NCBI GenBank assembly: GCA_029210175.1
Contig: JARGPL010000019.1
Coordinates: 186,001 to 250,000 of the forward strand
Source: Minwuia sp.
GTDB taxonomy: Bacteria > Pseudomonadota > Alphaproteobacteria > Minwuiales > Minwuiaceae
DNA: 64,000 bases
Reading direction: 5' to 3'
The notes under the pieces are model-generated. The model was not told the origin of the DNA, ran no database searches, and worked only from the letters and a program-made list of their open reading frames with translations. Below, one piece after another: positions 1-64,000 of this stretch; the first letter of the stretch is position 1; each line of letters opens with the position of its first letter. Position numbers and translations under genes: made by a program.

Positions 1-153
1 ATACCCGCCGCCGGTAAGTCCATGGAACGACTGAAACGCGACCCCGCCACCATTCAATGTATCCCACATTTCTATGACCTCCGGGTCCACGACATAACCG
101 AAACCATGCACCCTGGTGACCTCAAATACCAAATCTAGCTGTGAATACTCCAA
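1..153 (-). CDS. Partial ORF running off the left edge, function unknown
   Basis: The minus-strand frame is open from a TTG at 153 to the window edge (about 51 codons). It reads like protein, with LVFEVTRVHGFGYVVDP near its start and a Gly-rich stretch at the edge. It overlaps the 3' end of the small membrane-protein ORF at 122-295 in another frame. The plus strand is also open from 1 to 135, where it meets a TAG, so the coding strand is not settled. No family is recognised. It could be the start of a gene whose body lies outside the window, or a remnant. Confidence 0.2.
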   Translation of the reverse strand, partial: MEYSQLDLVFEVTRVHGFGYVVDPEVIEMWDTLNGGGVAFQSFHGLTGGGY

Positions 154-295
154 TCAACCCCAATACTATGCAAATAACAGTAGCTCTCTCAAAAGATGAA
201 AAAATCAATCTTGGCAATTTTATTTTTATATAAAAATTAATTGCATTTAACAATGCAATCGCCATCGCAACAACAATAATTGCCAGAGAAATCAA
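122..295 (-). CDS. Small hydrophobic membrane protein, 57 aa, unknown function
   Basis: The TTG start at 295 is preceded at suitable spacing by a strong ribosome binding site (GGTGGGAG). The product starts MISLAIIVVAMAIALL and ends FTARFGI. It has two hydrophobic segments (about residues 2-18 and 38-52) separated by a basic linker (KIKLPRL), as expected of a two-helix inner-membrane protein. Codon use is very AT-rich, unlike the GC-rich chromosome around it, which suggests acquired DNA. Such proteins occur as immunity proteins, holins or small regulators, but nothing in the sequence selects among these. The RBS and the uninterrupted hydrophobic pattern are the support; no family is recognised. 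Confidence 0.5.
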   Translation of the reverse strand: MISLAIIVVAMAIALLNAINFYIKIKLPRLIFSSFERATVICIVLGLIGVFTARFGI

Positions 296-501
296 TTTAT
301 ACTCCCACCTTCAATAAATTGGCGATTTCTTTCTAAATTCTCAATAATTTTCTATCAATAAATCATATACACTCGTGCCATTGTCAATTTTCTAACAATA
401 ATATTACCACGACAGCACAACCTTTTCAAACGAACTCAATGCCAAGTCGGCAAGTTGATGTTTCTCGACAGCGACCCTCATCCTACCGCATCTCGCTTTT
501 G
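296..501. other. AT-rich gap, no convincing gene
   Basis: This stretch is strongly AT-rich up to about 430 and then returns to normal GC. On the minus strand a 26-codon ORF begins MRVAVEKHQLADLALSSF and stops at 404. It may be the tail of a degraded gene. No RNA gene, repeat or clear promoter was seen. Confidence 0.4.
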
Positions 502-642
502 TCAGCGCCAGGCGATGCGGTCGCCGTCGCGGCGCCACATGGTGCGGCCCACCTTGCGGAAGCCGCATTCCTCCATCGCCACGCCGAAACCGGCATCGGC
601 GACCAGATGCCAAGGCTTGATGCCTGAGTCCCTGTCGATCAT
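502..642 (-). CDS. 46-aa ORF, possible fragment of a DUF4304-like protein
   Basis: The ATG at 642 opens a 46-residue ORF, MIDRDSGIKPWHLVADAG onward, ending DGDRIAWR. The segment CGFRKVGRTMWRRDGDR resembles the GF+..G..W.R..G motif near the start of DUF4304-type proteins, from memory of that family rather than a search. It has GC-rich codons, unlike the neighbouring 122-295 ORF. It is much shorter than DUF4304 proteins, so it is either a remnant or an unrelated small protein. A longer overlapping frame (404-811) is less protein-like and is judged a shadow. Confidence 0.3.
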   Translation of the reverse strand: MIDRDSGIKPWHLVADAGFGVAMEECGFRKVGRTMWRRDGDRIAWR

Positions 643-686
643 TCCACAACCATAGCATGGAGCGCGTTGGCCGGAACACGGCTTGC

Positions 687-1706
687 TCAGCCCAGCGCCC
701 GGGGCGGATTGCCGCCGAGGGTTCGGATCGGGTCAATCGCCCGGCGGCCCTTGCGGATTTCGAAGTGCAGCTGCGCCGGATCGACACCACCCGTCGTGCC
801 GACTGTGGCAATCACCTGCCCGCGGGACACCTTGTCCCCCCGGTCGACGCCGATGCGGTCAAGGTGCGCATAGGCCGTTGTCAGGCCACCGGCATGGCGG
901 ATCAGGATCAGATTGCCGAAGCCCTTCAGTTCATTGCCCGCATAGACCACAGTGCCCCCATCCATCGACCGGACAGGGGTTCCGCGCGCGGCAGCGATAT
1001 TGATTCCGTCATTGTGCAGACCGCCCTGTTTCACGCCGAACCGCGACACGACCCGACCCGCCACCGGCCAGACCTTGCCGCCTGCCCCGACCGCAGGCGG
1101 GGATGATGGCCTGGCCGTGATGGGGCGATTTTCAGGCTTTGGTCCGGCGGTTGGTCGCGTCTGTGTCGCTGGCCTTGTCGACGGCCTCGTCGCTGGCTGC
1201 GATGTCGTATCTGCCCGCGCCACACGGTCAGCGGGGCGCGGCGGGGGCAAGGGCATGACCTCCTGGCCTCCCCCGGTCCGGGCGACCTGCGTTGGCGCTG
1301 AACGTCTGTTGCCACTACCTGGAATCTTCAGGATCTGATCGGGAAACAGCCGGTAGGGTTCTGCCAGATCGTTCAGGCGCGCCACATCGAAACGGCCAAC
1401 GCCATACAGCTCCGATACCGACGTCAGGCTTTCACCGCGCTGCACACGATGCAGCCGCAGATCCGGCACCCGCAACCTCTGGCCAATGGCCAGCGTGTAC
1501 GGTGCCCGCAAGCCATTGACACGGATCAGATCCCCCACGGGCACGCCGGTACGGCGGGCAATGGCATAGGCGGTATCACCGCTGCGCACCTGCACTGTCG
1601 CGCCGGTGAAACCGCTGCGGTCATCCACTGGCGCGGGGGTGCTGCGCGGCCCGCAGGCAACGAGCAGCAGGCCCAGAACGACCGCCATCAGGGAAACACG
1701 CAACAT
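687..1706 (-). CDS. nlpD: LysM/LytM (M23-like) outer-membrane lipoprotein, NlpD-type
   Basis: The protein carries a lipoprotein signal with lipobox LLVACG, two LysM repeats (starting TVQVRSGDTAYAIARRTG and LHRVQRGESLTSV), a long Pro/Arg-rich linker and a C-terminal LytM domain (VWPVAGRVVSRFG ... LHFEIR). LysM binds peptidoglycan. In the LytM domain the metal-ligand motif HxxxD reads HNDGIN, with Asn for Asp, so peptidase activity is doubtful. Like E. coli NlpD/EnvC it probably activates an amidase during septal wall splitting. Start 1706 puts the lipobox about 18 residues in. A TTG/ATG at 1790/1787 overlapping the pcm stop is also possible but gives an unusually long n-region. It is the last gene of serS-surE-pcm-nlpD, the usual position in proteobacteria. 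Confidence 0.85.
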   Translation of the reverse strand: MLRVSLMAVVLGLLLVACGPRSTPAPVDDRSGFTGATVQVRSGDTAYAIARRTGVPVGDLIRVNGLRAPYTLAIGQRLRVPDLRLHRVQRGESLTSVSELYGVGRFDVARLNDLAEPYRLFPDQILKIPGSGNRRSAPTQVARTGGGQEVMPLPPPRPADRVARADTTSQPATRPSTRPATQTRPTAGPKPENRPITARPSSPPAVGAGGKVWPVAGRVVSRFGVKQGGLHNDGINIAAARGTPVRSMDGGTVVYAGNELKGFGNLILIRHAGGLTTAYAHLDRIGVDRGDKVSRGQVIATVGTTGGVDPAQLHFEIRKGRRAIDPIRTLGGNPPRALG

Positions 1707-1786
1707 CCGGGCAGAGTAGGAATCCTGATCCCGGGGGGCAAGGCATCGTCGCCTGGTGCCAGACTGTCTGAAGGGTTCAGGCTGCA

Positions 1787-2446
1787 TCAAGGGTCGTTGC
1801 GGGGCTCGTTCGGCACACCATCCAGCAGCGGCACGAAGCGCACCGGCAACAGGTTTTCCCGCGTGGAGCTGCCATCCGCCTGCCGCGTCACCCGGATCAG
1901 CATCTGATCCGCACCACTGCGCCCCACCGGCACGATCAGGATCCCCCCGGGGGAGAGCTGGTCCACCAGTGCGCTCGGCACCTCCCCGAAGGCGGCAGCC
2001 GTGACGATGATCCGGTCGAAGGGGGCCTGTTCGGGCCAGCCCCGGGTGCCATCACCCAGATGCGCGATGATGTTGCTGAACCCCAGGCGGCTGAACAGGG
2101 TGGTCGCATCCCGATAGAGCGTGCGGTGACGCTCTATGGTGTAGATGCGTCGGCAGAGCATGGCCAGAACGGCAGCCTGATAGCCGGACCCGGTTCCGAT
2201 CTCCAGCACCTTGGCGCGGGGTACCAGACGCAGGGCCTCCGTCATGAAGGCGACGACATAGGGCTGGCTGATGGTCTGTCCCTGCTTGATCGGCAGGGGC
2301 ATGTTCTCGTAAGCCTGATGGCGGAAGTTGGCATCAACGAACTGTTCGCGCGGCACCTTCTCGATGGCGCTCAGAACCCGGGAATCGGTAATGCCCTCCC
2401 GCCGCAACTGCATCAGCAACCGGATCTTGCGCACGTCATCCGTCAT
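1787..2446 (-). CDS. pcm: Protein-L-isoaspartate O-methyltransferase
   Basis: This cytosolic repair enzyme transfers a methyl group from S-adenosylmethionine to L-isoaspartyl residues in aged proteins. The SAM-binding motif VLEIGTGSGYQAAVLA and the family segment VPREQFVDANFRHQAYENMPLPI are present, as is the later EQAPFDRIIVTAA block. At 219 aa from the ATG at 2446 it has the usual family length. That start has a weak GGTGGA site upstream. The longer frame to 2527 would overlap surE and adds a non-conserved extension. It follows surE by 40 bp and its TGA overlaps the next possible start. Pairing with surE is typical of stationary-phase survival operons. Confidence 0.95.
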   Translation of the reverse strand: MTDDVRKIRLLMQLRREGITDSRVLSAIEKVPREQFVDANFRHQAYENMPLPIKQGQTISQPYVVAFMTEALRLVPRAKVLEIGTGSGYQAAVLAMLCRRIYTIERHRTLYRDATTLFSRLGFSNIIAHLGDGTRGWPEQAPFDRIIVTAAAFGEVPSALVDQLSPGGILIVPVGRSGADQMLIRVTRQADGSSTRENLLPVRFVPLLDGVPNEPRNDP

Positions 2447-2486
2447 GCTGCCGATCCACCATGCTGCCAGACTGTCATGTGGGCAT

Positions 2487-3242
2487 TCAGTCCTGGAAAA
2501 CGCGCCCGAGCGGATCCAGCGCATCACGATCCGTCAGGTTCAGGCTGATCGGCGTCACGGAGATGCCGCCGCGCCAGATGGTGCCGATGTCGGTGCCCGG
2601 CGGCGGCATGGCCTTCTGTCTGCGCATGCCGATCCAGTAATAGGGAATGTTGCGGCCGTCGGCGCGTTCATCAATCGTCACGTCAGACTGGTCGCGGCGA
2701 CCGTGCGGCACCACGTGCACGCCGTTGACCTCATCAGGTTCCACGTCCGGATAGTTGATGTTGATCAGTACGTCCTTCGGCCAGCCGTTCACCAGCAGGC
2801 GCCGCACAATGCCCGGCGCATGCTGGACGGCGGTCTCCCACCGGATCACCTGATCGGCATAACCGATCTGGCTCATCGCGATGGACGGAATGCCGAGCAG
2901 CGTCCCCTCCATCGCCGCGGCGACCGTGCCTGAATAGGTAATGTCCTCCGCAATGTTGGCACCGCGATTGACGCCGGACAGGATCAGATCGGGCCGTCCA
3001 TCCAGCACATGCCGCACCGCCATCATCACGCAATCGGTGGGTGTCCCGCCGACGGCAAAGCGCCGGTCCCCGCGTCTGTGCAGGCGCAGCGGGTTGGACA
3101 GGCTGAGAGACCGCCCCGCGCCGCTCTGTTCCTGCTGCGGAGCCACCACCCAGACATCATCGGTCAGTTCGCCGGCGATCTTCTCCATCGCCGCCAGGCC
3201 GGGGGCATCGATGCCATCATCATTGGTCAAAAGGATACGCAT
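2487..3242 (-). CDS. surE: 5'/3'-nucleotidase SurE
   Basis: SurE is a metal-dependent nucleoside-monophosphate phosphatase linked to stationary-phase survival. The N-terminus MRILLTNDDGIDAPG contains the paired Asp residues that bind the metal. The downstream motifs SLSNPLRL, VGGTPTDCV and LSGVNRGAN are all intact. From the ATG at 3242 it has 251 aa, normal for the family. The start codon is only 4 bp after the serS stop, so the genes are probably translationally coupled. The longer reading upstream lies inside serS and is not used. Confidence 0.96.
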   Translation of the reverse strand: MRILLTNDDGIDAPGLAAMEKIAGELTDDVWVVAPQQEQSGAGRSLSLSNPLRLHRRGDRRFAVGGTPTDCVMMAVRHVLDGRPDLILSGVNRGANIAEDITYSGTVAAAMEGTLLGIPSIAMSQIGYADQVIRWETAVQHAPGIVRRLLVNGWPKDVLININYPDVEPDEVNGVHVVPHGRRDQSDVTIDERADGRNIPYYWIGMRRQKAMPPPGTDIGTIWRGGISVTPISLNLTDRDALDPLGRVFQD

Positions 3243-3246
3243 GGTT

Positions 3247-4533
3247 TCAGCCTTTCGTGGCTTTGATGACTTCAAGGCCACCCATGTAGGGACGCAGCAC
3301 GTCGGGCACGATGATCGATCCATCGGCCTGCTGGTAGTTCTCGACCACGGCAATCAACGCCCGCCCCACTGCCAGGCCCGAGCCGTTCAGCGTGTGGACG
3401 AAACGGGTCTTCTTCTCGCCCTCGGGCCGATAGCGCGCACTCATCCGCCGGGCCTGGAAATCGAGACAGTTGGAGCAGGACGAAATCTCGCGATACCGTC
3501 CCTGCCCCGGCAGCCAGACCTCCAGATCGTAGGTCTTGGTGGCGGTGAAACCCATGTCGCCGCTGCACAGCTTCATGACCCGATAGGCCAGGCCGAGACG
3601 CTGCAACAGGGCCTCGGCGCATTCCGTCATGCGTTCCAGTTCCGCGGCCGAGCTCTCGTCATCCGTGACGACCACCATCTCCACCTTCATGAACTGGTGC
3701 TGGCGGATCATGCCGCGGGTGTCACGCCCCGCCGATCCGGCTTCCGACCGGAAACAGGGGGTCAGCGCCGTCATGCGCATGGGCAAAGCCGAGGCATCAA
3801 GGATCTGTTCGCGGACCATGTTGGTCAGCGGCACCTCCGACGTGGGCACCAACCAGAAACCGTTGTCGGTATGAAACAGGTCCTCGGAGAACTTGGGCAA
3901 CTGCCCGGTACCGAACACCGCATCATCGCGCACCAGCAGGGGCGGATTGACTTCGGTGAAACCGAACTCGCCCGTCTGGACGTCCAGGAACCAGTTGGCC
4001 AGGGCACGTTCCAGCCGCGCCAGCGCACCGCGCAGCACCACGAAACGTGCGCCGGACATGGCGGCTGCACGGTCGAAGTCCATCAGACCAAGCGCCTCGC
4101 CAAGTTCGAAATGTTCCTTCACCGCAAAATCGAAGGACGGCACATCGCCCACTTCACGCACCAGCGCGTTCGCATCCTCATCCGTGCCGACGGGCACATC
4201 GGGGGCGGGAAGATTGGGAATGCCGGCAAGTTCCAGGTTCAGGGCAGCCTCGCGGGTGCGATCTTCCTCTTCCAGCCGCTGGACATCCGACTTCAGATCA
4301 GCCGTTGCCTGCATCAGGCGCTGCGCCTCTGCCTCGTCACCACTGCCCTTGGCCTTGCCGATTGCCTTCGCCGTCGCATTCCGCTCCGACTGCTTCGTCT
4401 GCATCTCCTTCTGGATGGAAAGCCGTCCCTCGTACATCTCGACAAGGGCTGCAGAGCGGGCCGCGTGCCCGCGCGCAGTCATGGCTTGGTCAAAGGCATC
4501 CCGGTTTTCCCGGATCCAGCGGATATCATGCAT
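3247..4533 (-). CDS. serS: Serine--tRNA ligase
   Basis: SerS charges tRNA-Ser (and tRNA-Sec) with serine. The 428-aa protein has the N-terminal coiled-coil arm (about residues 30-105, rich in Lys/Glu/Gln), motif 2 with [21 protein letters not shown], and the C-terminal motif 3 region [19 protein letters not shown]. Length and start ([10 protein letters not shown]) match the family. It is the first gene of the minus-strand serS-surE-pcm-nlpD operon. Its promoter should lie in the 138-bp gap shared with the divergent hydrolase gene at 4672. Confidence 0.98.
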
Positions 4534-4671
4534 GGGATCGATTCCAGATTTCGGCTCAGGTGAAACGCCCGCGCCTTATAGATCACTTTCCGCGCTGATT
4601 GAATCGTTCTCATCAGCGAAACCTGTGACAGGATGAGTGTTCCGCCGGAGATCACAACACGGAGCCACCTG

Positions 4672-5658
4672 ATGATCAGCATCCTCGACCGCGTGCAGTT
4701 CCAGAATGTACCCTCGAATGGGGTCGAACTGCGAATTGCAACTGTTGGCGAAGGGCCGTTGGTCATAATGGTGCATGGCTGGCCGGAGAGCTGGTATTCG
4801 TGGCGTCACCAGATGGGACCGATTGCCGATGCCGGATACCGGGTGGTGGCAATTGACGTGCGCGGCTATGGCGGCAGCAGCAAGCCAGACCCGGTCGAAG
4901 CCTATGACATGGAAAGCCTGACCGGCGATGTGGCGGGGCTGATCCCCGCGCTGGGCCATGAGACGGCGATCCTGATGGGGCATGACTGGGGTGCGCCGAT
5001 TGTCTGGAACACGGCAATGCTTCATCCGGACAGGGTCAGTGCGGTTGCCGGCCTGTCGGTGCCTTATCTCGGCCCCGGTCCGGCCCCGTTCATCGACATC
5101 GTGAAACAGATATTCACAGCCAACAACAAGTTCTTCTATCAGGTCTATTTCCAGGACGAGGGCGTCGCCGAAGCCGAGCTGGAGGCCGATGTGCGCAGCG
5201 GGTTGCGACGGGTCTATTACGGCATTTCCGGTGACGCGCCTGACGGGACCTGGCCCACGGACAAGCCCCACGGCGCGGCGTTGCTGGAACGCCTGCCCGA
5301 CCCGGACCCGTTCCCCGCGTGGCTGACGGATGCCGACATTGATTACTACGTGAATGAATTCGAACAGTCGGGCTTTCGCGGGCCACTGAACCGCTATCGC
5401 AATCACCATCGCGACTTCGCATTCCTCAGCGCACTGCCTGATCCACGTATCCATCAGCCAGCCCTCTACATCGGCGGCACCCGCGACCTGGTTCTGAAGA
5501 TGATTCCGGGCAAGGACATGGTCGCCACCATGAAGCCCATGGTGCCCAATCTGTCGGACGCTGTGCTGCTGGACGGCATCGGGCACTGGACACAGCAAGA
5601 GGCGCCGGATGAGGTCACCCGACGCCTGCTTGATTGGTTGTCACCTCTCAAGAAATGA
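4672..5658 (+). CDS. Alpha/beta hydrolase, epoxide-hydrolase type
   Basis: This is an alpha/beta-hydrolase with the hallmarks of soluble epoxide hydrolases: oxyanion-hole motif HGWPESWYSWRHQM, the nucleophile elbow GHDWGAPIVW with Asp as nucleophile (about residue 105), the family block VRGYGGSSKPD, and a C-terminal GIGHWTQQEAP carrying the catalytic His (about residue 305). At 328 aa the length is normal. The ATG at 4672 is chosen because GGAG lies eight bases upstream. An ATG at 4633 would add 13 residues. It stands alone, divergent from serS. The natural substrate is unknown; haloalkane dehalogenases share the fold and the Asp nucleophile. Confidence 0.88.
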   Translation: MISILDRVQFQNVPSNGVELRIATVGEGPLVIMVHGWPESWYSWRHQMGPIADAGYRVVAIDVRGYGGSSKPDPVEAYDMESLTGDVAGLIPALGHETAILMGHDWGAPIVWNTAMLHPDRVSAVAGLSVPYLGPGPAPFIDIVKQIFTANNKFFYQVYFQDEGVAEAELEADVRSGLRRVYYGISGDAPDGTWPTDKPHGAALLERLPDPDPFPAWLTDADIDYYVNEFEQSGFRGPLNRYRNHHRDFAFLSALPDPRIHQPALYIGGTRDLVLKMIPGKDMVATMKPMVPNLSDAVLLDGIGHWTQQEAPDEVTRRLLDWLSPLKK

Positions 5659-5687
5659 CAATAACCATCTGATATTGAAAAACAGTA

Positions 5688-6665
5688 TCAGCTTGTCTTG
5701 TTTTCCGGACGGTCGAACAGCGGAATCCACTCGGCTGCCAGAGCCTTGCCCTGCTTCAGCTGCTTTTCGGTGATTTCCTGCTCCAGCTCCTTCATCTCGG
5801 GGCGTGCGGCACCAACGCCGCGATCGATGGCAAGCTGCAGCCATTTGACGGCCAGCACCGGATCAGCCTCAACGCCAAGGCCCTTGGCATAGGCGGCACC
5901 GACATACCCCTGGGAACGCGGGTGATTGATCTCGGCGGCCTTGTAGAGCCACTTGAAACCACGCACATGATCGACCGGGTGGTTGGCGCGACCGGTGAAC
6001 CACATGGTGCCTGCCAGGTAGAGACCGGCACGGTCACCGGCAATGGCGGCCACTTCATAAAGCTTGCCCGCACGGACCACGTCACGGTCGATGCCGATAC
6101 CGATGATCAGGATGTTCGCCAGTTTCTTGTGGGCATCGATATCACCGACCTTCACCAGCGGTTCCAGGGAAGCGGCGGCATTGCGATACCAGACGGCGGC
6201 AAGTTCCAGATCCTCTTCCGTTCCCAGCGCCTTGTGGTGCATCTTGGCCAGCTGGATCTGCATCTCGATATCGCCGCTGCGGGCCAGAATCGCCACCTGC
6301 GGCAGCGCCCGGGCATAGAAGCTGTCCGACTGGGCCAGGTTCTTGTCGACACCCGTGCCCCGGCGATGGAACTCGCCCATGCGCATCAGACCACAAAGCG
6401 CATCCTGCTTGGCGGCCTCACCAAACCACTTCGCGGCCACCTTCATGCCCCGCTGGGCTTCCTTGCCACGAACGATCAGTTCGCCGAGATCACACTGTGC
6501 GGACGCACTGCCTTCCTTGGCGGCGGCCAGCGTCTCCTGCCAAAGCGTTCTGTCGTTGTCGTCGCGCGTATCCTTCACCTGCGCCTGAGCGGCGCCAACC
6601 ATAGCAACCGTTGCCACCATCGTTGTGATCAACAGCCGTCGCGAACCTTCACGTACCTGCAGCAT
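5688..6665 (-). CDS. Secreted Sel1-repeat (TPR-like) protein
   Basis: The ATG at 6665 follows a strong GGAGGGGAAG site and opens with a Sec signal peptide (LLITTMVATVAMVGAAQAQ). The mature part is a series of Sel1-like repeats with the A..W...A....A...G...G pattern, for example KVAAKWFGEAAKQDALCGLMRMGE and FKWLYKAAEINHPRSQGYVG. Such solenoids mediate protein contacts in the periplasm. At 325 aa it has no catalytic domain. It is convergent with the hydrolase at 4672. A specific partner cannot be inferred from the neighbours. Confidence 0.85.
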   Translation of the reverse strand: MLQVREGSRRLLITTMVATVAMVGAAQAQVKDTRDDNDRTLWQETLAAAKEGSASAQCDLGELIVRGKEAQRGMKVAAKWFGEAAKQDALCGLMRMGEFHRRGTGVDKNLAQSDSFYARALPQVAILARSGDIEMQIQLAKMHHKALGTEEDLELAAVWYRNAAASLEPLVKVGDIDAHKKLANILIIGIGIDRDVVRAGKLYEVAAIAGDRAGLYLAGTMWFTGRANHPVDHVRGFKWLYKAAEINHPRSQGYVGAAYAKGLGVEADPVLAVKWLQLAIDRGVGAARPEMKELEQEITEKQLKQGKALAAEWIPLFDRPENKTS

Positions 6666-6804
6666 TTTCTTCCCCTCCGTTCTTGTTGCACGGGCGACCA
6701 GGCCGTCCCGCCTGTACAACCGGAGCGCAAGCCCTGTGCCAGAAAGGGCATTTGCCAGAGCAACAAATCGTGCAGGAGTGGCATGTGTGAAGCGCGTCGT
6801 ACCG

Positions 6805-7224
6805 TCAACGGATGCGCGGCGGCATGGGCACGGTATCGCCACCGGCCTCATGCGCCGCAACGGCGTCGTCGATCATGTAATAGCTGCCCTTGTCCGCGAC
6901 ATGAATGTGGGCGGCCAGGTTCAGCCCATGCCCCTCCATCAGCGCCCCTGCCGAAATGGAGGTTCGCTCGGAACCATCTGTCGCAAAAAACAGGACGGAA
7001 CCACACCTGCGGCAGAACCCGCGCTGGCTGTGTGGACTGGACCGGTACCAGGAAAGCGATGCCTCCCCCGATATGCGCAGATCTTCGTTCCATGCCGCCG
7101 TGAAAGCCAGGAAGTGGCTGGTCTGGCGACGACACATGGTGCAATGACAGGCGATGACTTGTTTCAGGGGTCCGGAGACGGAAAACTGCACATCTCCACA
7201 CAGGCAGCTGCCTGTGGCATTCAC
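6805..7224 (-). CDS. GFA-fold (CENP-V/GFA) zinc-binding protein
   Basis: The sequence contains the three Cys clusters of the GFA/CENP-V family: GSCLCGDVQF, ACHCTMCRR and GFCRRCGSVLFF. These bind zinc in glutathione-dependent formaldehyde-activating-type proteins. Most members have no proven reaction, so formaldehyde activation should not be assumed. The frame is open far upstream, but the conserved domain begins at about 7210. GTG at 7224 gives 139 aa, the usual size, while longer readings would overlap the divergent gene at 7318. No clear RBS precedes the GTG, so the start is uncertain. Confidence 0.85.
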   Translation of the reverse strand: MNATGSCLCGDVQFSVSGPLKQVIACHCTMCRRQTSHFLAFTAAWNEDLRISGEASLSWYRSSPHSQRGFCRRCGSVLFFATDGSERTSISAGALMEGHGLNLAAHIHVADKGSYYMIDDAVAAHEAGGDTVPMPPRIR

Positions 7225-7317
7225 GGTGTCCGATATGAATTTGTTCCTGTTGCGTTCCAGAATTTGCAGTGAACCCGCAAACACCCGGCTGCACAAGCCG
7301 GTCAATTGGATACGCGC

Positions 7318-7962
7318 ATGATGCCTGAAGGCCGTGACCCTATCGCTGATCTGAGAAATGCCCTGGATGCGCACGGTCTGGTGCTTCTGGGCGGCTTCCA
7401 TGACGGCCCCGGTACACGCATCATCGTCGGCAACGCCGGTTCGGCAATCATCGGGCACGTGCCGGGAATGCCTGCTGCCGACCCCGCCGGAAACCCGGTC
7501 AACCAATGGACCCGGGATGTCATGATTCCGATCGCGGCTGCGCTGGGGGCTGAGGTCGTGTTTCCCTTCGATGGCCCGCCGTGGCATCCGTTCGTCAGCT
7601 GGATGGCAGCGACCGGTCAGGCATCCATCTCACCGCTTGGTCTGGCGATCCATCCCCGCTACGGGCTCTGGTTCGCCTTGCGCGCGGCCCTGCTGTTCCC
7701 GGAGCATCTGCCGCTCGATGCAGCCCCCGCCCCGTCACCGTGTCTGACATGCCTCGATCAGCCGTGCCTCACGACATGCCCGGTGAACGCCTTCGACGGC
7801 GCGACATATGCCGCAGACGCCTGCCGTGATCATCTGGACACACCGGCTGGCGCGGATTGCATGTCAGACGGCTGCCGGGCAAGACGCGCCTGCCCGGTCG
7901 GCACCGCCTGGCGCTACGACCCGAAGCACGCCAACTTCCACATGCGGGCGTTCACGGGCTGA
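7318..7962 (+). CDS. Iron-sulfur (ferredoxin-like) protein of unknown function
   Basis: The 214-aa protein has two Cys-rich clusters in its C-terminal half: CLTCLDQPCLTTCPVNAF, close to a 4Fe-4S signature (C-x2-C...C-x3-CP), then CRDHLD..ADC...GCRARRACPVG. The N-terminal half (LRNALDAHGLVLLGGFH ... VFPFDGPPWHPFVSWM) resembles uncharacterised alphaproteobacterial ferredoxin-like proteins and, loosely, QueG-type reductases. A cytosolic electron-transfer or reductase role is inferred, not shown. Two adjacent ATGs (7318, 7321) follow a TTG at 7306, and no strong RBS is visible. It ends 4 bp before the convergent acyl-CoA dehydrogenase stop. Confidence 0.75.
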   Translation: MMPEGRDPIADLRNALDAHGLVLLGGFHDGPGTRIIVGNAGSAIIGHVPGMPAADPAGNPVNQWTRDVMIPIAAALGAEVVFPFDGPPWHPFVSWMAATGQASISPLGLAIHPRYGLWFALRAALLFPEHLPLDAAPAPSPCLTCLDQPCLTTCPVNAFDGATYAADACRDHLDTPAGADCMSDGCRARRACPVGTAWRYDPKHANFHMRAFTG

Positions 7963-7966
7963 ACGG

Positions 7967-9106
7967 TCACCAGCCCAACTGGCGGCTGGCGAGGTCCTTC
8001 ATGACTTCGGTGCTGCCGCCGCCGATGGTGAGTATCTTGGATTCGCGGAAGATCCGCTCCACCTTGTGGCCACGCAGCACGCTGGCACCGCCGAAGATCT
8101 GCGCCGCCTCCGCTGCAATCCATTCATGCGCGGCACCGCAATAGGCCTTCAGCATGGCGATTTCGGCGATGCAGCTTTCCCCCTGCATGACCCGCCAGAT
8201 CAGCGTGTCCGTCTGCGCCTCCATCGACTGGATGCGCATGGCCATTTCCACCAGCTTGTGGCGCACGACCTGGAATTCGGACAGGTGCCTGCCGAAGGTC
8301 ATCCGCTCATGGGCGTAGCGAACGGCTTCATTGTAGGCGCAGCGACTGGTGCCGATCTGCGTCGCGGCGATTCCCAGACGCTCCAGATTGAAGTTGTTCA
8401 TGATGCCGCGGAATCCGCCGTTCTCCGGCCCCAGCAGATTGCCCTTCGGCACCCGGACATTGTCGAACGTGATCTGGGCCGTGTCCGACGACCACCAGCC
8501 GCTCTTGCGCATGTTGGTGCGGCTGATGCCGGGAGTATCCGCTTCGATCAGCAGCAACGAAACACCGCCCATGCCCTCCCCGCCCGTGCGGACGGCAACG
8601 GACATGTAGTCGGCGCGGACACCATTTGAAATGAACGCCTTCTCTCCGTTCACCACATAGTGGTCACCGTCGGCGCGGGCCGTGGTCTTGATGTTGGCCA
8701 CATCCGACCCGCCATTGGGTTCGGAGATGGCGAGGCAGATGATCTTGTCGCCGCGCAGGACCTCTGGCGCGATCCGGCGTTTCAGGGCCTCTGAGCCAAG
8801 GTTGAGCACCGGCGGCAAGCCGATGCCGTGGGCCATCAGACCAACTCGGACGCCGCCGAAACCCGTGGCTGCAACCTCTTCCCGCACCAGGCAATAGAAC
8901 AGGATACCGCCGCCGCCGCCATATTCCTCCGGGAAGCCAAGGCCGAGCAGCCCTGCATCACCAGCCTTCTTGTAAAGCTCACGCGGGAAGGTGCCTTCCT
9001 CTTCCCAGGTTTCTCCATGGGGCTCGATCTCCTGATCACAGAACCGTCGGATCTGATCGCGGATGGTATCGGTGTCTTCGGTATAGATCGGATGCCGCAG
9101 GCTCAT
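7967..9106 (-). CDS. Acyl-CoA dehydrogenase
   Basis: This FAD-dependent enzyme would oxidise an acyl-CoA to the 2-enoyl-CoA. It has the family's three parts: an N-terminal helical region (DTIRDQIRRFCDQEIEPHGE), a middle beta domain with CLAISEPNGGSDVANIKTTA and GEKAFISNGVRADY, and a C-terminal helical domain with YAHERMTFGRHLSEFQ and AQIFGGASVLRGHKVERIFRE. The ATG at 9106 has a GGGGAAGGA site upstream and gives 379 aa, the typical length. The substrate chain length cannot be read from the sequence. Confidence 0.95.
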   Translation of the reverse strand: MSLRHPIYTEDTDTIRDQIRRFCDQEIEPHGETWEEEGTFPRELYKKAGDAGLLGLGFPEEYGGGGGILFYCLVREEVAATGFGGVRVGLMAHGIGLPPVLNLGSEALKRRIAPEVLRGDKIICLAISEPNGGSDVANIKTTARADGDHYVVNGEKAFISNGVRADYMSVAVRTGGEGMGGVSLLLIEADTPGISRTNMRKSGWWSSDTAQITFDNVRVPKGNLLGPENGGFRGIMNNFNLERLGIAATQIGTSRCAYNEAVRYAHERMTFGRHLSEFQVVRHKLVEMAMRIQSMEAQTDTLIWRVMQGESCIAEIAMLKAYCGAAHEWIAAEAAQIFGGASVLRGHKVERIFRESKILTIGGGSTEVMKDLASRQLGW

Positions 9107-9476
9107 GACTTGATTCCTTCCCCAGAAGCCGCGCCGAGTTTTCCATTCAATCAGCCGCATCTCATGCGGACCAATGCAAAGAAGGAAGCACCCCGTTCAC
9201 AGCGAGAATATCAAAATCCATTTCCGATATTCACGCGTATGAACGAGTGGTTACCGAGCCGCCAAACAGATGCCGGATCAAAAAGCCATTTGATCTGCAT
9301 GCATTGTTCGACTATCATCGAACCATGCACGTCACCATCCGGTGCTACCGCTTTCGCATATCAGGTCTTTTTTGGTCATGGCTCTCATAAATGACCGACA
9401 CCAATCTGGTGCGCGAGGTAACTGAGCCATGCCCCTGCGCGCCCGTCCGGTCGCGTTCGAACATTGAGGAACGATA
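9107..9476. other. 370-bp divergent intergenic region
   Basis: This gap separates the acyl-CoA dehydrogenase and the porin-like gene and should hold both promoters. It contains a short inverted repeat GTTCGA-6 nt-TCGAAC (about 9306-9323), a possible operator. A T-run at about 9366-9371 follows no stable stem. No protein-like ORF was recognised. Confidence 0.4.
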
Positions 9477-10589
9477 ATGAATATCCGCATGACCCCCGTG
9501 CCGCATGGTGCAGCAACAGGTGTGACAGCGCTCGGGATCGCCTTCGGCCTCGCCCTGGCACCGATGAGTGCGCAATCAGCAGAGGCCGCATTCCCGTCTG
9601 TATCGGGCGAGGTCGGGTTCGAGGTCCAGAATGACTTCAACTTTGAGTCCGAAGACCCCAACGCGGAACAGAACGAACTGGGCATGGTCATTGAGCCTGT
9701 CATCAACCTGAACCTGTCGCGCAACGTGTTTGTCACCACCGGCATGACGCTGGAGGCCGTGCGCGATCCCGGACCACAGGAAGACAGGGTGTTTCAGGAT
9801 CACGGCATCTTCGTCGATACGCTGACCCTGAACTACGAACAGGACGATTTCGCCGTCTACGCGGGCAAGTTCGGGCCAAACTTCTCCATAGGTTATGACG
9901 CGGCACCGGGTATCTATGGTTCAGACCTGCTGGGCGATGATGTGGAACTCGCGGAATTCATCGGCGCGGGCGGATCACTCGGTCTGGGTGAAACCGGCCT
10001 GGGCAACCTGGCGCTTTCAGGCAGTGTGTTCTTCCTTGATCGCACGTTCCTGAGCGAATCCTTCATCACCAATCGTGGCCGGACCAACCTCGCCGCAGGC
10101 GGCGCGGGCAATACGGAAGTGCCCGAATCCTTTGCGATTGCGCTGGATGGGGAAGCGGTGCCCGGCATGGATGGTCTGCGCTTTCACACCGCCTTCGCGC
10201 GTATGGGCGTCAACAACGCTGACACCGAATACCGGGCAACTGCGGGTGCGGACTGGGCCATTGCTGTCGATGACGATCTGACCCTGACCCCGCTGGCCGA
10301 GTACGTGCGGTTCTGGAATGCAGGCGGGAACGGTGCCGAAAGCCGAAACTACATGACCCTGTCGCTGCTCGCGGAAACCGGCCCCTGGAATGTGGCTATC
10401 GCCTTCACCGGCAAGGATGTCGATGTGGACAATGCCAATGGCTCCACCTTCGACCATCAGACCCAGATTTCCGCAGGCTATGCCTTTGCCAACGGTTTCA
10501 CGCTGGACGTCGGATACAAGAACGCCACTGCGGCCAACCAGACCACACAGACGCTGGGTGCTCTTGTCACCTACGCCGTCGCGTTCTGA
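9477..10589 (+). CDS. Outer-membrane beta-barrel, porin-like protein
   Basis: The 370-aa product has a signal peptide ending in SAQSAEA and then alternating short amphipathic strands with acidic turns typical of Gram-negative porins (FEVQNDFNF, TLTLNYEQDDFAVYAGKF, GYAFANGFTLDVGYKN). It ends in a terminal Phe (VTYAVAF), the signature for outer-membrane assembly. The start ATG follows GAGGAACGATA. It is likely a diffusion channel. The substrate and the exact porin family are not evident. It is followed at once by a small ORF with a mutated start (10627). Confidence 0.75.
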   Translation: MNIRMTPVPHGAATGVTALGIAFGLALAPMSAQSAEAAFPSVSGEVGFEVQNDFNFESEDPNAEQNELGMVIEPVINLNLSRNVFVTTGMTLEAVRDPGPQEDRVFQDHGIFVDTLTLNYEQDDFAVYAGKFGPNFSIGYDAAPGIYGSDLLGDDVELAEFIGAGGSLGLGETGLGNLALSGSVFFLDRTFLSESFITNRGRTNLAAGGAGNTEVPESFAIALDGEAVPGMDGLRFHTAFARMGVNNADTEYRATAGADWAIAVDDDLTLTPLAEYVRFWNAGGNGAESRNYMTLSLLAETGPWNVAIAFTGKDVDVDNANGSTFDHQTQISAGYAFANGFTLDVGYKNATAANQTTQTLGALVTYAVAF

Positions 10590-10626
10590 CCCCGCCCTCC
10601 GTTTCGATATCTTCAGGAGAAATCCA

Positions 10627-10737
10627 ACGCAGCTGACACGCACGACCGCACTCGTGTGCGGCATGGCCCTCGGGCTTGCAGCAGGGGCCGCTCATGCGAC
10701 GGCAGGGACAGGCATCACCAAGGGCATGCATCGCTGA
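10627..10737 (+). pseudogene. Signal-peptide remnant with ACG in place of a start codon
   Basis: An AGGAGA site (10615-10620) is followed at normal spacing by ACG rather than ATG. The frame then reads QLTRTTALVCGMALG and LAAGAAHA, a textbook Sec signal peptide with an A-x-A cleavage site. It stops 12 residues after cleavage. It looks like the 5' end of a periplasmic-protein gene that has lost its start and body. Alternatively it is a 36-aa secreted peptide with a non-standard start. It sits just after the porin-like gene. Confidence 0.35.
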
Positions 10738-10758
10738 ATCCCTTCACGATTCAGCCGC

Positions 10759-10887
10759 TCATGGCATCACGGCAATATCCGGCTGCGTTGCCGCGAGTTT
10801 GTGGCTGAGAGCGATCAGTCGATCCCTGTTCTCTGCCATTTCCTTCGCCAGAAGCTTCCGCAGCTTGCGTTCGACAACAGGTTTCAT
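10759..10887 (-). CDS. 42-aa charged helical ORF, doubtful
   Basis: The minus strand reads MKPVVERKLRKLLAKEMAEN onward and ends DIAVMP. It is a strongly helical, charged peptide that looks more like protein than the other frames of this gap. There is no convincing RBS, and the frame remains open upstream to about 10945. It lies divergent to imuA, upstream of the LexA boxes. It may be the tail of a lost gene. No family is recognised. Confidence 0.25.
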   Translation of the reverse strand: MKPVVERKLRKLLAKEMAENRDRLIALSHKLAATQPDIAVMP

Positions 10888-10975
10888 CAAACGACCGATT
10901 GTCGTCCCGCCGCGCGCATCACCATGCGACCGTTCAGGCTATCCAGATTGCGCAAATTATGTGATCGGAGGTCAT

Positions 10976-11001
10976 GTTCTCATGTAGAACAAAAAAAGAA
11001 C
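10976..11001 (+). promoter_or_regulatory. LexA (SOS) operator upstream of imuA
   Basis: GAAC-A7-GAAC occupies 10987-11001 and matches the alphaproteobacterial LexA box, the direct repeat GAAC-N7-GAAC. A further half-site, GTTC at 10976-10979, is inverted and lies exactly one 11-bp step upstream, giving three evenly phased half-sites. The box ends 18 bp before the imuA ATG, so LexA would block transcription of the imuA-imuB-dnaE2 operon until DNA damage. Confidence 0.85.
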
Positions 11002-11019
11002 ATCTGCTATTTTGGCAGC

Positions 11020-11814
11020 ATGAACGCACGACATCACAACCCCGCCCACCCCCTTGGAAAAATCCGGCCATTGCCGTGCATCCCCTTGAGGGCTGCGGCT
11101 TCATTTGAACAAAAACAACGCATTAAAGGTCATGTTGATGATACTGAATCACATAAAGAAGACCGGCTTCAAGCGCCGCCCCTGACCGGAACAGCGCAGC
11201 TGGTGGAGATGTTTGCTGACACGCGCGACGGTGCGGCGGTGGGCTTTGCCCTGGCGCAGATTCCGCCCGGGCGATCCATTCTCTGGGTGCAGGACCGCAT
11301 GTGCGCGCAGGAAACCGGGCAGCCACATGGCAGGGCGCTGGCCCGATTTGGTGGCGACCCGGACAAGTTGATCCTCGCCTGCGCACGACATGCCACCGAT
11401 GTGCTCTGGACCATGGAGGAAGGTCTGGCCTGCCCCTCGCTCGGGGCCGTGATCGGGGAGATCTGGGGCGACCCGAAAGTCCTCGACTTCACCGCCACGA
11501 AACGCCTGGCGCTCAGGGCGGAGCGGGTGGGCATTCCGGTCTTCCTGATCCGCTTTGGCGGCACGGAGGCCGCATCGGTGGCACGGCGGCGCTGGCGCGT
11601 GGCCTCCACCGCATCGACACCACATCCACACGATCCCCGCGCCCCGGGGGAGCCGCGCTGGCGCACGGAACTGTTCCGCGCCCGGGATGCGCGGCCAGGA
11701 ACATGGGAGGGCGGATATGACCGCACGGCGCATCGTCTCCATCTGGCTGCCCCACTTCGCGATCCAGCGCTGGCGACGCCGGCACTACGGCGTGAAGGCC
11801 ACGGCAGAGACTGA
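11020..11814 (+). CDS. imuA: ImuA, SOS mutagenesis accessory protein
   Basis: ImuA is the RecA/SulA-like small partner of ImuB in the DnaE2 mutasome. Family features include LVEMFADTRDGAAVGFALAQ, the block RSILWVQDRMCAQETGQPHG, GRALARFGGDPDKLILACAR and the ALRAERVGIPVFLIRFGG segment near the C-terminal part. From the ATG at 11020 it has 264 aa. The frame is open to 10801, but the LexA operator at 10976-11001 argues for the 11020 start. No clear RBS is visible. Its 3' end overlaps imuB by 98 bp. Expression should be induced by DNA damage. Confidence 0.9.
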   Translation: MNARHHNPAHPLGKIRPLPCIPLRAAASFEQKQRIKGHVDDTESHKEDRLQAPPLTGTAQLVEMFADTRDGAAVGFALAQIPPGRSILWVQDRMCAQETGQPHGRALARFGGDPDKLILACARHATDVLWTMEEGLACPSLGAVIGEIWGDPKVLDFTATKRLALRAERVGIPVFLIRFGGTEAASVARRRWRVASTASTPHPHDPRAPGEPRWRTELFRARDARPGTWEGGYDRTAHRLHLAAPLRDPALATPALRREGHGRD

Positions 11815-13384
11815 ACCCATCGTACTGGCCCGGCCCGGCACGCATGGCCCGGTGATCCACGACATGAACGCCACAGCCGCCGCGCTGGGGATGATCCGGG
11901 GGGCGCGCGTCACCGACATGCGCACCCTGGTGCCCGACCTGCGGGTGGAGGATGCGGAGGAACGGCTCGACAGTGCCGATCTGGCGCGTCTGTCCCACTG
12001 GTGTCAGCGCTGGTGCCCCTGGACACGGACGGACGGCGTGGATGGTCTGATGCTCGACACCACAGGCTCCGACCATCTCTGGGGCGGGGAAAGCGCGATC
12101 ATCGCGGACATGCGCCGCGCCTTCCGCGACGCCGGCCTGAGCACCCGCATCGCCATCGCCCCGACGGTGGGCAGTGCCTGGGCCTTCGCCCGGTACACGG
12201 GGACGGGATATGCGGGAACGGGGCAGGGGCAGGGTCAGGGTCAGGGTCAGGGCCAGGGTCAGGGCCAGGGCCAGGGTCAGGGTCAGGTCAGCATCTGCAC
12301 GCCTGATGCGCTGGCCACGACACTGGGCAAGCTGCCCGTGGCGGCGCTGCGGCTGGATGGCAATACGGTGCTGTTGCTGGAACGGCTGGGGTTCCGGACC
12401 ATCGGTGCCCTGGCTGACGTACCACGGGCCGCTCTTGCCCGACGGTTCCGCCATGGCACGCCCCTGCCCGGCAACCCGATGGCACGGCTGGATCAGGCCA
12501 TGGGGCGCACGACGGAGCCGCTGGTGGCGACGGCACTGACGGCGCCCCTGCGCAGCCTCGGCACCCTGGCAGAACCGATCACGGAGATCGACAGTTTCGC
12601 CCACATGCTGGACCACCTGATGGCGGACCTGGCGCAGCAGATGGAGGATCGCAACATCGGCACCCGTCGTCTGCGCTTCACCGGCTATCGCGTCGATGGC
12701 GGGGTGTCGGCGGTGGAGGTGGCAACCAGCCGCCCCAGCCGTGATCCTGTCCATCTGGCACGGCTTTTTGAGAACAAAATGGAAACATTTGATCCGGGGT
12801 TTGGTTTCGAGGCCATGACCCTGGACGTGCTGGATGGTCAGGATCTGACCATGGCACAGCAGGATCTGGGGGGTGAAACCGACAATGGCGTGGCCATGGC
12901 ACGGCTGGTGGACCGCTTGATCGCCCGGCTGGGACGGCAATCCGTGCTGCGTCCGGTGGGGCGGGGCAGCCATGTCCCTGAACGGGCGGAGGCCATGGTT
13001 CCCGCCGATCTGAGCCTTGCTACAGCAACGGCTACAGCAACGGTCACAGCGCCCGCGACGCCAGATGCGTTGCCGGATACGCCTGCCCCGGCGCGACCGC
13101 TGCGCCTGCTGCCCCGGCCAGAGGAAGTGCAGGTGCTGCACGCCATTCCCGATGGCCCCCCCGCCCGTTTCATCTGGCGTCGCCAGACCCACCGGATTGT
13201 CCGCAGTGGCGGGCCGGAACGGATCGCGCCGGAATGGTGGCGGGAGAAGTCGGTCGTGCGCCTGCGTGACTATTACAATGTGGAAGACAGCAGCGGCCGC
13301 CGCTACTGGATCTATCGGGAGGGGGTGGCCGGGGATGGCCGGGGCGGCAATCCGCACTGGTTCCTGCACGGGCTGGATGCCTGA
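11717..13384 (+). CDS. imuB: ImuB, non-catalytic Y-family polymerase-like protein
   Basis: ImuB links ImuA and DnaE2 to the beta clamp during mutagenic repair. The start MTARRIVSIWLPHFAIQRW and the block DGLMLDTTGSDHLWGGE are typical of ImuB. They occupy places where active Y-family polymerases carry catalytic acidic residues, so it is probably inactive as a polymerase. The C-terminal region (RPLRLLPRPEEVQVL ... WWREKSVVRLRDYY) is the usual ImuB tail. The ATG at 11717 follows GGGAGGG. Residues 169-190 are eleven Gly-Gln dipeptides encoded by a hexanucleotide repeat, an odd insertion before the segment SICTPDALATTLG. The stop overlaps the dnaE2 ATG (TGATG). Confidence 0.92.
   Translation: MTARRIVSIWLPHFAIQRWRRRHYGVKATAETEPIVLARPGTHGPVIHDMNATAAALGMIRGARVTDMRTLVPDLRVEDAEERLDSADLARLSHWCQRWCPWTRTDGVDGLMLDTTGSDHLWGGESAIIADMRRAFRDAGLSTRIAIAPTVGSAWAFARYTGTGYAGTGQGQGQGQGQGQGQGQGQGQGQVSICTPDALATTLGKLPVAALRLDGNTVLLLERLGFRTIGALADVPRAALARRFRHGTPLPGNPMARLDQAMGRTTEPLVATALTAPLRSLGTLAEPITEIDSFAHMLDHLMADLAQQMEDRNIGTRRLRFTGYRVDGGVSAVEVATSRPSRDPVHLARLFENKMETFDPGFGFEAMTLDVLDGQDLTMAQQDLGGETDNGVAMARLVDRLIARLGRQSVLRPVGRGSHVPERAEAMVPADLSLATATATATVTAPATPDALPDTPAPARPLRLLPRPEEVQVLHAIPDGPPARFIWRRQTHRIVRSGGPERIAPEWWREKSVVRLRDYYNVEDSSGRRYWIYREGVAGDGRGGNPHWFLHGLDA
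12221..12286 (+). repeat. Hexanucleotide tandem repeat (GGNCAG)x11 inside imuB
   Basis: Eleven in-frame units of GGG/GGT/GGC + CAG encode eleven Gly-Gln dipeptides. The unit length keeps the reading frame, so copy-number change would lengthen or shorten a flexible linker rather than inactivate imuB. The preceding codons (ACG GGG ACG GGA) suggest the repeat grew from a G-rich precursor. Confidence 0.95.
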
Positions 13385-16300
13385 TGCCGGAAGCGCCGCT
13401 GACCCCGGAAAAACGCCGTATCAAGGACCCTGGCACGTTCCGCCCCAACCCGCCCGCCCCCTTCGTGGAACTGGGGCTGGTATCCAACTTCTCGTTCCTG
13501 CGCGGCGCGTCGGACCCGGTGGATCTGGTGCTGACGGCGCACCTGCTGGGCTATGACGCGATGGGCATCGCCGACCGTAACACCATGGCCGGGACCGTGC
13601 GCGTTCATGGGGAGGCGGCGACGGCAGGCCTGCGCCCGGTGATCGGCTGTCGCCTGGACCTGCTGGATGCGCCGTCCCTGCTGGCCTATCCGAAGACCCG
13701 CGCGGGCTATGGCCAGCTCTGTGCCCTGCTGTCGGCGGGCAAGATGCAGGACGCGGCAGGGGAATGGCAGCGCAAGGGCCAGTGTGACCTGTCGCTGGCC
13801 ATGGTGGCGGAGGCCTGCGCCCGGACAGCGGGAGAGATCGTGCTGATCGCCATGCCGGATGCGTCCACCGATGCCTTCGCGGCGGAGGCGCCGCGTCTGG
13901 TGGCTCACCTGCCCGACCTGACCCACATCGCCGCCGCGTACCTGTATCGCGGCGATGACCGGGCGCGGATCAATCATCTGGACCGGCTGGCGGCGGCACA
14001 CGGGCTGCGGCTGCTGGCCACCAACGACGTGCATTACCACACGCCTGCGCGGCGCCCGCTGCAGGACGTGATGACCTGCATCCGCGAGAAGGTGACGATC
14101 CTGACCGCCGGGCATCGCCTGTACCCGAATGCGGAGCGGCATCTGAAAAGCCCCACCGAGATGCAGCGCCTGTTCGCGGACTGGCCGGACGCCATTCGCC
14201 AGAGCCGCATCATCGCCGACACCTGCACCTTCTCCCTGTCCGAACTGCGTTACGAATATCCGGAGGAAACGGTCCCCGAAGGCCGGACACCGGATGAACA
14301 GTTGCGCCTGCTGACCTGGGAAGGGGCGGCCGAACGCTATCCCGACGGGGTACCGGCAGACGTGGGCCAGACCCTTGAGAAGGAACTGGCGCTGATGGCG
14401 AAGATGGACATCGCACGGTATTTCCTGACCATCCGCGACATCGTGGATTTCGCGCGCGGCGAAGGCATTCTGTGTCAGGGGCGCGGATCGGCGGCCAACA
14501 GCGCCGTCTGTTACTGCCTGAAGATCACCAACGTCGACCCGGCGCAGCACCAGCTGCTGTTCGAACGTTTCATCTCGGAGGAACGCAAGGAACCGCCCGA
14601 CATCGACGTGGATTTCGAACACGAACGGCGGGAAGAGGTGATCCAGCACATCTATCAGCGCTATGGCCGTGACCGGGCCGGGCTGTGCGCCACCGTCATC
14701 CACTACCGCCCCCGCATGGCGATCCGCGAAGTGGGCAAGGTCATGGGCCTGTCGGAGGATGTGACCACGGCGCTGGCCCGCACCGTCTGGGGGTCCTGGG
14801 GATCATCGGTGGAGGACGAGATGGTGAATGAGGCGGGGCTGGACCTGTCCGACCCGCACCTGAAACGCACCATCGCGCTGACCCACGAACTGATCGGCAT
14901 GCCCCGCCACCTGTCGCAGCATGTGGGTGGTTTCATCCTGACCCAGCACCCGCTGGTGCAGACCGTGCCCATCGGCAATGGCGCCATGGCGGACCGCAGT
15001 TTCATCGAATGGGACAAGGATGACATCGACACGCTGGGCATCCTCAAGGTGGATGTGCTGGCGCTCGGCATGCTGACCTGCATCCGCAAGTGCTTCGACA
15101 TCCTGGCGGCGCAGTACGGGCGCGACCTGACGCTGGCCAGCACGCCGCAGGAAGACCCGGTGGTCTATGACATGCTCTGCCGGGGCGATTCGGTCGGTGT
15201 CTTCCAGGTCGAGAGCCGGGCGCAGATGAACATGCTGCCCCGCCTGAAGCCCCGCACCTTCTATGACCTGGTGATCGAGGTGGCGATTGTCCGCCCCGGC
15301 CCGATCCAGGGCGACATGGTGCATCCCTATCTGCGGCGCAGGCAGGGGAAGGAGCCCGAGGTCTATCCCTCCCCCGGCCCCGAACATGACCCGGACGAGC
15401 TGAAGAACATCCTGAAGCGGACCCTTGGGGTGCCGATCTTTCAGGAACAGGCGATGAAGATCGCCATGGTCGCCGCGTGTTTCTCCCCCGTGGAGGCCAA
15501 TCAGCTGCGCAAGGCCATGGCCACGTTCCGCTCGAAAGGTCTGGTCAGCGAACACAGGGAAAAGATGGTCGGGCGCATGGTGGAGCGCGGTTATGACCCG
15601 GAATTCGCGGCACGCTGCTTCAGCCAGATCGAGGGCTTCGGTGAATATGGCTTTCCCGAAAGCCATGCCGCCAGCTTCGCCCATCTGGTCTATGTCTCCA
15701 GCTGGCTGAAATGCCATTACCCCGCCGTGTTTGCCGCCGGGTTGCTGAATTCCCAGCCCATGGGGTTCTATGCCCCCGCCCAGATCGTGCGTGACGCCCG
15801 TGAACATGGTGTCATCGTGCGGGCCGTCGACGTGAATTACAGCGACTGGGACAATGTGCTGGAGCCACTGAAGGTGCCATTGAAGACCGGCAGGCACGAT
15901 TACGCCCTGCGGCTGGGCCTGCGCCAGATCACCGGACTGTCCAGGGAAGACGCCGCGCGGCTGCTGAACCATCGCGGGTCGCCTTATGAAACCGTCGAAC
16001 AGTTGCGCAGCCGCGCCCGCCTGTCTCCGCGCGGCATCCAGACCCTGGCGGCGGCAGACGCGTTCCGGTCCATGGCGCGGGACCGGCGCGGCGCGCTGTG
16101 GGATGCGCGCGCCATCAAGAACGCGCCCGACCTGCCACTGTTCAGCTACAGCGCCGCACAGGATGAGGGCGCAGACACGGACGTGCTGCTGCCCGCCATG
16201 CCGTTGAGCGCCCATGTGGTCGCCGACTACCAGACCCTGCGTCTGTCGCTGAAGGCCCACCCGATGAGCTTCCTGCGGGCGGCCTACCGCGCGGAGGGCT

Positions 16301-16728
16301 TCACCCCCGCCGATCGCCTGCGCAGCCTGGGCAACGGGCGCGCCGTCTCCACCGCCGGTGTCGTGCTGATCCGCCAGCGCCCGGGCAGCGCCAGGGGCGT
16401 TGTCTTCATCACGCTGGAGGATGAGACCGGGGTGGCCAACCTGGTGGTCTGGCCCGACACCATGAAGCAGTTTCGCCGCACCATCATGGGCGCGCGCCTG
16501 ATGGCGGTGCACGGCATGGTGCAGATGGATGACGATGTGCTGCATGTGGTCGCCAGGCGCCTGGTGGATGAAACCGCCCGCCTGGGGGAACTGTCCGACG
16601 ACCTGATGCCATCCCCCCTCGCCCGTGCCGACCATGTCACCACCCCCCTGCCCGCCCACAGTCAGCCCCCCACCAGAGGCCACCCCCGCAACACCCGCAT
16701 CATCCCGAAATCCCGGGACTTTCATTGA
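13384..16728 (+). CDS. dnaE2: Error-prone DNA polymerase III alpha subunit DnaE2
   Basis: DnaE2 (ImuC) is the catalytic polymerase of the SOS mutasome. The 1114-aa protein starts with a PHP domain (ELGLVSNFSFLRGASDPVDL) whose first metal motif is altered, as usual for DnaE2. It continues with the polymerase core containing CQGRGSAANSAVCYCL and the catalytic PDIDVDF (D406, D408), then SQHVGGFILT, the fingers region LKRTLGVPIFQEQAMKIA, and an OB fold near the C-terminus (GVVFITLEDETGVANLVVW). Length matches the family. Its ATG overlaps the imuB stop, giving a tightly coupled imuA-imuB-dnaE2 operon under the LexA site at 10976. Confidence 0.97.
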   Translation: MPEAPLTPEKRRIKDPGTFRPNPPAPFVELGLVSNFSFLRGASDPVDLVLTAHLLGYDAMGIADRNTMAGTVRVHGEAATAGLRPVIGCRLDLLDAPSLLAYPKTRAGYGQLCALLSAGKMQDAAGEWQRKGQCDLSLAMVAEACARTAGEIVLIAMPDASTDAFAAEAPRLVAHLPDLTHIAAAYLYRGDDRARINHLDRLAAAHGLRLLATNDVHYHTPARRPLQDVMTCIREKVTILTAGHRLYPNAERHLKSPTEMQRLFADWPDAIRQSRIIADTCTFSLSELRYEYPEETVPEGRTPDEQLRLLTWEGAAERYPDGVPADVGQTLEKELALMAKMDIARYFLTIRDIVDFARGEGILCQGRGSAANSAVCYCLKITNVDPAQHQLLFERFISEERKEPPDIDVDFEHERREEVIQHIYQRYGRDRAGLCATVIHYRPRMAIREVGKVMGLSEDVTTALARTVWGSWGSSVEDEMVNEAGLDLSDPHLKRTIALTHELIGMPRHLSQHVGGFILTQHPLVQTVPIGNGAMADRSFIEWDKDDIDTLGILKVDVLALGMLTCIRKCFDILAAQYGRDLTLASTPQEDPVVYDMLCRGDSVGVFQVESRAQMNMLPRLKPRTFYDLVIEVAIVRPGPIQGDMVHPYLRRRQGKEPEVYPSPGPEHDPDELKNILKRTLGVPIFQEQAMKIAMVAACFSPVEANQLRKAMATFRSKGLVSEHREKMVGRMVERGYDPEFAARCFSQIEGFGEYGFPESHAASFAHLVYVSSWLKCHYPAVFAAGLLNSQPMGFYAPAQIVRDAREHGVIVRAVDVNYSDWDNVLEPLKVPLKTGRHDYALRLGLRQITGLSREDAARLLNHRGSPYETVEQLRSRARLSPRGIQTLAAADAFRSMARDRRGALWDARAIKNAPDLPLFSYSAAQDEGADTDVLLPAMPLSAHVVADYQTLRLSLKAHPMSFLRAAYRAEGFTPADRLRSLGNGRAVSTAGVVLIRQRPGSARGVVFITLEDETGVANLVVWPDTMKQFRRTIMGARLMAVHGMVQMDDDVLHVVARRLVDETARLGELSDDLMPSPLARADHVTTPLPAHSQPPTRGHPRNTRIIPKSRDFH

Positions 16729-16832
16729 GGCAGGTCGGCGAGGCACGGCGTTCACCCTCCATCAATCCTGAAGCACTCATTTCATCCATCGCATCACAAC
16801 CCTGACCAACTTCAATCACAGGATGTAGAACG

Positions 16833-17078
16833 ATGTTGAAATTTCTGGACCTGAAACGAAAGGACAGCGCGGGTGAAGCAGAAGATGAGAGTGACGTGAT
16901 CGCCACCAGGAAAGCGCTGCAGCAGAGCGGTGACAACGCTCCACCAGGCGGGCACCTGTCGGGCTGGCGTGACCAGGGGACCACAGACGCACTGAAGGCC
17001 GTGCAACGTCGCAACGGCATCTGGCCTGACAGGACCATGCGCCCCGGCGGCCCTGGGCGCACGACGCAATCGTGGTGA
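16833..17078 (+). CDS. 81-aa protein with a peptidoglycan-binding-like C-terminus
   Basis: The ORF starts MLKFLDLKRKDSAGEAEDE, preceded by an AGGATG site. It ends with TTDALKAVQRRNGIWPDRTM and a PGGP motif. That ending resembles the core of a type-1 peptidoglycan-binding repeat (LK.FQ..NGL..DG...PGGPTE) as found in some alphaproteobacterial and phage proteins. It stops where the repeat would be expected to continue. It lies just before an IS3-family remnant, so it may be a gene truncated by that insertion. No signal peptide is seen. Confidence 0.4.
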   Translation: MLKFLDLKRKDSAGEAEDESDVIATRKALQQSGDNAPPGGHLSGWRDQGTTDALKAVQRRNGIWPDRTMRPGGPGRTTQSW

Positions 17079-17111
17079 CCGCGGAAAAGGGCTCTTGGAA
17101 CACGGTGGCCA

Positions 17112-17340
17112 ATGCTGCTGCCGAACCAGGTCGATGAGCGATGGTCGTTCGATGAAGCACGATCCCAGATCACAGCGTGGAAGGAGGACTACAACCGAAA
17201 CAGACCCCACTCATCATTGGACAACCTCACGCCCGACGAGTTCGCAAGGAAAACGGCATTGCAGAAACAGGCTGCATGAGGCCAGAAACAAACCCATGGA
17301 CTCTCACAAACCGAAAAGCAAACATGGGTCTCAGGTCAGA
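17112..17340 (+). mobile_element. IS3-family insertion sequence remnant (transposase C-terminus and right end)
   Basis: The frame ending at 17279 reads WSFDEARSQITAWKEDYNRN then RPHSSLDNLTPDEFARK. This is the C-terminal signature of IS3-family OrfB DDE transposases (ARxxIxxWxxDYNxxRPHSSL). Only about the last 50 residues remain; the DDE core and OrfA are absent. The following 60 bp (ATGGACTCTCAC ... GGTCTCAGGTCA) look like the right terminal end of such an element, ending near 17340. No left end was found, so the element is dead. Confidence 0.75.
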
Positions 17341-17391
17341 AGTTGCTGAACAGATGCGCGCCATCCAACAGCCACAAGGGAGTTGCCGAAA

Positions 17392-18126
17392 ATGCCGGTT
17401 CTCGAGCGCGAAGGCGCGCGAATTCATTACGAAACACAGGGTGAGGGCTTTCCGTTGCTGCTGCTGGCATCAGGTGGCATGCGGTCCTCCATTCCCTACT
17501 GGGGCAAGGCCCCCTGGAACCCGCTGGCGCGTGCGATGCCCGGGTATCGGCTGATCGCGATGGATCAGCGCAATGCGGGGCAGTCGACGGCACCGATCAC
17601 GGCGGCCAACGGTTGGCAGACCTATCTGGATGACCAGATCGCGTTGCTCGATCATCTGGGCATCGACCGGTTTCATGTGGCCGGCATGTGCATCGGCGGG
17701 TCCTTCATCATGGAACTGGTGAAGGCGATACCGGACCGCGTCATGTCCGGTGTGATGCTGCAACCCATCGGGTTTTCCGACAATCAGCAGACATTCCTCG
17801 ACATGTTCGATGACTGGGCCATGGAACAGCGCCCAGATCACCCGACCGTCAGTGATACCGACTGGTCCACCTTCCGACACGCCATGTTCGGCAGCGAGGA
17901 TCTGCTGTTCAACGCGACGGAGGCAGATGTCGCCGCCTGCCGCACGCCGCTGCTCGTCCTGATGGGGCAGGATGTCTATCACCCGGAATTCACGTCCCGC
18001 CGCATTGTCGAGTGCGCCCCTGACGCGACCCTGATCGAACAATGGAAGGGACCGGGCGACATCGAGGACACGCATGCGGCCATCATGACGTTCCTGGCGG
18101 CGCATACGCCGCCAGCGTCTGCCTAG
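17392..18126 (+). CDS. Alpha/beta hydrolase with a Cys nucleophile elbow
   Basis: The 244-aa protein has the alpha/beta-hydrolase pattern: an N-terminal strand RIHYETQGEGFPLLLLASGG, MDQRNAGQS, the nucleophile elbow VAGMCIGGSFIMEL, an acid candidate in MGQDVYHPEF, and a His candidate in IEDTHAAIM. In the G-x-nucleophile-x-G elbow the central residue is Cys (about residue 100) instead of Ser, as in dienelactone-hydrolase-like enzymes. The ATG at 17392 has AAGGGAG upstream. A TTG at 17383 is less likely. The gene begins about 50 bp after the IS3 remnant. The substrate is unknown. Confidence 0.82.
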   Translation: MPVLEREGARIHYETQGEGFPLLLLASGGMRSSIPYWGKAPWNPLARAMPGYRLIAMDQRNAGQSTAPITAANGWQTYLDDQIALLDHLGIDRFHVAGMCIGGSFIMELVKAIPDRVMSGVMLQPIGFSDNQQTFLDMFDDWAMEQRPDHPTVSDTDWSTFRHAMFGSEDLLFNATEADVAACRTPLLVLMGQDVYHPEFTSRRIVECAPDATLIEQWKGPGDIEDTHAAIMTFLAAHTPPASA

Positions 18127-18186
18127 AACGATCCACGGGTGGATGGCATCACGGGCCGGTGCGATTCCATCAATCGATGGACCGGT

Positions 18187-19029
18187 CTAGAACGTGTAGC
18201 TGACAAACAGACCGCCGCCGAACTGGTTGGCGGAACCGCGTTCCTTGACCAGTGAGGAATCGGCCGCATCCCCGGTCAGACGGTCGTAGCCTGCGAACCA
18301 GGTGACAGCGACGCGCTGCGTCACCAGATAGGTCAGCGACCCGCCAATGCCGTAGGACAACAAGCCCCCGTCCGCGTCGAATGCGGTCAGGCCGGATGCT
18401 GCAGCCTGTGCCGCATTCACGTCGAAATAGGTGCTCATGTAGTTGGAGCTGCCAAACGCCAGTTCAGGACCAAAGGTCACGATCGCCCGGCTCTGACCCA
18501 GCTTGAAGGCGCGCTTGTACTTCAGTTCCGCATCGCCGATCAGCCCTTCGTGACCACCGATGCCCTGCCGCAGCTCCAGCTTTGCAGCCACATTGGCATA
18601 GGTATATTCGACGAACCCACCCAGTTCGAACGTGCCGTCCACGTCACCCAGACCGCGCAGGTCATTGGTGTCGCCATCGCTCAGGCTGAACGGACTGCTG
18701 CCGTCCTCATCCCGGCCGAAGTCGTATTTCAGGATCGGCCCGGCCCGCCAGCCATCCGCGTTGATCACATTGTAGCCGACGCCCTGACCGACCGACGCGA
18801 AGAAGCGATCCGACCACGCCACGCGAATATCGGGCACGACACTGAGGCTGTAGGCATTGTCCCCCAGATACTTCGGAGCGGCGATGGCGCCCAGCCCGAC
18901 GGAAAACTGCCAGCCAGCGGGCTTCGGCGGCTTGGCCTGCGGTCCCTCTGCGGCAGCAATCTGCGGTACTGTGGCCAACATCGCGAGGCCAAGCCCCCCC
19001 GCCAGCAACCGGGGCATCGTTCCAAACAT
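18187..19029 (-). CDS. MipA/OmpV family outer-membrane protein
   Basis: The product has a signal peptide (GLGLAMLATVPQIAAAEG), then the family opening WQFSVGLGAIAAPKYLGDNAYSLSVVP, repeated beta strands, the EYTYANVAAKLELRQGIGGHEG block, and a terminal Phe in FGGGLFVSYTF. MipA/OmpV proteins are outer-membrane barrels; E. coli MipA scaffolds murein synthases. At 280 aa from the ATG at 19029, which has GGAGAG upstream, the length is typical. It lies downstream of the decayed EamA gene on the same strand. Confidence 0.9.
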   Translation of the reverse strand: MFGTMPRLLAGGLGLAMLATVPQIAAAEGPQAKPPKPAGWQFSVGLGAIAAPKYLGDNAYSLSVVPDIRVAWSDRFFASVGQGVGYNVINADGWRAGPILKYDFGRDEDGSSPFSLSDGDTNDLRGLGDVDGTFELGGFVEYTYANVAAKLELRQGIGGHEGLIGDAELKYKRAFKLGQSRAIVTFGPELAFGSSNYMSTYFDVNAAQAAASGLTAFDADGGLLSYGIGGSLTYLVTQRVAVTWFAGYDRLTGDAADSSLVKERGSANQFGGGLFVSYTF

Positions 19030-19134
19030 CAAAACTCTCCGTCCGCTACCAGAATCACGTCGATCATGTCGTATCGCGCAAGTGGGGTGACGTGAACGTT
19101 AATCAAGACAGAAGGCGCGTTTGTCACAGGTATT

Positions 19135-19805
19135 TCATGATGTTGGCGGCAGGAGGCGTTTCCGGCTGGCCTTGCCCGGCAGCATGACCAGAGCCACGCC
19201 GACCGCCGCGATGCCTCCCTGCGCTGGATCATGGTCGTCAGCAGGATCATGGTGATCAGCGACAGCACGACGACGATGCAGGCCAGGGACGCGACGAAGG
19301 CCCAGGCCACGCCCTCTGCGCTGCCCAGCCCCGACGACAGCTTGTGCGAGACGACCAGCCCGGCCCCGGCCAGCCCGCCCCCCGCCAGCCCCAACGCCAG
19401 ACCGAGCCACAGCCGCCGCGCCACACGCTCCCCCAGCAACGGCCCGACCAGCGCAGCCGTGATCACGGGTTGCAGGCAGACAATCAGGGCCGCAGTGCCT
19501 GCGCCAACGCCCTTTCCCAGTGCCAGCCATGATCCGGCGAAGTAGATCGCCTGCAACATGACCCCGGCGGTGGCGATGTGGCGGACCTCCGCCCATGTCT
19601 TCGGCCAGGGCGCCCGCATGACCAGCGCCAGCCCGGTCATCAGCACCGTGACGATGGCATAGCGCAGGCTGAGGTAGGTCAGCGTCTCCGCATCCGCCAG
19701 TCCCGCCTTGGCGGCAATGAAACCGCTGCTCCACAACAGCACGAACACGGCAGGCGCAAAGGCAAGAAGCAGGTCGGTGCGGTGGGCGCGGGCCGTATCG
19801 TTCAT
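19135..19805 (-). pseudogene. Decayed EamA/DMT-family transporter, internal deletion with frameshift
   Basis: From the ATG at 19805 the first EamA repeat is normal (FAPAVFVLLWSSGFIAAKAGL, RHIATAGVMLQAIYFAGSW, AALIVCLQPVITAALVGPLLGE). The frame then jumps from SLITMILLTTMIQRREAS into an unrelated tail. The expected end of a DMT protein (GGIAAVGVALVMLPGK) continues in a second frame that stops at 19135. The segment missing at about 19213 would encode most of the second EamA repeat (roughly 70-80 residues against a normal ~300 aa). The gene is therefore judged inactive. The intact family exports metabolites such as amino acids. Confidence 0.75.
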
Positions 19806-19923
19806 GATTGCGGGAACGCCTTGGATGCGTGAGCTGATGGATGCTTCCAAAGCATCATCGGCAGGTGTGCCGCAAACACCGGTTCCCGTCTACTGCCGCA
19901 GAACGCAAGTGTGCCCGAACCAC

Positions 19924-20397
19924 TCAGCCCTTCAACCGCCGCGCCGCCTGCCGCAGCACATCGCGATCGCCACGCTGCCATGTCACAGTCAACCGGTAGC
20001 GGGTGATCCGCCACCCCGCCGGGCGACGGGCAAGGTCGATGTCGTAATGGCCGCCGATCAGGTAGTCGGGGTCGCCGCGCGCGCCTGACAGATGATGCAT
20101 GGCCTGCAGATAGGCGTTCAGATGCGCTGTATCGCCCTTGATCGCATGCACGTGATTGCCGATGAGGTGCTGAGTCGTGGTCAGGCCACAGATGGTCTGG
20201 CGCATGACCTCGATCCAGTCCGACCGTGCGCCGGACCAGGGCTTGCCCCCAAGGGTCGAGAAATCGGACTCCAGCGTGTCATCGAAGACCTGGTCCAGCA
20301 GCGCGAAATCCCTGGTGTCGATCGCCGTGGCATAGCGGTGCATGATATCGCTGATCGCCATCCGGTCGATCACGGTCGCGAGATCCATTGCCGTCAT
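19924..20397 (-). CDS. SnoaL-like / NTF2-fold protein
   Basis: The 157-aa protein reads DLATVIDRMAISDIMHRYAT and AIDTRDFALLDQVFDDTLES, the standard opening of SnoaL_4-type NTF2-fold proteins (I...Y..aiD..d...l...F..D). The later TQHLIGNHVHAIKGDTAHLNAY and GHYDIDLARRPAGWRITRY match the strand order of the fold. Members include dehydratases, isomerases and non-enzymatic ligand binders, so no reaction is assigned. The ATG at 20397 has GGGGAG upstream and is preferred to an upstream start at 20436. Confidence 0.8.
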   Translation of the reverse strand: MTAMDLATVIDRMAISDIMHRYATAIDTRDFALLDQVFDDTLESDFSTLGGKPWSGARSDWIEVMRQTICGLTTTQHLIGNHVHAIKGDTAHLNAYLQAMHHLSGARGDPDYLIGGHYDIDLARRPAGWRITRYRLTVTWQRGDRDVLRQAARRLKG

Positions 20398-20496
20398 GAT
20401 GAACTCCCCATTCTCCCAAAAAAATCCGCTCAACACATCGCAGGTCCGTGACAGGTGCCGGCCCGTGTCGTGAAAGGCCGGCGCGGCCGGAGCCGT

Positions 20497-21363
20497 TCAG
20501 CCCCGAAACAGCCGCGTCAGTTCAGGCACGTAGGCGTCACCCTGCCCCGCAGATGCCTGCGCCCCCATGGCGGCAGAGACACCATCCGCAATGGCACGGC
20601 TTCCCGCCCCCGCGCCCGCCATCTCCCGATAATAGTCGATGTCCTTTGTTGCGTTTCCGATGGTGAAAGGCACATCGCTGGCGTCGCCCGTCAGGATGCA
20701 TTTCCGCAGCCGTTCCAGCGCCATCCCGGCGCCACCCCCCCTGGCCAGCACATCGACGAAGACCTGCGGGTCCACCCCCGCCTCCGCGGCCTGCGCCGCA
20801 GCCTCCGCCAGCAGCGCCATATGGCCGATGGACACGAAGTTGTGCAGCAGCTTCATGCGGTGTCCGAAGCCGACGCCGCCGACATGGTCGATATTCTCGG
20901 TGAAGGTATCCAGCACCGGTCGGGCCGCTTCCAGTACATCGGCCTCCCCGCCGACGAGTATGTTCAACGTCCCCTCATGCGCCTGCTTTGCCAGCCGTGT
21001 CATCGGCGCATCGAGAAACCGCCCCCCGGCCTCCATCACCATCGCCGCCATGCGCTCGGTCGATTCCGGCAGCGCGGTGGAACAGTCCACCACGATGGTT
21101 CCGGGCTTCAGCGCGGCGATCACTCCCGCCTCCCCTGTCAGCACCGCCTCCACCTGCGGCGAACCCGTGACGCAGAGGATCACCAGATCGACCGCCGCCG
21201 CAACGGCTCCGGGCGTGCCGCGCTGCTCCGCCCCCATCCCGATCAGATCATCGACCGGCTGGTTGCCGCGATGGTCCAGCATGATCACCGGGAACCCGCC
21301 CTTGAGCACATTCAGGGCGATCCCGTGGCCCATCAGCCCCACACCGATTATCCCGACTTGCAT
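20497..21363 (-). CDS. NAD(P)-dependent oxidoreductase, 3-hydroxyisobutyrate dehydrogenase family
   Basis: The N-terminus MQVGIIGVGLMGHGIALNVL is the Rossmann dinucleotide site of the beta-hydroxyacid dehydrogenase family. The substrate-binding motif DAPMTR and the catalytic-Lys block GHRMKLLHNFVSIG are present, followed by the all-helical C-terminal domain. At 288 aa it is of normal length. Such enzymes oxidise short beta-hydroxyacids or reduce semialdehydes. The exact substrate cannot be told. A second paralogue lies at 48848-49672. It follows on the strand upstream of the SnoaL-like gene with a 100-bp gap. Confidence 0.9.
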   Translation of the reverse strand: MQVGIIGVGLMGHGIALNVLKGGFPVIMLDHRGNQPVDDLIGMGAEQRGTPGAVAAAVDLVILCVTGSPQVEAVLTGEAGVIAALKPGTIVVDCSTALPESTERMAAMVMEAGGRFLDAPMTRLAKQAHEGTLNILVGGEADVLEAARPVLDTFTENIDHVGGVGFGHRMKLLHNFVSIGHMALLAEAAAQAAEAGVDPQVFVDVLARGGGAGMALERLRKCILTGDASDVPFTIGNATKDIDYYREMAGAGAGSRAIADGVSAAMGAQASAGQGDAYVPELTRLFRG

Positions 21364-21622
21364 GACCCGTTCCTCCCCCTGTCAACGCCGCTGCCCCTGA
21401 ATGTAGCCGAGCGATCTGCCCGCACGCCAGCACAGCGGCACCGGCTGTGCGTCGCCAGGGGTTGTTTGCGGCGACTGGCGCAGCGCGGCAGACTCGCCAC
21501 CTGCATGAGGGCCTTTTCCAGCGACAGCGAGAGAGATAGTAAAGGACGGCATCGGGCGTTAACGGTTCAGATGGCAATATGATGCAGGCTCAATCCAGGA
21601 ACGTGACGGCAGGGCGGGTTTC

Positions 21623-22276
21623 ATGAAACATCTGATCAGGGTCATGCTGATCCTGGGGTCGATCTTTGCCGCCGTCTTCGTCGCGGGCCACCTGCTGGGC
21701 ATCCTGACCACCGACAATGTTCGCAGCTGGCTGGAACAGGCGCAGTCCATCGACCCGCTCTGGGTCGCCGGACTGGTTGTTGCCCTGTTGTTCATCGACC
21801 TGTTCATCACCGTGCCAACCCTGACCCTGACGATCCTGGCAGGCTTCTTCCTGGGCTTTCCGGCAGGCGCGTCAGCCGCATTTGTCGGTGTCACGTCGGC
21901 AGCGTTCGGTGGCTATTGCATCAGCCGACGATGGGGCGACCCGGCGATCCGGCTCATCCTGAAGGAAGAAGTGGCGCGCGAAGAATTTGCCGCCGCCTTT
22001 CGCAGCAATGGCCCGGTCATGATCATGCTCTCGCGGGCCTTGCCCATGCTGCCGGAAATCACCGCCTGCATGGCCGGTGTCACCCGCATGCCGCCGCTGA
22101 GATATGCGGCATTCTTCCTGATCGGCAATCTGCCCTACATTCTGGTGGCCGCCTATGCGGGGTCGGTCAGTTCCCTCGAGGCCCCGCAACCGGCCATCTA
22201 CACCGCGCTGGTGCTCTACGGAATTCTCTGGACGGGTTGGTATTTCCTCCGCCGACGCAGGGTTGCCGCGCGATAG
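21623..22276 (+). CDS. TVP38/TMEM64 (VTT/DedA-like) membrane protein
   Basis: The 217-aa protein has five to six hydrophobic segments and the VTT-domain signature: TVPTLTLTILAGFFLGFPAGASAAFVG followed by the loop block FRSNGPVMIMLSRALPMLPEITACMAGVTRMPPLRYA. It ends with a basic tail (FLRRRRVAAR). DedA/VTT proteins act in membrane lipid scrambling or transport and membrane homeostasis; a role here is inferred only from family. About 260 bp upstream, to the divergent dehydrogenase, hold the promoter. No other gene was seen there. Confidence 0.88.
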   Translation: MKHLIRVMLILGSIFAAVFVAGHLLGILTTDNVRSWLEQAQSIDPLWVAGLVVALLFIDLFITVPTLTLTILAGFFLGFPAGASAAFVGVTSAAFGGYCISRRWGDPAIRLILKEEVAREEFAAAFRSNGPVMIMLSRALPMLPEITACMAGVTRMPPLRYAAFFLIGNLPYILVAAYAGSVSSLEAPQPAIYTALVLYGILWTGWYFLRRRRVAAR

Positions 22277-22291
22277 CCGGAGCATGCGTGG

Positions 22292-22354
22292 TCGGCCGCA
22301 GTGCTTCGCGGACGGCCTCATGTCTCTGGTCTGACCCGCTGAACGGATCAGACG
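22292..22354. repeat. Structured intergenic repeat, copy A
   Basis: This 63-bp segment between two convergent genes matches copy B at 26391-26456. Both contain GACGGCCTC-N-TGTCTCT followed by CCCG-Y-TGAACGG-R-TCAG. Copy A can form two hairpins: GGCCGC with GCGG/GGCC, and GTCTGA with TCAGAC around the CCG/CGG stem. No T-tract follows, so it is not an obvious intrinsic terminator. Confidence 0.65.
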
Positions 22355-22415
22355 CCAACGGTTACAGGAAACCTGCAGGGGTCACAGTCGAGGTGGAATG
22401 TCGTCCTGATACGGC

Positions 22416-23468
22416 TCATGCGGGCTTTTCGAGGACGACCAGCTTTGTCATCGCCGGAATGAGGCTTTGTCCGCCGCTGGTCTCGAACCCGATCTCGCGG
22501 CCCTTGGCAATCAGCCAGCCCACCGATAGCGAGCGCGCCTCCGGCGTGAACGCCATGTGCTGGAGTTGCCAGAGCGCCGCCAAGGGCGGCCCCGACCGAT
22601 CTTCATCGACCATGAAATCATGTATCAACAGCTTGCCGCCGGGCGCCAGCGCGGCAAAGGCCTTGTCCAGCAGGGTTTCGACAGCGCCGCCCGGAACACC
22701 GCTCAGCAAGTAGGACATCAGGATGGCATCCTGCTCACCCGGCCATGCGGTCTCCACCGCGTTGCCCGGAATATAGCGAACACGATCAACCAGATCAGCG
22801 TCGGCGATGAAACGCCAGCCGATCTCGGCCACGTTCGGAAAGTCGATGATGGTCGAGTGCAGGTCCTCGTAAGCCTTGCACAGACTGATTGTCATGGCCC
22901 CGGTTCCGCCACCGACATCCAGCAGGCTGGTTGCGCCCGACAGATCGACCAGCCGTGCGAGCGTACGTCCGGGACCGAGCGACCCCGCATGCTGGCTTTC
23001 GGAATAGACCGACGCCTGCTCCTCATCTGCCATCCAGTGACGGTAGGACGAGATGGCTTCATCAGGCAGGTCGTCCTTCATCACGGCATTCAGCTGCAAC
23101 AGAAACGGGTACATCTGCTGGTCGATCTGATAACGCAGGTAATCGCCGAAATCGTACTTGGAGTGCTTCGACAGGAAATTCTGGGCCGCCGGGGAATTCT
23201 GCAGGCGCCATTCGTCAGCCCAGGTCAGGATGCCGATACTCGCAAGCGCTGTCGTCAGCATGACGATCCTGTTCACGGGAACGCCAGTGGCTGTGGAAAG
23301 CTCTTCGGGCGTTTTCGGCTGATCTGCCAACTCCGTGAAGAGGTCAATGTGCAGCCCTGCAAAGAGGGCCTTGGACGCCATGAAGCTGAAAGCGATGGTC
23401 GAAAGCTGTTCTGCGGTTTCCACGCATTGCACGTCATCCGACGTCATATCGTCCGCTTGCACGGTCAT
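22416..23468 (-). CDS. SAM-dependent O-methyltransferase (acetylserotonin-OMT-like)
   Basis: The 350-aa protein has the two-part layout of plant/bacterial small-molecule O-methyltransferases. An N-terminal winged-helix dimerisation domain (LFTELADQPKTPEELSTATG) is followed by a Rossmann SAM domain with TSLLDVGGGTGAMTISLCKA, STIIDFPNVAE and the catalytic-region segment GGKLLIHDFMVDE. Relatives include hydroxyneurosporene and bacteriochlorophyll methyltransferases and polyketide tailoring enzymes. No pigment or polyketide genes are nearby, so the substrate is unknown. The start at MTVQADD gives a plausible acidic leader. Confidence 0.87.
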   Translation of the reverse strand: MTVQADDMTSDDVQCVETAEQLSTIAFSFMASKALFAGLHIDLFTELADQPKTPEELSTATGVPVNRIVMLTTALASIGILTWADEWRLQNSPAAQNFLSKHSKYDFGDYLRYQIDQQMYPFLLQLNAVMKDDLPDEAISSYRHWMADEEQASVYSESQHAGSLGPGRTLARLVDLSGATSLLDVGGGTGAMTISLCKAYEDLHSTIIDFPNVAEIGWRFIADADLVDRVRYIPGNAVETAWPGEQDAILMSYLLSGVPGGAVETLLDKAFAALAPGGKLLIHDFMVDEDRSGPPLAALWQLQHMAFTPEARSLSVGWLIAKGREIGFETSGGQSLIPAMTKLVVLEKPA

Positions 23469-24287
23469 GCTTGAACTCCTGCTGTTTTGCTGATGCGAAA
23501 AGCATAGGCAGGAAATTTGTGCGGCGCAACATGTGGTCCCCGTTCCGCAAAATTATCCACGAATTCTAGAGCACTAATTGAATTTCCGAAAAAATGGGAT
23601 CAATTTCTTCATGAATACTTCTATGTATAGAATTCTTTATATTTTGAATTCATGGCCGTTTCCACTATTTCAAATATATCAAATAATTTTTCTACGCATA
23701 AATCGAATTATGGTGTCTCAAATTCCTAATCTGAAATTCAAACAACCAAATCACGGAAAATTCCCTGCATGTCATCGTTCATACTGCGGGTCACTTATTA
23801 CAGGAACATGCAAAATATGGCGACTGTCTGCCAAGAATTTCCGGTCCGACAGGTATCAGGCATGATATGATATTGTGATCATGCCCAACCCGTTCTTTTC
23901 AGAATGCTGGAACATACAGAAAAATGCCACCTGCAGTCTTCCGTTGATTGCTCGTGTTCGCCGCGTGACCTGATGTCGGGTCAGCACGACCGGTCTGCAC
24001 GGCGTTCTGACCGACCGGCTCCGTCGCTTGATCCAGGCACCTGAGTCCGCGCCCAGCGCCACCACACGCATCTTCCTGCCGCTGGGTTTCACTCTGGTGG
24101 CGGTGATCGTTCTTCTGGTGACGACAAAGCCGTTTTGAGCGAAGTTGGTTGCGGTTGGCCGAATTAACGAGACAGGTCGTGCCGCCGACGGAAATGCACG
24201 CCGAGACTTCCAGACGATCCGGGGACATATGCAGGCCGGGTGTCACGGGCCACCGACGCATCAAGATATTTTCGGCCAGTACGGGAA
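23469..24287. other. 820-bp gap: AT-rich tract and gene fragments
   Basis: About 23560-23790 is AT-rich, and a 95-codon plus-strand ORF there has no RBS or family pattern, so it is not called. At about 23975-24138 the plus strand reads LRRLIQAPESAPSATTRIF then LPLGFTLVAVIVLLVTTKPF and stops. This is a probable C-terminal fragment ending in a membrane helix, without a start codon. A near-match DnaA box (TTATCCACG) lies at 23553-23561 as a single copy. The gap looks like decayed DNA. Confidence 0.5.
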
Positions 24288-24320
24288 GCGGCCATCCATT
24301 GGTTTCTCAAGGATGGCCGC
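24288..24320 (-). terminator. Stem-loop after the HupE-module operon
   Basis: A perfect 10-bp inverted repeat (GCGGCCATCC / GGATGGCCGC) with a 13-nt loop lies 10 bp beyond the stop of the last gene of the minus-strand operon. There is no U-tract, so it is either a Rho-assisted end or an RNA 3'-stabilising stem. Confidence 0.5.
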
Positions 24321-24329
24321 CCGTACATA

Positions 24330-24944
24330 TCACTTGCTCCGAACGATACCTTCGTACTGACCACGCAGTTTGAGTATCACTGTCACGTCAGCCTTGTCCC
24401 GGTTGCGCCAGAACCAGCCATGTTCTCCGGCAAACGGAGCCTTGATGCTGCCTTCACCGGAAGTCGCGCCACGGCCCCGCTCGTAATCAACCGATTGACC
24501 GTTGGCATGGGCGTGCAGATCGAAATTGACCCGGCCGCCTGTCGCCGTCCAAGCATATGCAAGTACGGCTCCTTCCTTCATTACGGCCTTTGTTTCGACC
24601 CCTTCTCCGGGTGTCAGGGTAAATTTGACCTCGTCTTTCCAAGCCTCCTGCGCCTGCGCCGTTGAAAGGAACATGCCGAGTACGGAATCCACCAATGTCC
24701 ATTCCTGATGATCACCGTACATGGAGTGATCTGCCTTCGCTTCTGACTCCAGTTGTTGCTTGATTTCACCCATTTCAGTGAGACCGAGGACCCGGCCCAC
24801 GCCTGTGGGGTCGATAGCATATTCCGCAGGCAGGACGACCGTTGTGATGATCGCTGCTGCCACGACAACCGCGACAAGGGCCGAGCGCATTAACCTGGCC
24901 GGGCTGGGAAGGTCTTCGAATTTGGGTTGAGGTACATTGTGCAT
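24330..24944 (-). CDS. Single-pass membrane-anchored protein of the HupE module
   Basis: The 204-aa product has a short cytosolic start (MHNVPQPKFEDLPSP), one membrane helix (LVAVVVAAAIITTVVLP), and a periplasmic domain containing WKDEVKFTLTPGEGVETKAV, AYAWTATGGRVNFDLHAHA and AGEHGWFWRNRDKADVTV. This matches what databases call a transmembrane anchor protein next to HupE/UreJ; the function is not established. The ATG at 24944 is preferred because GGAGATCAAG precedes it and it clears the hupE stop by 16 bp. Upstream ATGs at 24974 and 24980 overlap hupE. The HxH and W-rich region could bind a metal or contact the transporter. Confidence 0.75.
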   Translation of the reverse strand: MHNVPQPKFEDLPSPARLMRSALVAVVVAAAIITTVVLPAEYAIDPTGVGRVLGLTEMGEIKQQLESEAKADHSMYGDHQEWTLVDSVLGMFLSTAQAQEAWKDEVKFTLTPGEGVETKAVMKEGAVLAYAWTATGGRVNFDLHAHANGQSVDYERGRGATSGEGSIKAPFAGEHGWFWRNRDKADVTVILKLRGQYEGIVRSK

Positions 24945-24960
24945 CTTGATCTCCAGTTTA

Positions 24961-25704
24961 TCAGGTGTGGCCATGGCCAAAGAATCCAGCCAGTTGCTGG
25001 CCGATCAGCAGCACGCCGAGAAACACCATCACGATATTCGCAACGGTGGCCTGTCGCATGAAATTCGGGCTTCTCCGCCAGTACCCCATGACGATCAGGA
25101 TTACTGCAAGGGCAAGGATCTGCCCAACCTCGACGCCCACGTTGAAAGCAATCAGGTTGGCGAGAAGACCATCCTCGGCAATCCGGTACTCCAGTATCTT
25201 GGACGCGAGTCCGGTGCCGTGGAACAGACCGAAGACAAGCGTCGCTGCCTTGGTGTTTGGCTGAAACCCGAGCCATTTCTGGTAATAGCCAAGGTTGTCG
25301 AGCGCCTTGTAGACGACCGAAAATCCAATGATTGCGTCGATCAGGTAGGCGTTTATGCCCCAGCCATACCAGACACCCAAAAGCATGGTGATGGAGTGAC
25401 CAACAGCGAAGAGGCTGACATAGATCGCGACATCTTTCATGTAGTACAGAAAGAAAACGACCCCCAGAAGGAACAGGATATGGTCATACCCTGTCATCAT
25501 GTGTTTCGCGCCAAGATAAATGAATGAGATGATGTGCACCCCATAAATTTCCTGGATATAGCCAGCGTCACCAGGCGTTACATTGTGGGCATTGGCCGTA
25601 GTTGCCAAAGCAAGAAGAGTAATCAGGGCAGCAGCGCCAAGCATCAAGTGACGACGCACATGTTGCGACGCACCCCCTGATCCGAAAGATCGGTTGTTCA
25701 TCAT
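24961..25704 (-). CDS. HupE/UreJ-type membrane protein, probable metal permease
   Basis: The protein begins with a cleavable signal (LITLLALATTANAHN) and has about six further hydrophobic helices. Family motifs include LGAKHMMTGYDHILFLLGV, VGHSITMLL, and VFGLFHGTGLAS, whose His and Asp residues are placed inside membrane segments as in nickel/cobalt permeases of the HupE/UreJ group. The C-terminus is GFFGHGHT. Adjacent ATGs at 25704 and 25701 follow GGAAACAACAG. It lies between a His-rich secreted protein and a membrane-anchored protein, which supports metal uptake or sensing. Whether the metal is Ni, Co, Zn or Cu is not evident. Confidence 0.82.
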   Translation of the reverse strand: MMNNRSFGSGGASQHVRRHLMLGAAALITLLALATTANAHNVTPGDAGYIQEIYGVHIISFIYLGAKHMMTGYDHILFLLGVVFFLYYMKDVAIYVSLFAVGHSITMLLGVWYGWGINAYLIDAIIGFSVVYKALDNLGYYQKWLGFQPNTKAATLVFGLFHGTGLASKILEYRIAEDGLLANLIAFNVGVEVGQILALAVILIVMGYWRRSPNFMRQATVANIVMVFLGVLLIGQQLAGFFGHGHT

Positions 25705-25763
25705 TCTGTTGTTTCCGCATATTTGAAGAGTGTGAATTTCTGCGCCCGCAAGGACGCACGGCA

Positions 25764-26108
25764 TCACACGCGCGGCGGTCGGTCCCGAAGGTATCCACTG
25801 TGGTCAATCATGCGATCGCTATTGGATACCCATCCTGCGCGTGTGATCAGAAACGCAAGCGAACTCGCTCTCTGTCGCAGGTAGGCAAAGTTATGATCGT
25901 GATCCACCAAGTCGTGTGCATGTCCATAATAGGCATGCATCAAATCGACCTGTTCGTCATGAGAGTGGTCGTGGGAGTCTGCTTCGTTGTCGTGCTCAGC
26001 AACAACTTCTGACATCACCAGGAAATCATGTGCCAGTATTCGGGAGTTGGCAGACAGGATCATGCCCATCGCCAGAGACATGATCAGACACGATCTGAAA
26101 AGTTTCAT
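25764..26108 (-). CDS. His-rich secreted protein, probable metal binder
   Basis: The 114-aa product starts with a signal peptide (FRSCLIMSLAMGMILSANSRILA). Within the next 45 residues it carries a dense set of His and acidic residues (EHDNEADSHDHSHDE, YYGHAHDLVDHDH), 11 His in all. This is typical of periplasmic metal-capturing proteins, although no named family is recognised. ATG at 26108 is chosen since it begins the hydrophobic region; a TTG at 26132 would add eight residues. It is first in the operon leading to the HupE-like gene 59 bp downstream. The 365 bp up to ilvC contain no obvious metal-repressor palindrome. Confidence 0.65.
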   Translation of the reverse strand: MKLFRSCLIMSLAMGMILSANSRILAHDFLVMSEVVAEHDNEADSHDHSHDEQVDLMHAYYGHAHDLVDHDHNFAYLRQRASSLAFLITRAGWVSNSDRMIDHSGYLRDRPPRV

Positions 26109-26383
26109 GATTTCAGAAAATTTACGGTCCAACCCAGGATGTCTTTCGCGGTCTGTAACAGATGGATCGTGACAACGAACCGTCCGTCGAGCGTCCGTCA
26201 GGGACGATCTCGACAGAACATGTATATCAACGACAGAAGGGGCGGAAAAGAATGAAATCGAGAACGATCCAGCCCCCAGTCACTCCCTGATTTCCCTGAC
26301 GCCGAAGGATGCCACTGCAAGCCCCAAAATTCTCTTAACAAGCGCTTGAAGCATCCTGGTCACATCGGGTTCACGGACAGGGG

Positions 26384-26418
26384 AAAAATGGGCCGCCCGC
26401 AGTTTCCTGCAGACGGCC
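26384..26418 (-). terminator. Intrinsic terminator of the ilv operon
   Basis: Downstream of ilvC on the minus strand a perfect 12-bp stem (GGCCGTCTGCAG with CTGCGGGCGGCC, counting G-U pairs), closed by a GAAA tetraloop, is followed by CATTTTT. It is a strong Rho-independent terminator. The stem is also part of repeat copy B. Confidence 0.88.
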
Positions 26419-26456
26419 TCCTGTCTCTCGCCCGGCCCGTTGAACGGGTCAGGTGC
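26391..26456. repeat. Structured intergenic repeat, copy B
   Basis: This 66-bp segment is the counterpart of copy A at 22292-22354, sharing GACGGCCTC-N-TGTCTCT and CCCG-Y-TGAACGG-R-TCAG. Here the first hairpin has become a perfect stem with a T-tract and ends the ilv operon. The second hairpin is CCCG-TTGAA-CGGG. Two copies with the same hairpin-spacer-hairpin layout at unrelated genes point to a dispersed element. Confidence 0.65.
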
Positions 26457-26472
26457 TACTGGCTGACAGGGA

Positions 26473-27495
<1,023 letters not shown>

Positions 27496-27585
27496 TCAGG
27501 TCCTCCTCAGGGTATCTCGTCAATTTGTGCCGTTGCTCTGCCGGGAAAGGTCGGCAAATGCAACGGCGGAATTCGAATGGCCGCC

Positions 27586-28092
27586 TCAGATCTCGTCGGG
27601 TCCACGGCTGATGGCGGCGACACCGGTGCGGCTCATGTCCACCAGACCCAGCGGGCGCATCAGTTCGGCGAAGGCGTCGATCTTCGAGGCGGAGCCTGTG
27701 ATCTCGAACACGAAGCTGCGGTCGGTGGCATCGACCGCGCGTGCCTTGAAGATGTCGGCGATACGCAGGGCCTCGACCCGCTTTTCGCCGGAACTGCGCA
27801 CCTTCAGCAGGGCCAGCTCGCGTTCGATGTGCGGGCCTTCCACCGTCAGGTCCGACACCCGATGCACGGGCACCAGCCGATCCAGCTGCGCCTTGATCTG
27901 TTCGATGGTCATCGGCGTGCCAGTGGTGACGATATTGATGCGCGACACGCCATTGGCGCTGTCCACTTCCGACACCGTCAGGCTGTCGATGTTGTAGCCG
28001 CGGCCGGAAAACAGCCCGATGACGCGGGCCAGGACGCCAGCCTCATTATCCACCAGAGCGGATATCGTGTGTCTTGCGATGGTATCTTGCAT
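27586..28092 (-). CDS. ilvN: Acetolactate synthase small (regulatory) subunit
   Basis: This is the ACT-domain regulatory subunit that gives valine feedback control to the IlvB catalytic subunit. The N-terminal ACT domain TISALVDNEAGVLARVIGLFSGRGYNIDSL and the C-terminal domain (VEALRIADIFKARAVDATDRSFVFEITG) are complete in 168 aa, the standard length. It lies between ilvB and ilvC on the minus strand with gaps of 116 and 93 bp. The name ilvH is equally used for such genes in alphaproteobacteria. Confidence 0.97.
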   Translation of the reverse strand: MQDTIARHTISALVDNEAGVLARVIGLFSGRGYNIDSLTVSEVDSANGVSRINIVTTGTPMTIEQIKAQLDRLVPVHRVSDLTVEGPHIERELALLKVRSSGEKRVEALRIADIFKARAVDATDRSFVFEITGSASKIDAFAELMRPLGLVDMSRTGVAAISRGPDEI

Positions 28093-28208
28093 GGTTCCCC
28101 TGACGGTCCGGTGCAGGTCAATACCTTGCCGGCATCCCTGCCCCGGACAGTCCCTTCATAAAGATCAACTTCGGTTTCAGCCCCTTCGAAAGGAGGCCGC
28201 AGAATGGA

Positions 28209-29975
28209 TCAGACCAGTGCCAGCCCCTCGTCCGTGGCCTGGGGCACTTCCGACGCGCCGGATTCCGATCCCAGGATCATCTCGTTGTGCGCTGCGCCCG
28301 ACGGCACCATCGGATAGACATTCTCGGTCGGATCGACACGAACATCGGCGATGACCGGCCGGTCCACGGCAATCATCTCGTCGATCAGGCTGTCCATCTC
28401 GTCGGGTGTTTCGGCCCGCAGCCCGACGGCACCGAAGCTCTCGGCCAGCTTCACGAAGTCCGGCAGGCTCTCGACATAACTTTCCGAATAGCGCTTGCCG
28501 TGCATCAGTTCCTGCCACTGGCGCACCATGCCCATCCACTGATTGTTCAGGATGAATATCTTCACCGGCAGCTTGTACTGGGCCAGTGTCGACATTTCCT
28601 GGATGTTCATCATGATCGATGCCTCACCCGCAATATCGATCACCAGCTTGTCGGGATGTGCGATCTGCGCCCCCATCGCGGCAGGCAGGCCATAGCCCAT
28701 GGTGCCGAGCCCGCCGGACGTCATCCAGCGGTTGGGGTTTTCGAACTTGAAAAGCTGCGCCGCCCACATCTGGTGCTGACCGACCTCCGTCGTGATGTAG
28801 GGGTCTCGGTCCTTCGTCTTCTCGTAGAGTGCCTCCACAGCGCGCTGCGGCTTGATCAGCTTGTCGGTCTTCTCGTAGCCGAAGCTGTTGCGCGCCCGCC
28901 AGATATCGATCTGGCGCCACCACGGCTCGATCCGCGCCGGATCAACCTGGCGCGCGCCGGCCTTCCAGATACGGATCATGTCTTCCAGGATGTGCGCCGC
29001 ATCGCCGATGATCGGCAGATCGACCCGGATGTTCTTGTTGATGGAGCTGGGGTCGATGTCGATGTGGATCTTCTTCGACTTCGGGCTGAACGCGTCCAGC
29101 CGACCGGTCACGCGGTCATCGAAGCGCGCACCGATGCAGATCATCACATCACAGTCATGCATCGCCCAGTTGGCTTCGTACGATCCGTGCATGCCCAGCA
29201 TGCCCAGGAACTGCCGGTCGGACGCGGGATAGCCCCCCAGGCCCATCAGCGTGTTGGTGATCGGGTATCCTGTCATGCGGACGAACTGGGTCAGCAGCGA
29301 TGACGCCTTCGGCCCCGCATTGATGATGCCGCCACCAGTATAGAAGACCGGACGTTCGGCCTGGGCGATCATCTCGACCGCCTCGCGGATCTTCTCCAGA
29401 TCACCCTTCACCCGCGGACGATAGGTCTTGTGGCGGACCTTTTCGGGTGCCGTGTACTCGGCGCGGTTGATCTGCACGTCCTTCGGAATGTCGATGACGA
29501 CCGGGCCGGGGCGACCATTGGTGGCGACATAGAAGCCTTCATGAACCACGCGTGCCAGATCGCCTGCGTCCTTGACCAGGTAATTGTGCTTCGTGCAGGG
29601 GCGGGTGATGCCGGTCGTGTCGCATTCCTGGAACGCATCCGTACCGATCATGTGGGTCGGCACCTGCCCGGTCAGGCAGATGACGGGAATGGAATCCATC
29701 AGTGCATCGGTCAGGCCGGTGACCGCATTGGTCGCGCCGGGGCCGGAGGTCACCAGAACAACGCCGGGCTTGCCGGTGGATCGGGCATAGCCCTCAGCCG
29801 CATGCACCGCGCCGCCTTCCTGGCGGACCAGGATGTGGCGAATGGAGTTCTGCTTGAACAGCGCATCATAGATCGGCAGTACAGCGCCGCCGGGATACCC
29901 GAAAATGGTATCTACACCCTGATCGGTCAGTGCCTTGATCAGGATTTCCGCGCCGGTCATCGTATTGTTCGACAT
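28209..29975 (-). CDS. ilvB: Acetolactate synthase large (catalytic) subunit
   Basis: This thiamine-diphosphate and FAD enzyme makes acetolactate from two pyruvates. The N-terminal ThDP-PYR motif FGYPGGAVLPIYDAL with QEGGAVHAAEGYARSTGKPG contains the catalytic Glu region. The central FAD domain and C-terminal ThDP-PP domain follow. The usual GDG of the PP motif reads AGEASIMMN, a variant seen in alphaproteobacterial enzymes, followed by LNNQWMGMVRQWQELMHGKRY. The ATG at 29975 has GAGGC upstream and yields 588 aa. The 204 bp up to miaA may hold a leader, but no Ile/Val/Leu-rich leader peptide was found. Confidence 0.97.
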   Translation of the reverse strand: MSNNTMTGAEILIKALTDQGVDTIFGYPGGAVLPIYDALFKQNSIRHILVRQEGGAVHAAEGYARSTGKPGVVLVTSGPGATNAVTGLTDALMDSIPVICLTGQVPTHMIGTDAFQECDTTGITRPCTKHNYLVKDAGDLARVVHEGFYVATNGRPGPVVIDIPKDVQINRAEYTAPEKVRHKTYRPRVKGDLEKIREAVEMIAQAERPVFYTGGGIINAGPKASSLLTQFVRMTGYPITNTLMGLGGYPASDRQFLGMLGMHGSYEANWAMHDCDVMICIGARFDDRVTGRLDAFSPKSKKIHIDIDPSSINKNIRVDLPIIGDAAHILEDMIRIWKAGARQVDPARIEPWWRQIDIWRARNSFGYEKTDKLIKPQRAVEALYEKTKDRDPYITTEVGQHQMWAAQLFKFENPNRWMTSGGLGTMGYGLPAAMGAQIAHPDKLVIDIAGEASIMMNIQEMSTLAQYKLPVKIFILNNQWMGMVRQWQELMHGKRYSESYVESLPDFVKLAESFGAVGLRAETPDEMDSLIDEMIAVDRPVIADVRVDPTENVYPMVPSGAAHNEMILGSESGASEVPQATDEGLALV

Positions 29976-30179
29976 GATACGCCTCGTTGCCTTGCCTGCC
30001 CCGTCAGATCGGTGCAGTTCTCTGGTCTTCCAAAATGAACAGCCCGTCACGCTCACACACGCTGCACACGGCGCTTTCCCAGGAGACAGCGGTCCGGCGG
30101 GAAACGGCCCGACCGGAAACGCGGTCGGTCAGGTACAGGAATGCGCGGCGAACCGGGCGGCGCGAAACATAGGCAAGGG

Positions 30180-31157
30180 CTACCTCGTGGTCAACAGGAA
30201 TGTGCTTATTTTTGGAAAGATTTCGGCGAAAACACTTTCTGTTTGTTGCGTGAAGGGCCTCAAATCAGCAACGATCTGATTTCGAAACCATGTGCCCTGA
30301 CGCTTCGCATAGCGCCGGGTGGCCATCTGCGCCGCGGCGCGGGCATCGTCCAGGTTCATGTCACCGGACAGGTGCGCCATCAACTCCGGCACGCCCAGAG
30401 CCTTCATGGCCGGCAGGTCAGGGTTCAGGCCCCGTGCCTTCAGCGCCGCCACTTCGGCCAGGGCACCCGCTTCCAGCATCAGGTCGAAGCGTGCATCGCA
30501 GCGGGCGTGGAGTTCTGGCCGGGGTGGCTCCAGGACCACCGTGAAGGTCCGCGCACGGATCGGCGGCTCATCCGGTTCGGCCTGCCAGTCGGTCAGACTT
30601 CGGCTTGTGCCCAGCCATACCTCCCAGGCCCGAACCAGCCGCTGGCTGTCGCCGGGGGCCAGCCGCGCCGCCGTGGCCGGGTCGACAGCCGCCAACCGTT
30701 CGTGCAGCACGGAGGCACCGTCCGAAGCCAGTATCTGCATGGCCGCCTTCCGATGCTCCGGCGCAATATCGGGGATGGGCGCAAACCCCTGCAGCAGGGA
30801 CCGCACATACAGGCCCGTCCCGCCACAGAGGACAGGAACCCTGCCCCCCGCCCAGCATTGGCGGATTTCCTCAGCCGCACGCGCGGCCCAAAGGGCGGCG
30901 GAGAATGGTTCCGCCGCATCCTGGAAACCGTAGAGGCGATGCGGCGCGCGTTGTTGCAGTTCCGGTTCAGGACGTGCCGTCAGGATATCGAGGTCACGGT
31001 AGACCTGCATCGAATCCGTATTGATCACCACACCGCCGACCGCCGCCGCAACTTCCGCCGCCAGCGCTGACTTGCCGCTCGCCGTCGGGCCGAGTATCAG
31101 CAGCAAGGCATCATGCGCTGTCTCGTCTTCTGGCACTTCTTTGAGGGATCCGACCAT
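30180..31157 (-). CDS. miaA: tRNA dimethylallyltransferase MiaA
   Basis: MiaA adds dimethylallyl to A37 of tRNAs that read codons starting with U. It has the P-loop LILGPTASGKSALAAEVA, the DSMQVYRDLDILTARP block, VLCGGTGLYVRSLLQG, and the C-terminal ATRRYAKRQGTWFRNQ. Length is about 325 aa. The start is uncertain: the ATG at 31157 overlaps the serB ATG on the opposite strand, while a GTG at 31136 would place GPTASGK about 14 residues in, closer to the family norm. It is followed by ilvB on the same strand, an arrangement common in this class of bacteria. Confidence 0.95.
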   Translation of the reverse strand: MVGSLKEVPEDETAHDALLLILGPTASGKSALAAEVAAAVGGVVINTDSMQVYRDLDILTARPEPELQQRAPHRLYGFQDAAEPFSAALWAARAAEEIRQCWAGGRVPVLCGGTGLYVRSLLQGFAPIPDIAPEHRKAAMQILASDGASVLHERLAAVDPATAARLAPGDSQRLVRAWEVWLGTSRSLTDWQAEPDEPPIRARTFTVVLEPPRPELHARCDARFDLMLEAGALAEVAALKARGLNPDLPAMKALGVPELMAHLSGDMNLDDARAAAQMATRRYAKRQGTWFRNQIVADLRPFTQQTESVFAEIFPKISTFLLTTR

Positions 31158-32064
31158 GGACATGGTTCTGACGCTGGTGGGCAATGCCCGTCAACCACTG
31201 ACCACCAAACTGATCGGGGCGGTCAGGGCCGTGGTGGACGCGCCGGGCACTCTGGTCGAACTGGGGCCGGATGCAGCGGAGTTCACGCTGAACCTGCGCC
31301 CCGCCGACATTTCGGGCACCGAACAGCGGGCAATCGGGGCGCTGGGCGGCGCGACCATCGATCTGGCGCTCACCGCCGCGCGGAACCGGCGCAAGCGGCT
31401 GCTGATCGCTGACATGGATTCCACGATGATCACCGTGGAATGCATTGATGAACTGGCCGACTTCGCCGGGGTGCGCGACGCCGTGTCCGGCATCACCGAA
31501 CGCGCGATGCGCGGCGAGATCGATTTCGAAGGCGCGCTGCTGGAACGGGTGGGTCTGATGCAGGGCCTGCCGGAGGACGTCCTGCAGCAAGCGTTCGACG
31601 CCCGCGTGCGCCTGACGGACGGCGCGCGGACCCTGCTCGCCACCATGAAAGCGAGTGGCGCGCACGCGGCCCTGGTTTCCGGCGGCTTCACCTACTTCAC
31701 TGAGCGGGTGGCCGCGCAGGCCGGCTTTGATGAACATCACGCCAATACCCTGCTGTTCACCGACGGCAAGCTGACGGGGGATGTTGGCCGCCCGATCCTG
31801 GGGCGTCAGGCCAAGCTGGATCAGCTCAACCGCATCACAGATATGCTGGGGATCGGGCTGGATGATGCGCTGGCAGTAGGCGACGGCGCGAATGATCTTG
31901 CAATGATCCAGGCTTCCGGGCTTGGCGTGGCGTTTCATGCCAAGCCGATGACCGCAAACGCCGCTGCGGCGCGCGTCAGCCATGGCGACCTGACGACCTT
32001 GCTTTACTATCAGGGGATTCCAGGCAGTGAATGGACGACCGTGGGGGAGGAACAAGATCAATGA
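31156..32064 (+). CDS. serB: Phosphoserine phosphatase
   Basis: SerB carries out the last step of serine synthesis. The HAD domain contains the nucleophile motif LLIADMDSTMITVECIDELADFAG (DxDST), motif II ALVSGGFTYFTE, and motif III/IV AVGDGANDLAMIQASGLGVAFHAKP. The first ~80 residues form the ACT-like leader usual in alphaproteobacterial SerB. The ATG at 31156 has GAGGGATC upstream; an ATG at 31162 is also possible. The start codon lies inside the palindrome CCATGG and overlaps a miaA ATG on the other strand. The 3' end overlaps the enoyl-CoA hydratase gene (ATGA). Confidence 0.97.
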   Translation: MDMVLTLVGNARQPLTTKLIGAVRAVVDAPGTLVELGPDAAEFTLNLRPADISGTEQRAIGALGGATIDLALTAARNRRKRLLIADMDSTMITVECIDELADFAGVRDAVSGITERAMRGEIDFEGALLERVGLMQGLPEDVLQQAFDARVRLTDGARTLLATMKASGAHAALVSGGFTYFTERVAAQAGFDEHHANTLLFTDGKLTGDVGRPILGRQAKLDQLNRITDMLGIGLDDALAVGDGANDLAMIQASGLGVAFHAKPMTANAAAARVSHGDLTTLLYYQGIPGSEWTTVGEEQDQ

Positions 32065-32846
32065 CCGACAAGATCGAGCGCGTTTCCTACAGGACCGAAG
32101 ATCGGGTGGCCGTGTTGACGATGCAGCATCCGCCGGTGAATGCCGTCGACATGGAACAGATTGCAGCCATCCATGCCGGTATTCGCCGCGCAGACGCGGA
32201 CCCGGATGTCGGCGCAATCGTCATCACCAGCGCCGTTGACGGATACTTCTGCGCCGGCATGGACCTGAAGATGGTGCAACGCGGTGGTACAGCCGCATTC
32301 CGCATGTTCCTCGAAACCTTCTATCTGGAAACGCTGGACCTGCAGCACCGGCTGACCAAGCCTACCATCACGGCAATCAATGGCACCGCACTTGGCGCAG
32401 GCATGACCCTTTCGATCACCTGCGACGTGGCGGTCGTCGCCGATGATGCCCGGCTTGGCTATCCGGAAATCAACGTCGGCGTGCTGCCCGCCATCCATTT
32501 CGCCCACCTGCCGCGGATTGCCGGGCGGCACAGGGCGTTCGAGCATCTGTTCACCGGCGACCCCCTGCCCCCTGAAACGGCCCGCGAACTGGGCCTGGTC
32601 AATCATGTCGTGCCCGTTGCCGACGTGCTGCCCAAGGCCATGGAACTGGGGCGGAAGTTCGCGTCCAAGTCACCGTCCATCATGGCCATCGGGCGCCGCG
32701 CCTTCAGCAGAGCCAATGACCTCGACTACCGGCGCGATGTCGGCAATCAGGTGGAAATGATGTGTGCCCTGATGGCAACCGAAGATGCGCAGGAAGGGCT
32801 GGACGCCTTTGCACAGAAGCGCAAACCGGTCTGGACCGGAAAGTAG
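32061..32846 (+). CDS. Enoyl-CoA hydratase/isomerase family protein
   Basis: The 261-aa crotonase-fold protein has the oxyanion-hole motif FCAGMDLKMVQRG and TAINGTALGAGMTLSITCDVAVVADDARLGYPEINVG, followed by the GEPLP-type helix and AFAQKRKPVW at the end. In the second active-site segment the two catalytic Glu positions of true hydratases are not both obvious: PEINVG retains one Glu. Activity could therefore be hydratase, isomerase or another crotonase reaction. The ATG overlaps the serB stop by 4 bp with GGGGAGG upstream, so it is co-translated with serB. The metabolic link is unclear. Confidence 0.88.
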   Translation: MTDKIERVSYRTEDRVAVLTMQHPPVNAVDMEQIAAIHAGIRRADADPDVGAIVITSAVDGYFCAGMDLKMVQRGGTAAFRMFLETFYLETLDLQHRLTKPTITAINGTALGAGMTLSITCDVAVVADDARLGYPEINVGVLPAIHFAHLPRIAGRHRAFEHLFTGDPLPPETARELGLVNHVVPVADVLPKAMELGRKFASKSPSIMAIGRRAFSRANDLDYRRDVGNQVEMMCALMATEDAQEGLDAFAQKRKPVWTGK

Positions 32847-32999
32847 CCAGCCGGCGCGCTGCCTGACGCCAGGTCATTGCCCTGGCAATCAACAAGTTCT
32901 CTGGACAAGCCAGAGGGTTTCTCACAGTCTTCTCTCAGAACTGGTCAACCAGTCGGAATTGCTGCCTGACAGGGCGGTGCACAAGGGAGGAAGACAACA

Positions 33000-34550
33000 A
33001 TGCTCAACATGGGTATGGGAAGGCGCGCGAGCCGCGTCCTGACTGGCACAGCCGCCATCGCGCTTGCCGCATCGCTGGCTGTTGGAGCGGCTCACGCCGG
33101 GTCGCACAGCGCGGCCAGGGATGGCGGCACGCTGACGGTTGGCGTCGAAACCGACGCGCGCGGTTTTGATGCGGTCAAGGGCGGTGTCCTGGGCGTGAGC
33201 GCAGGAACCGTGTCGCTGGCCGTGCATGACACGCTGCTGAAGTACAACGAGAACACCAAGCAGTTCGAACCGAACCTGGCAACATCCTGGGTCGCGGCCG
33301 AAGACAACAAGAGCTGGACGATCAAGCTGCGCACCGACGTGAAGTTCCATGACGGAACCGCGTTCACGGCGAAGGATGTGGCGGATCATTTCAGCCGCAT
33401 CCTGGACCCGGCCAACAAGTCTCGCAGCCGGTCGTTCATTACGGCGATCACGGGTGTCGAGGCGCTGGACGATCACACTGTCCGCTTCAACCTGGCGCAT
33501 CCGTGGCTGCCGCTGCTGGGCAACCTGGCCGCGCCGAGCATGATCGGCCTGATCCCGTCGAGCGCGAATGTCGCCGCAGACAAGCAGAACCGCGAGCCCA
33601 TCGGCACCGGCCCCTACGTGTTCAAGAACTGGGCTGGCGGTGATCGCATCACCATCACGAAGAACCCTAACTACTGGAAGAAGGGCGCAGCCCATGTGGA
33701 CGAGATCGTGTTCCGCATCCTGCCCGACACCCAGGCGCGTTTCGCCAGCCTGCGTTCCGGCGAAATCGACCTGATCTGGACCGACCGCGGCGGTTCCATC
33801 CAGGACGCACAGAAGGACCCGAAACTGGTCACCGTCGTGCGCGACGGCAAGGGTGCCGTGATTACCTTCATCAATGCCTCCAAACCACCGCTGGATGATG
33901 CCCGTGTGCGTCAGGCCATGGCGCATGCCTGGAACCAGACGGCGATCCTGAAGGTCACCTGGAAGGATACTCGCCCGTTCGCCGAACACCCGCTCGGTAC
34001 TGAATCGACGTGCGATGCAGGCTATCGCCATTATGATCCCGCGAAGGCAAAGGCCTTGCTGGCGGACTATGGCAAGCCGGTGAAGATCAACATGATCCAT
34101 ACGACCACGCCGCGTGGCCGTGAATTCGGCGAAATCTACCAGCAGCTACTGAAGCAGGTTGGCATCGAACTGGAACTGATCCCTGTCGACCAGAACACGC
34201 TGGTGAAAAAGGTCTTTACCAACGATTACATGATTTCCGGCTGGCGGATTGCTGATGCCGACGACGTGGGTCCGCAGACCTTCGCGCTGTCGTATTCCAA
34301 GAGCTCCTACAACCTCAGCCGCCTGAAATCACCGGAGATGGACAAGGCCGCATTCGCCATGCGCACCGCCGCTGACCCGGCAACGCGCAAGAAGTACCAT
34401 TGCGACCTGATGCGGATGGTCAATGACCAGGGCAACATGCAGTACCGTGGTGGCAACCGGTACTATGCGTTCCACGGCACCAACACGCACAACATCAGCA
34501 TTGATGGTCTGGGTGTGGTCCGTGTGTCGGGCGCATGGAAGGATCAGTGA
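33000..34550 (+). CDS. ABC transporter substrate-binding protein, family 5 (peptide/nickel type)
   Basis: The 516-aa protein has a signal peptide (LTGTAAIALAASLAVGAAHAG). The SBP_bac_5 fold follows: GGTLTVGVETDARGFDA, HDTLLKYNENTKQFEPNLATSW, IKLRTDVKFHDGTAFTAKDV, GTGPYVFKNW and NPNYWKKGAAHVDEIVFRI. It captures a peptide or similar solute in the periplasm for the permeases encoded next. The start has AGGGAGGAAG upstream. It heads a five-gene importer operon (33000-38427). The ligand cannot be told from sequence; members bind di/oligopeptides, nickel, opines or sugars. Confidence 0.94.
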   Translation: MLNMGMGRRASRVLTGTAAIALAASLAVGAAHAGSHSAARDGGTLTVGVETDARGFDAVKGGVLGVSAGTVSLAVHDTLLKYNENTKQFEPNLATSWVAAEDNKSWTIKLRTDVKFHDGTAFTAKDVADHFSRILDPANKSRSRSFITAITGVEALDDHTVRFNLAHPWLPLLGNLAAPSMIGLIPSSANVAADKQNREPIGTGPYVFKNWAGGDRITITKNPNYWKKGAAHVDEIVFRILPDTQARFASLRSGEIDLIWTDRGGSIQDAQKDPKLVTVVRDGKGAVITFINASKPPLDDARVRQAMAHAWNQTAILKVTWKDTRPFAEHPLGTESTCDAGYRHYDPAKAKALLADYGKPVKINMIHTTTPRGREFGEIYQQLLKQVGIELELIPVDQNTLVKKVFTNDYMISGWRIADADDVGPQTFALSYSKSSYNLSRLKSPEMDKAAFAMRTAADPATRKKYHCDLMRMVNDQGNMQYRGGNRYYAFHGTNTHNISIDGLGVVRVSGAWKDQ

Positions 34551-34591
34551 TCAGCAGATCGTTCACCTGACAATCTGCAGAGATTGCTGAC

Positions 34592-35545
34592 ATGCGTTAC
34601 GTCCTGAAACGGGTTCGGCGACTCGTCGTCGTGATCTTCGCCGTGACCCTGTTCACGTTCCTGCTGGTCAACGTACTGCCTGGTGATGTCGCCTATGACA
34701 TCGCCGGGCAGGACGCGTCCGAGGAAGAGGTTCAGGCCATCCGTGCCGATCTCGGCCTCGATCGACCGGTCATGATCCGATATGTCGAGTGGCTGGGTGA
34801 CTTCGTCCAGGGTGACTGGGGGCGATCTTTCCGCACCGATGAATCCGTGGCAGAAGCCATCTGGTCACGCTTTCCGGTGTCGCTGGAACTGATGCTGGTT
34901 GCGCAGGTCTTCGCACTTATCCTGGCTGTGCCATTCGGTATCTTCGCGGCCTACCGGGCAGGCCGAACAGTGGACCGCACCATTGCGACAGCAGGCTTCA
35001 TGTCGCTGTCGGTGCCATCGTTCATGGCCGCGATCATACTGATCCTGGTGGTGTCGCTGAACCTCGGCTGGCTGCCGACATCGGAATACGAACCCCTGTC
35101 GGCAGGGCTCTGGGCCAACCTGCGCGCCTTCATCCTGCCCGCGCTTGCGATCGCCCTGTCCGAATGGGTCGTGCTGATGCGGGTCTTGCGGGCTGATCTG
35201 ATCGGCGTATTGCAACAGGACTACATATCCCTTGCCCGTGCCAAGGGGCTGCCGGTCTGGCATGTCATCCTGCGGCACGCGCTGAAGCCCGCCTCATTCT
35301 CGATGATCACGATCCTCGGTCTCCAGATCGGCACGCTGGTCGGCGGCTCCATCATCATCGAATCCATCTTTGCCCTGCCCGGTGTCGGGCGGCTGCTGAT
35401 CAACGCGATCTATGCCCGTGATTTCATCGTGGTCCAGGGCGTCGTCGTCTTCATTGCCTTTGCCTATGTGCTGGTGAACTTCATCGTCGACCTGCTCTAC
35501 GCCGTGCTGGACCCGCGCATCAGGACGGAGCGTTCCGATGGCTGA
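34592..35545 (+). CDS. ABC transporter permease (DppB-like)
   Basis: This inner-membrane permease has the typical opening MRYVLKRVRRLVVVIFAVTLFTFLLVNVLPGD, six predicted helices, and the cytoplasmic EAA loop LIGVLQQDYISLARAKGLPVWHVILRHALKPA that docks to the ATPases. Its 317 aa are normal for DppB-type proteins. It follows the binding-protein gene by 41 bp and overlaps the second permease by 8 bp. Confidence 0.94.
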   Translation: MRYVLKRVRRLVVVIFAVTLFTFLLVNVLPGDVAYDIAGQDASEEEVQAIRADLGLDRPVMIRYVEWLGDFVQGDWGRSFRTDESVAEAIWSRFPVSLELMLVAQVFALILAVPFGIFAAYRAGRTVDRTIATAGFMSLSVPSFMAAIILILVVSLNLGWLPTSEYEPLSAGLWANLRAFILPALAIALSEWVVLMRVLRADLIGVLQQDYISLARAKGLPVWHVILRHALKPASFSMITILGLQIGTLVGGSIIIESIFALPGVGRLLINAIYARDFIVVQGVVVFIAFAYVLVNFIVDLLYAVLDPRIRTERSDG

Positions 35546-36443
35546 TCCCACAACCAATCGCCCCCTGCATCCTGCACGGCCAACCCTGTCGCGATTCCGC
35601 CGGATGCGACCGATAACCGGCAAGTCCGGGCAGTTCGGCTTTGCATTCTGGCTGCCGCTCGGCTGGCTGCTGCTGATCACGTTCTGCGCCATCTTCGCGC
35701 CCTGGATCGGCATCCAGGACCCGGACTCGCTGGATTTCATCAATCTGCAATCCGAACCGAACGACGCCCATCTGCTGGGTACCGACCATCTTGGCCGCGA
35801 TGTGCTGGCACGTGTGATCTATGGCGCGCGGGTGTCGCTGGTCGTCGGGTTCTGCGCCCCGGTCGTCGGCATGTTGCTGGGCCTGCCCATCGGCATGATC
35901 GCCGGCTATTTCGGTGGCCGGATCGATGGATTGATCGTCGGCTCCATCGACACCTTCCTGGCGGTGCCGGGTCTGGTCCTGCTGCTGCTGTTCTCGCTCA
36001 TCTTCGGCGGCAGCCTGCTGGTCGTGACGGTCAGTCTGGGACTGCTGTTCATCCCCATCTTCGCGCGCATCAGTCGGGCAGCGACACTCAGCTTCAATTC
36101 ATCGGAATTCGTGCTGGCGGCGCGCACCATCGGCGCAGGCGATTTCAACATCCTGGTGCGGGAACTGTTGCCCAACGTTGTCCTGCCGGTGCTGGCCTTC
36201 GGACTGGTTGCGGTGGCGAGCGCCATCGTCGTGGAAGGCGCCTTGAGCTTTCTCGGCCTGTCGGTCCCCGCCCCGCATCCCAGCTGGGGCGGCATGATTG
36301 CCGGTGGACGCGAACATCTCGAGGAGTCGCCCCATATCAGTATCTTCCCGGCCATCGTCATGTTCCTGACCGTGCTGTCGTTCAATCTGGTGGGTGACAC
36401 CTTGCGCAGTCGCTTCGCTGACGTGCGGGAGGCTGCGATCTGA
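35538..36443 (+). CDS. ABC transporter permease (DppC-like)
   Basis: The second permease of the importer (301 aa) starts with a soluble segment and then a first helix (FAFWLPLGWLLLITFCAIFAPWIG). It carries the family motif LLGTDHLGRDVLARVIYGARVSL and the EAA-type loop FVLAARTIGAGDFNILVRELLPNV, and ends SFNLVGDTLRSRFADVRE. It forms a heterodimer with the upstream permease. Start and stop overlap or abut its neighbours, showing a single transcript. Confidence 0.94.
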   Translation: MADPTTNRPLHPARPTLSRFRRMRPITGKSGQFGFAFWLPLGWLLLITFCAIFAPWIGIQDPDSLDFINLQSEPNDAHLLGTDHLGRDVLARVIYGARVSLVVGFCAPVVGMLLGLPIGMIAGYFGGRIDGLIVGSIDTFLAVPGLVLLLLFSLIFGGSLLVVTVSLGLLFIPIFARISRAATLSFNSSEFVLAARTIGAGDFNILVRELLPNVVLPVLAFGLVAVASAIVVEGALSFLGLSVPAPHPSWGGMIAGGREHLEESPHISIFPAIVMFLTVLSFNLVGDTLRSRFADVREAAI

Positions 36444-36445
36444 AC

Positions 36446-37468
36446 ATGGCCGATCCCCTGCTCGAACTCACCAACGTCTCCACCCACTTCCACTCCCCTG
36501 CCGGGCGTGTCCGTGCCGTCGATGGTGTGTCCTTTTCGCTGAAGGCTGGGCAGACCCTGGGCCTTGTCGGTGAATCCGGGTCCGGCAAGTCCGTCCTGGC
36601 ACGCACCATCATGGGGCTGTTGCCGTCCTATGCGGAGATCCCTGAGGGCAGCGCCATCAGCTTCGATGGCCACAATCTGCTGACCCTGGACCGCAAGGCG
36701 CGGCGGGCGATTTCCGGTCCTGGTATCGGCATGATCTTCCAGGATCCGATGACCAGCCTGAATCCGGTCATGAAGATCGGGCAGCAGGTCTATGAGGGGA
36801 TGCGCCACCACTTCGGCACCAGCAAGCGCGCCGGGCGGGAACGGGCCATTGAATTGCTGACGGAGGTCGGCATTCCCCAGCCCGACGTGCGCGTCGACCA
36901 GTTTCCACACCAGTTGTCCGGCGGCATGAGGCAGCGTGTGGCCATCGCCATTGCGCTGGCCTGCGAGCCGAAACTGCTGATCGCGGATGAGCCCACCACC
37001 GCGCTGGATGTTACCGTGCAGGCGGGCATCCTGGACCTGTTGCAGCGCGAACAGCGTGACCGGGGCATGACCATGATCCTGATCACGCATGATCTGGGGG
37101 TGGTCGCGGGCCGCTGTGACAATGTCGCGGTGATGTACGCTGGCGGCATCGTGGAAACCGGCACGACCTTGAGCCTGTTTGCCCGCACCCGCATGCGCTA
37201 CACCCAGGCCCTGCTGGACTCCATCCCCCGTCTGGATCGCCCACCGCATGAGCGGCTGCAGTCCATCGGCGGTCGCCCGCCCAACCTGATCGATCCGCCT
37301 GCAGGCTGCCGCTTCGCACCGCGTTGCGCACACAGGAATGCCCATTGCGACACCGACATTCCGCCGATCACGGCCGATGAGCAGGATCCAAGCCATCGTT
37401 TCGCCTGCTGGAATCCGCGCGATCCCGATGCAGAGGCATCCGACAAGGCCACGGGGGACGCGGCATGA
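36446..37468 (+). CDS. ABC transporter ATP-binding protein (DppD-like)
   Basis: This is the first of two ATPases that power the importer. Walker A is GESGSGKSVLARTI, the Q loop lies in MIFQDPMTSLNPV, the signature is QLSGGMRQRVAIA, Walker B is LLIADEPTTALDV, and the H loop lies in LITHDLGVVAG. The C-terminal oligopeptide/dipeptide extension contains four Cys (GCRFAPRCAHRNAHCDTD and CWNP), a pattern that binds a 4Fe-4S cluster in some Dpp ATPases. Its 340 aa are of normal length, and its end overlaps the next gene by 4 bp. Confidence 0.95.
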   Translation: MADPLLELTNVSTHFHSPAGRVRAVDGVSFSLKAGQTLGLVGESGSGKSVLARTIMGLLPSYAEIPEGSAISFDGHNLLTLDRKARRAISGPGIGMIFQDPMTSLNPVMKIGQQVYEGMRHHFGTSKRAGRERAIELLTEVGIPQPDVRVDQFPHQLSGGMRQRVAIAIALACEPKLLIADEPTTALDVTVQAGILDLLQREQRDRGMTMILITHDLGVVAGRCDNVAVMYAGGIVETGTTLSLFARTRMRYTQALLDSIPRLDRPPHERLQSIGGRPPNLIDPPAGCRFAPRCAHRNAHCDTDIPPITADEQDPSHRFACWNPRDPDAEASDKATGDAA

Positions 37469-38427
37469 GCGACATCCTGCTGGACGTTCGTGACCTGGTC
37501 GTGGAATTTCCAACCCGCAAGGGTCTGGTGCAGGCCGTCAGCGGCGTCACGTTCCAGCTCAACCGCGGCGAGACCCTGGCGCTGGTCGGTGAATCCGGCT
37601 GCGGCAAGTCCACGACAGCCCGCGCCGTCATGCAGCTGCCCCGCCCGACCAGCGGCAGCATCGTGCTGGATGGCGACGATCTGGTGGCCGCTGGCAAACG
37701 CGACCTGCGCAGGCTGCGGCGCAAGTTCCAGATGATCTTCCAGAACCCGATCGCATCCCTGAACCCCCGCAAGCGGATCAGTGACGTGATCGAGAAACCG
37801 CTGAAGATCGCGGGGGAACTGGACGCCGCAAAGCGCCGCACCGCAGTGATGGAACTGCTGGAAACCGTCGGACTGGACCCTGCGGTGGCCATGGACAAGC
37901 GCCCGCATGAATTCTCCGGCGGTCAGTGCCAGCGCATATCGATCGCGCGGGCGCTGATCCTGGAACCGGACCTGCTGATCTGTGATGAGCCTGTATCGGC
38001 CCTGGACGTCTCCATACAGGCGCAGATCCTGAATCTGCTGGAAGACATGAAGCAGCGCTATGACCTGACCATGCTGTTCATCAGCCATGATCTGGCCGTG
38101 GTACGGAACGTCGCCGACCGGGTTGCCGTGATGTACCTCGGCCGGTTCTGCGAGGTCGGCAGGTCAGAAGAACTGTTCGACAGCCCGGCACATCCCTATA
38201 CGCGTGCCCTTCTGAGTGCCATTCCGGTGCCGGACCCGACCGTGAAGCCGAAACCGATCGAGATGATCCAGGGCGACCTGCCGTCCCCCATCTCGCCACC
38301 CAGTGGCTGCCGGTTCCGCACGCGGTGCCCGCTGGCGACAGACCGCTGCACGTCAGAGGTGCCGGAAATGCGGGGCCTGCCGGATGGCCGTGCCGTTGCC
38401 TGCCACCACCCCCTGATCGGCACCTGA
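37465..38427 (+). CDS. ABC transporter ATP-binding protein (DppF-like)
   Basis: The second ATPase of the importer has Walker A GESGCGKSTTARAV, MIFQNPIASLNPRKR, signature EFSGGQCQRISIARAL, Walker B LLICDEPVSALDV, and LFISHDLAVVRN. The C-terminal Cys-containing extension is GCRFRTRCPLATDRC with a final ACHHP. In the ABC signature, Cys replaces the more common Gln/Arg after GGQ. It ends the five-gene operon. An imperfect hairpin (CCGGAAACG/CGTTCCGG, 38432-38455) follows the stop and may act as a terminator, though it lacks a T-tract. Confidence 0.95.
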   Translation: MSDILLDVRDLVVEFPTRKGLVQAVSGVTFQLNRGETLALVGESGCGKSTTARAVMQLPRPTSGSIVLDGDDLVAAGKRDLRRLRRKFQMIFQNPIASLNPRKRISDVIEKPLKIAGELDAAKRRTAVMELLETVGLDPAVAMDKRPHEFSGGQCQRISIARALILEPDLLICDEPVSALDVSIQAQILNLLEDMKQRYDLTMLFISHDLAVVRNVADRVAVMYLGRFCEVGRSEELFDSPAHPYTRALLSAIPVPDPTVKPKPIEMIQGDLPSPISPPSGCRFRTRCPLATDRCTSEVPEMRGLPDGRAVACHHPLIGT

Positions 38428-38538
38428 GCAGCCGGAAACGATTGACCGTTCCGGAAACAGACTGGTGACGGTCGAGGCATTGTCACGGTGCCCGTTGCGC
38501 GTCATATCGCCAGCACAGGCAACAACAGGCAGACGCAC

Positions 38539-38934
38539 ATGACCGATGCATCCCAGATCGCGGAACCGCTGGATACCGCCACGATCCATGGCTATCACGC
38601 GCACATCTACTATCGGAACGAGGCAGAGCGGGCCGAGGCTGCGGTGCTGCGCCAACAGATCAAGGCCCGGTTCCAGGTCATCCCAGGACGGTGGCGGGAT
38701 CAGCCCGTCGGACCACATCCCCTGCCGATGTTTCAGATGGCCTTCACGCCGGCAGTATTCATCACGCTGACACCATGGCTGATGCTGAACCGGCGCGGGC
38801 TGACCGTTCTGGTCCATCCGGAAACCGGCGACGAAGTCAGTGACCATGCCGTCCACCCGCTCTGGCTGGGTGAAGTCCTGGACCTGAACATCGATTTCCT
38901 GCGTGCCTTCGCGGGACGCGCCGGACGCGCCTGA
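38539..38934 (+). CDS. DOPA 4,5-dioxygenase family protein
   Basis: The 131-aa protein matches the DOPA-dioxygenase-like family: HGYHAHIYYRNEAERAEAAVLR, GRWRDQPVGPHPLPMFQMAF, FITLTPWLMLNRRGLTVLVH and DHAVHPLWLGEVLDLN. The conserved His residues (HAH, PHP) would bind a metal. Plant and fungal relatives open catechol rings of DOPA; bacterial members are mostly untested. The ATG at 38539 follows AGGCAGACG and begins MTDASQIAEP. An upstream ATG at 38488 would add 17 residues of poor quality. Confidence 0.88.
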   Translation: MTDASQIAEPLDTATIHGYHAHIYYRNEAERAEAAVLRQQIKARFQVIPGRWRDQPVGPHPLPMFQMAFTPAVFITLTPWLMLNRRGLTVLVHPETGDEVSDHAVHPLWLGEVLDLNIDFLRAFAGRAGRA

Positions 38935-38943
38935 GTCCTGACG

Positions 38944-39279
38944 TCAGAACAGGCGCGCACCATTCGGTACCGGGGTTGAGGGCGCGATCAGGATCACGTT
39001 GCCATCCGCATCCGGGAATCCCAGCGTCAGGCATTCGCTCATGAAGGTGCCGATCTGCTTCGGTGGAAAGTTGACCACACTGGCGACCTGCCGCCCCAGC
39101 AGTTCCTCGCGATCATAGTTGGTGATCTGGGCTGAGGTCTTGCGGGTCCCGATTTCCTCACCGAAGTCGATCCAGAGCTTCCATGCCGGTCGTCGCGCCT
39201 CCGGAAACGGCTGCACGTCGACAACGGTCCCGACACGTATATCGACCCGCTGGAACTCGTCGTAGGTCAGATCGTTCAT
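38944..39279 (-). CDS. csaA: tRNA-binding domain protein, CsaA-like
   Basis: This 111-aa protein is a stand-alone OB-fold EMAP/tRNA-binding domain: FQRVDIRVGTVVDVQPFPEARRPAWKLWIDFG, TSAQITNYDREELLGRQVASVVNFPPKQIG and MSECLTLGFPDADGNVILIAP. It matches CsaA, a dimeric RNA-binding protein with reported chaperone-like activity. The ATG at 39279 (MNDLTYDEF) gives the standard length. It lies 25 bp downstream of the SDR gene on the same strand. Confidence 0.92.
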   Translation of the reverse strand: MNDLTYDEFQRVDIRVGTVVDVQPFPEARRPAWKLWIDFGEEIGTRKTSAQITNYDREELLGRQVASVVNFPPKQIGTFMSECLTLGFPDADGNVILIAPSTPVPNGARLF

Positions 39280-39304
39280 CGGGACCCCCTGTCGGATACC
39301 TGGA

Positions 39305-40078
39305 TCAGAAGCCGATATGGCTGCCACCGTCGATGGTCAGGTGCTGACCGGTGATATAGCTGGCGCCTGGTGAAAGCAGGAAACACACCGGCACCGAAAC
39401 CTCGTCCGGGTCGGAGAAACGCCCAAGCGGAATCTGCGCCATGTAGCGGTCACGGAACTTCTCGCCCCGGATCGTTTCCGTCATCGGTGTTTCCACCAGA
39501 CCGAAACAGACCGAATTGACGTTGATGTTGTGGCGACCCCATTCCCGCGCCGCACTCATGCTCAGACCCAGCACGCCGGACTTGGCGGCACCATAGTTGA
39601 TCTGCCCCACCGTGCCCCGGCGACCGGCAATGGACGACACGTTGACGACACGGCCCGGTGCCGTATCCCCATCCTTCCGCCGTTCGATGATGTGGCGACC
39701 GACGGCCTGCAGGCACAGGAACACGCCCGTCAGATTGACGTCGATGACTTCCTGCCAGGTCTTGAACGCCATCTTGTCGATCATGGCAGCGCGGACGATA
39801 CCGGCGTTGTTCACCAGCCCGTGCAGCGCGCCCGCTTCGCGGACGATGTCATTGACCATGCGTTCCACAGCCGCCGGGTCATCCACCGACCCGACATGCA
39901 CCATCGTGTCATCGCGCCCGATCAGGTCCGATGTCTCGTTCAGGCCGTCCCCGTTCACGTCATTGATGGCGACACGCGCGCCCAGCGATGCCGCCTGACA
40001 GGCCACGGCACGGCCGATGCCCTGCCCCGCGCCTGTCACCAGCACGGTCATCCCCTGCAACGTCATTGGATTGGTCAT
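39305..40078 (-). CDS. Short-chain dehydrogenase/reductase (FabG-like)
   Basis: The classical SDR of 257 aa has the cofactor motif VLVTGAGQGIGRAVACQAASLG, the NNAG motif LHGLVNNAGIVRAAM, catalytic Ser in VVNVSSIAGRRG, and YGAAKSG (YxxxK). It ends SYITGQHLTIDGGSHIGF. The ATG at 40078 has GGGGGGAGA upstream. Substrate and cofactor preference cannot be assigned; members range from 3-oxoacyl-ACP reductases to alcohol dehydrogenases. It is transcribed with the csaA-like gene. Confidence 0.92.
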   Translation of the reverse strand: MTNPMTLQGMTVLVTGAGQGIGRAVACQAASLGARVAINDVNGDGLNETSDLIGRDDTMVHVGSVDDPAAVERMVNDIVREAGALHGLVNNAGIVRAAMIDKMAFKTWQEVIDVNLTGVFLCLQAVGRHIIERRKDGDTAPGRVVNVSSIAGRRGTVGQINYGAAKSGVLGLSMSAAREWGRHNINVNSVCFGLVETPMTETIRGEKFRDRYMAQIPLGRFSDPDEVSVPVCFLLSPGASYITGQHLTIDGGSHIGF

Positions 40079-40213
40079 GATTGGTCTCCCCCCAGTCAGT
40101 GTGTCACCCCATTCAGGCAACGCAACGCGGGCGGGTCAATCAGTTATTGCGGGACCCTGGGCGTTCCGCGGTCCGATTGCATCGCCCTGCCCGACCGTGG
40201 TGAAATATCCCAC

Positions 40214-41686
40214 TCAGTTCCTGGCAGTCGGCAGATCGGGAAGATTGAATACCTGACCGGGATAGATCAGGTCCGGGTCGCGGATGCGGTCCTGATTGGC
40301 CTCGTAGATGGTGGTGTAGCTGATGCCACGACCATAGGTCCGGCGCGCAATGCGCCACAGCGAGTTGCCCGGCTGCACAACCACCTGATCGATGGTGATC
40401 CGCACGGCCTCCGGCGTGGCGCGGACGAACGGCAGTTCGATGCGCGCCAGCACGGTGCCACCGCCATCCACATGATCGACCCGCAGGACATGAACCCCCG
40501 GTGCAACCTCCACGTCCGGCACGATGCGCCACTGGCCACCGGCATCGGAACGGGTCCGGCCCGCAAAGACACCATCGACGTAGGCGCGCAATTCCGCGTC
40601 CGGCACACCGGAACCCGACATCTCCAGATTGCCATTGTCGTCATAATCGACCTTGGCGAGGTTCAGGCCCTTGGGCATTGCGATGGGGTCGGGCGAATCC
40701 GGGGCCTGCAGGATGCGCGTGCCCGTGCGGTTCTTCGGTGTCAGCAATGCGATTGCCTTGCCGTCGCTGGACAGGTCGGCACAATCCGGCACCACCAGCA
40801 CAACACTCTCCGGCGCCTCAGCCAGACCAGCCGTCGTTTCCGCCGTCAGGGTCAGTTCGACGCCACCGGGCGCAAAGGGTTCCGTCGTTACATGCGCCCA
40901 GGACCCATCGCCATCGGCACGCAGGGTGGCGATGATCTGGCCATTGGCAGCAATGCGGACAATCGCGCGGGACGGCGCAGTACCGGCAATCACGGCAGTG
41001 CAATCGACGTCACTGATCCGCACGACATCGAAGGTCGGCGGCAGCACGGCGCGCTTGGGAATGACCGCCACGTTGTTCTGATTGCTATCCGGCGCGCGCT
41101 TCGGTGCGACCGGCTGCAACCGGGGCTCTGAAACCTGGTCCGCAGCGGCGGCGGCGCTGTCCTGAATGCGATCAAGCTTCTGCTCGACCTTGTCTTCCAC
41201 AATTGCGCGGGTCTGCGCACCGTCAGAGGCGACAGGGTTCGCATCCGCGATCTGCGGAGTGGCCTGTCGAACCTTCGCTTCGGCCTTCGCCTGTGCTTCG
41301 GCAGCGCGCGTTGCGGCTGACTTGGGTTGATTGCGTGCAGTCTGCATTTCCTGCGCGGCAGCATCCGCCGAGACTTCGCCCCCCGGCTTCGCGACAGTGC
41401 CGGTGCTTGACTGCGCCGGGTCGGTGGCGCCAGACACGACGGCTGCGGCAGCGGCATCGTTCTGCGTCACGGGCTCATTTGCGACGGCCTCATTCGGCAC
41501 CGGCGCAGCAGAGCTCTCGGCGGGCGGGGCGATGGCCTGCGGTGCATTCGTTGATTCTGCTGGCTCAGAAGGGGGCGTGACCGCCACCTGAGGTGTCTGT
41601 TCAGGCGCATCGTCACCACTGAACATGAACAGACCAGCCACGATGATTGCGGCGACGGCAATGAGGACGATCAGGATTCGGTTCAA
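40214..41686 (-). CDS. Membrane-anchored LysM-domain protein
   Basis: The 490-aa protein starts with an uncleaved helix (LIVLIAVAAIIVAGLFMF). It continues with a long low-complexity Ala/Glu/Pro/Gln linker (about residues 25-190), two Ig-like or bacterial-surface-type beta segments (DCTAVIAGTAPSRAIVRIAA; GSGVPDAELRAYVDGVFAGRT), and a C-terminal LysM (QVVVQPGNSLWRIARRTYGRG ... DPDLIYPGQVFNLP). This layout spans the periplasm and anchors peptidoglycan, as in other alphaproteobacterial LysM proteins. No enzymatic domain is seen. Confidence 0.85.
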   Translation of the reverse strand: MNRILIVLIAVAAIIVAGLFMFSGDDAPEQTPQVAVTPPSEPAESTNAPQAIAPPAESSAAPVPNEAVANEPVTQNDAAAAAVVSGATDPAQSSTGTVAKPGGEVSADAAAQEMQTARNQPKSAATRAAEAQAKAEAKVRQATPQIADANPVASDGAQTRAIVEDKVEQKLDRIQDSAAAAADQVSEPRLQPVAPKRAPDSNQNNVAVIPKRAVLPPTFDVVRISDVDCTAVIAGTAPSRAIVRIAANGQIIATLRADGDGSWAHVTTEPFAPGGVELTLTAETTAGLAEAPESVVLVVPDCADLSSDGKAIALLTPKNRTGTRILQAPDSPDPIAMPKGLNLAKVDYDDNGNLEMSGSGVPDAELRAYVDGVFAGRTRSDAGGQWRIVPDVEVAPGVHVLRVDHVDGGGTVLARIELPFVRATPEAVRITIDQVVVQPGNSLWRIARRTYGRGISYTTIYEANQDRIRDPDLIYPGQVFNLPDLPTARN

Positions 41687-41794
41687 CGCAACAACGCCCG
41701 GTCATTTGTGGCAATTCCGTGATACCTAGTCCGATCATCCTGAAATCGCAACGATTCCCTGTGATTCCACGCATGATGCAGGATCAACGGGGCA

Positions 41795-42181
41795 TCATTC
41801 AGGCAAGGTGACGGCAATTGTCTCACCGCTGAAGCCATGGACATTGTCCCCGGCCCGGATCGTCACCGTGCGGATCCCCGCCGGCACCTCCATATCATGA
41901 TAGCGGGTGAAGGGCTGTTCGTTCTCGTGCGGGTGGTGAAGCACGCGGGTGCCGAGGACGGTGCCGTCCGGCGCCACGACATCCCAGCTGTTCGAATAAT
42001 GATCCCAGCCGGTATCAGCGTGACGGACGGTGACGCGGAATCGGTATATGTTCGGTCCCGACTTCTTCATGTGAAGCACCCGCACATCCACGACATCGGC
42101 ACCACCGGCCTTCGCTGCACCGGGCACGACGGCGCTGGCTGCGAGAAACAGAACAACAACAGCAATCAGGCTACGAAACAT
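41795..42181 (-). CDS. Secreted protein of unknown function, 128 aa
   Basis: The protein has a signal peptide (LIAVVVLFLAASAVVPGAAKAGG) and a single beta-rich domain: VVDVRVLHMKKSGPNIYRFRV, HADTGWDHYSNSWDVVAPDG, RVLHHPHENEQPFTRYHDMEVPAG and AGDNVHGFSGETIAVTLPE. This pattern recurs in small alphaproteobacterial periplasmic proteins without known function. His clusters (HHPHE, HGFSG) could bind a metal. The start has GAGGAAAG upstream and its ATG overlaps the ATG of the LOG gene on the other strand. Confidence 0.75.
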   Translation of the reverse strand: MFRSLIAVVVLFLAASAVVPGAAKAGGADVVDVRVLHMKKSGPNIYRFRVTVRHADTGWDHYSNSWDVVAPDGTVLGTRVLHHPHENEQPFTRYHDMEVPAGIRTVTIRAGDNVHGFSGETIAVTLPE

Positions 42182-42764
42182 GGCGTCACTTTCCTCACTC
42201 TGTGTCTACTGCGGCTCATCCGACCGGGCCAGGCCCGCCTTCCTGGAAGCCGCCGAACGGTTGGGCCGTCTCATGGCCGATGCCCGCGTCGACCTGGTCT
42301 ATGGCGGTGGACGGCTGGGCCTGATGGGTCGTGTCGCAGATGGTGTGCTGGCCGGAAACGGCAGCGTTGTCGGGATCATCCCCGATCACCTGCACCGTGT
42401 CGAGGTGCGCCACGAAGGTGTCACGGAACTGTTGATCGTGGACACGATGCACGAGCGCAAGGCGGAGATGTTTCGCCGCTCCGACGCGTTCTGCGTCCTG
42501 CCCGGTGGCATCGGCACCCTGGACGAGGTCGTGGAAATCCTGACCTGGCGGCAGCTGGGCCTGCATGATGACCCGATCGTCATCGTCAACCAGGACGGTT
42601 TCTTCACGCCGTTCCGGGCCTTGCTCGATCATATCGTCGCTGAAAATTTCGCGGGCCAGCAGACCTTGGATTTCCTGACCTGGGTGGATACAGTGGATGA
42701 CGTTCTGCCCGCAATCGCGGCCCTGCCGGAACCGGAACTGACGCCCAATGCGGGAAAGCTCTGA
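42180..42764 (+). CDS. LOG-family (TIGR00730) protein
   Basis: The 194-aa protein opens SLCVYCGSSDRARPAF, has VDLVYGGGRLGLMGRVADGVL, and carries the nucleotide-binding/catalytic PGGIGTLDEVVEILTW (PGGxGTxxE). LOG proteins are cytokinin-riboside-5'-monophosphate phosphoribohydrolases; bacterial members hydrolyse AMP-like nucleotides and may serve nucleotide metabolism. Length and start are typical. Only AGG 11 bases upstream could act as RBS, so translation may be weak or partly leaderless. Its ATG overlaps the start of the divergent gene. Confidence 0.92.
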   Translation: MASLSSLCVYCGSSDRARPAFLEAAERLGRLMADARVDLVYGGGRLGLMGRVADGVLAGNGSVVGIIPDHLHRVEVRHEGVTELLIVDTMHERKAEMFRRSDAFCVLPGGIGTLDEVVEILTWRQLGLHDDPIVIVNQDGFFTPFRALLDHIVAENFAGQQTLDFLTWVDTVDDVLPAIAALPEPELTPNAGKL

Positions 42765-42784
42765 CCAGCCCGCACCTGAACCCT

Positions 42785-42813
42785 TTGGACCCGCTTTGGC
42801 CCGATGCTATTAA
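42785..42813 (+). promoter_or_regulatory. Predicted sigma-70 promoter of icd
   Basis: TTGGAC (42785-42790) and TATTAA (42808-42813) are separated by exactly 17 bp and lie about 60 bp upstream of the icd start. The match is good for a housekeeping promoter. Confidence 0.65.
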
Positions 42814-42873
42814 GGCGCGGAAATTCAAGGGCATCGGTTAGTTGGTGCATATCCAGTCATGAAGGGGTTGGGG

Positions 42874-44085
42874 ATGAGCAAGATCAAGGTCGCAAATCCG
42901 GTTGTGGAACTCGATGGGGATGAAATGACCCGGATTATCTGGGATTTCATCAAGCAGAAGCTGATCCTGCCGTACCTCGACATCGACCTGCACTATTACG
43001 ACCTGGGTATTGAGGAACGTGACCGCACCGACGATCAGATCACCATTGATTCGGCGAACGCCATTGCCAGGTACGGCGTTGGCGTGAAGTGCGCGACCAT
43101 CACCCCCGATGAGGATCGCGTCGAGGAATTCAAGCTGAAGCAGATGTGGCGCAGCCCGAACGGCACCATTCGCAACATTCTGGGTGGCACGATCTTCCGT
43201 GAGCCGATCATCTGCCAGAATGTGCCACGGCTTGTCCCCGGCTGGACAGACCCGATCGTGATCGGCCGTCATGCATTCGGTGACCAGTATCGCGCCACCG
43301 ACTTCCTGGTTCCCGGCAAGGGCAAGATGACCCTGAAATGGGAAGGTGAGGACGGCCAGGTGATCGAGCGGGAAATCTATGACTTCCCCAGCAGCGGTGT
43401 CGCCATGTCCATGTACAACCTGGACGATTCCATCCGCGACTTTGCCCGTTCCAGCATGAACTTCGGCCTGGACCGTGGCTGGCCTGTCTACATGTCCACA
43501 AAGAACACGATCCTGAAAGCCTATGACGGGCGCTTCAAGGACCTGTTTGAAGAGGTCTATCAGAAGGAATTCAAGGCAGCCTACGACAAGAAGGGCATCA
43601 CCTACGAACATCGCCTGATCGATGACATGGTGGCCTGCGCCATGAAGTGGTCCGGCAAGTACGTCTGGGCCTGCAAGAACTACGATGGCGATGTGCAGTC
43701 CGATACCGTGGCACAGGGCTTCGGCTCTCTCGGCCTGATGACCTCCGTCCTGATGACCCCGGACGGAAAGACGGTCGAAGCCGAGGCCGCGCATGGCACC
43801 GTGACCCGTCATTACCGCATGCACCAGCAGGGCAAGGAAACGTCGACCAACCCGATCGCGTCGATCTTTGCCTGGACCCGTGGCCTGTCCTATCGCGCAA
43901 AGATGGATGAGAACGTGGCCCTGGGCCAGTTCGCTGACCTGCTGGAAAAGGTCTGCATCTCCACAGTCGAGTCCGGCAACATGACCAAGGATCTCGCGAT
44001 CCTTATCGGCCCTGACCAATCCTGGATGACCACCAACCAGTTCCTGGACGCACTTGACCAGAACCTGCAGAAGGCGCGTGGCTGA
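42874..44085 (+). CDS. icd: NADP-dependent isocitrate dehydrogenase
   Basis: Icd oxidatively decarboxylates isocitrate to 2-oxoglutarate in the TCA cycle. The 403-aa protein is of the eukaryote-like NADP type common in alphaproteobacteria: [30 protein letters not shown]-like [20 protein letters not shown], the substrate Arg region, [29 protein letters not shown] with the metal-binding Asp residues, and [11 protein letters not shown]. The ATG at 42874 follows AAGGGG; an ATG at 42859 lacks an RBS. It is monocistronic between the promoter at 42785 and the terminator at 44151. Confidence 0.98.
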
Positions 44086-44150
44086 CAACAGCGGCCAGCG
44101 CCATCGCTGCGGGCCTCTGGCCTGCATCGCGATTGCGAATACGTCATGAG

Positions 44151-44182
44151 AAAAGCCCCGGATGTCGTTCCGGGGCTTTTTT
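44151..44182 (+). terminator. Intrinsic terminator of icd
   Basis: AAAAGCCCCGGA and TCCGGGGCTTTT form a perfect 12-bp stem around a 6-nt loop, followed by TT. It lies 66 bp after the icd stop and separates icd from the sarcosine oxidase genes. Confidence 0.93.
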
Positions 44183-44274
44183 CGCATGGGTGCGTGCGGC
44201 TATCGTCAGGAAAGCAGGATCAGCGACGCAGATCCGGGACCCGCTGGGTTTCAGGACCAATGGAGGGGTTTGGC

Positions 44275-44562
44275 GTGATCATCGACTGCCCGGTCTGCGG
44301 GCCAAGGCATCTGACGGAATTCAGCTACGGCGGTGAAGCCAGCCGGACGCCTGTGGGTATTGCGCAGACCGACCAGCAGGCCTGGGAAGGCTATGTCTTC
44401 GCCCGCAACAACCCCCGCGGCCTGCATGATGAACATTGGCAGCATTCCGGCGGTTGCCGGTCCTGGCTGCACGTCCGCCGTGACGTCACCAACCACCGTA
44501 TCCATTCGGTCAGGTTGATGGGCCCCTTTGCCGCGCGCCACGCGGGGCATACTTCGCCATGA
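44275..44562 (+). CDS. soxD: Sarcosine oxidase subunit delta
   Basis: SoxD is the small zinc-binding subunit of heterotetrameric sarcosine oxidase. The 95-aa product has IDCPVCGPRHLTEFSYGGEA, the GCRSWLHVRRDVTNH block with the remaining zinc ligands, and the conserved W/Y-rich middle. The start is GTG at 44275 with GGAGGGG seven bases upstream; the frame is open further upstream but enters the icd terminator. The stop overlaps the soxA ATG (ATGA). In most genomes soxB precedes soxD; here it does not. Confidence 0.92.
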   Translation: MIIDCPVCGPRHLTEFSYGGEASRTPVGIAQTDQQAWEGYVFARNNPRGLHDEHWQHSGGCRSWLHVRRDVTNHRIHSVRLMGPFAARHAGHTSP

Positions 44563-47549
44563 CCGGCATGCGCCTGCCATCGGGCGGCAACTGCCTGGAC
44601 CGCAGCAGGCCGCTGCAGTTCACCCTCGACAGTCAGCGCATGGCGGCGTTCGCAGGTGACACAGCGGCGTCGGCCCTGATCGCCAACGGCGTCTCCGTTG
44701 TGGGCCGCAGTTTCAAGCTGCATCGCCCACGCGGCATCTTCGCCGCCGGGACGGAGGAACCGAACGCCCTGCTGACCCTGCGCGAAGGCGGACGGCAGGA
44801 ACCGAACGTCAAGGCGACAGAGGTCGAGGTCTTCGATGGGCTGGTCGCACGCAGCCAGAACCGCTGGCCCAGCCTTGGTCTGGATGTCATGGCCGCCACA
44901 GGGCTGGCCGCGCCGTTCTTCTCCGCCGGATTCTACTACAAGACCTTCATGGGCCCGTCGCAGAAGGCCTGGATGTTCTATGAGCGGATCATCCGCCGCG
45001 CCGCCGGGCTGGGTGCCGCAACGCTGCAACCCGACCCCGACCGGTATGAACATGCCTGGTGTTTCACCGACGTGCTGGTGGTGGGCAGCGGCCCCGCCGG
45101 TCTGGCCAGTGCCCTGACCATGGCCCGCAATGGCGTCCAGGTGACCCTGGTCGAACAGGAACCGGTGCCTGGCGGCCACCTGTTGCAGGAACCGGGTCTG
45201 GTAGATGGCATTCCCGCCGCCGAATGGGCCGGGCAAGCCGTGACGGAGCTGGAAAGCCTGGGCGTGCGGATCATGCCGCGCACCACGGCCTGGGGGTATT
45301 ACGATGGCAACGTGATCTCGGCAGTGGAACGGGTAAGCGACCATCTGGCGGAACCCCTGCCCCATCAGCCGCGACAGCGTCACTGGACCATCCGCGCCGA
45401 CCGCGTGGTGCTGGCCACCGGCGCATTCGAGCGTCCGATCGCCTTTGCGGGCAACGACCTGCCAGGTGTCATGCTTGCTGGCGCTGCGGAACGGTATCTG
45501 GCGCGCCACGCCGTCGTCCCGGGCCAGAACATTGCGCTTTTCACCTGCAATGACATGGCCTATGGCGCGGCGTTCGCGCTGCATGACGTCGGCATCCGCA
45601 TCGCTGCCATCATCGACCCGCGCGACACCGTTGGTGATGATGTTGCCACCGGTGTCGCCGACCGGGGACTGGACCTCCGCCTGCAACAGGCCGTGGTCGC
45701 AGCCCATGGCCGCAAGCGCATCGGCAGCATCCAGACCGCCCCGTTCGACATCGCCCGCGGTGCCCTGCCGGGCGGAGAGCGCATCGCCGTGGACAGCCTG
45801 CTGGTGTCCGGCGGTTTCAATCCTGTCATCCATCTGGCGTCCCAGGCGGGTGGTCCGGCGGTCTTCGACCGTGCCTTGCAATCCTTCGTGCCCGGTGAAG
45901 CGCGGGAGGCGTGGATGGCGACGGGTGCCGCAACCGGACAATTGACGCTCGCCGGCGCGCTGGGCGATGGGGCACGCACGGGCGCGGAGATCGCGACCGC
46001 GCTGGGGCACCGCACGGTCGCCACTGCCGTGCCCTCGGTGACAGGGGATCGCGGTCCCGGGGCGATGCCCGGCATCTTCGAAATCCGCGACAAGCAGAAG
46101 AAGTACGGCAAGGCGTTTGTCGATTTCCAGCACGACGTCACCGTGGATGATATCCGCCTGGCCAACCGCGAGGGTTTCAGGTCCGTCGAACATCTGAAAC
46201 GCTACACCACGCTCGGCATGGCCACCGATCAGGGCAAGACATCGAATATCGTCGGCCTTGCGTTGATGGCCGATGCGCGCGGCATTTCCATCCCCGATGC
46301 GGGCACCACCCGCTACCGCCCGCCCTATACCCCGGTCAGCATCGGCGCGCTTGCCGGGCCGGAAGTGGGCGCGGCCTTGCGGCCAAGGCGGCTGACGCCG
46401 ATGCACGACTGGCACGTGGCGCAGGGCGCGGAGATGATGCAGGCGGGTCTCTGGTTTCGGCCACGGTACTATCCAGACGGCGCAGAACCGCTGGAGGCGG
46501 GTTATGTCAGGGAACTGTCCATGGTGCGTGGCGGCGTCGGCATGGTGGATGTTTCAACGCTGGGCAAGATCGACGTGCAGGGACCGGATGCGACCGCGTT
46601 TCTTGAGCGTGTCTATGCCAACGGTTTCGCCAAGCTGCCCGTGGGGCGCGCCCGCTATGGTCTGATGCTGCGCGAAGATGGCTTCCTGTTCGATGACGGC
46701 ACCACCTGGCGGCTGTCTGAAACACGCTATCTGATGACCACCACGACGGCCAACGCCGGGCCCGTGATGCAGCATCTGGAATTCCTGCTTGCCGCGCACT
46801 GGCCGGACCTGCGGGTCAAGCTGACATCGGTGACCGAACAATGGGCGGCGCTGGCCATTGCCGGACCAAAGTCGCGCGATGTGCTGCGTCGGGTGATCGA
46901 CGATATTGATTTCGACAACACTGCCTTCCCCTTCATGGGGGTCCGGTCGGGCACGCTGAACGGTGTGGATGTATTGCTCGCCCGCCTGAGTTTTTCCGGT
47001 GAGATGGCCTATGAGGTCTATTGCGGTGCCCATTCCGGTGCCGCCGTCTGGTCGGCGTTGATGCAGGCGGGGGAACAGATCGGAATCATTGCCTATGGCA
47101 TGGAGGCTCTGGGTGCGTTGCGGATCGAGAAGGGTCACGTCGCGGGTCGGGAACTGAACGGACGCACCACAGCGGCGGATGTCGGGTTGGGGCGGATGGT
47201 ATCCGCCCGCAAGACCTTCATCGGCAGCACTCTGGCGCAACGGGCGTACCTGCAGCAGCCCGATCGCGAACAGCTCGTCGGCCTGTCATCGGTCAGCGGC
47301 ACCAGGATCTCCCCCAGCAGTCACCTGATCGATGCCGATGCGGGCGATGCACGCAGCATCGGCCATGTGACAGCCATGACCTACAGCCCGGAACTCGGCA
47401 CCTATGTTGCGCTGGGCCTGCTGGAAGGCGGCATGGCACACTTGGGCAAACGCCTGACAGCAACCGATCCCGTACGCGGCAACACGGTGGAGGTGGAGGT
47501 CACGGACCCCTGTTTCATCGACCCGGATGGGAGCCGCATGCATGGTTGA
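44559..47549 (+). CDS. soxA: Sarcosine oxidase subunit alpha
   Basis: SoxA is the large subunit that binds NAD and couples to folate. The 996-aa protein has an N-terminal 2Fe-2S-like domain fold (LQFTLDSQRMAAFAGDTAAS, PRGIFAAGTEEPNALLTL), a Rossmann site DVLVVGSGPAGLASALTMARNG, a linker with DVTVDDIRLANREGF, and a C-terminal GcvT-like aminomethyltransferase domain (GMVDVSTLGKIDVQGPDA ... RIEKGHVAGRELNGRTTAADVGLG) for transfer of the methyl group to tetrahydrofolate. The length is normal. It overlaps soxD and soxG, so the three subunits are co-translated. The beta subunit, which holds covalent FMN and the sarcosine site, is absent from the window. Confidence 0.95.
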   Translation: MTGMRLPSGGNCLDRSRPLQFTLDSQRMAAFAGDTAASALIANGVSVVGRSFKLHRPRGIFAAGTEEPNALLTLREGGRQEPNVKATEVEVFDGLVARSQNRWPSLGLDVMAATGLAAPFFSAGFYYKTFMGPSQKAWMFYERIIRRAAGLGAATLQPDPDRYEHAWCFTDVLVVGSGPAGLASALTMARNGVQVTLVEQEPVPGGHLLQEPGLVDGIPAAEWAGQAVTELESLGVRIMPRTTAWGYYDGNVISAVERVSDHLAEPLPHQPRQRHWTIRADRVVLATGAFERPIAFAGNDLPGVMLAGAAERYLARHAVVPGQNIALFTCNDMAYGAAFALHDVGIRIAAIIDPRDTVGDDVATGVADRGLDLRLQQAVVAAHGRKRIGSIQTAPFDIARGALPGGERIAVDSLLVSGGFNPVIHLASQAGGPAVFDRALQSFVPGEAREAWMATGAATGQLTLAGALGDGARTGAEIATALGHRTVATAVPSVTGDRGPGAMPGIFEIRDKQKKYGKAFVDFQHDVTVDDIRLANREGFRSVEHLKRYTTLGMATDQGKTSNIVGLALMADARGISIPDAGTTRYRPPYTPVSIGALAGPEVGAALRPRRLTPMHDWHVAQGAEMMQAGLWFRPRYYPDGAEPLEAGYVRELSMVRGGVGMVDVSTLGKIDVQGPDATAFLERVYANGFAKLPVGRARYGLMLREDGFLFDDGTTWRLSETRYLMTTTTANAGPVMQHLEFLLAAHWPDLRVKLTSVTEQWAALAIAGPKSRDVLRRVIDDIDFDNTAFPFMGVRSGTLNGVDVLLARLSFSGEMAYEVYCGAHSGAAVWSALMQAGEQIGIIAYGMEALGALRIEKGHVAGRELNGRTTAADVGLGRMVSARKTFIGSTLAQRAYLQQPDREQLVGLSSVSGTRISPSSHLIDADAGDARSIGHVTAMTYSPELGTYVALGLLEGGMAHLGKRLTATDPVRGNTVEVEVTDPCFIDPDGSRMHG

Positions 47550-48105
47550 TGCAATGAAGGCCTGGCCCATGGCCGGGCATCTGCCCCCCGGCGATCACGG
47601 CGCGCGCACTGGCAAAGGCGATGCCCCGCTGACATTGAGTGAACGGCGTCCCGGCAGCATCGTGGAGGTCGGATGCTGGCCGGACACGCTGAACCGCATG
47701 CAGATGGTGCTGCCGCAACTGGCCCGCAATACTGCGATCCTTGACCTGGCGCCAGGCCGCTGGTGGGTGGTCGCCGAACAGACAGGCGTGGCGCGCGACC
47801 TGGAGCGGGGCATAGAACCCGGCCTGGGGGCGGTGGTCGATCTGTCGGACGCGCGCGCGGCGTTGCGCGTGTCTGGCCCGGCGATGCCGGACCTGATAAG
47901 CCGCATCCTGCCGCTGGATTTCCGCGACGACCGGCTGCCCCCGGGTGGCAGCGCGGAAACCGTGACCGCACACATGAATGTCACCCTGCACCGTGTCGAC
48001 GCGACAACGGTGGACCTGTTCGTGTTTCGCGGCTTCACCCGATCGTTTCTGCATCATGTGCAGGAAGCCGCACGTGGCTTCGGTTACCGCGTCACAAGCC
48101 CTTGA
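47542..48105 (+). CDS. soxG: Sarcosine oxidase subunit gamma
   Basis: SoxG is the fourth subunit of the heterotetrameric enzyme. The 187-aa product shows the family pattern: LSERRPGSIVEVGCWPDTL, RWWVVAEQTGVARDLERG, AVVDLSDARAALRVSGPAMPDLISRILPLDF and TVDLFVFRGFTRSFLHHVQEAARGFGY. ATG at 47542 overlaps the soxA stop by 8 bp. It closes the soxDAG operon; no folate hydrolase gene (purU) follows, as it does in some operons. Confidence 0.9.
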   Translation: MVDAMKAWPMAGHLPPGDHGARTGKGDAPLTLSERRPGSIVEVGCWPDTLNRMQMVLPQLARNTAILDLAPGRWWVVAEQTGVARDLERGIEPGLGAVVDLSDARAALRVSGPAMPDLISRILPLDFRDDRLPPGGSAETVTAHMNVTLHRVDATTVDLFVFRGFTRSFLHHVQEAARGFGYRVTSP

Positions 48106-48185
48106 ACAGCGCCCATGGACGGTTGTTGCCACGCGTGGGTCGCGGCATATGATGCAGCCATCCGATCAAGAGGGAGAGAAAAGAG

Positions 48186-48797
48186 ATGAAGTTCTATAAT
48201 TCCGTTGGACCGAACCCGCGCATGGTGCGCATTTTCATGAGCGAGCTGGGTGTCGAGATCCCGTCCGAGGACGTGGACATCCGCAGCGGCGTGAACCGCC
48301 AGCCCGAGTTCCTGAAGATCAATGCCTCGGGCCAGTGCCCGGCGCTGGTGCTGGATGACGGCACGGTCATCGCGGAGATCACCGCGATCTGCGAATATCT
48401 CGACGACAAGGCCGGTGGCACCAGCCTGATCGGGACGACGCCTGAAGAACGTGCGGAAACCCGCATGTGGACCCGCCGCGTCGACCTGAATGTCTGCGAG
48501 AACCTCGGCAACGGTTTCCGTTATGCGGAAGGCCTGAAGATGTTCGAAAGCCGCTTCCGTTGCATCCCCGAAGCAGCCGATGGCCTGAAGGCGATTGCCC
48601 AGGACAAGCTGACCTGGCTCGATGGTCAGCTGGAGGGCAAGCAGTTCCTCTGTGGCGACCGCCTGACCATGGCTGACATCCTTCTGTTCGCCTTCGTCGA
48701 ATTCGCGGCGATGGTTGGCCAGGCCCTGAACCCCGACAACAAGAACATCGTCGCCTGGTTCGAGCGCATGAAGGCACGCCCATCGGCCGCTGCGTGA
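48186..48797 (+). CDS. Glutathione S-transferase family protein
   Basis: The 203-aa protein has an N-terminal thioredoxin-like domain (MKFYNSVGPNPRMVRIFMSELG ... NASGQCPALVLDDGTVIAEITAICEYLD), where S/N near residue 5-7 and the EITAI motif bind glutathione. The C-terminal helical domain contains FLCGDRLTMADILLFAFVEF. The RBS GAGGGAGAG precedes the start. The class is beta/theta-like and the substrate is unknown. It sits downstream of soxG with its own 80-bp gap. Confidence 0.92.
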   Translation: MKFYNSVGPNPRMVRIFMSELGVEIPSEDVDIRSGVNRQPEFLKINASGQCPALVLDDGTVIAEITAICEYLDDKAGGTSLIGTTPEERAETRMWTRRVDLNVCENLGNGFRYAEGLKMFESRFRCIPEAADGLKAIAQDKLTWLDGQLEGKQFLCGDRLTMADILLFAFVEFAAMVGQALNPDNKNIVAWFERMKARPSAAA

Positions 48798-48810
48798 TCC
48801 TGCATCAAAG

Positions 48811-48822
48811 TTTCACGTGAAA
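48811..48822. promoter_or_regulatory. parS-like palindrome
   Basis: TTTCACGTGAAA is a perfect 12-bp palindrome in the short gap between two convergent genes. The 16-mer around it matches the ParB-binding parS consensus TGTTTCACGTGAAACA at 14 of 16 positions. An intergenic position fits a chromosomal centromere site. The parAB genes are not in the window. Confidence 0.55.
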
Positions 48823-48847
48823 TAAATTCGATACCCTTTTGTTTTTC

Positions 48848-49672
48848 CTATAATTCTTCAGGAAACTCAGGAATGTTTCGAATACGATCGAGTATGGCGG
48901 CGGTGAGCGCATCAGGCGCCCCGCCGCCACTCACGGCATCCAGATAGGCCCGGACATCCTTGTCCAGAATGCCGAAGGTATTGGCGGGATCAAACGGTTC
49001 CGAAGCCCATTCTATGGCCGCCAGATTATCGCCGAACCATGTCGCGCCGGAACTGGTCTGCAGCACCGACAGCAGTTTTTCGGGTGCCAGTCCCAGCCCC
49101 TTCGCCTGTGACAGAACGGTCCTGACGGCCGCCGCCGAACTGGCTGCCACGAAGTTGTTCAGCACCTTCGCTGCCATGCCCGCGCCGTAGGGGCCAAGGC
49201 GATGCAACTCCTCTCCCATGGCGTCGAACAGCGGCATCAGTGCATCGATATCGGCATCCGATCCCCCCAGCATGAAACTCAAGGTGCCTGCTTTGGCGCG
49301 GAAGGTGGATCCGGACATCGGGGCATCCACCAGCCGGACGTCATCGCGCACGACGCCTGACAGGGATGTCACGAAACGCGGTGACAGGGTGGAGGAAACG
49401 ACGAAGGTTCCGATACGTGCGCCCGGTTCCGGCGGGCGATCCAGACCCAGCCCGCGAATGACGTCCATCGTCTGGTCACTGTCGCGCACGACGGAAATCA
49501 CGGTCTCGGCCTGCGCCGCAACCTCGACCAGACTGCCCTGCATGAAGGGTGCGAAATCGCCGAATTCCGCAACCGGCCGCACATCGTAGCCAACCACATC
49601 ATGCCCGGCACGACGCAAGGCCTGCGCCATCGGCAGCCCCATCGCCCCACAGCCAACCACACCGACAGTCAC
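48848..49672 (-). CDS. NAD(P)-dependent oxidoreductase, beta-hydroxyacid dehydrogenase family
   Basis: The 274-aa enzyme has the Rossmann motif VGVVGCGAMGLPMAQALRRAG, the substrate motif VDAPMSGSTFRAKAGTLSFMLGG and the catalytic-Lys block AGMAAKVLNNFVAASS. It is a paralogue of the gene at 20497 but clearly divergent. The family covers 3-hydroxyisobutyrate, tartronate-semialdehyde and L-threonate dehydrogenases. It starts 4 bp after the M23-peptidase stop and so belongs to the xseA operon, although no functional link is evident. Confidence 0.9.
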   Translation of the reverse strand: MTVGVVGCGAMGLPMAQALRRAGHDVVGYDVRPVAEFGDFAPFMQGSLVEVAAQAETVISVVRDSDQTMDVIRGLGLDRPPEPGARIGTFVVSSTLSPRFVTSLSGVVRDDVRLVDAPMSGSTFRAKAGTLSFMLGGSDADIDALMPLFDAMGEELHRLGPYGAGMAAKVLNNFVAASSAAAVRTVLSQAKGLGLAPEKLLSVLQTSSGATWFGDNLAAIEWASEPFDPANTFGILDKDVRAYLDAVSGGGAPDALTAAILDRIRNIPEFPEEL

Positions 49673-49676
49673 CAGA

Positions 49677-50519
49677 TCACCCCCCCGCAGGCATGCCGGT
49701 CATCAGCAGTGCCGGATCCAGTCGCTGGTCGAACCAGTTGATCCGCCAGTCAAGGTGCGGACCTGTGGAGCGTCCCGTGGACCCGACAGCGCCAATGATC
49801 TGCGCTGCTTCCACCTTGTCACCAATCCGCACGTCGATCCGTTCCAGATGGGAATAGACGCTGACGATACCGTGCCCGTGGTCCAGCATCACGGTGCCGC
49901 CGGTGAAATAGAGATCATCCGCCGCCATCCGCACGATCCCGTCACGTGGTGCGATGACCGACGTGCCGCGCGGTGCGGCAATGTCGATGCCGAAGTGCGG
50001 GCGGCGGGGCTGTCCGTTCAGGATGCGCTGGCTGCCGAAGACCCCGGTGATCGTTCCGATGGTCGGCCACAACCATGAATCCTCGAAGTAGGTGACGGGC
50101 GTATCCAGCGTGCGGATGCGGGCGATCTCGGCATTCTCCCGCCGGATGCGGGCCAGCACGTCCGCTGGCGGGGTCACCATCTTCGGTGGCAGGCCATCGA
50201 TGCGCTGAGTCTGATAACTGCGCTGCCTGATCTCCAGCACCCGCTCGACGGGTTCGCCGGTCTCGCCAATCAGTTTCAGCCTCGCCGTCGGCGGATGATC
50301 CCGCCCGAACCCGAGCACGAAGACGCCGGACGCAGACACGCTGACCGCGCGGTCATCAAGGAATGCCCTGGTCCCGGGCAGCGTCCTGCCGATCACCAGT
50401 CCCCCCTGCACCAGATCGCCGTTCAGGATCTGTGCCTGCGCGGACGGCGTCCAGAGCGTCAACAGCAGGCAAAGCAGCAGTCCCGGCAGCATGGCAATCG
50501 GGGTGGTTGATCGGGTCAA
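49677..50519 (-). CDS. Periplasmic M23-family (LytM-domain) protein
   Basis: The 280-aa protein has a signal peptide (LPGLLLCLLLTLWTPSAQAQ), an N-terminal beta domain (VQGGLVIGRTLPGTRAFLDD), and a C-terminal LytM domain: GVFGSQRILNGQPRRPHFGIDIAAPRGT with HxxxD intact, VSVYSHLERIDVRIGDKV, and TGPHLDWRINWF. In the last motif the usual HxH reads HLD, so one zinc ligand is Asp instead of His. This variant is common in alphaproteobacterial homologues; activity is uncertain. Peptidoglycan cleavage or amidase activation is inferred. The ATG overlaps the xseA stop by 4 bp. Confidence 0.88.
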   Translation of the reverse strand: MTRSTTPIAMLPGLLLCLLLTLWTPSAQAQILNGDLVQGGLVIGRTLPGTRAFLDDRAVSVSASGVFVLGFGRDHPPTARLKLIGETGEPVERVLEIRQRSYQTQRIDGLPPKMVTPPADVLARIRRENAEIARIRTLDTPVTYFEDSWLWPTIGTITGVFGSQRILNGQPRRPHFGIDIAAPRGTSVIAPRDGIVRMAADDLYFTGGTVMLDHGHGIVSVYSHLERIDVRIGDKVEAAQIIGAVGSTGRSTGPHLDWRINWFDQRLDPALLMTGMPAGG

Positions 50520-51958
50520 AAGAGATCTCCCTGCTTGGGTTTGGCAGGCGCGGCGGGCTTCTTGCCCGCTTCTGCCTTGCCGCGTTGACGCCGTGGCGCG
50601 GCGGGGGTTCCCCCACCACCGGTGGCAATCACTTCCAGCCGACCATCCGCGAACTCGATCTCCAGGGCGTCGCCGGGTCCCGCAGCGCCAGCCTGAACCA
50701 TGGCCGCCCCCTCGCGGCGCACCACTGCAAAGCCACGGGCAAGTGTCGCGCGATAGGAAAAGCTCTCCAGCAGGCGTGACGCATTGGCCAACCGGCGCTG
50801 CCTGTCCTGCAGCCCCCGCGTCAGGTCCCGCGCCATCGCCGCCTCGGCACGTTCCAGACGCTGCCTGCCGTCCCGGATGGGCTGATGCAGCAGTCCTGGG
50901 CGCAAGCCGCCTGATACGCCCGCCAGGCGCTGGCGGCCGTGTGCGGCATTGATCCTGAGCGCCCGACCGAGCCCGTCCGCCAGATCATCCAGCCGCTGCT
51001 GATGCTGTTGCAGCATGCGGCGGGGGTCGATCAGTCCCCGCGCCAGCCCCTGCAGGGCGTTCCGCCGTTCCACCTGCACCCGCCGCAGGGCCGACACGCC
51101 GCGCCGCATCAGATCGCCGATCTGCAAGGCAATGTCGGACCGGACGGGCACCGCACGTTCCGCCGCCGCTGTCGGGGTCGGCGCACGATGGTCGGACGCA
51201 TGATCGATCAGGGTCGTGTCTGTTTCATGTCCCACGGCGGAGATCAGCGGGATCGTGCTTTCCGCCGCCGCCCGCACCACGATTTCCTCGTTGAAGGCCC
51301 AGAGGTCTTCGATGGAACCGCCGCCACGCGCGACAATCAGCAGATCGGGCCGCGCCGCGCCTGACATCGCGTTGAACCCGTGGATGGCCGCCGCGATCTC
51401 CGCCGCCGCCCCCTCCCCCTGCACCCGGACGGGCCAGACGGTCACAGGGCGCGGAAAGCGATCGGACAGGCGATGCAGGATGTCGCGGATCACCGCGCCG
51501 GTGGGGCTGGTGATGATGCCGATGTGCCGTGGCAGGAACGGCAGCGCCCGCTTGCGTTCCGGCGCGAACAGCCCTTCCGCCTGCAACAGGCGGCGGCGCT
51601 GTTCCAGCAGGGCCATCAGCGCGCCCTCGCCCGCCGGTTCCATGCGGTCGACGACGATCTGGTACTTGGACCGCGCGGGATAGCTGGTGACCCGCCCGGT
51701 ACAGATCACCTCCAGCCCGTCCTCAGGCTGGAAGCCCAGCCGCGCGGCGGTGCCTTTCCAGACGATGCCGTCGATCAGCGCCTTCTCGTCCTTCAGGCCG
51801 AAATAGAGATGGCCTGACGCCGCGCGCTTGAAGCCCGAAAGCTCCCCGCGTACCGACACGCGGCCGAATCGATCTTCCAGCGTGCGTTTCAGTTCCCCCG
51901 AAAGGACGCTGACCGAATAGGCGGGAACGTTGGAACCGGCGGCAGTATCTTCGGTCAA
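50516..51958 (-). CDS. xseA: Exodeoxyribonuclease VII large subunit
   Basis: XseA is the catalytic subunit of exonuclease VII, which degrades single-stranded DNA from both ends. The N-terminal OB fold reads YSVSVLSGELKRTLEDRFGRVSVRGELSG. The catalytic domain has IITSPTGAVIRDILHRLSDRFPR, LLIVARGGGSIEDLWAFNEE and VGHETDTTLIDHASDHRAPTPTAAAE. A long Arg-rich coiled coil precedes the C-terminal tail. At 480 aa it is normal. It is first in the xseA-M23-dehydrogenase run. The small subunit xseB is not in the window. Confidence 0.97.
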   Translation of the reverse strand: MTEDTAAGSNVPAYSVSVLSGELKRTLEDRFGRVSVRGELSGFKRAASGHLYFGLKDEKALIDGIVWKGTAARLGFQPEDGLEVICTGRVTSYPARSKYQIVVDRMEPAGEGALMALLEQRRRLLQAEGLFAPERKRALPFLPRHIGIITSPTGAVIRDILHRLSDRFPRPVTVWPVRVQGEGAAAEIAAAIHGFNAMSGAARPDLLIVARGGGSIEDLWAFNEEIVVRAAAESTIPLISAVGHETDTTLIDHASDHRAPTPTAAAERAVPVRSDIALQIGDLMRRGVSALRRVQVERRNALQGLARGLIDPRRMLQQHQQRLDDLADGLGRALRINAAHGRQRLAGVSGGLRPGLLHQPIRDGRQRLERAEAAMARDLTRGLQDRQRRLANASRLLESFSYRATLARGFAVVRREGAAMVQAGAAGPGDALEIEFADGRLEVIATGGGGTPAAPRRQRGKAEAGKKPAAPAKPKQGDLF

Positions 51959-51970
51959 CGGCTTCTCCCG

Positions 51971-53341
51971 CTATTTGGTGATCAGTTCCGGCCCCATGAA
52001 GTAGGTCGGCAGGAAGGTCGAGATGATCGGAATGTAGGTGATCATGATCAGGAAGATCACCAGAATCCCGAGCCATGGCAAGGCCGCCCGCACGACATCC
52101 ATCATCGGCATGCCCGCCACCCCCGATGTGACGAACAGATTGAGGCCGACCGGCGGCGTGATCATGCCGATTTCCATGTTCACCACCATGATGATGCCCA
52201 GATGGATGGGGTCGATACCAAGGTTGATCGCGATCGGGAACACCAGCGGTGCGACGATGACGATCAGGCCTGACGGTTCCATGAACTGACCACCGATCAG
52301 CAGGATGATGTTGACGATCACCAGGAACATCAGCGGCCCGAAACCGGCATCCAGCATGGCCCCGGCGATGGTCTGGGGGATCTGCTCCTCCGTCAGCACA
52401 TGTTTCAGGATCAGGGCATTGGCGATGATGAACATCAGCATGACCGACAGCTTGCCTGCGTCCAGCAGGGTCCTGCGCGTGTCGGGGTGCCAGAGCACGG
52501 CAACCGTGTCCCACACCCGACGCCCGATGCTGCGCCGGGCCCCGCCGCGGGCAAACGGCCCCATGTCGCGATAGACGAAGTTGGCAATGATGAAGGAATA
52601 GATCGCTGCGACGGCAGCGGCTTCCGTCGGCGTGAAGACACCGCCATAGATACCGCCCAAGATCACCACGATCAGGAACAGGCCCCAGCCTGCGTCCCTG
52701 GCCGACGCCAGGATCTCGCCGAATCCGGCCCAGGGCTGCGATGGCAGGTTCTTGATGCGTGCGGCGATGTAGATGCCGATCATCAGCATCACCCCGGCCA
52801 GCAGGCCCGGAATGACCCCCGCCAGGAACATGCGCCCGACAGACACATCCACCGCCGCCGCGTAGACCACCATGACGATGGACGGCGGGATCAGGATCCC
52901 CAGCGTGCCCGCGTTGCAGATGACACCGGCGGCGAATTCCTTGGTGTACCCGACCTCGCGCATGCCAGCGATGATGATGGTACCAATGGCAACCACCGTG
53001 GCCGGAGACGACCCGCTGAGGGCCGCGAACAGCATGCAGGCGAAGACACCGGCGATGGCCAGCCCGCCGCGCAGGTGACCGACACAGGCGACGGCGAAAC
53101 GGATGATGCGCCGGGCCACGCCGCCCGTCGACATGAAGGACGATGCCAGGATGAAGAACGGGATCGCCAGCAGGGTGTAATGCCCGTCGAAGGCCGAGAA
53201 CAGCGTCTGGGCAATCGATGCGAGGGACGCGTCCGAATAGACCAGCAGGAACAGGATGCTCGACAGGCCGAGCGAGACGGCAATGGGCACGCCGATGAGC
53301 ATCAGCGCAATGACAACGATGAAGAGGAGCAGTGCAGACAT
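51971..53341 (-). CDS. dctM: TRAP transporter large permease (DctM)
   Basis: This is the ion-coupled membrane channel of a tripartite ATP-independent transporter. The 456-aa protein has about 12 helices and family motifs VALSLGLSSILFLL-like IAVSLGLSSILFLLVYSD, LLAIPFFILASSFMSTGGVARRI, SGSSPATVVAIGTIIIAGM and ITPPVGLNLFVTSGVAG. It follows dctQ by 5 bp. The substrate depends on the DctP protein encoded at 54113. Confidence 0.96.
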   Translation of the reverse strand: MSALLLFIVVIALMLIGVPIAVSLGLSSILFLLVYSDASLASIAQTLFSAFDGHYTLLAIPFFILASSFMSTGGVARRIIRFAVACVGHLRGGLAIAGVFACMLFAALSGSSPATVVAIGTIIIAGMREVGYTKEFAAGVICNAGTLGILIPPSIVMVVYAAAVDVSVGRMFLAGVIPGLLAGVMLMIGIYIAARIKNLPSQPWAGFGEILASARDAGWGLFLIVVILGGIYGGVFTPTEAAAVAAIYSFIIANFVYRDMGPFARGGARRSIGRRVWDTVAVLWHPDTRRTLLDAGKLSVMLMFIIANALILKHVLTEEQIPQTIAGAMLDAGFGPLMFLVIVNIILLIGGQFMEPSGLIVIVAPLVFPIAINLGIDPIHLGIIMVVNMEIGMITPPVGLNLFVTSGVAGMPMMDVVRAALPWLGILVIFLIMITYIPIISTFLPTYFMGPELITK

Positions 53342-53346
53342 GGGCG

Positions 53347-53979
53347 TCAGCCCCCCTTGCCGGATGCGCTGGCTTCTTCCAGCGTCCTTGCGGCAGCCTT
53401 GACTTCGTCTTCGGCCTCATGACTGACGATGATCAGTTCCTGCTGGTTGCTGAACACGCGCCAGCCCGCCTGCAGGAAGCGCCACGTCAGCAGCGCCATC
53501 GACAGCGGCAGGATGAAGTAGGGGATGAAACGCGGCAGCTTCTCGTATGCCTCCCCCTCGTTCCGCCAATCGGCCAGGAACTGCAGGAAACCGGGCATGG
53601 GAATGTCATTCACTTCCATGAAGGCGGCCGTGCCGGCGAATTTCCACCAGTAGTTCCAGCCGCCGATGAGCAGCAGGATCGAGAACGCCAGGCAGGCCAC
53701 GACGGCCAGCAATGTCAGCGTCTTGCGCAGCGACGGCGAAAACCGCACCACCAGCGCATCGACGCCCAGATGCGCCGTGATCTTGACGCAGTATGACGCC
53801 CCGAGCAGCACCATCCAGGCGAACAGGAACACCGTCGCCTCCAGCGCCCACAGGATGTTTTCGTTGAACACATAGCGCGCGATCACGTTGGCGAAGGTGA
53901 TCACGGTCATCAGCCCCAGGAACAGGGCGATCAGGTTTTCTTCAAGCTTGTCGAACCAGTTGGATTGGCGGTGCTGCAT
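53347..53979 (-). CDS. dctQ: TRAP transporter small permease (DctQ)
   Basis: The 210-aa protein has four hydrophobic helices and the DctQ pattern: LEENLIALFLGLMTVITFANVIARYVFN, FLFAWMVLLGASYCVKITAHLGVDALV, and LPLSMALLTWRFLQAGWRVF. It pairs with DctM and carries an extra loop (FAGTAAFMEVNDIPMPGF) of the longer DctQ type. The ATG at 53979 has GGGAGG upstream; a GTG at 53997 is less likely. The gene lies between dctP and dctM. Confidence 0.94.
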   Translation of the reverse strand: MQHRQSNWFDKLEENLIALFLGLMTVITFANVIARYVFNENILWALEATVFLFAWMVLLGASYCVKITAHLGVDALVVRFSPSLRKTLTLLAVVACLAFSILLLIGGWNYWWKFAGTAAFMEVNDIPMPGFLQFLADWRNEGEAYEKLPRFIPYFILPLSMALLTWRFLQAGWRVFSNQQELIIVSHEAEDEVKAAARTLEEASASGKGG

Positions 53980-54112
53980 CAGACCGACCTCCCTCACCCG
54001 AAGGACAGACGGGCGTTTAGCTTTGCAGGTGATCGGGTGCCCGGACCAGATACGCGGCCAGGCACCCGAACCCTTGGATCGTCAGGTCAGTTCAGATCGG
54101 ACGCTTGGCCGA

Positions 54113-55117
54113 TCAGTTGCCCGCGCCCTGAGCCGCGGCGATCAGGTCTTTACCCACATCACCCTTGAACTGGTCCCAGACCGGCTTCATGGCCTTGACC
54201 CAGGCAGCGCGCTGTTCCGGCGTCAGGGTGCGCACGGAACCACCTGCCTGGATGATCAGGTTCTTGTTCTCTTCGTTGATTGCGGTCGATTCGGCATTCC
54301 GGCTCGCCGTCACTTCCTTCAGGATCGTGGCCAGCTGGTCACGCACGCCGCCGGGCAGCCCGTCCCACCATTCGGTGGAGGTCACGACCAGGTAGTCGAT
54401 GATGCCGTGGTTGGATTCCGTGACACCGTCCTGAACCTCGAAGAACTTCTGTCCATAGATGTTCGACCAGGTGTTTTCCTGGCCGTCGATGACGCCGGTC
54501 TGCAGCGCGCCATAGACTTCCTTGAACGACATTTTCTGCGGGTTGGCGCCCAGGGCTTCGAACTGTGCCTGCAGCACGTCGGATGCCTGGATGCGGAACT
54601 TCAGCCCCTTGGCATCAGCCGGATCGAGCAGCGGCTTGTTGGCCGAAAGCTGCTTCATGCCATTGTGCCAGAATGCCAGGCCAACCAGACCACGGCGGCG
54701 CATGGATGCCTTCAGCGCCTGACCGGCGTCGGATGCCTGGAACGCGTCCACCGCAGCCACGTCCTTGAACATGAACGGCAGATCGAACAGGCGGAACTTC
54801 TTGGTGAACTTCTCGAACTTCGACAGGGACGGGGCGGCCATGTGGACATCGCCCAGCAGCATCGCCTCCAGCACCTTGTCATCATCATACAACTGGGAAT
54901 TCGGGAAGACCTCCATGCAGGCCTTGCCGTTCATTTCCTCATTCACCCGCTTCTCCAGCAGGGTCGCCGCAATGCCCTTCGGGTGCTTGTCCGTGTTGGT
55001 CACGTGGCTGAACTTGATGACGATCTCACCAGGCTGGCAGGCGTCGGACGCCTGTGCCGTGCCGGCAGACAAGGCCAGGGCACCCAGTGCGCAGGCCGAA
55101 ACGATGATCTTTTTCAT
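54113..55117 (-). CDS. dctP: TRAP transporter substrate-binding protein (DctP)
   Basis: The 334-aa protein has a signal peptide (MKKIIVSACALGALALSAGTAQAS). The DctP fold follows: EIVIKFSHVTNTDKHPKGIAATLLEKRVNEEMNGK, VFPNSQLYDDDKVLEAMLLGDVHMAAPS, LKFRIQASDVLQAQFEALGANPQKMSFKEVYGALQTGVIDGQENTWSNIYGQKFFEVQ. The conserved Arg in KFRIQ binds a carboxylate, so the ligand is an organic acid such as a C4-dicarboxylate or related compound. The ATG at 55117 has GAGGAAACA upstream. dctP, dctQ and dctM form one minus-strand operon. Confidence 0.96.
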   Translation of the reverse strand: MKKIIVSACALGALALSAGTAQASDACQPGEIVIKFSHVTNTDKHPKGIAATLLEKRVNEEMNGKACMEVFPNSQLYDDDKVLEAMLLGDVHMAAPSLSKFEKFTKKFRLFDLPFMFKDVAAVDAFQASDAGQALKASMRRRGLVGLAFWHNGMKQLSANKPLLDPADAKGLKFRIQASDVLQAQFEALGANPQKMSFKEVYGALQTGVIDGQENTWSNIYGQKFFEVQDGVTESNHGIIDYLVVTSTEWWDGLPGGVRDQLATILKEVTASRNAESTAINEENKNLIIQAGGSVRTLTPEQRAAWVKAMKPVWDQFKGDVGKDLIAAAQGAGN

Positions 55118-55236
55118 TATGATTGTTTCCTCATGATTGTGCACTGCGGCCACGTTTCGTCGTGGTCCTGGCGGCTCGTCTCCCCGCGTGTGGCAATCTA
55201 TCCCGCAAAACGTTACAGCGCCAGCACCAGAAGGTG

Positions 55237-55265
55237 TTGATTTCCCCGCCCGCATTGGCTACATC
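55237..55265 (+). promoter_or_regulatory. Predicted sigma-70 promoter of tRNA-Glu
   Basis: TTGATT (55237-55242) and TACATC (55260-55265) are 17 bp apart and end 12 bp before the tRNA gene, the right place for transcription to start at or just before the tRNA. Confidence 0.6.
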
Positions 55266-55277
55266 CTCGCCGCGTGC

Positions 55278-55352
55278 GGTCCCTTCGTCTAACGGTTAGG
55301 ACGCGAGATTTTCATTCTCGAAATAGGGGTTCGATTCCCCTAGGGACTACCA
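55278..55352 (+). tRNA. tRNA-Glu (anticodon TTC)
   Basis: The 75-nt gene folds as a standard cloverleaf. The acceptor GGTCCCT pairs with AGGGACT (one G-U). The D arm has GTC/GAC, the anticodon stem CGAGA/TCTCG has loop TTTTCAT with anticodon TTC, and the T arm AGGGG-TTCGATT-CCCCT is intact. CCA is encoded at 55350-55352. It is a single gene, not in a tRNA cluster. Confidence 0.97.
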
Positions 55353-55386
55353 CTCCCCCGCCGAAGCGCAGTCAGGTCAGACGGTT

Positions 55387-55432
55387 GGACACCGAAAGTG
55401 TCCCACCGCTCCGCGCGGGGTGCGGGTGGGAC
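55387..55432 (+). terminator. Alternative stem-loops downstream of tRNA-Glu
   Basis: GGACAC/GTGTCC (loop CGAAA) overlaps GTCCCACC/GGTGGGAC, so only one of these stems can form at a time. They lie 35-80 bp after the tRNA and may end or trim its transcript. No T-tract follows. The remaining gap to 55625 holds no gene. Confidence 0.4.
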
Positions 55433-55624
55433 AGTTCGGTGGCCAGTCTGCAGCCTGCCTTCCAACTGGCGTTTGACCATTCCTTCATTCGCGCGGCGAT
55501 TGACGGCGCGTTAACCGACGGATGTTACCTGTCTGGCCATAACGAGCCTGCAGGTGGGGTATTTCGCGCCCCCTCCCCCTGGAACAGGGGCAGCCTGGAA
55601 AAGCAGGCTATCCGGGAAAGCGCC

Positions 55625-56026
55625 ATGAGCCAGATGAACCTCGAAGACCTCAGCGTTCTGTGTCTGGATGATCATGTTCTGATGCTGGACATCATGGCCG
55701 CCAGGCTCGGGAACCTCGGCATCTCCAAGGTCGTGACCAGGGAAGCCGCAGCAGATGCGCTGGCCTTGATCAAAGAAGACCTGAACGCCTTTGATGTCTT
55801 GCTGTGTGACCTGAACATGCCGGGAGTGAACGGAATCGAGTTCATGGAGCAGCTGTCGGCGACAGGCTACACGGGCGCTGTTGGTATCGTCAGCGGCGCC
55901 CATGATGTCGTGATCCAGGTTGCCGAAGCCTTCGCCGGTGCCCGGGGCATCAGGTTCCTTGGCACCCTGAAGAAGCCGGTTGTGACCGAAGACCTGACGA
56001 TCCTGCTCTCCAGAGCGCTCGCCTGA
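55625..56026 (+). CDS. Single-domain response regulator (CheY-like receiver)
   Basis: The 133-aa protein is a lone receiver domain: LSVLCLDDHVLMLDIMAARL contains the acidic pair, FDVLLCDLNMPGVNGIEFMEQL the phospho-acceptor Asp, and GTLKKPV the conserved Lys. There is no output domain. The ATG at 55625 has GGGAAAG upstream; the longer open frame upstream includes the tRNA and is spurious. No histidine kinase is adjacent, so it is an orphan regulator acting through protein contacts. Confidence 0.88.
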   Translation: MSQMNLEDLSVLCLDDHVLMLDIMAARLGNLGISKVVTREAAADALALIKEDLNAFDVLLCDLNMPGVNGIEFMEQLSATGYTGAVGIVSGAHDVVIQVAEAFAGARGIRFLGTLKKPVVTEDLTILLSRALA

Positions 56027-56134
56027 ACAGGCATTCCTGATGGTCGAACCGGAACTCCGGCCTGTTCCGCATGCGCCAACCGTGGTTCGATTGAACCAGA
56101 TACCATCGCGGAACATCAGGAAAGGGGCCTCACC

Positions 56135-56560
56135 ATGCCCGAGAAACTGGGATTGGACGAAGCACGGGTCATCGTCGACACGATGCTGGCTGAAGGATCG
56201 AAACGCGGCCTCAACTTTGCGGGCGCTGTAACGGATGCTGGCGGTGACCTCATCCACCTGGCACGCATGGACGACGCATCGGCACTCAATGCCCGCATGA
56301 GCTTCCACAAGGCCTACACCGCCGTGAAGTGGAAGCGGAACACGCGCACGATCCAGGACCAGCTTTTCGCCATGAACCTGGGGGATGACCGCCGGGAAAT
56401 CAGCTGGTTCTGCGACCCGATGTACACGCCGGTCTGGGGCGGCATCCTGTTGCGATCATCCGCCGGTGCCATCCTCGGCGCCCTTGGTCAGAGCGGCGGC
56501 ACCAAGGAACAGGACGAGGAAATCGGCCAGATCGCCGCGAAGGTGTTTGCGGAGATGTGA
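56135..56560 (+). CDS. GlcG/HbpS family (DUF336) protein
   Basis: The 141-aa protein matches the GlcG/HbpS-like family: LGLDEARVIVDTMLAEGSKRGLNFAGAVTDAGGDLIHLARMDDAS, SFHKAYTAVKWKRNT, and GGILLRSSAGAILGALGQSGGTKEQDEEIGQIAAKVF. The family's usual AVSG motif is replaced by ALGQSG. Relatives bind haem (HbpS) or accompany glycolate, propanediol or corrinoid genes; no common reaction is known. The start has AGGAAAGGGG upstream. It stands between an orphan receiver gene and a convergent acyl-CoA synthetase. Confidence 0.86.
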   Translation: MPEKLGLDEARVIVDTMLAEGSKRGLNFAGAVTDAGGDLIHLARMDDASALNARMSFHKAYTAVKWKRNTRTIQDQLFAMNLGDDRREISWFCDPMYTPVWGGILLRSSAGAILGALGQSGGTKEQDEEIGQIAAKVFAEM

Positions 56561-56600
56561 AAGTCCTGGAGTGAGGCAAGAACGGGCGTCCAGAGCCTCA

Positions 56601-58133
56601 TCACCCCTTCCCGAACCGCGACCGCAATTCCGTCTTCAGCACCTTGCCGTAGTTGTTCTTGGGCAGCGCATCGACGAACACATAGTCCTTTGGTCGCTTG
56701 AAGCGGGCGATGTTGTCGAGGCAGAGGCGGTCCAGCGACGGTTCGTCGGCGGAACCGGTCTCACCACGCACGACGAAGGCCACCACTTCCTCGCCCCAGT
56801 CCGCGTGAGGACGACCGACGACGGAGACTTCGGCGACGCCCGGGTGCTGCAGCAGTACTTCCTCGATCTCGCGCGGGTAGATGTTGCTGCCGCCGGAGAT
56901 GATCATGTCCTTCGACCGGTCCTTCAGGGTCAGGAACCCGTCCGCATCGAACGCGCCGACGTCGCCGGTGTGCAGCCAGCCGCCGCGCAGGGTCTCCGCC
57001 GTGGCTTCCGGGTTGCGCCAGTAGCCCTTCATCACGACCCGACCCCGGGCGATGATCTCCCCCGTTTCCCCCACCGGCACCGGCTGGTCATCGGCGTCCA
57101 CCACACGCACCTGCACATCGGTACGCGCGGTCCCGGCAGAACCGAGCCGCTGCATGTAGCGCGGGTGATCGACCATTCCGTGCAGGTCCCGCGACAGGCC
57201 GGTAATGGTCATCGGCGCTTCACCCTGGCCATAGATCTGCACGAACTTCTGGCCCAGCATCTCCATCGCCTGCACCAGATCGGCCACATACATCGGGCCG
57301 CCGCCGTAATAGACCGTCTTCAGGTTGGCGGTGTCGGTGTCACCGGTGCGGGGATCATTGATCAGCCTATGCACCATGGTGGGTGCCAGGAACTGCCCCG
57401 TGCCCGGCCATTCGCGGATCAGCCGCAGGTTCTCCGCCGGGTCGAAACCGCCGGATTCAGGGATCACGTGCACCCCGGCGCGCACCGTGTGCGGCAGACC
57501 ATACAGACCGGACCCGTGGCTCAAGGGCGCGCTGTGGATGATCGCATCGCCAGGCTGGATGCTGTCCACATCGACGAAGAAGTTCATGGTCTGCATCAGC
57601 AGGTTCAGGTGCGTGATCATCGCGCCCTTGGGCCGCCCCGTGGTGCCGGAGGTATAGAACAGCCAGGCCAGTTCATCGTCGGGCACGGTAACCGGTTCGG
57701 CCAGACCCTCGCCGCTCAGCAGGCGTTCATAGTCGGGCGAACCGGCCATCAGGACCTGCGGCATGGGGTCAAGCCCGACCACCGCCTGTTCCATGGTTTC
57801 CGCAAGGTCGTCCGTCGAAAGCACCAGCTTTGCCTGAGAGTTTTCAAGAATATAGGCGAGTTCCTTCGGATGCAGCTTTGCATTCACCGGAACCGCGGCC
57901 AGCCCGGCCCACCAGATCGCGTACTGGGCTTCATGGTAGAAGGTGCTGTTCTTCTGCACGATCGCGACCGCATCACCCCGGGCGAGACCGAGGTGGTCCA
58001 GCAACCCCTCCGCCAGACGTGCGGACCGGTCCGCCAGCCGTCGATAGTCGTGGGTCACATGCGTGCCGAGGGCGACCGCCGGCAGGTCACCATAGACCCG
58101 CGCGGTACGCCACAGGTGTTGTGCCTGATTCAT
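56601..58133 (-). CDS. AMP-dependent acyl-CoA synthetase
   Basis: This ANL-superfamily ligase activates a carboxylic acid to its adenylate and then to the CoA thioester. The 510-aa protein has the P-loop-like motif WLFYTSGTTGRPKGAMITH, QIYGQGEAPMTITGL, GWLHTGDVGAFDADGFLTLKDRSKDMIISGGSNIYP and the C-terminal catalytic Lys in NNYGKVLKTELR. The ATG at 58133 follows GGGGAGGG. The chain length of the substrate cannot be read; the neighbours (GlcG-like protein, OlsB-like acyltransferase) do not define it. Confidence 0.94.
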   Translation of the reverse strand: MNQAQHLWRTARVYGDLPAVALGTHVTHDYRRLADRSARLAEGLLDHLGLARGDAVAIVQKNSTFYHEAQYAIWWAGLAAVPVNAKLHPKELAYILENSQAKLVLSTDDLAETMEQAVVGLDPMPQVLMAGSPDYERLLSGEGLAEPVTVPDDELAWLFYTSGTTGRPKGAMITHLNLLMQTMNFFVDVDSIQPGDAIIHSAPLSHGSGLYGLPHTVRAGVHVIPESGGFDPAENLRLIREWPGTGQFLAPTMVHRLINDPRTGDTDTANLKTVYYGGGPMYVADLVQAMEMLGQKFVQIYGQGEAPMTITGLSRDLHGMVDHPRYMQRLGSAGTARTDVQVRVVDADDQPVPVGETGEIIARGRVVMKGYWRNPEATAETLRGGWLHTGDVGAFDADGFLTLKDRSKDMIISGGSNIYPREIEEVLLQHPGVAEVSVVGRPHADWGEEVVAFVVRGETGSADEPSLDRLCLDNIARFKRPKDYVFVDALPKNNYGKVLKTELRSRFGKG

Positions 58134-58210
58134 GCCTGCCCTCCCCGGCAACCCATCAGAATTCAGCAGCGCGGATCAGCTCTCCGTCCCGGGCAGCGCG
58201 CCCGCGCCGG

Positions 58211-59257
58211 TCAGTTGTCCGTGCGCTTGTCGAAATGCGCGTAATAGCGGCTGCCGACCTGATCCATCGCCACGGTCACGAACACATCCACCGTGCCGAA
58301 CTGGTCATCCACCACCGCACCATCCCCGATCATGCCACCGAGCCGCAGATAGGCTTTGATCAGGGGTGGCATGGCCTTCCAGACCCGCCGCGCGTCGATC
58401 TCATCCTTTGGCACCAGCGCCATCTCGACATGCCGTTCCGGCAGCGCCCGCACGGTCTTGTCGGGATTGTCGGAATGGAAATGGCGCAGGTAACTGAGTG
58501 ATTCGGCATGCGCCTGCGGGTCGCGACCGTGAAAACTGGCGCAGCCGAACAGGGTCGTCAGTTCGTGTTCCGCCAGATAGGCCGCAATGCCGCGCCACAG
58601 AAGCTGGATCGTCGCCTTGGAGCGATGGGTGGAGGCCACGCAGGACCGCCCGAGTTCCAGCAACTGCTCGATCGGCTGTTTCATCAGGGGCGTCAGGTCA
58701 TATTCGTCCGCCGAATAGAACCCGCCGTTGTCACGGGCAACCTCGCCGCGCAGCAGGCGGTAGGAACCGACCAGCTGCTGCCCCTCATCCATTCCCCTGT
58801 CGACAACGATCAGGTGATCACATATCTCGTCATAGCGATCCATGTCGAGGCGCAGACGACGGGCGACCGGTGTCGGGCGTGCCCCCATCTCGTCATAGAA
58901 CACCTGGTAGCGCAGCGCCTGCGCGGCCCGGATCGCATCCCGGTCGCGGGTGATATAGACCTCCAGTTTACCGGCTGAACAGACAGGCCCTGTCGTCGGC
59001 AGCACCCAGCGCATGCGCTGCTGCGTCCGCCGGGCCGGTGCGGCCCCGGCGCTGGCCATCGCGGACACGGATGTCGCGCTGTCCTGCACCTCCGTCAGCT
59101 GCCGCGCCGCCAGCCCGGCCTTCTTCAGCCGCCGCCTGCGCATCAGCTTGTTGGCCGCCAGTTTCGGCAAGACGATCACGTTGCGGATAACACCACCCGG
59201 CGCACTGGCCTTCTTGGTCTGAAGGCCACGTCGCTTACGCCAGGGCAGTTTTCTCAT
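58211..59257 (-). CDS. olsB: OlsB-like L-ornithine N-acyltransferase (GNAT, hemolysin-like)
   Basis: The 348-aa protein has a basic N-terminal extension of about 85 residues followed by the OlsB-type GNAT domain: LEVYITRDRDAIRAAQALRYQVFYDEMGA, HLIVVDRGMDEGQQLVGSYRLLRGEVA, GGFYSADEYDLTPLM, LLELGRSCVASTHRSKATIQLLWRGIAAYL and FGCASFHGRDPQAHAESLSYL. OlsB transfers a 3-hydroxyacyl group from ACP to ornithine, the first step to ornithine lipids. No olsA acyltransferase is adjacent. ATG at 59257 is chosen; a TTG lies nine bases upstream. A perfect 15-bp inverted repeat lies 36 bp before the start. Confidence 0.88.
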   Translation of the reverse strand: MRKLPWRKRRGLQTKKASAPGGVIRNVIVLPKLAANKLMRRRRLKKAGLAARQLTEVQDSATSVSAMASAGAAPARRTQQRMRWVLPTTGPVCSAGKLEVYITRDRDAIRAAQALRYQVFYDEMGARPTPVARRLRLDMDRYDEICDHLIVVDRGMDEGQQLVGSYRLLRGEVARDNGGFYSADEYDLTPLMKQPIEQLLELGRSCVASTHRSKATIQLLWRGIAAYLAEHELTTLFGCASFHGRDPQAHAESLSYLRHFHSDNPDKTVRALPERHVEMALVPKDEIDARRVWKAMPPLIKAYLRLGGMIGDGAVVDDQFGTVDVFVTVAMDQVGSRYYAHFDKRTDN

Positions 59258-59292
59258 GGCGCTCAATGCCGTCTCCCGAATTCAGGTGATGC

Positions 59293-59323
59293 CTGACAGC
59301 AACCGCCAGGCGGTTGCTGTCAG
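59293..59323. repeat. Perfect 15-bp inverted repeat in a divergent promoter region
   Basis: CTGACAGCAACCGCC, one A, and GGCGGTTGCTGTCAG form a 31-bp perfect palindrome between olsB (36 bp away) and marC (145 bp away). It could be a dimeric operator for one or both genes, or a stem in the olsB leader RNA. Confidence 0.8.
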
Positions 59324-59406
59324 CACATGTGGCTGGCCCTTCCGAATTGCCGTCAGAAGGTATAGTGCAGTCCATATAGGGTCAATTCGTGGCAATGGTC
59401 AGCTTC

Positions 59407-59422
59407 GTTTCACGTGACACCA
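59407..59422. promoter_or_regulatory. Weak parS-like site upstream of marC
   Basis: The segment GTTTCACGTGACACC, plus one flanking base, matches the parS consensus at about 13 of 16 positions but loses the palindrome on its right half. It is intergenic. Its value depends on the stronger site at 48811. Confidence 0.3.
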
Positions 59423-59467
59423 TGCCCGACAGCCTGCAAAGCACCGCATTCCGGGGAACCTTGCACC

Positions 59468-60100
59468 ATGACAGATGCCTTCATTCCCGCCCTGGTGACG
59501 TTCTTCGTCATCATCGACCCCATCGGACTGGCCCCGATGTTCGCCACCCTGACCGAAGGCACCGATGCGGCGCACAAGCGCCGCATGGCCATCCGGTCCG
59601 TCATCATCTCCGCGATGATCATCACCGGATTCGCCTATGGCGGCGCATTCCTGCTGGGTGCGCTGGGCATCACGCTGGAGGCATTCCGCGCGGCGGGCGG
59701 CATCCTGCTGTTCCTCATCGCCCTCGACATGGTGTTCGAGAAGCGCACGGAACGGCGCGAGAAACGCAACGACCACATCAAGGAACACCAGGACGCGGCG
59801 CACACCGACATTTCGGTGTTTCCGCTGGCCATTCCGCTGATGGCGGGGCCGGGAGCCATCGCCACCATCATGCTCTACATGAAGGACGCGGGCGACGATC
59901 TGGTGTCGCAGATGACAGTGCTCGGCGCTGCTGGCGTCAACCTGGTGCTCTGCCTGCTGGTCTTCCTGCTGGTCGGGCCGCTGCTGCGATTGCTGGGGGA
60001 GACGTTCGCCCAGACCATCGGGCGCATCCTGGGCGTCATCCTGGCTGCGCTTTCAGTCCAACTGGTATTCGATGCCATCGCCAACACGTTCGGTAGCTGA
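59468..60100 (+). CDS. MarC family integral membrane protein
   Basis: The 210-aa protein has six hydrophobic helices with the MarC pattern: FFVIIDPIGLAPMFATLTEG, GGAFLLGALGITLEAFRAAGGILLFLIALDMVF, DISVFPLAIPLMAGPGAIATIMLYM and RLLGETFAQTIGRILGVILAALSVQLVFDAI. A charged cytosolic loop (KRTERREKRNDHIKEHQD) is typical. The function of MarC proteins is unresolved; an early link to multiple antibiotic resistance was not upheld. The ATG at 59468 has GGGGAA upstream. Confidence 0.92.
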   Translation: MTDAFIPALVTFFVIIDPIGLAPMFATLTEGTDAAHKRRMAIRSVIISAMIITGFAYGGAFLLGALGITLEAFRAAGGILLFLIALDMVFEKRTERREKRNDHIKEHQDAAHTDISVFPLAIPLMAGPGAIATIMLYMKDAGDDLVSQMTVLGAAGVNLVLCLLVFLLVGPLLRLLGETFAQTIGRILGVILAALSVQLVFDAIANTFGS

Positions 60101-60131
60101 CGCCGCGCCGGGTCCTGCCCTGGTCCGTGCC

Positions 60132-60971
60132 TCAACGGCCCCTTGCAACGAAGAACGGATTCTCGAAACCGGGCTTGCCATAGCCGAGTGGCCGACCAAC
60201 GTCGCCCGCCACATCGCCACCCGCAATCACGATGATGCTGCCACCCGCCCCGGCCAGTACCGCGTGACCGGCACCGATATCCCATTCCATGGTCCGCCCC
60301 AGCCGCGGATACATGTCCGCCGCGCCTTCAGCCAGACGACAGAGCTTCAGTGACGAACCCGCAGACACCAGATCAGCGACCTTGAAGTCGGCCAGATAAT
60401 CGTCCGTCGCGCTGTCGCGATGCGACCGGCTGGCGACAACCACAAGTCCATCATCCGGTGCGGCACGGACGACGACCGCCTGGGCTGCACCAGCGCCATC
60501 GCGCCGCCACGCGTCACCCGCGCCCTTTGACCAGTATGTCTGCCCCAGCGCAGGCAGATGCACCACGCCAAGCGTCGGCTGGCCATTCTCGATCAACGCG
60601 ATGTTGACGGTGAACTCGCCGTTGCGGTTGATGAATTCCTTGGTGCCGTCCAGCGGGTCCACCAGGAAGAACGTCCCCCCTGAAATGTCGGGAATGGCTC
60701 CGGCAGCCACGGATTCCTCTGCCACCACCGGAATGTCGCCCGCCAGTTCGGCAAGGCGTTTCAGGATGATCGCCTCCGCCTTTTCGTCCGCGTCCGTCAC
60801 CGGGGACCTGTCATCCTTTACCCGCGTGGCGATCTCGCCTTCATAGATGTCCAGGATCGCGCGCCCGGCCTCGATGGAGACATCGACCAGCATGTCGACC
60901 AGCGCCTGCCGGTCGCCGATGCCCCTGCCCCTGTCCCTGCCCCTGCCCCTGCCCCTGCCCTGAGCGGCCAT
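60132..60971 (-). CDS. cysQ: 3'(2'),5'-bisphosphate nucleotidase CysQ
   Basis: CysQ hydrolyses 3'-phosphoadenosine 5'-phosphate to AMP, clearing a by-product of sulfate assimilation. The 279-aa protein has IPVVAEESVAAG, the metal-binding FLVDPLDGTKEFINRNGEFTVNIALIE and WDIGAGHAVLAGAGG, the full inositol-phosphatase-fold set. Before the first helix, residues 5-16 are a Gly-Arg repeat encoded by a hexanucleotide array (60924-60959), not part of the normal family. ATG at 60971 lies 2 bp after the stop of the SDR gene; the next Met is about residue 27, so a shorter start could skip the repeat. Confidence 0.95.
   Translation of the reverse strand: MAAQGRGRGRGRDRGRGIGDRQALVDMLVDVSIEAGRAILDIYEGEIATRVKDDRSPVTDADEKAEAIILKRLAELAGDIPVVAEESVAAGAIPDISGGTFFLVDPLDGTKEFINRNGEFTVNIALIENGQPTLGVVHLPALGQTYWSKGAGDAWRRDGAGAAQAVVVRAAPDDGLVVVASRSHRDSATDDYLADFKVADLVSAGSSLKLCRLAEGAADMYPRLGRTMEWDIGAGHAVLAGAGGSIIVIAGGDVAGDVGRPLGYGKPGFENPFFVARGR
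60924..60959 (-). repeat. Hexanucleotide tandem repeat (GGCAGG)x6 in the cysQ 5' end
   Basis: Six in-frame units, five GGCAGG and one GACAGG, encode GRGRGRGRDRGR at residues 5-16 of CysQ. The unit is related to the GGNCAG repeat in imuB by register and base composition. Confidence 0.92.
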
Positions 60972-60973
60972 GT

Positions 60974-61720
60974 TCAGCGTCCCCCTGACACGTCGATGAA
61001 CGATCCGGTGACATAGGACGCGGCATCGGACAGCAGCCACAGGACCGCTTCCGCCACTTCCCGCGCAGAGCCGACACGTTGCATGGGCACGGCAGTACGG
61101 AACCGCTCCACGCGATCCGCGTCACCTGCCGAAGCGTGGATTTCGGTATCGATCAGGCCCGGGCGCACGGCGTTGACCCGAATTCCTTCCATCGCCAGTT
61201 CCTTGGCGAGGCCGATGGTGAACGTGTCCATGGCGCCCTTGGAGGCGGCATAGTCGATGAACTCACCCGGGCTGCCCAGACGCGAAGCGGCAGACGACAC
61301 GTTGACGATCGCGCCCCCCTGCCCGTCATGTTCCGTCGACATCCGCCGCGTTGCTTCGCGCGCACAGAGAAACGACCCGGTGACGTTCACGGACAGGATG
61401 CGGTTGATCCGCTCCGCCGTCATGTCGGCCACCTTGCCGCTCTGGTCGATGATCCCGGCATTGTTGACCAGGGCGGTGACGGGGCCGAATTCCTGATCCA
61501 CCAGTCGGAACATGGCCTTGACGTCGGCTTCTTCGGCGACATCGGCATGGGCCATCATGGCATCGCCACCCGCGTCCTGAATGGCCTTCACCACGTCCTG
61601 GGCTGCGGCCTTGTTGCGGGCGTAGTTCACGCACACCTTGTAGCCCTTTGCGCCGGCCAGGCGGGCAACCTCTGCGCCAATCCCCCGGCTGCCGCCGGTC
61701 ACGAGCAGTACGCGGTCCAT
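60974..61720 (-). CDS. Short-chain dehydrogenase/reductase
   Basis: The 248-aa classical SDR has VLLVTGGSRGIGAEVARLAGAKG, VTALVNNAGIIDQSG, catalytic Ser in AIVNVSSAASRLGSPGE and YAASKGAMD (YxxxK), and ends SYVTGSFIDVSGGR. The CVNYARNK segment after the second strand suggests NADP preference. ATG at 61720 has GGAGG upstream; an ATG at 61735 is less likely. It is co-transcribed with cysQ. The substrate is unknown. Confidence 0.92.
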   Translation of the reverse strand: MDRVLLVTGGSRGIGAEVARLAGAKGYKVCVNYARNKAAAQDVVKAIQDAGGDAMMAHADVAEEADVKAMFRLVDQEFGPVTALVNNAGIIDQSGKVADMTAERINRILSVNVTGSFLCAREATRRMSTEHDGQGGAIVNVSSAASRLGSPGEFIDYAASKGAMDTFTIGLAKELAMEGIRVNAVRPGLIDTEIHASAGDADRVERFRTAVPMQRVGSAREVAEAVLWLLSDAASYVTGSFIDVSGGR

Positions 61721-61830
61721 ATCCAACCTCCACATTCCCTGATGGGGGCGGAGGTAACCACCTGCCGCCCCGGACGGTCAAGCGCGCTTCGGGACTGGTC
61801 GCATGATCGGCGGAAGGGCAGACTGGTCCA

Positions 61831-62736
61831 ATGAGTGAAACAACAGAATCAGGCCGGTCGGTCCCCCGTTCGATGCAGGTCGCGCCGCAGCCGGATCATC
61901 CGGACCTGACCCGTCGCATGACCGGCATCGACCACACCGGTGCCCCCATCGACACCTCCGTGACCGTGGAGCACGCCCTGACCCTGTTCCTGAACGGGCA
62001 GGAGATCGTGACGATGATGACCATCGGTGATCATCCCGAATGCCTGGCGGTCGGATATCTGACCAATCAGAACATGCTGCGGGCAGATGACGACCTGACG
62101 TCGGTCGATGTGGACACGAAAAAGGGCCATGTCTTCGTGAAGACCGCCCGGCGCACCGATTACGAGTGGAAACTGAAACGCCGGACCCTGACGTCGGGTT
62201 GCGCCCAGGGCACGGCCTTCGGCGATGTGATGGAACGCTTTGACGAAGTGCGGCTGGACCCGGCGGCACGGCTGCAGACATCCTGGCTCTACGCCCTGTC
62301 GCGCCAGATCAACCAGACGCCGTCGCTGTATCTGACAGCCGGGGCCATTCATGGCTGCGTGCTGTGCGAACAGGACAGGCCCCTGATCTACATGGAAGAC
62401 GTCGGACGCCACAATGCGGTCGACAAGATCGCCGGATACATGCGCCTGAACGACATCACGCCAGCCGGCAAATGCTTCTACACCACCGGGCGCCTGACCT
62501 CCGAAATGGTCATCAAGACCGTGCAGATGGAACTGCCGATCCTGATCTCCCGCTCCGGCTTCACCGCGTCCGGTGTCGAACTGGCGCGCCAGGCCAACCT
62601 GACCCTGATCGGACGGGCGAAGGGCAAACGTTTCATCTGCCTTGCCGGGGCGGAACGGCTGGTCTTTGACCAGAACCCCGACACGGTGGCGGAGGAGGCA
62701 TCGGGCCGGAACCGGAAGGGCGCCCACGATGACTGA
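61831..62736 (+). CDS. fdhD: Formate dehydrogenase accessory sulfurtransferase FdhD
   Basis: FdhD carries sulfur from a cysteine desulfurase to the molybdenum cofactor of formate dehydrogenase. The 301-aa protein has VEHALTLFLNGQEIVTMM, GYLTNQNML, the active-site loop TSGCAQGTAFG with one Cys, AGAIHGCVLCEQDRPLIYMEDVGRHNAVDKIAG and TTGRLTSEMVIKTVQMELPILISRSG. Length and motifs are complete. The active-site loop has a single Cys, as in many FdhD proteins. It overlaps mobA by 8 bp. The formate dehydrogenase genes themselves are not in the window. Confidence 0.96.
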   Translation: MSETTESGRSVPRSMQVAPQPDHPDLTRRMTGIDHTGAPIDTSVTVEHALTLFLNGQEIVTMMTIGDHPECLAVGYLTNQNMLRADDDLTSVDVDTKKGHVFVKTARRTDYEWKLKRRTLTSGCAQGTAFGDVMERFDEVRLDPAARLQTSWLYALSRQINQTPSLYLTAGAIHGCVLCEQDRPLIYMEDVGRHNAVDKIAGYMRLNDITPAGKCFYTTGRLTSEMVIKTVQMELPILISRSGFTASGVELARQANLTLIGRAKGKRFICLAGAERLVFDQNPDTVAEEASGRNRKGAHDD

Positions 62737-63364
62737 AACATCTGCCACGAAGGTCGCCGGACTGGTGCTGGCCGGTGGGCTGGCACGACGCATGGGTGGC
62801 GGTGCCAAGGCACTGCTGATGCTGGCAGACAGGCCGATGCTGGCCCATGTGCTGGACCGGATCACGCCGCAGTGCGGCACGATGGCGCTGAACGCCAATG
62901 GCGACCCGCGGGCCTACGACAGTTTCGGCCTGCCCGTCCTGCCCGATGTGGTGGACGGTTTTGCCGGTCCCCTCGCCGGGGTTCTGACCGGTCTGGAGTG
63001 GCTGGCGCTGACCGATGCCGACTGGCTGCTGACCGTGCCGACCGACGCACCGTTCCTGCCGCATGACCTTGTTCAGCGCCTGCAGGCGGCGGTGGTTGAC
63101 GGGGTGGAGGTCGCCGTGGCCCGGTCGGATGGCCGGACCCATCCGGTCGTCGCGCTTTGGCACGCATCACTGCTGCAGCCGTTGAGGGTTGCGCTGGTGG
63201 AACAGGACATCCGCAAGATCGACCGCTTCACGGCGACCCGTCAGACAGTCCATGTTGACTGGGACACAGCGGCGGGGGACCCCTTCGTCAACATCAACAC
63301 ACCCGATGAACTGGAAGCGGCCGCGACAGCCCTTTCGGTCCGCCAGGAAAGCGCAACGCCATGA
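62729..63364 (+). CDS. mobA: Molybdenum cofactor guanylyltransferase MobA
   Basis: MobA attaches GMP to molybdopterin to make the bis-MGD cofactor used by formate dehydrogenase and related enzymes. The 211-aa protein has the nucleotidyltransferase motif VAGLVLAGGLARRMGGGAKALL, GFAGPLAGVLTGLEWL, and LLTVPTDAPFLPHDL with the metal-binding Asp. FVNINTPDELEAAA ends the protein. ATG at 62729 overlaps fdhD. Co-expression with fdhD fits a shared role in supplying mature molybdenum cofactor. Confidence 0.95.
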   Translation: MTETSATKVAGLVLAGGLARRMGGGAKALLMLADRPMLAHVLDRITPQCGTMALNANGDPRAYDSFGLPVLPDVVDGFAGPLAGVLTGLEWLALTDADWLLTVPTDAPFLPHDLVQRLQAAVVDGVEVAVARSDGRTHPVVALWHASLLQPLRVALVEQDIRKIDRFTATRQTVHVDWDTAAGDPFVNINTPDELEAAATALSVRQESATP

Positions 63365-64000
63365 CGACACTGCCAGAACGCGCCTTGCGCCCGCGCCGCA
63401 GCTTCATCTTTTCCCCCGGTCTGCGCCCGGACATGTTCCCCAAGGCACTGGCCAGCGGCACGGACATCGTCTGCGTCGAACTGGAAGACGGCATCGCCCC
63501 GAAGGACAAGGCCGCAGCCCGCGCCCATGGCCTGGCCCTGTTCGCCGAACCTCAGGCTGATGACGGTGTGGAACGGATTGTCCGCATCAACTGCCTGCGG
63601 ACGGCTTTCGGCATGGCAGACGTCCAGGCCGTGCTGGACAGCGACACCCCGCCGCCAGCCCTGATGCTGCCCAAGGTCATGACACCGGATGAGATTGTCT
63701 GGCTGGATGACCTGCTGACCGAACGGGGACATGACACCCGCCTGCACGTGATCATCGAAACCAATCAGGCGCTGGAACGGGCCACCGAACTGGCGCACGC
63801 CAGCCCGCGCGTCGATGCCCTGTTCTTCGGCGGCGTCGACATGGCGGCTGAGCTACGTTGCGTCAACGCGTGGGAGCCGCTGCTCTACGCCCGGTCCCGT
63901 ATTGTCCATGCGGCAGCCAGTGCCGGGATCGACGCCATCGATGTGCCCTGGCTGGATCTGGACGACATGGACGGCATGGCGGAGGAAGCTCGCCGCGCCC
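63361..64000 (+). CDS. CoA ester lyase (CitE/HpcH-HpaI family), 3' end outside window
   Basis: The ATG at 63361 overlaps the mobA stop (ATGA), and the frame stays open to the window edge (213 codons). The N-terminal part matches the CitE-like aldolase fold: RRSFIFSPGLRPDMFPKALASG, DIVCVELEDGIAPKDKAAAR, IVRINCLRT, LMLPKVMTPDEI, LHVIIETNQALERA and ALFFGGVDMAAELR. The conserved Glu/Asp of VELEDG and the Arg of VRIN bind magnesium and CoA ester. Family members cleave citramalyl-, malyl- or citryl-CoA. The substrate cannot be set from a partial sequence. Confidence 0.9.
   Translation, partial: MTTLPERALRPRRSFIFSPGLRPDMFPKALASGTDIVCVELEDGIAPKDKAAARAHGLALFAEPQADDGVERIVRINCLRTAFGMADVQAVLDSDTPPPALMLPKVMTPDEIVWLDDLLTERGHDTRLHVIIETNQALERATELAHASPRVDALFFGGVDMAAELRCVNAWEPLLYARSRIVHAAASAGIDAIDVPWLDLDDMDGMAEEARRA

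Follow-up and report, generated by a model that had tools for sequence, protein, structure and literature searches.

A conserved three-gene set around a HupE/UreJ-type permease in Minwuia sp., possibly an accessory nickel/cobalt resistance cassette acquired alone

Three adjacent genes lie on the minus strand of the window, by which we mean the whole 64,000-nucleotide stretch of Minwuia sp. DNA analysed here, and, as described in the first-pass annotation, they are separated by small gaps (59 and 16 bp), all three open reading frames being intact. The locus comprises the following features:

25764 to 26108, minus strand: His-rich, putatively secreted protein, an open reading frame of 114 aa with 11 His and a C-terminal RPPR motif.
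24961 to 25704, minus strand: HupE/UreJ-2 permease (HupE) of 247 aa, assigned by PF13795 (E=3e-52), alignments and an AlphaFold2 model; the aligned motifs are a His after the presumed signal peptide, HX5DH, GHS, FHGxGL and GVExGQ.
24330 to 24944, minus strand: single-pass anchor protein of 204 aa with a predicted periplasmic GOLD-like beta domain.
24288 to 24320, minus strand: inverted repeat GCGGCCATCC / GGATGGCCGC, 3' of the anchor gene and without a T-run, recognised by eye.
23534 to 26367, no strand assigned: low-GC segment carrying the trio, delimited by blastn against the congeners G001 and G003.

The coordinates of HupE are counted from its likely ATG, the open reading frame itself opening at 25767 (268 aa), and the His-rich protein has an alternative TTG start at 26132. 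Position 24288, at which the module had earlier been made to end, is the end of the inverted repeat 3' of the anchor gene, a feature not listed in the repeat scan. The N-terminus of the His-rich protein is hydrophobic and was assigned by eye as a putative signal peptide, which agrees with its earlier description as a secreted protein with 11 His. Likewise, the proposed likeness of the second gene product to HupE/UreJ permeases is borne out by its only convincing Pfam match, PF13795 (HupE_UreJ_2), at 176.9 bits against a curated cut-off of 24.5; the other Pfam HupE_UreJ family, presumably PF04955, is absent among its Pfam matches at E<=1. The HupE family is known for import, and HX5DH is a HupE motif. 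The AlphaFold2 model of HupE (mean pLDDT 82.6) gave no useful match to a solved structure, the best Z being 8.6. For the anchor and His-rich proteins, neither Pfam nor NCBIfam gave a match at E<=1. The anchor, previously read as a single-pass anchored periplasmic protein, is modelled (mean pLDDT 88.1) with one transmembrane helix at residues 15-42 and a periplasmic beta domain at 104-203. In the structure comparison this model aligned with the p24 GOLD domain 5azw_B (Z 13.2, rmsd 1.5, 88 aligned residues), the top rows being p24 GOLD, and the predicted domain thus appears to resemble a GOLD-like beta-sandwich. Its identity as an Ang-1 domain was considered and found no support, 9GCE being absent among the matches listed, though some likeness may exist.

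In order to place the trio among its relatives, a profile built from an 11-sequence HupE alignment was searched in genome contigs and the best 80 of at least 592 loci were kept; these are the nearest relatives of HupE and not a random sample. In 79 of these best 80 loci an anchor gene begins no more than 700 bp from the hupE stop, the sole exception (L048) being a contig that ends 99 bp past hupE. A His-rich open reading frame, defined by composition, is found 5' of hupE in 64 of the best 80, compared with 15 of 247 control positions to which that rule was applied, and in 54 of the 80 it also matches a profile of 12 aligned homologues. Seeded instead with the anchor, the search recovered this gene in 29 of the 385 genomes of the class. 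Of 30 such loci, 27 contain hupE; L138 and L145 are situated at the edge of a contig, L140 is devoid of hupE, and L139 overlaps L146. Independent searches of 72,556 plasmid records found HupE on 442 and the anchor on 391, of which Klebsiella and Enterobacter together contribute 203 and 202, respectively. The HupE and anchor records are nearly equal in number in Klebsiella (148 and 147), Enterobacter (55 and 55), Pseudosulfitobacter (31 and 31), Acinetobacter (21 and 21) and Pseudomonas (15 and 15). Sinorhizobium (19) and Rhizobium (17) are prominent only in the HupE list, and among four of their rows that were sampled three were distant (26-29%) and one stood at 67%. The co-occurrence of the three families, proposed earlier as a check on the module, is therefore found, and the trio is a conserved, recurring bacterial gene set.

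The conservation extends to individual residues. Among the best 80 of at least 592 loci, HupE has a His after the presumed signal peptide in 79, directly after A-x-A in 64, and this His is separated from HX5DH by 28 residues in 79 of 79; GHS is present in 78, FHG-x-GL in 65 and FN-x-GVE-x-GQ in all 80. In the anchor, Asn140 and His144 are invariant and Asp142 and His175 nearly so, and these four residues form a possible metal site. P-P-R is invariant in 12 of 12 aligned His-rich homologues. The C-terminal (D/E/K)-(R/K)PPR-like motif (25767-25784 in the window) is kept even though the homologues are only 18-46% identical to the window protein. The window copy retains the family-invariant residues.

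The neighbourhood of the relatives is mostly that of metal resistance. Within 6 kb of the trio, a gene for a CsoR/RcnR-family repressor is found in 53 of the best 80 loci (upstream and divergent in 48), an NreB-like MFS gene in 47 and ncrC in 8; RND and CDF genes occur in 10 and 11 of the 80, respectively, and at least one of these partners in 65. Between the repressor gene and the His-rich gene of relatives lies a palindrome such as CTATCCCCCTGGAGGGGATA. It was scored against TATCCYC-N5-GRGGATA, a match being at least 12 of 14 positions, with shuffles that preserve base composition alone giving a mean best score of 9.7. By this measure, an NreA-type operator is present in 50 of the 53 repressor-linked loci and in 2 of the other 27 of this best-80 set, namely in none of 9 pump-only loci and in 2 of 18 with neither partner. 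In Mesorhizobium, the NreA operator has the consensus TATCCYCtccrgGRGGATA and nickel relieves the repression by NreA, according to the accessible part of that report (PMC12724321). The arrangement varies among replicons: in Paracoccus, Agrobacterium and Pseudosulfitobacter plasmids MFS and repressor genes are divergent from a hypothetical-HupE-anchor run, in Acinetobacter RND genes, a small open reading frame with 18 His, HupE, the next gene, MFS and YqaA follow one another in a single run, and in Klebsiella ncrABC has the trio some 5 kb upstream. In Pseudovibrio (L074) the trio comes after the genes for a PF02583 regulator and a CDF protein. A YqaA/DedA-like membrane gene occurs in 17 of the best 80 trio loci, and on Acinetobacter and Sphingomonas plasmids (L167, L168) such a gene adjoins the MFS gene. 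In Sphingobium sp. ba1, the available text of an RNA-seq study reports that a HupE/UreJ gene within an nreB and RND cluster was the most up-regulated at 10 mM Ni (PMC5557971). Because of the operator, the NreB-like pumps and this induction, we associate the trio with an excess of nickel or cobalt and not with their limitation, the link being probably to nickel rather than to cobalt or copper.

The copy in the window stands apart from this arrangement. About 2.8 kb containing the trio separate the aligned ilvC and O-methyltransferase segments, which in the congeners G001 and G003 are approximately 330 and 360 bp apart, the trio insertion being absent by blastn. G002 and G004 are uninformative on this point, since no methyltransferase match is found in the sequence retrieved beyond ilvC. 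The GC content of the trio genes is 0.53-0.57 compared with 0.627 for the window, the window genome has a single anchor gene, and a trio is also present in the congener G006, at a different site and between other genes. The window trio thus probably arrived horizontally. No transposase was recognised at the ends of the insertion, and one inverted pair has an arm at its left edge (23504-23535) and the partner inside hupE. A plus-strand fragment at 23974-24135 was considered as an M56 peptidase tail and rejected, having only a weak UPF0093 match. Downstream of the methyltransferase, the region 20410-22390 (a hydroxyacid-dehydrogenase-like open reading frame and a VTT-domain gene) also has no blastn match in the corresponding part of G001 and G003, and this region may consequently be an insertion hot spot. 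The VTT-domain gene is not supported as a YqaA/DedA partner (27-29% identity over 42-47 aa).

The regulatory parts seen in relatives were not detected here. A PF02583 repressor had no match in the window genome under a search positive in 6 of 14 control genomes, and an NreB-like MFS pump, the one pump type covered by the whole-genome search, had none where 7 of 8 genomes searched together were positive. The statement on NreB-like pumps is limited to the window genome, since two other genomes with a repressor-free trio (G006 and G023) carry NreB-like genes elsewhere. Upstream of the window operon, the best operator score was 9 of 14, level with shuffles, and a relic operator is rejected. Likewise, in a comparison with composition-only shuffles, in which the NreA motif was the one taken from a paper, no Zur, NikR, RcnR, DmeR, CueR or Fur/RirA site surpassed the shuffles; the search for Zur and NikR sites, suggested earlier as a check in relatives, gave nothing upstream of the window operon. 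Expression of the window trio would be constitutive or driven by an unrelated promoter.

Repressor-free trios are not peculiar to Minwuia. Orphan loci were defined by a repressor HMM score of at most 60 and no MFS or NcrC match within 6 kb, a class of 18 that takes in L074 despite its PF02583 regulator and CDF gene and in which 4 have less than 2.5 kb of flank on one side. A PF02583 gene is wholly absent from 11 of 15 orphan-trio genomes. On a HupE tree of 56 rows, with L005 left out and L074 not counted as orphan, the 17 repressor-free rows need 15 changes of state against a mean of 14.8 for shuffled labels, and the well-supported branches force at least 9; a single clade of repressor-free trios is not supported. 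As the scatter of these rows and the genomes without PF02583 show, the switch has been lost or is missing repeatedly. Beside the trio of G023, two open reading frames (7932-10450 of L161, minus strand) resemble by eye a restriction-modification pair, which would fit a mobile setting.

Taken with the context in relatives, the reading that we hold to be moderately probable is that the trio is an accessory nickel/cobalt resistance cassette, in this genome horizontally acquired alone. We infer that HupE would transport Ni2+, Co2+ or both through the inner membrane, most probably in the outward direction, along a path that may involve the mature N-terminal His, HX5DH, His124, His183 and Glu213 (numbering of the 268-aa open reading frame). 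The His-rich protein may buffer periplasmic metal, and the anchored GOLD-like protein could dock on the permease and either hand the metal on or block its re-entry. A nickel permease working in efflux has an example in NcrC, as reported in the accessible part of PMC8545094. Several observations stand against a resistance cassette. The HupE family has a reputation for import, which PMC12537917 also states, and fused relatives are proposed importers; moreover, no resistance partner was recognised in 15 of the best 80 of at least 592 loci, the gene downstream of hupE in the Manganitrophus relative (40.5% identity) is a different one, and copper genes lie near some copies. In Enterobacter, a 9-kb deletion gave the same nickel MIC as deletion of ncrABC alone, as far as the part of that study available to us describes it (PMC8545094), and if the 9-kb region includes the trio, this set adds little to nickel resistance. 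Nevertheless, protection against excess metal is the more likely function of the window trio over the gathering of scarce metal.

The opposite direction, capture and import, is rather unlikely. Here the His-rich protein and the N-terminal His would fish Ni, Cu or Co from the periplasm for inward transport by the permease, for instance to supply urease, and HX5DH, as a HupE motif, is in keeping with it. It is also favoured by PF13795 kin with an N-terminal His, which bind both Cu2+ and Ni2+ and for which import has been proposed (PMC12537917), and by the urease encoded on another contig of the window genome. However, most relatives among the best 80 have a nickel-repressor-type operator and efflux neighbours, the window genome already has a fused-type HupE, and urease does not track the orphan trios: strong matches occur in 9 of 15 orphan genomes and 12 of 15 repressor-linked ones, or in 12 and 12 by a tally of E-values. 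A NiFe-hydrogenase large subunit was not found in the window genome, and the genes read at about 20.4-30 kb fit the earlier statement that no hydrogenase or urease genes are nearby. A role of the trio in serving either enzyme was considered and finds no support in its neighbourhood, and urease failed to separate orphan from linked trios. The first-pass annotation of a metal capture and import module thus holds in part: the set is compact, co-occurring and little described, and its permease is apart from hydrogenase and urease genes, but import of scarce metal is disfavoured by the repressor or efflux neighbours in 65 of the best 80 of at least 592 loci, by the NreA-type operator and by the nickel induction that the available Sphingobium text reports. 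The suggested measurement of expression under metal limitation points the wrong way, because the context of the relatives is nickel/cobalt excess.

A third explanation, sequestration, which we consider improbable, has the trio keep metal in a bound and harmless state, either at the inner membrane or within the periplasm, with no net export. It was suggested for the HupE/UreJ protein of Sphingobium by its authors, who remarked, in the accessible portion of their paper, that the induction may be counterintuitive for a permease (PMC5557971), and the presence of a His-rich partner in 64 of the best 80 of at least 592 loci agrees with it. On the other hand, a polytopic permease with conserved polar residues would be superfluous for binding alone, and 16 of these best 80 have no His-rich gene by the composition rule. 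That the window copy is a stray, non-functional insertion is very unlikely. Such a view could draw on the missing upstream operator, on a genome in which neither a repressor nor an NreB-like pump was detected, and on two congeners that have no counterpart. Against it stand the three open frames, the retained family-invariant residues and the recurrence of repressor-free trios across the tree, 11 of 15 such genomes being without PF02583.

Returning to the resistance cassette, its parts and context are of known kinds. The nre and ncr systems (nreAXY of Mesorhizobium, ncrABCY of Leptospirillum and Enterobacterales, nreB of Achromobacter) share with the trios of relatives the repressor family, the operator type and the pumps, but the genes of the trio are not among ncrABC nor, as far as seen, nreAXY, and the window copy differs in having no operator and a genome with no detected repressor or NreB-like pump. 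HupE/UreJ permeases of hydrogenase or urease clusters are polytopic and have an HX5DH-type motif like HupE of the trio, which is not adjoined by such genes. The Cnr/Ncc-type RND cluster of Sphingobium sp. ba1, nickel-induced, combines HupE/UreJ, nreB, an NreA-type repressor and a small protein that is 10% His, a likeness drawn from the published description (PMC5557971), whereas the window trio stands alone. Anglerases, described in 2025, are fusions of Ang-1 and HupE/UreJ-2 whose N-terminal domain binds Cu2+ (Kd 74 nM) and Ni2+ (220 nM) and for which their authors propose a role in import (PMC12537917). They share a PF13795 permease with HupE of the trio, and HupE, given its presumed signal peptide, may also resemble them in having a His right after that peptide; they differ in their fused beta-sandwich domain, in place of which HupE has the 28 residues between His and HX5DH, and in their DUF4198 context, in contrast to the resistance context and the separate His-rich and GOLD-like partners of the trio. 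Both forms coexist in the window genome, since contig C4 (L018) encodes an anglerase-like locus, with a fused-looking HupE/UreJ-2 of 382 aa (1432-2580, minus strand), whose long N-terminal part starts with His-Glu behind a presumed signal peptide; a DUF4198 gene (2597-3424, plus strand) is divergent from it.

From these comparisons we tentatively put forward a combined reading, doubtful as a whole, in which the trio would be a self-standing Ni/Co detoxification machine. A relative of the HupE "importers" would act in it as an exporter, the mature N-terminal His, the His-rich carrier and the tethered GOLD-like domain would replace the fused domain of anglerases, and the set would work without a CsoR/RcnR-type sensor. 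The repressor-free trio, with its short His-headed HupE and separate partners, was not found described as a unit in the open-licence literature, the nearest mention being the HupE/UreJ gene noted in the accessible text of the RNA-seq study (PMC5557971). A member of a presumed nickel-importer family placed behind a nickel-excess repressor is a paradox, and the direction of transport by the trio bears on the direction assumed for PF13795 proteins and for anglerases.
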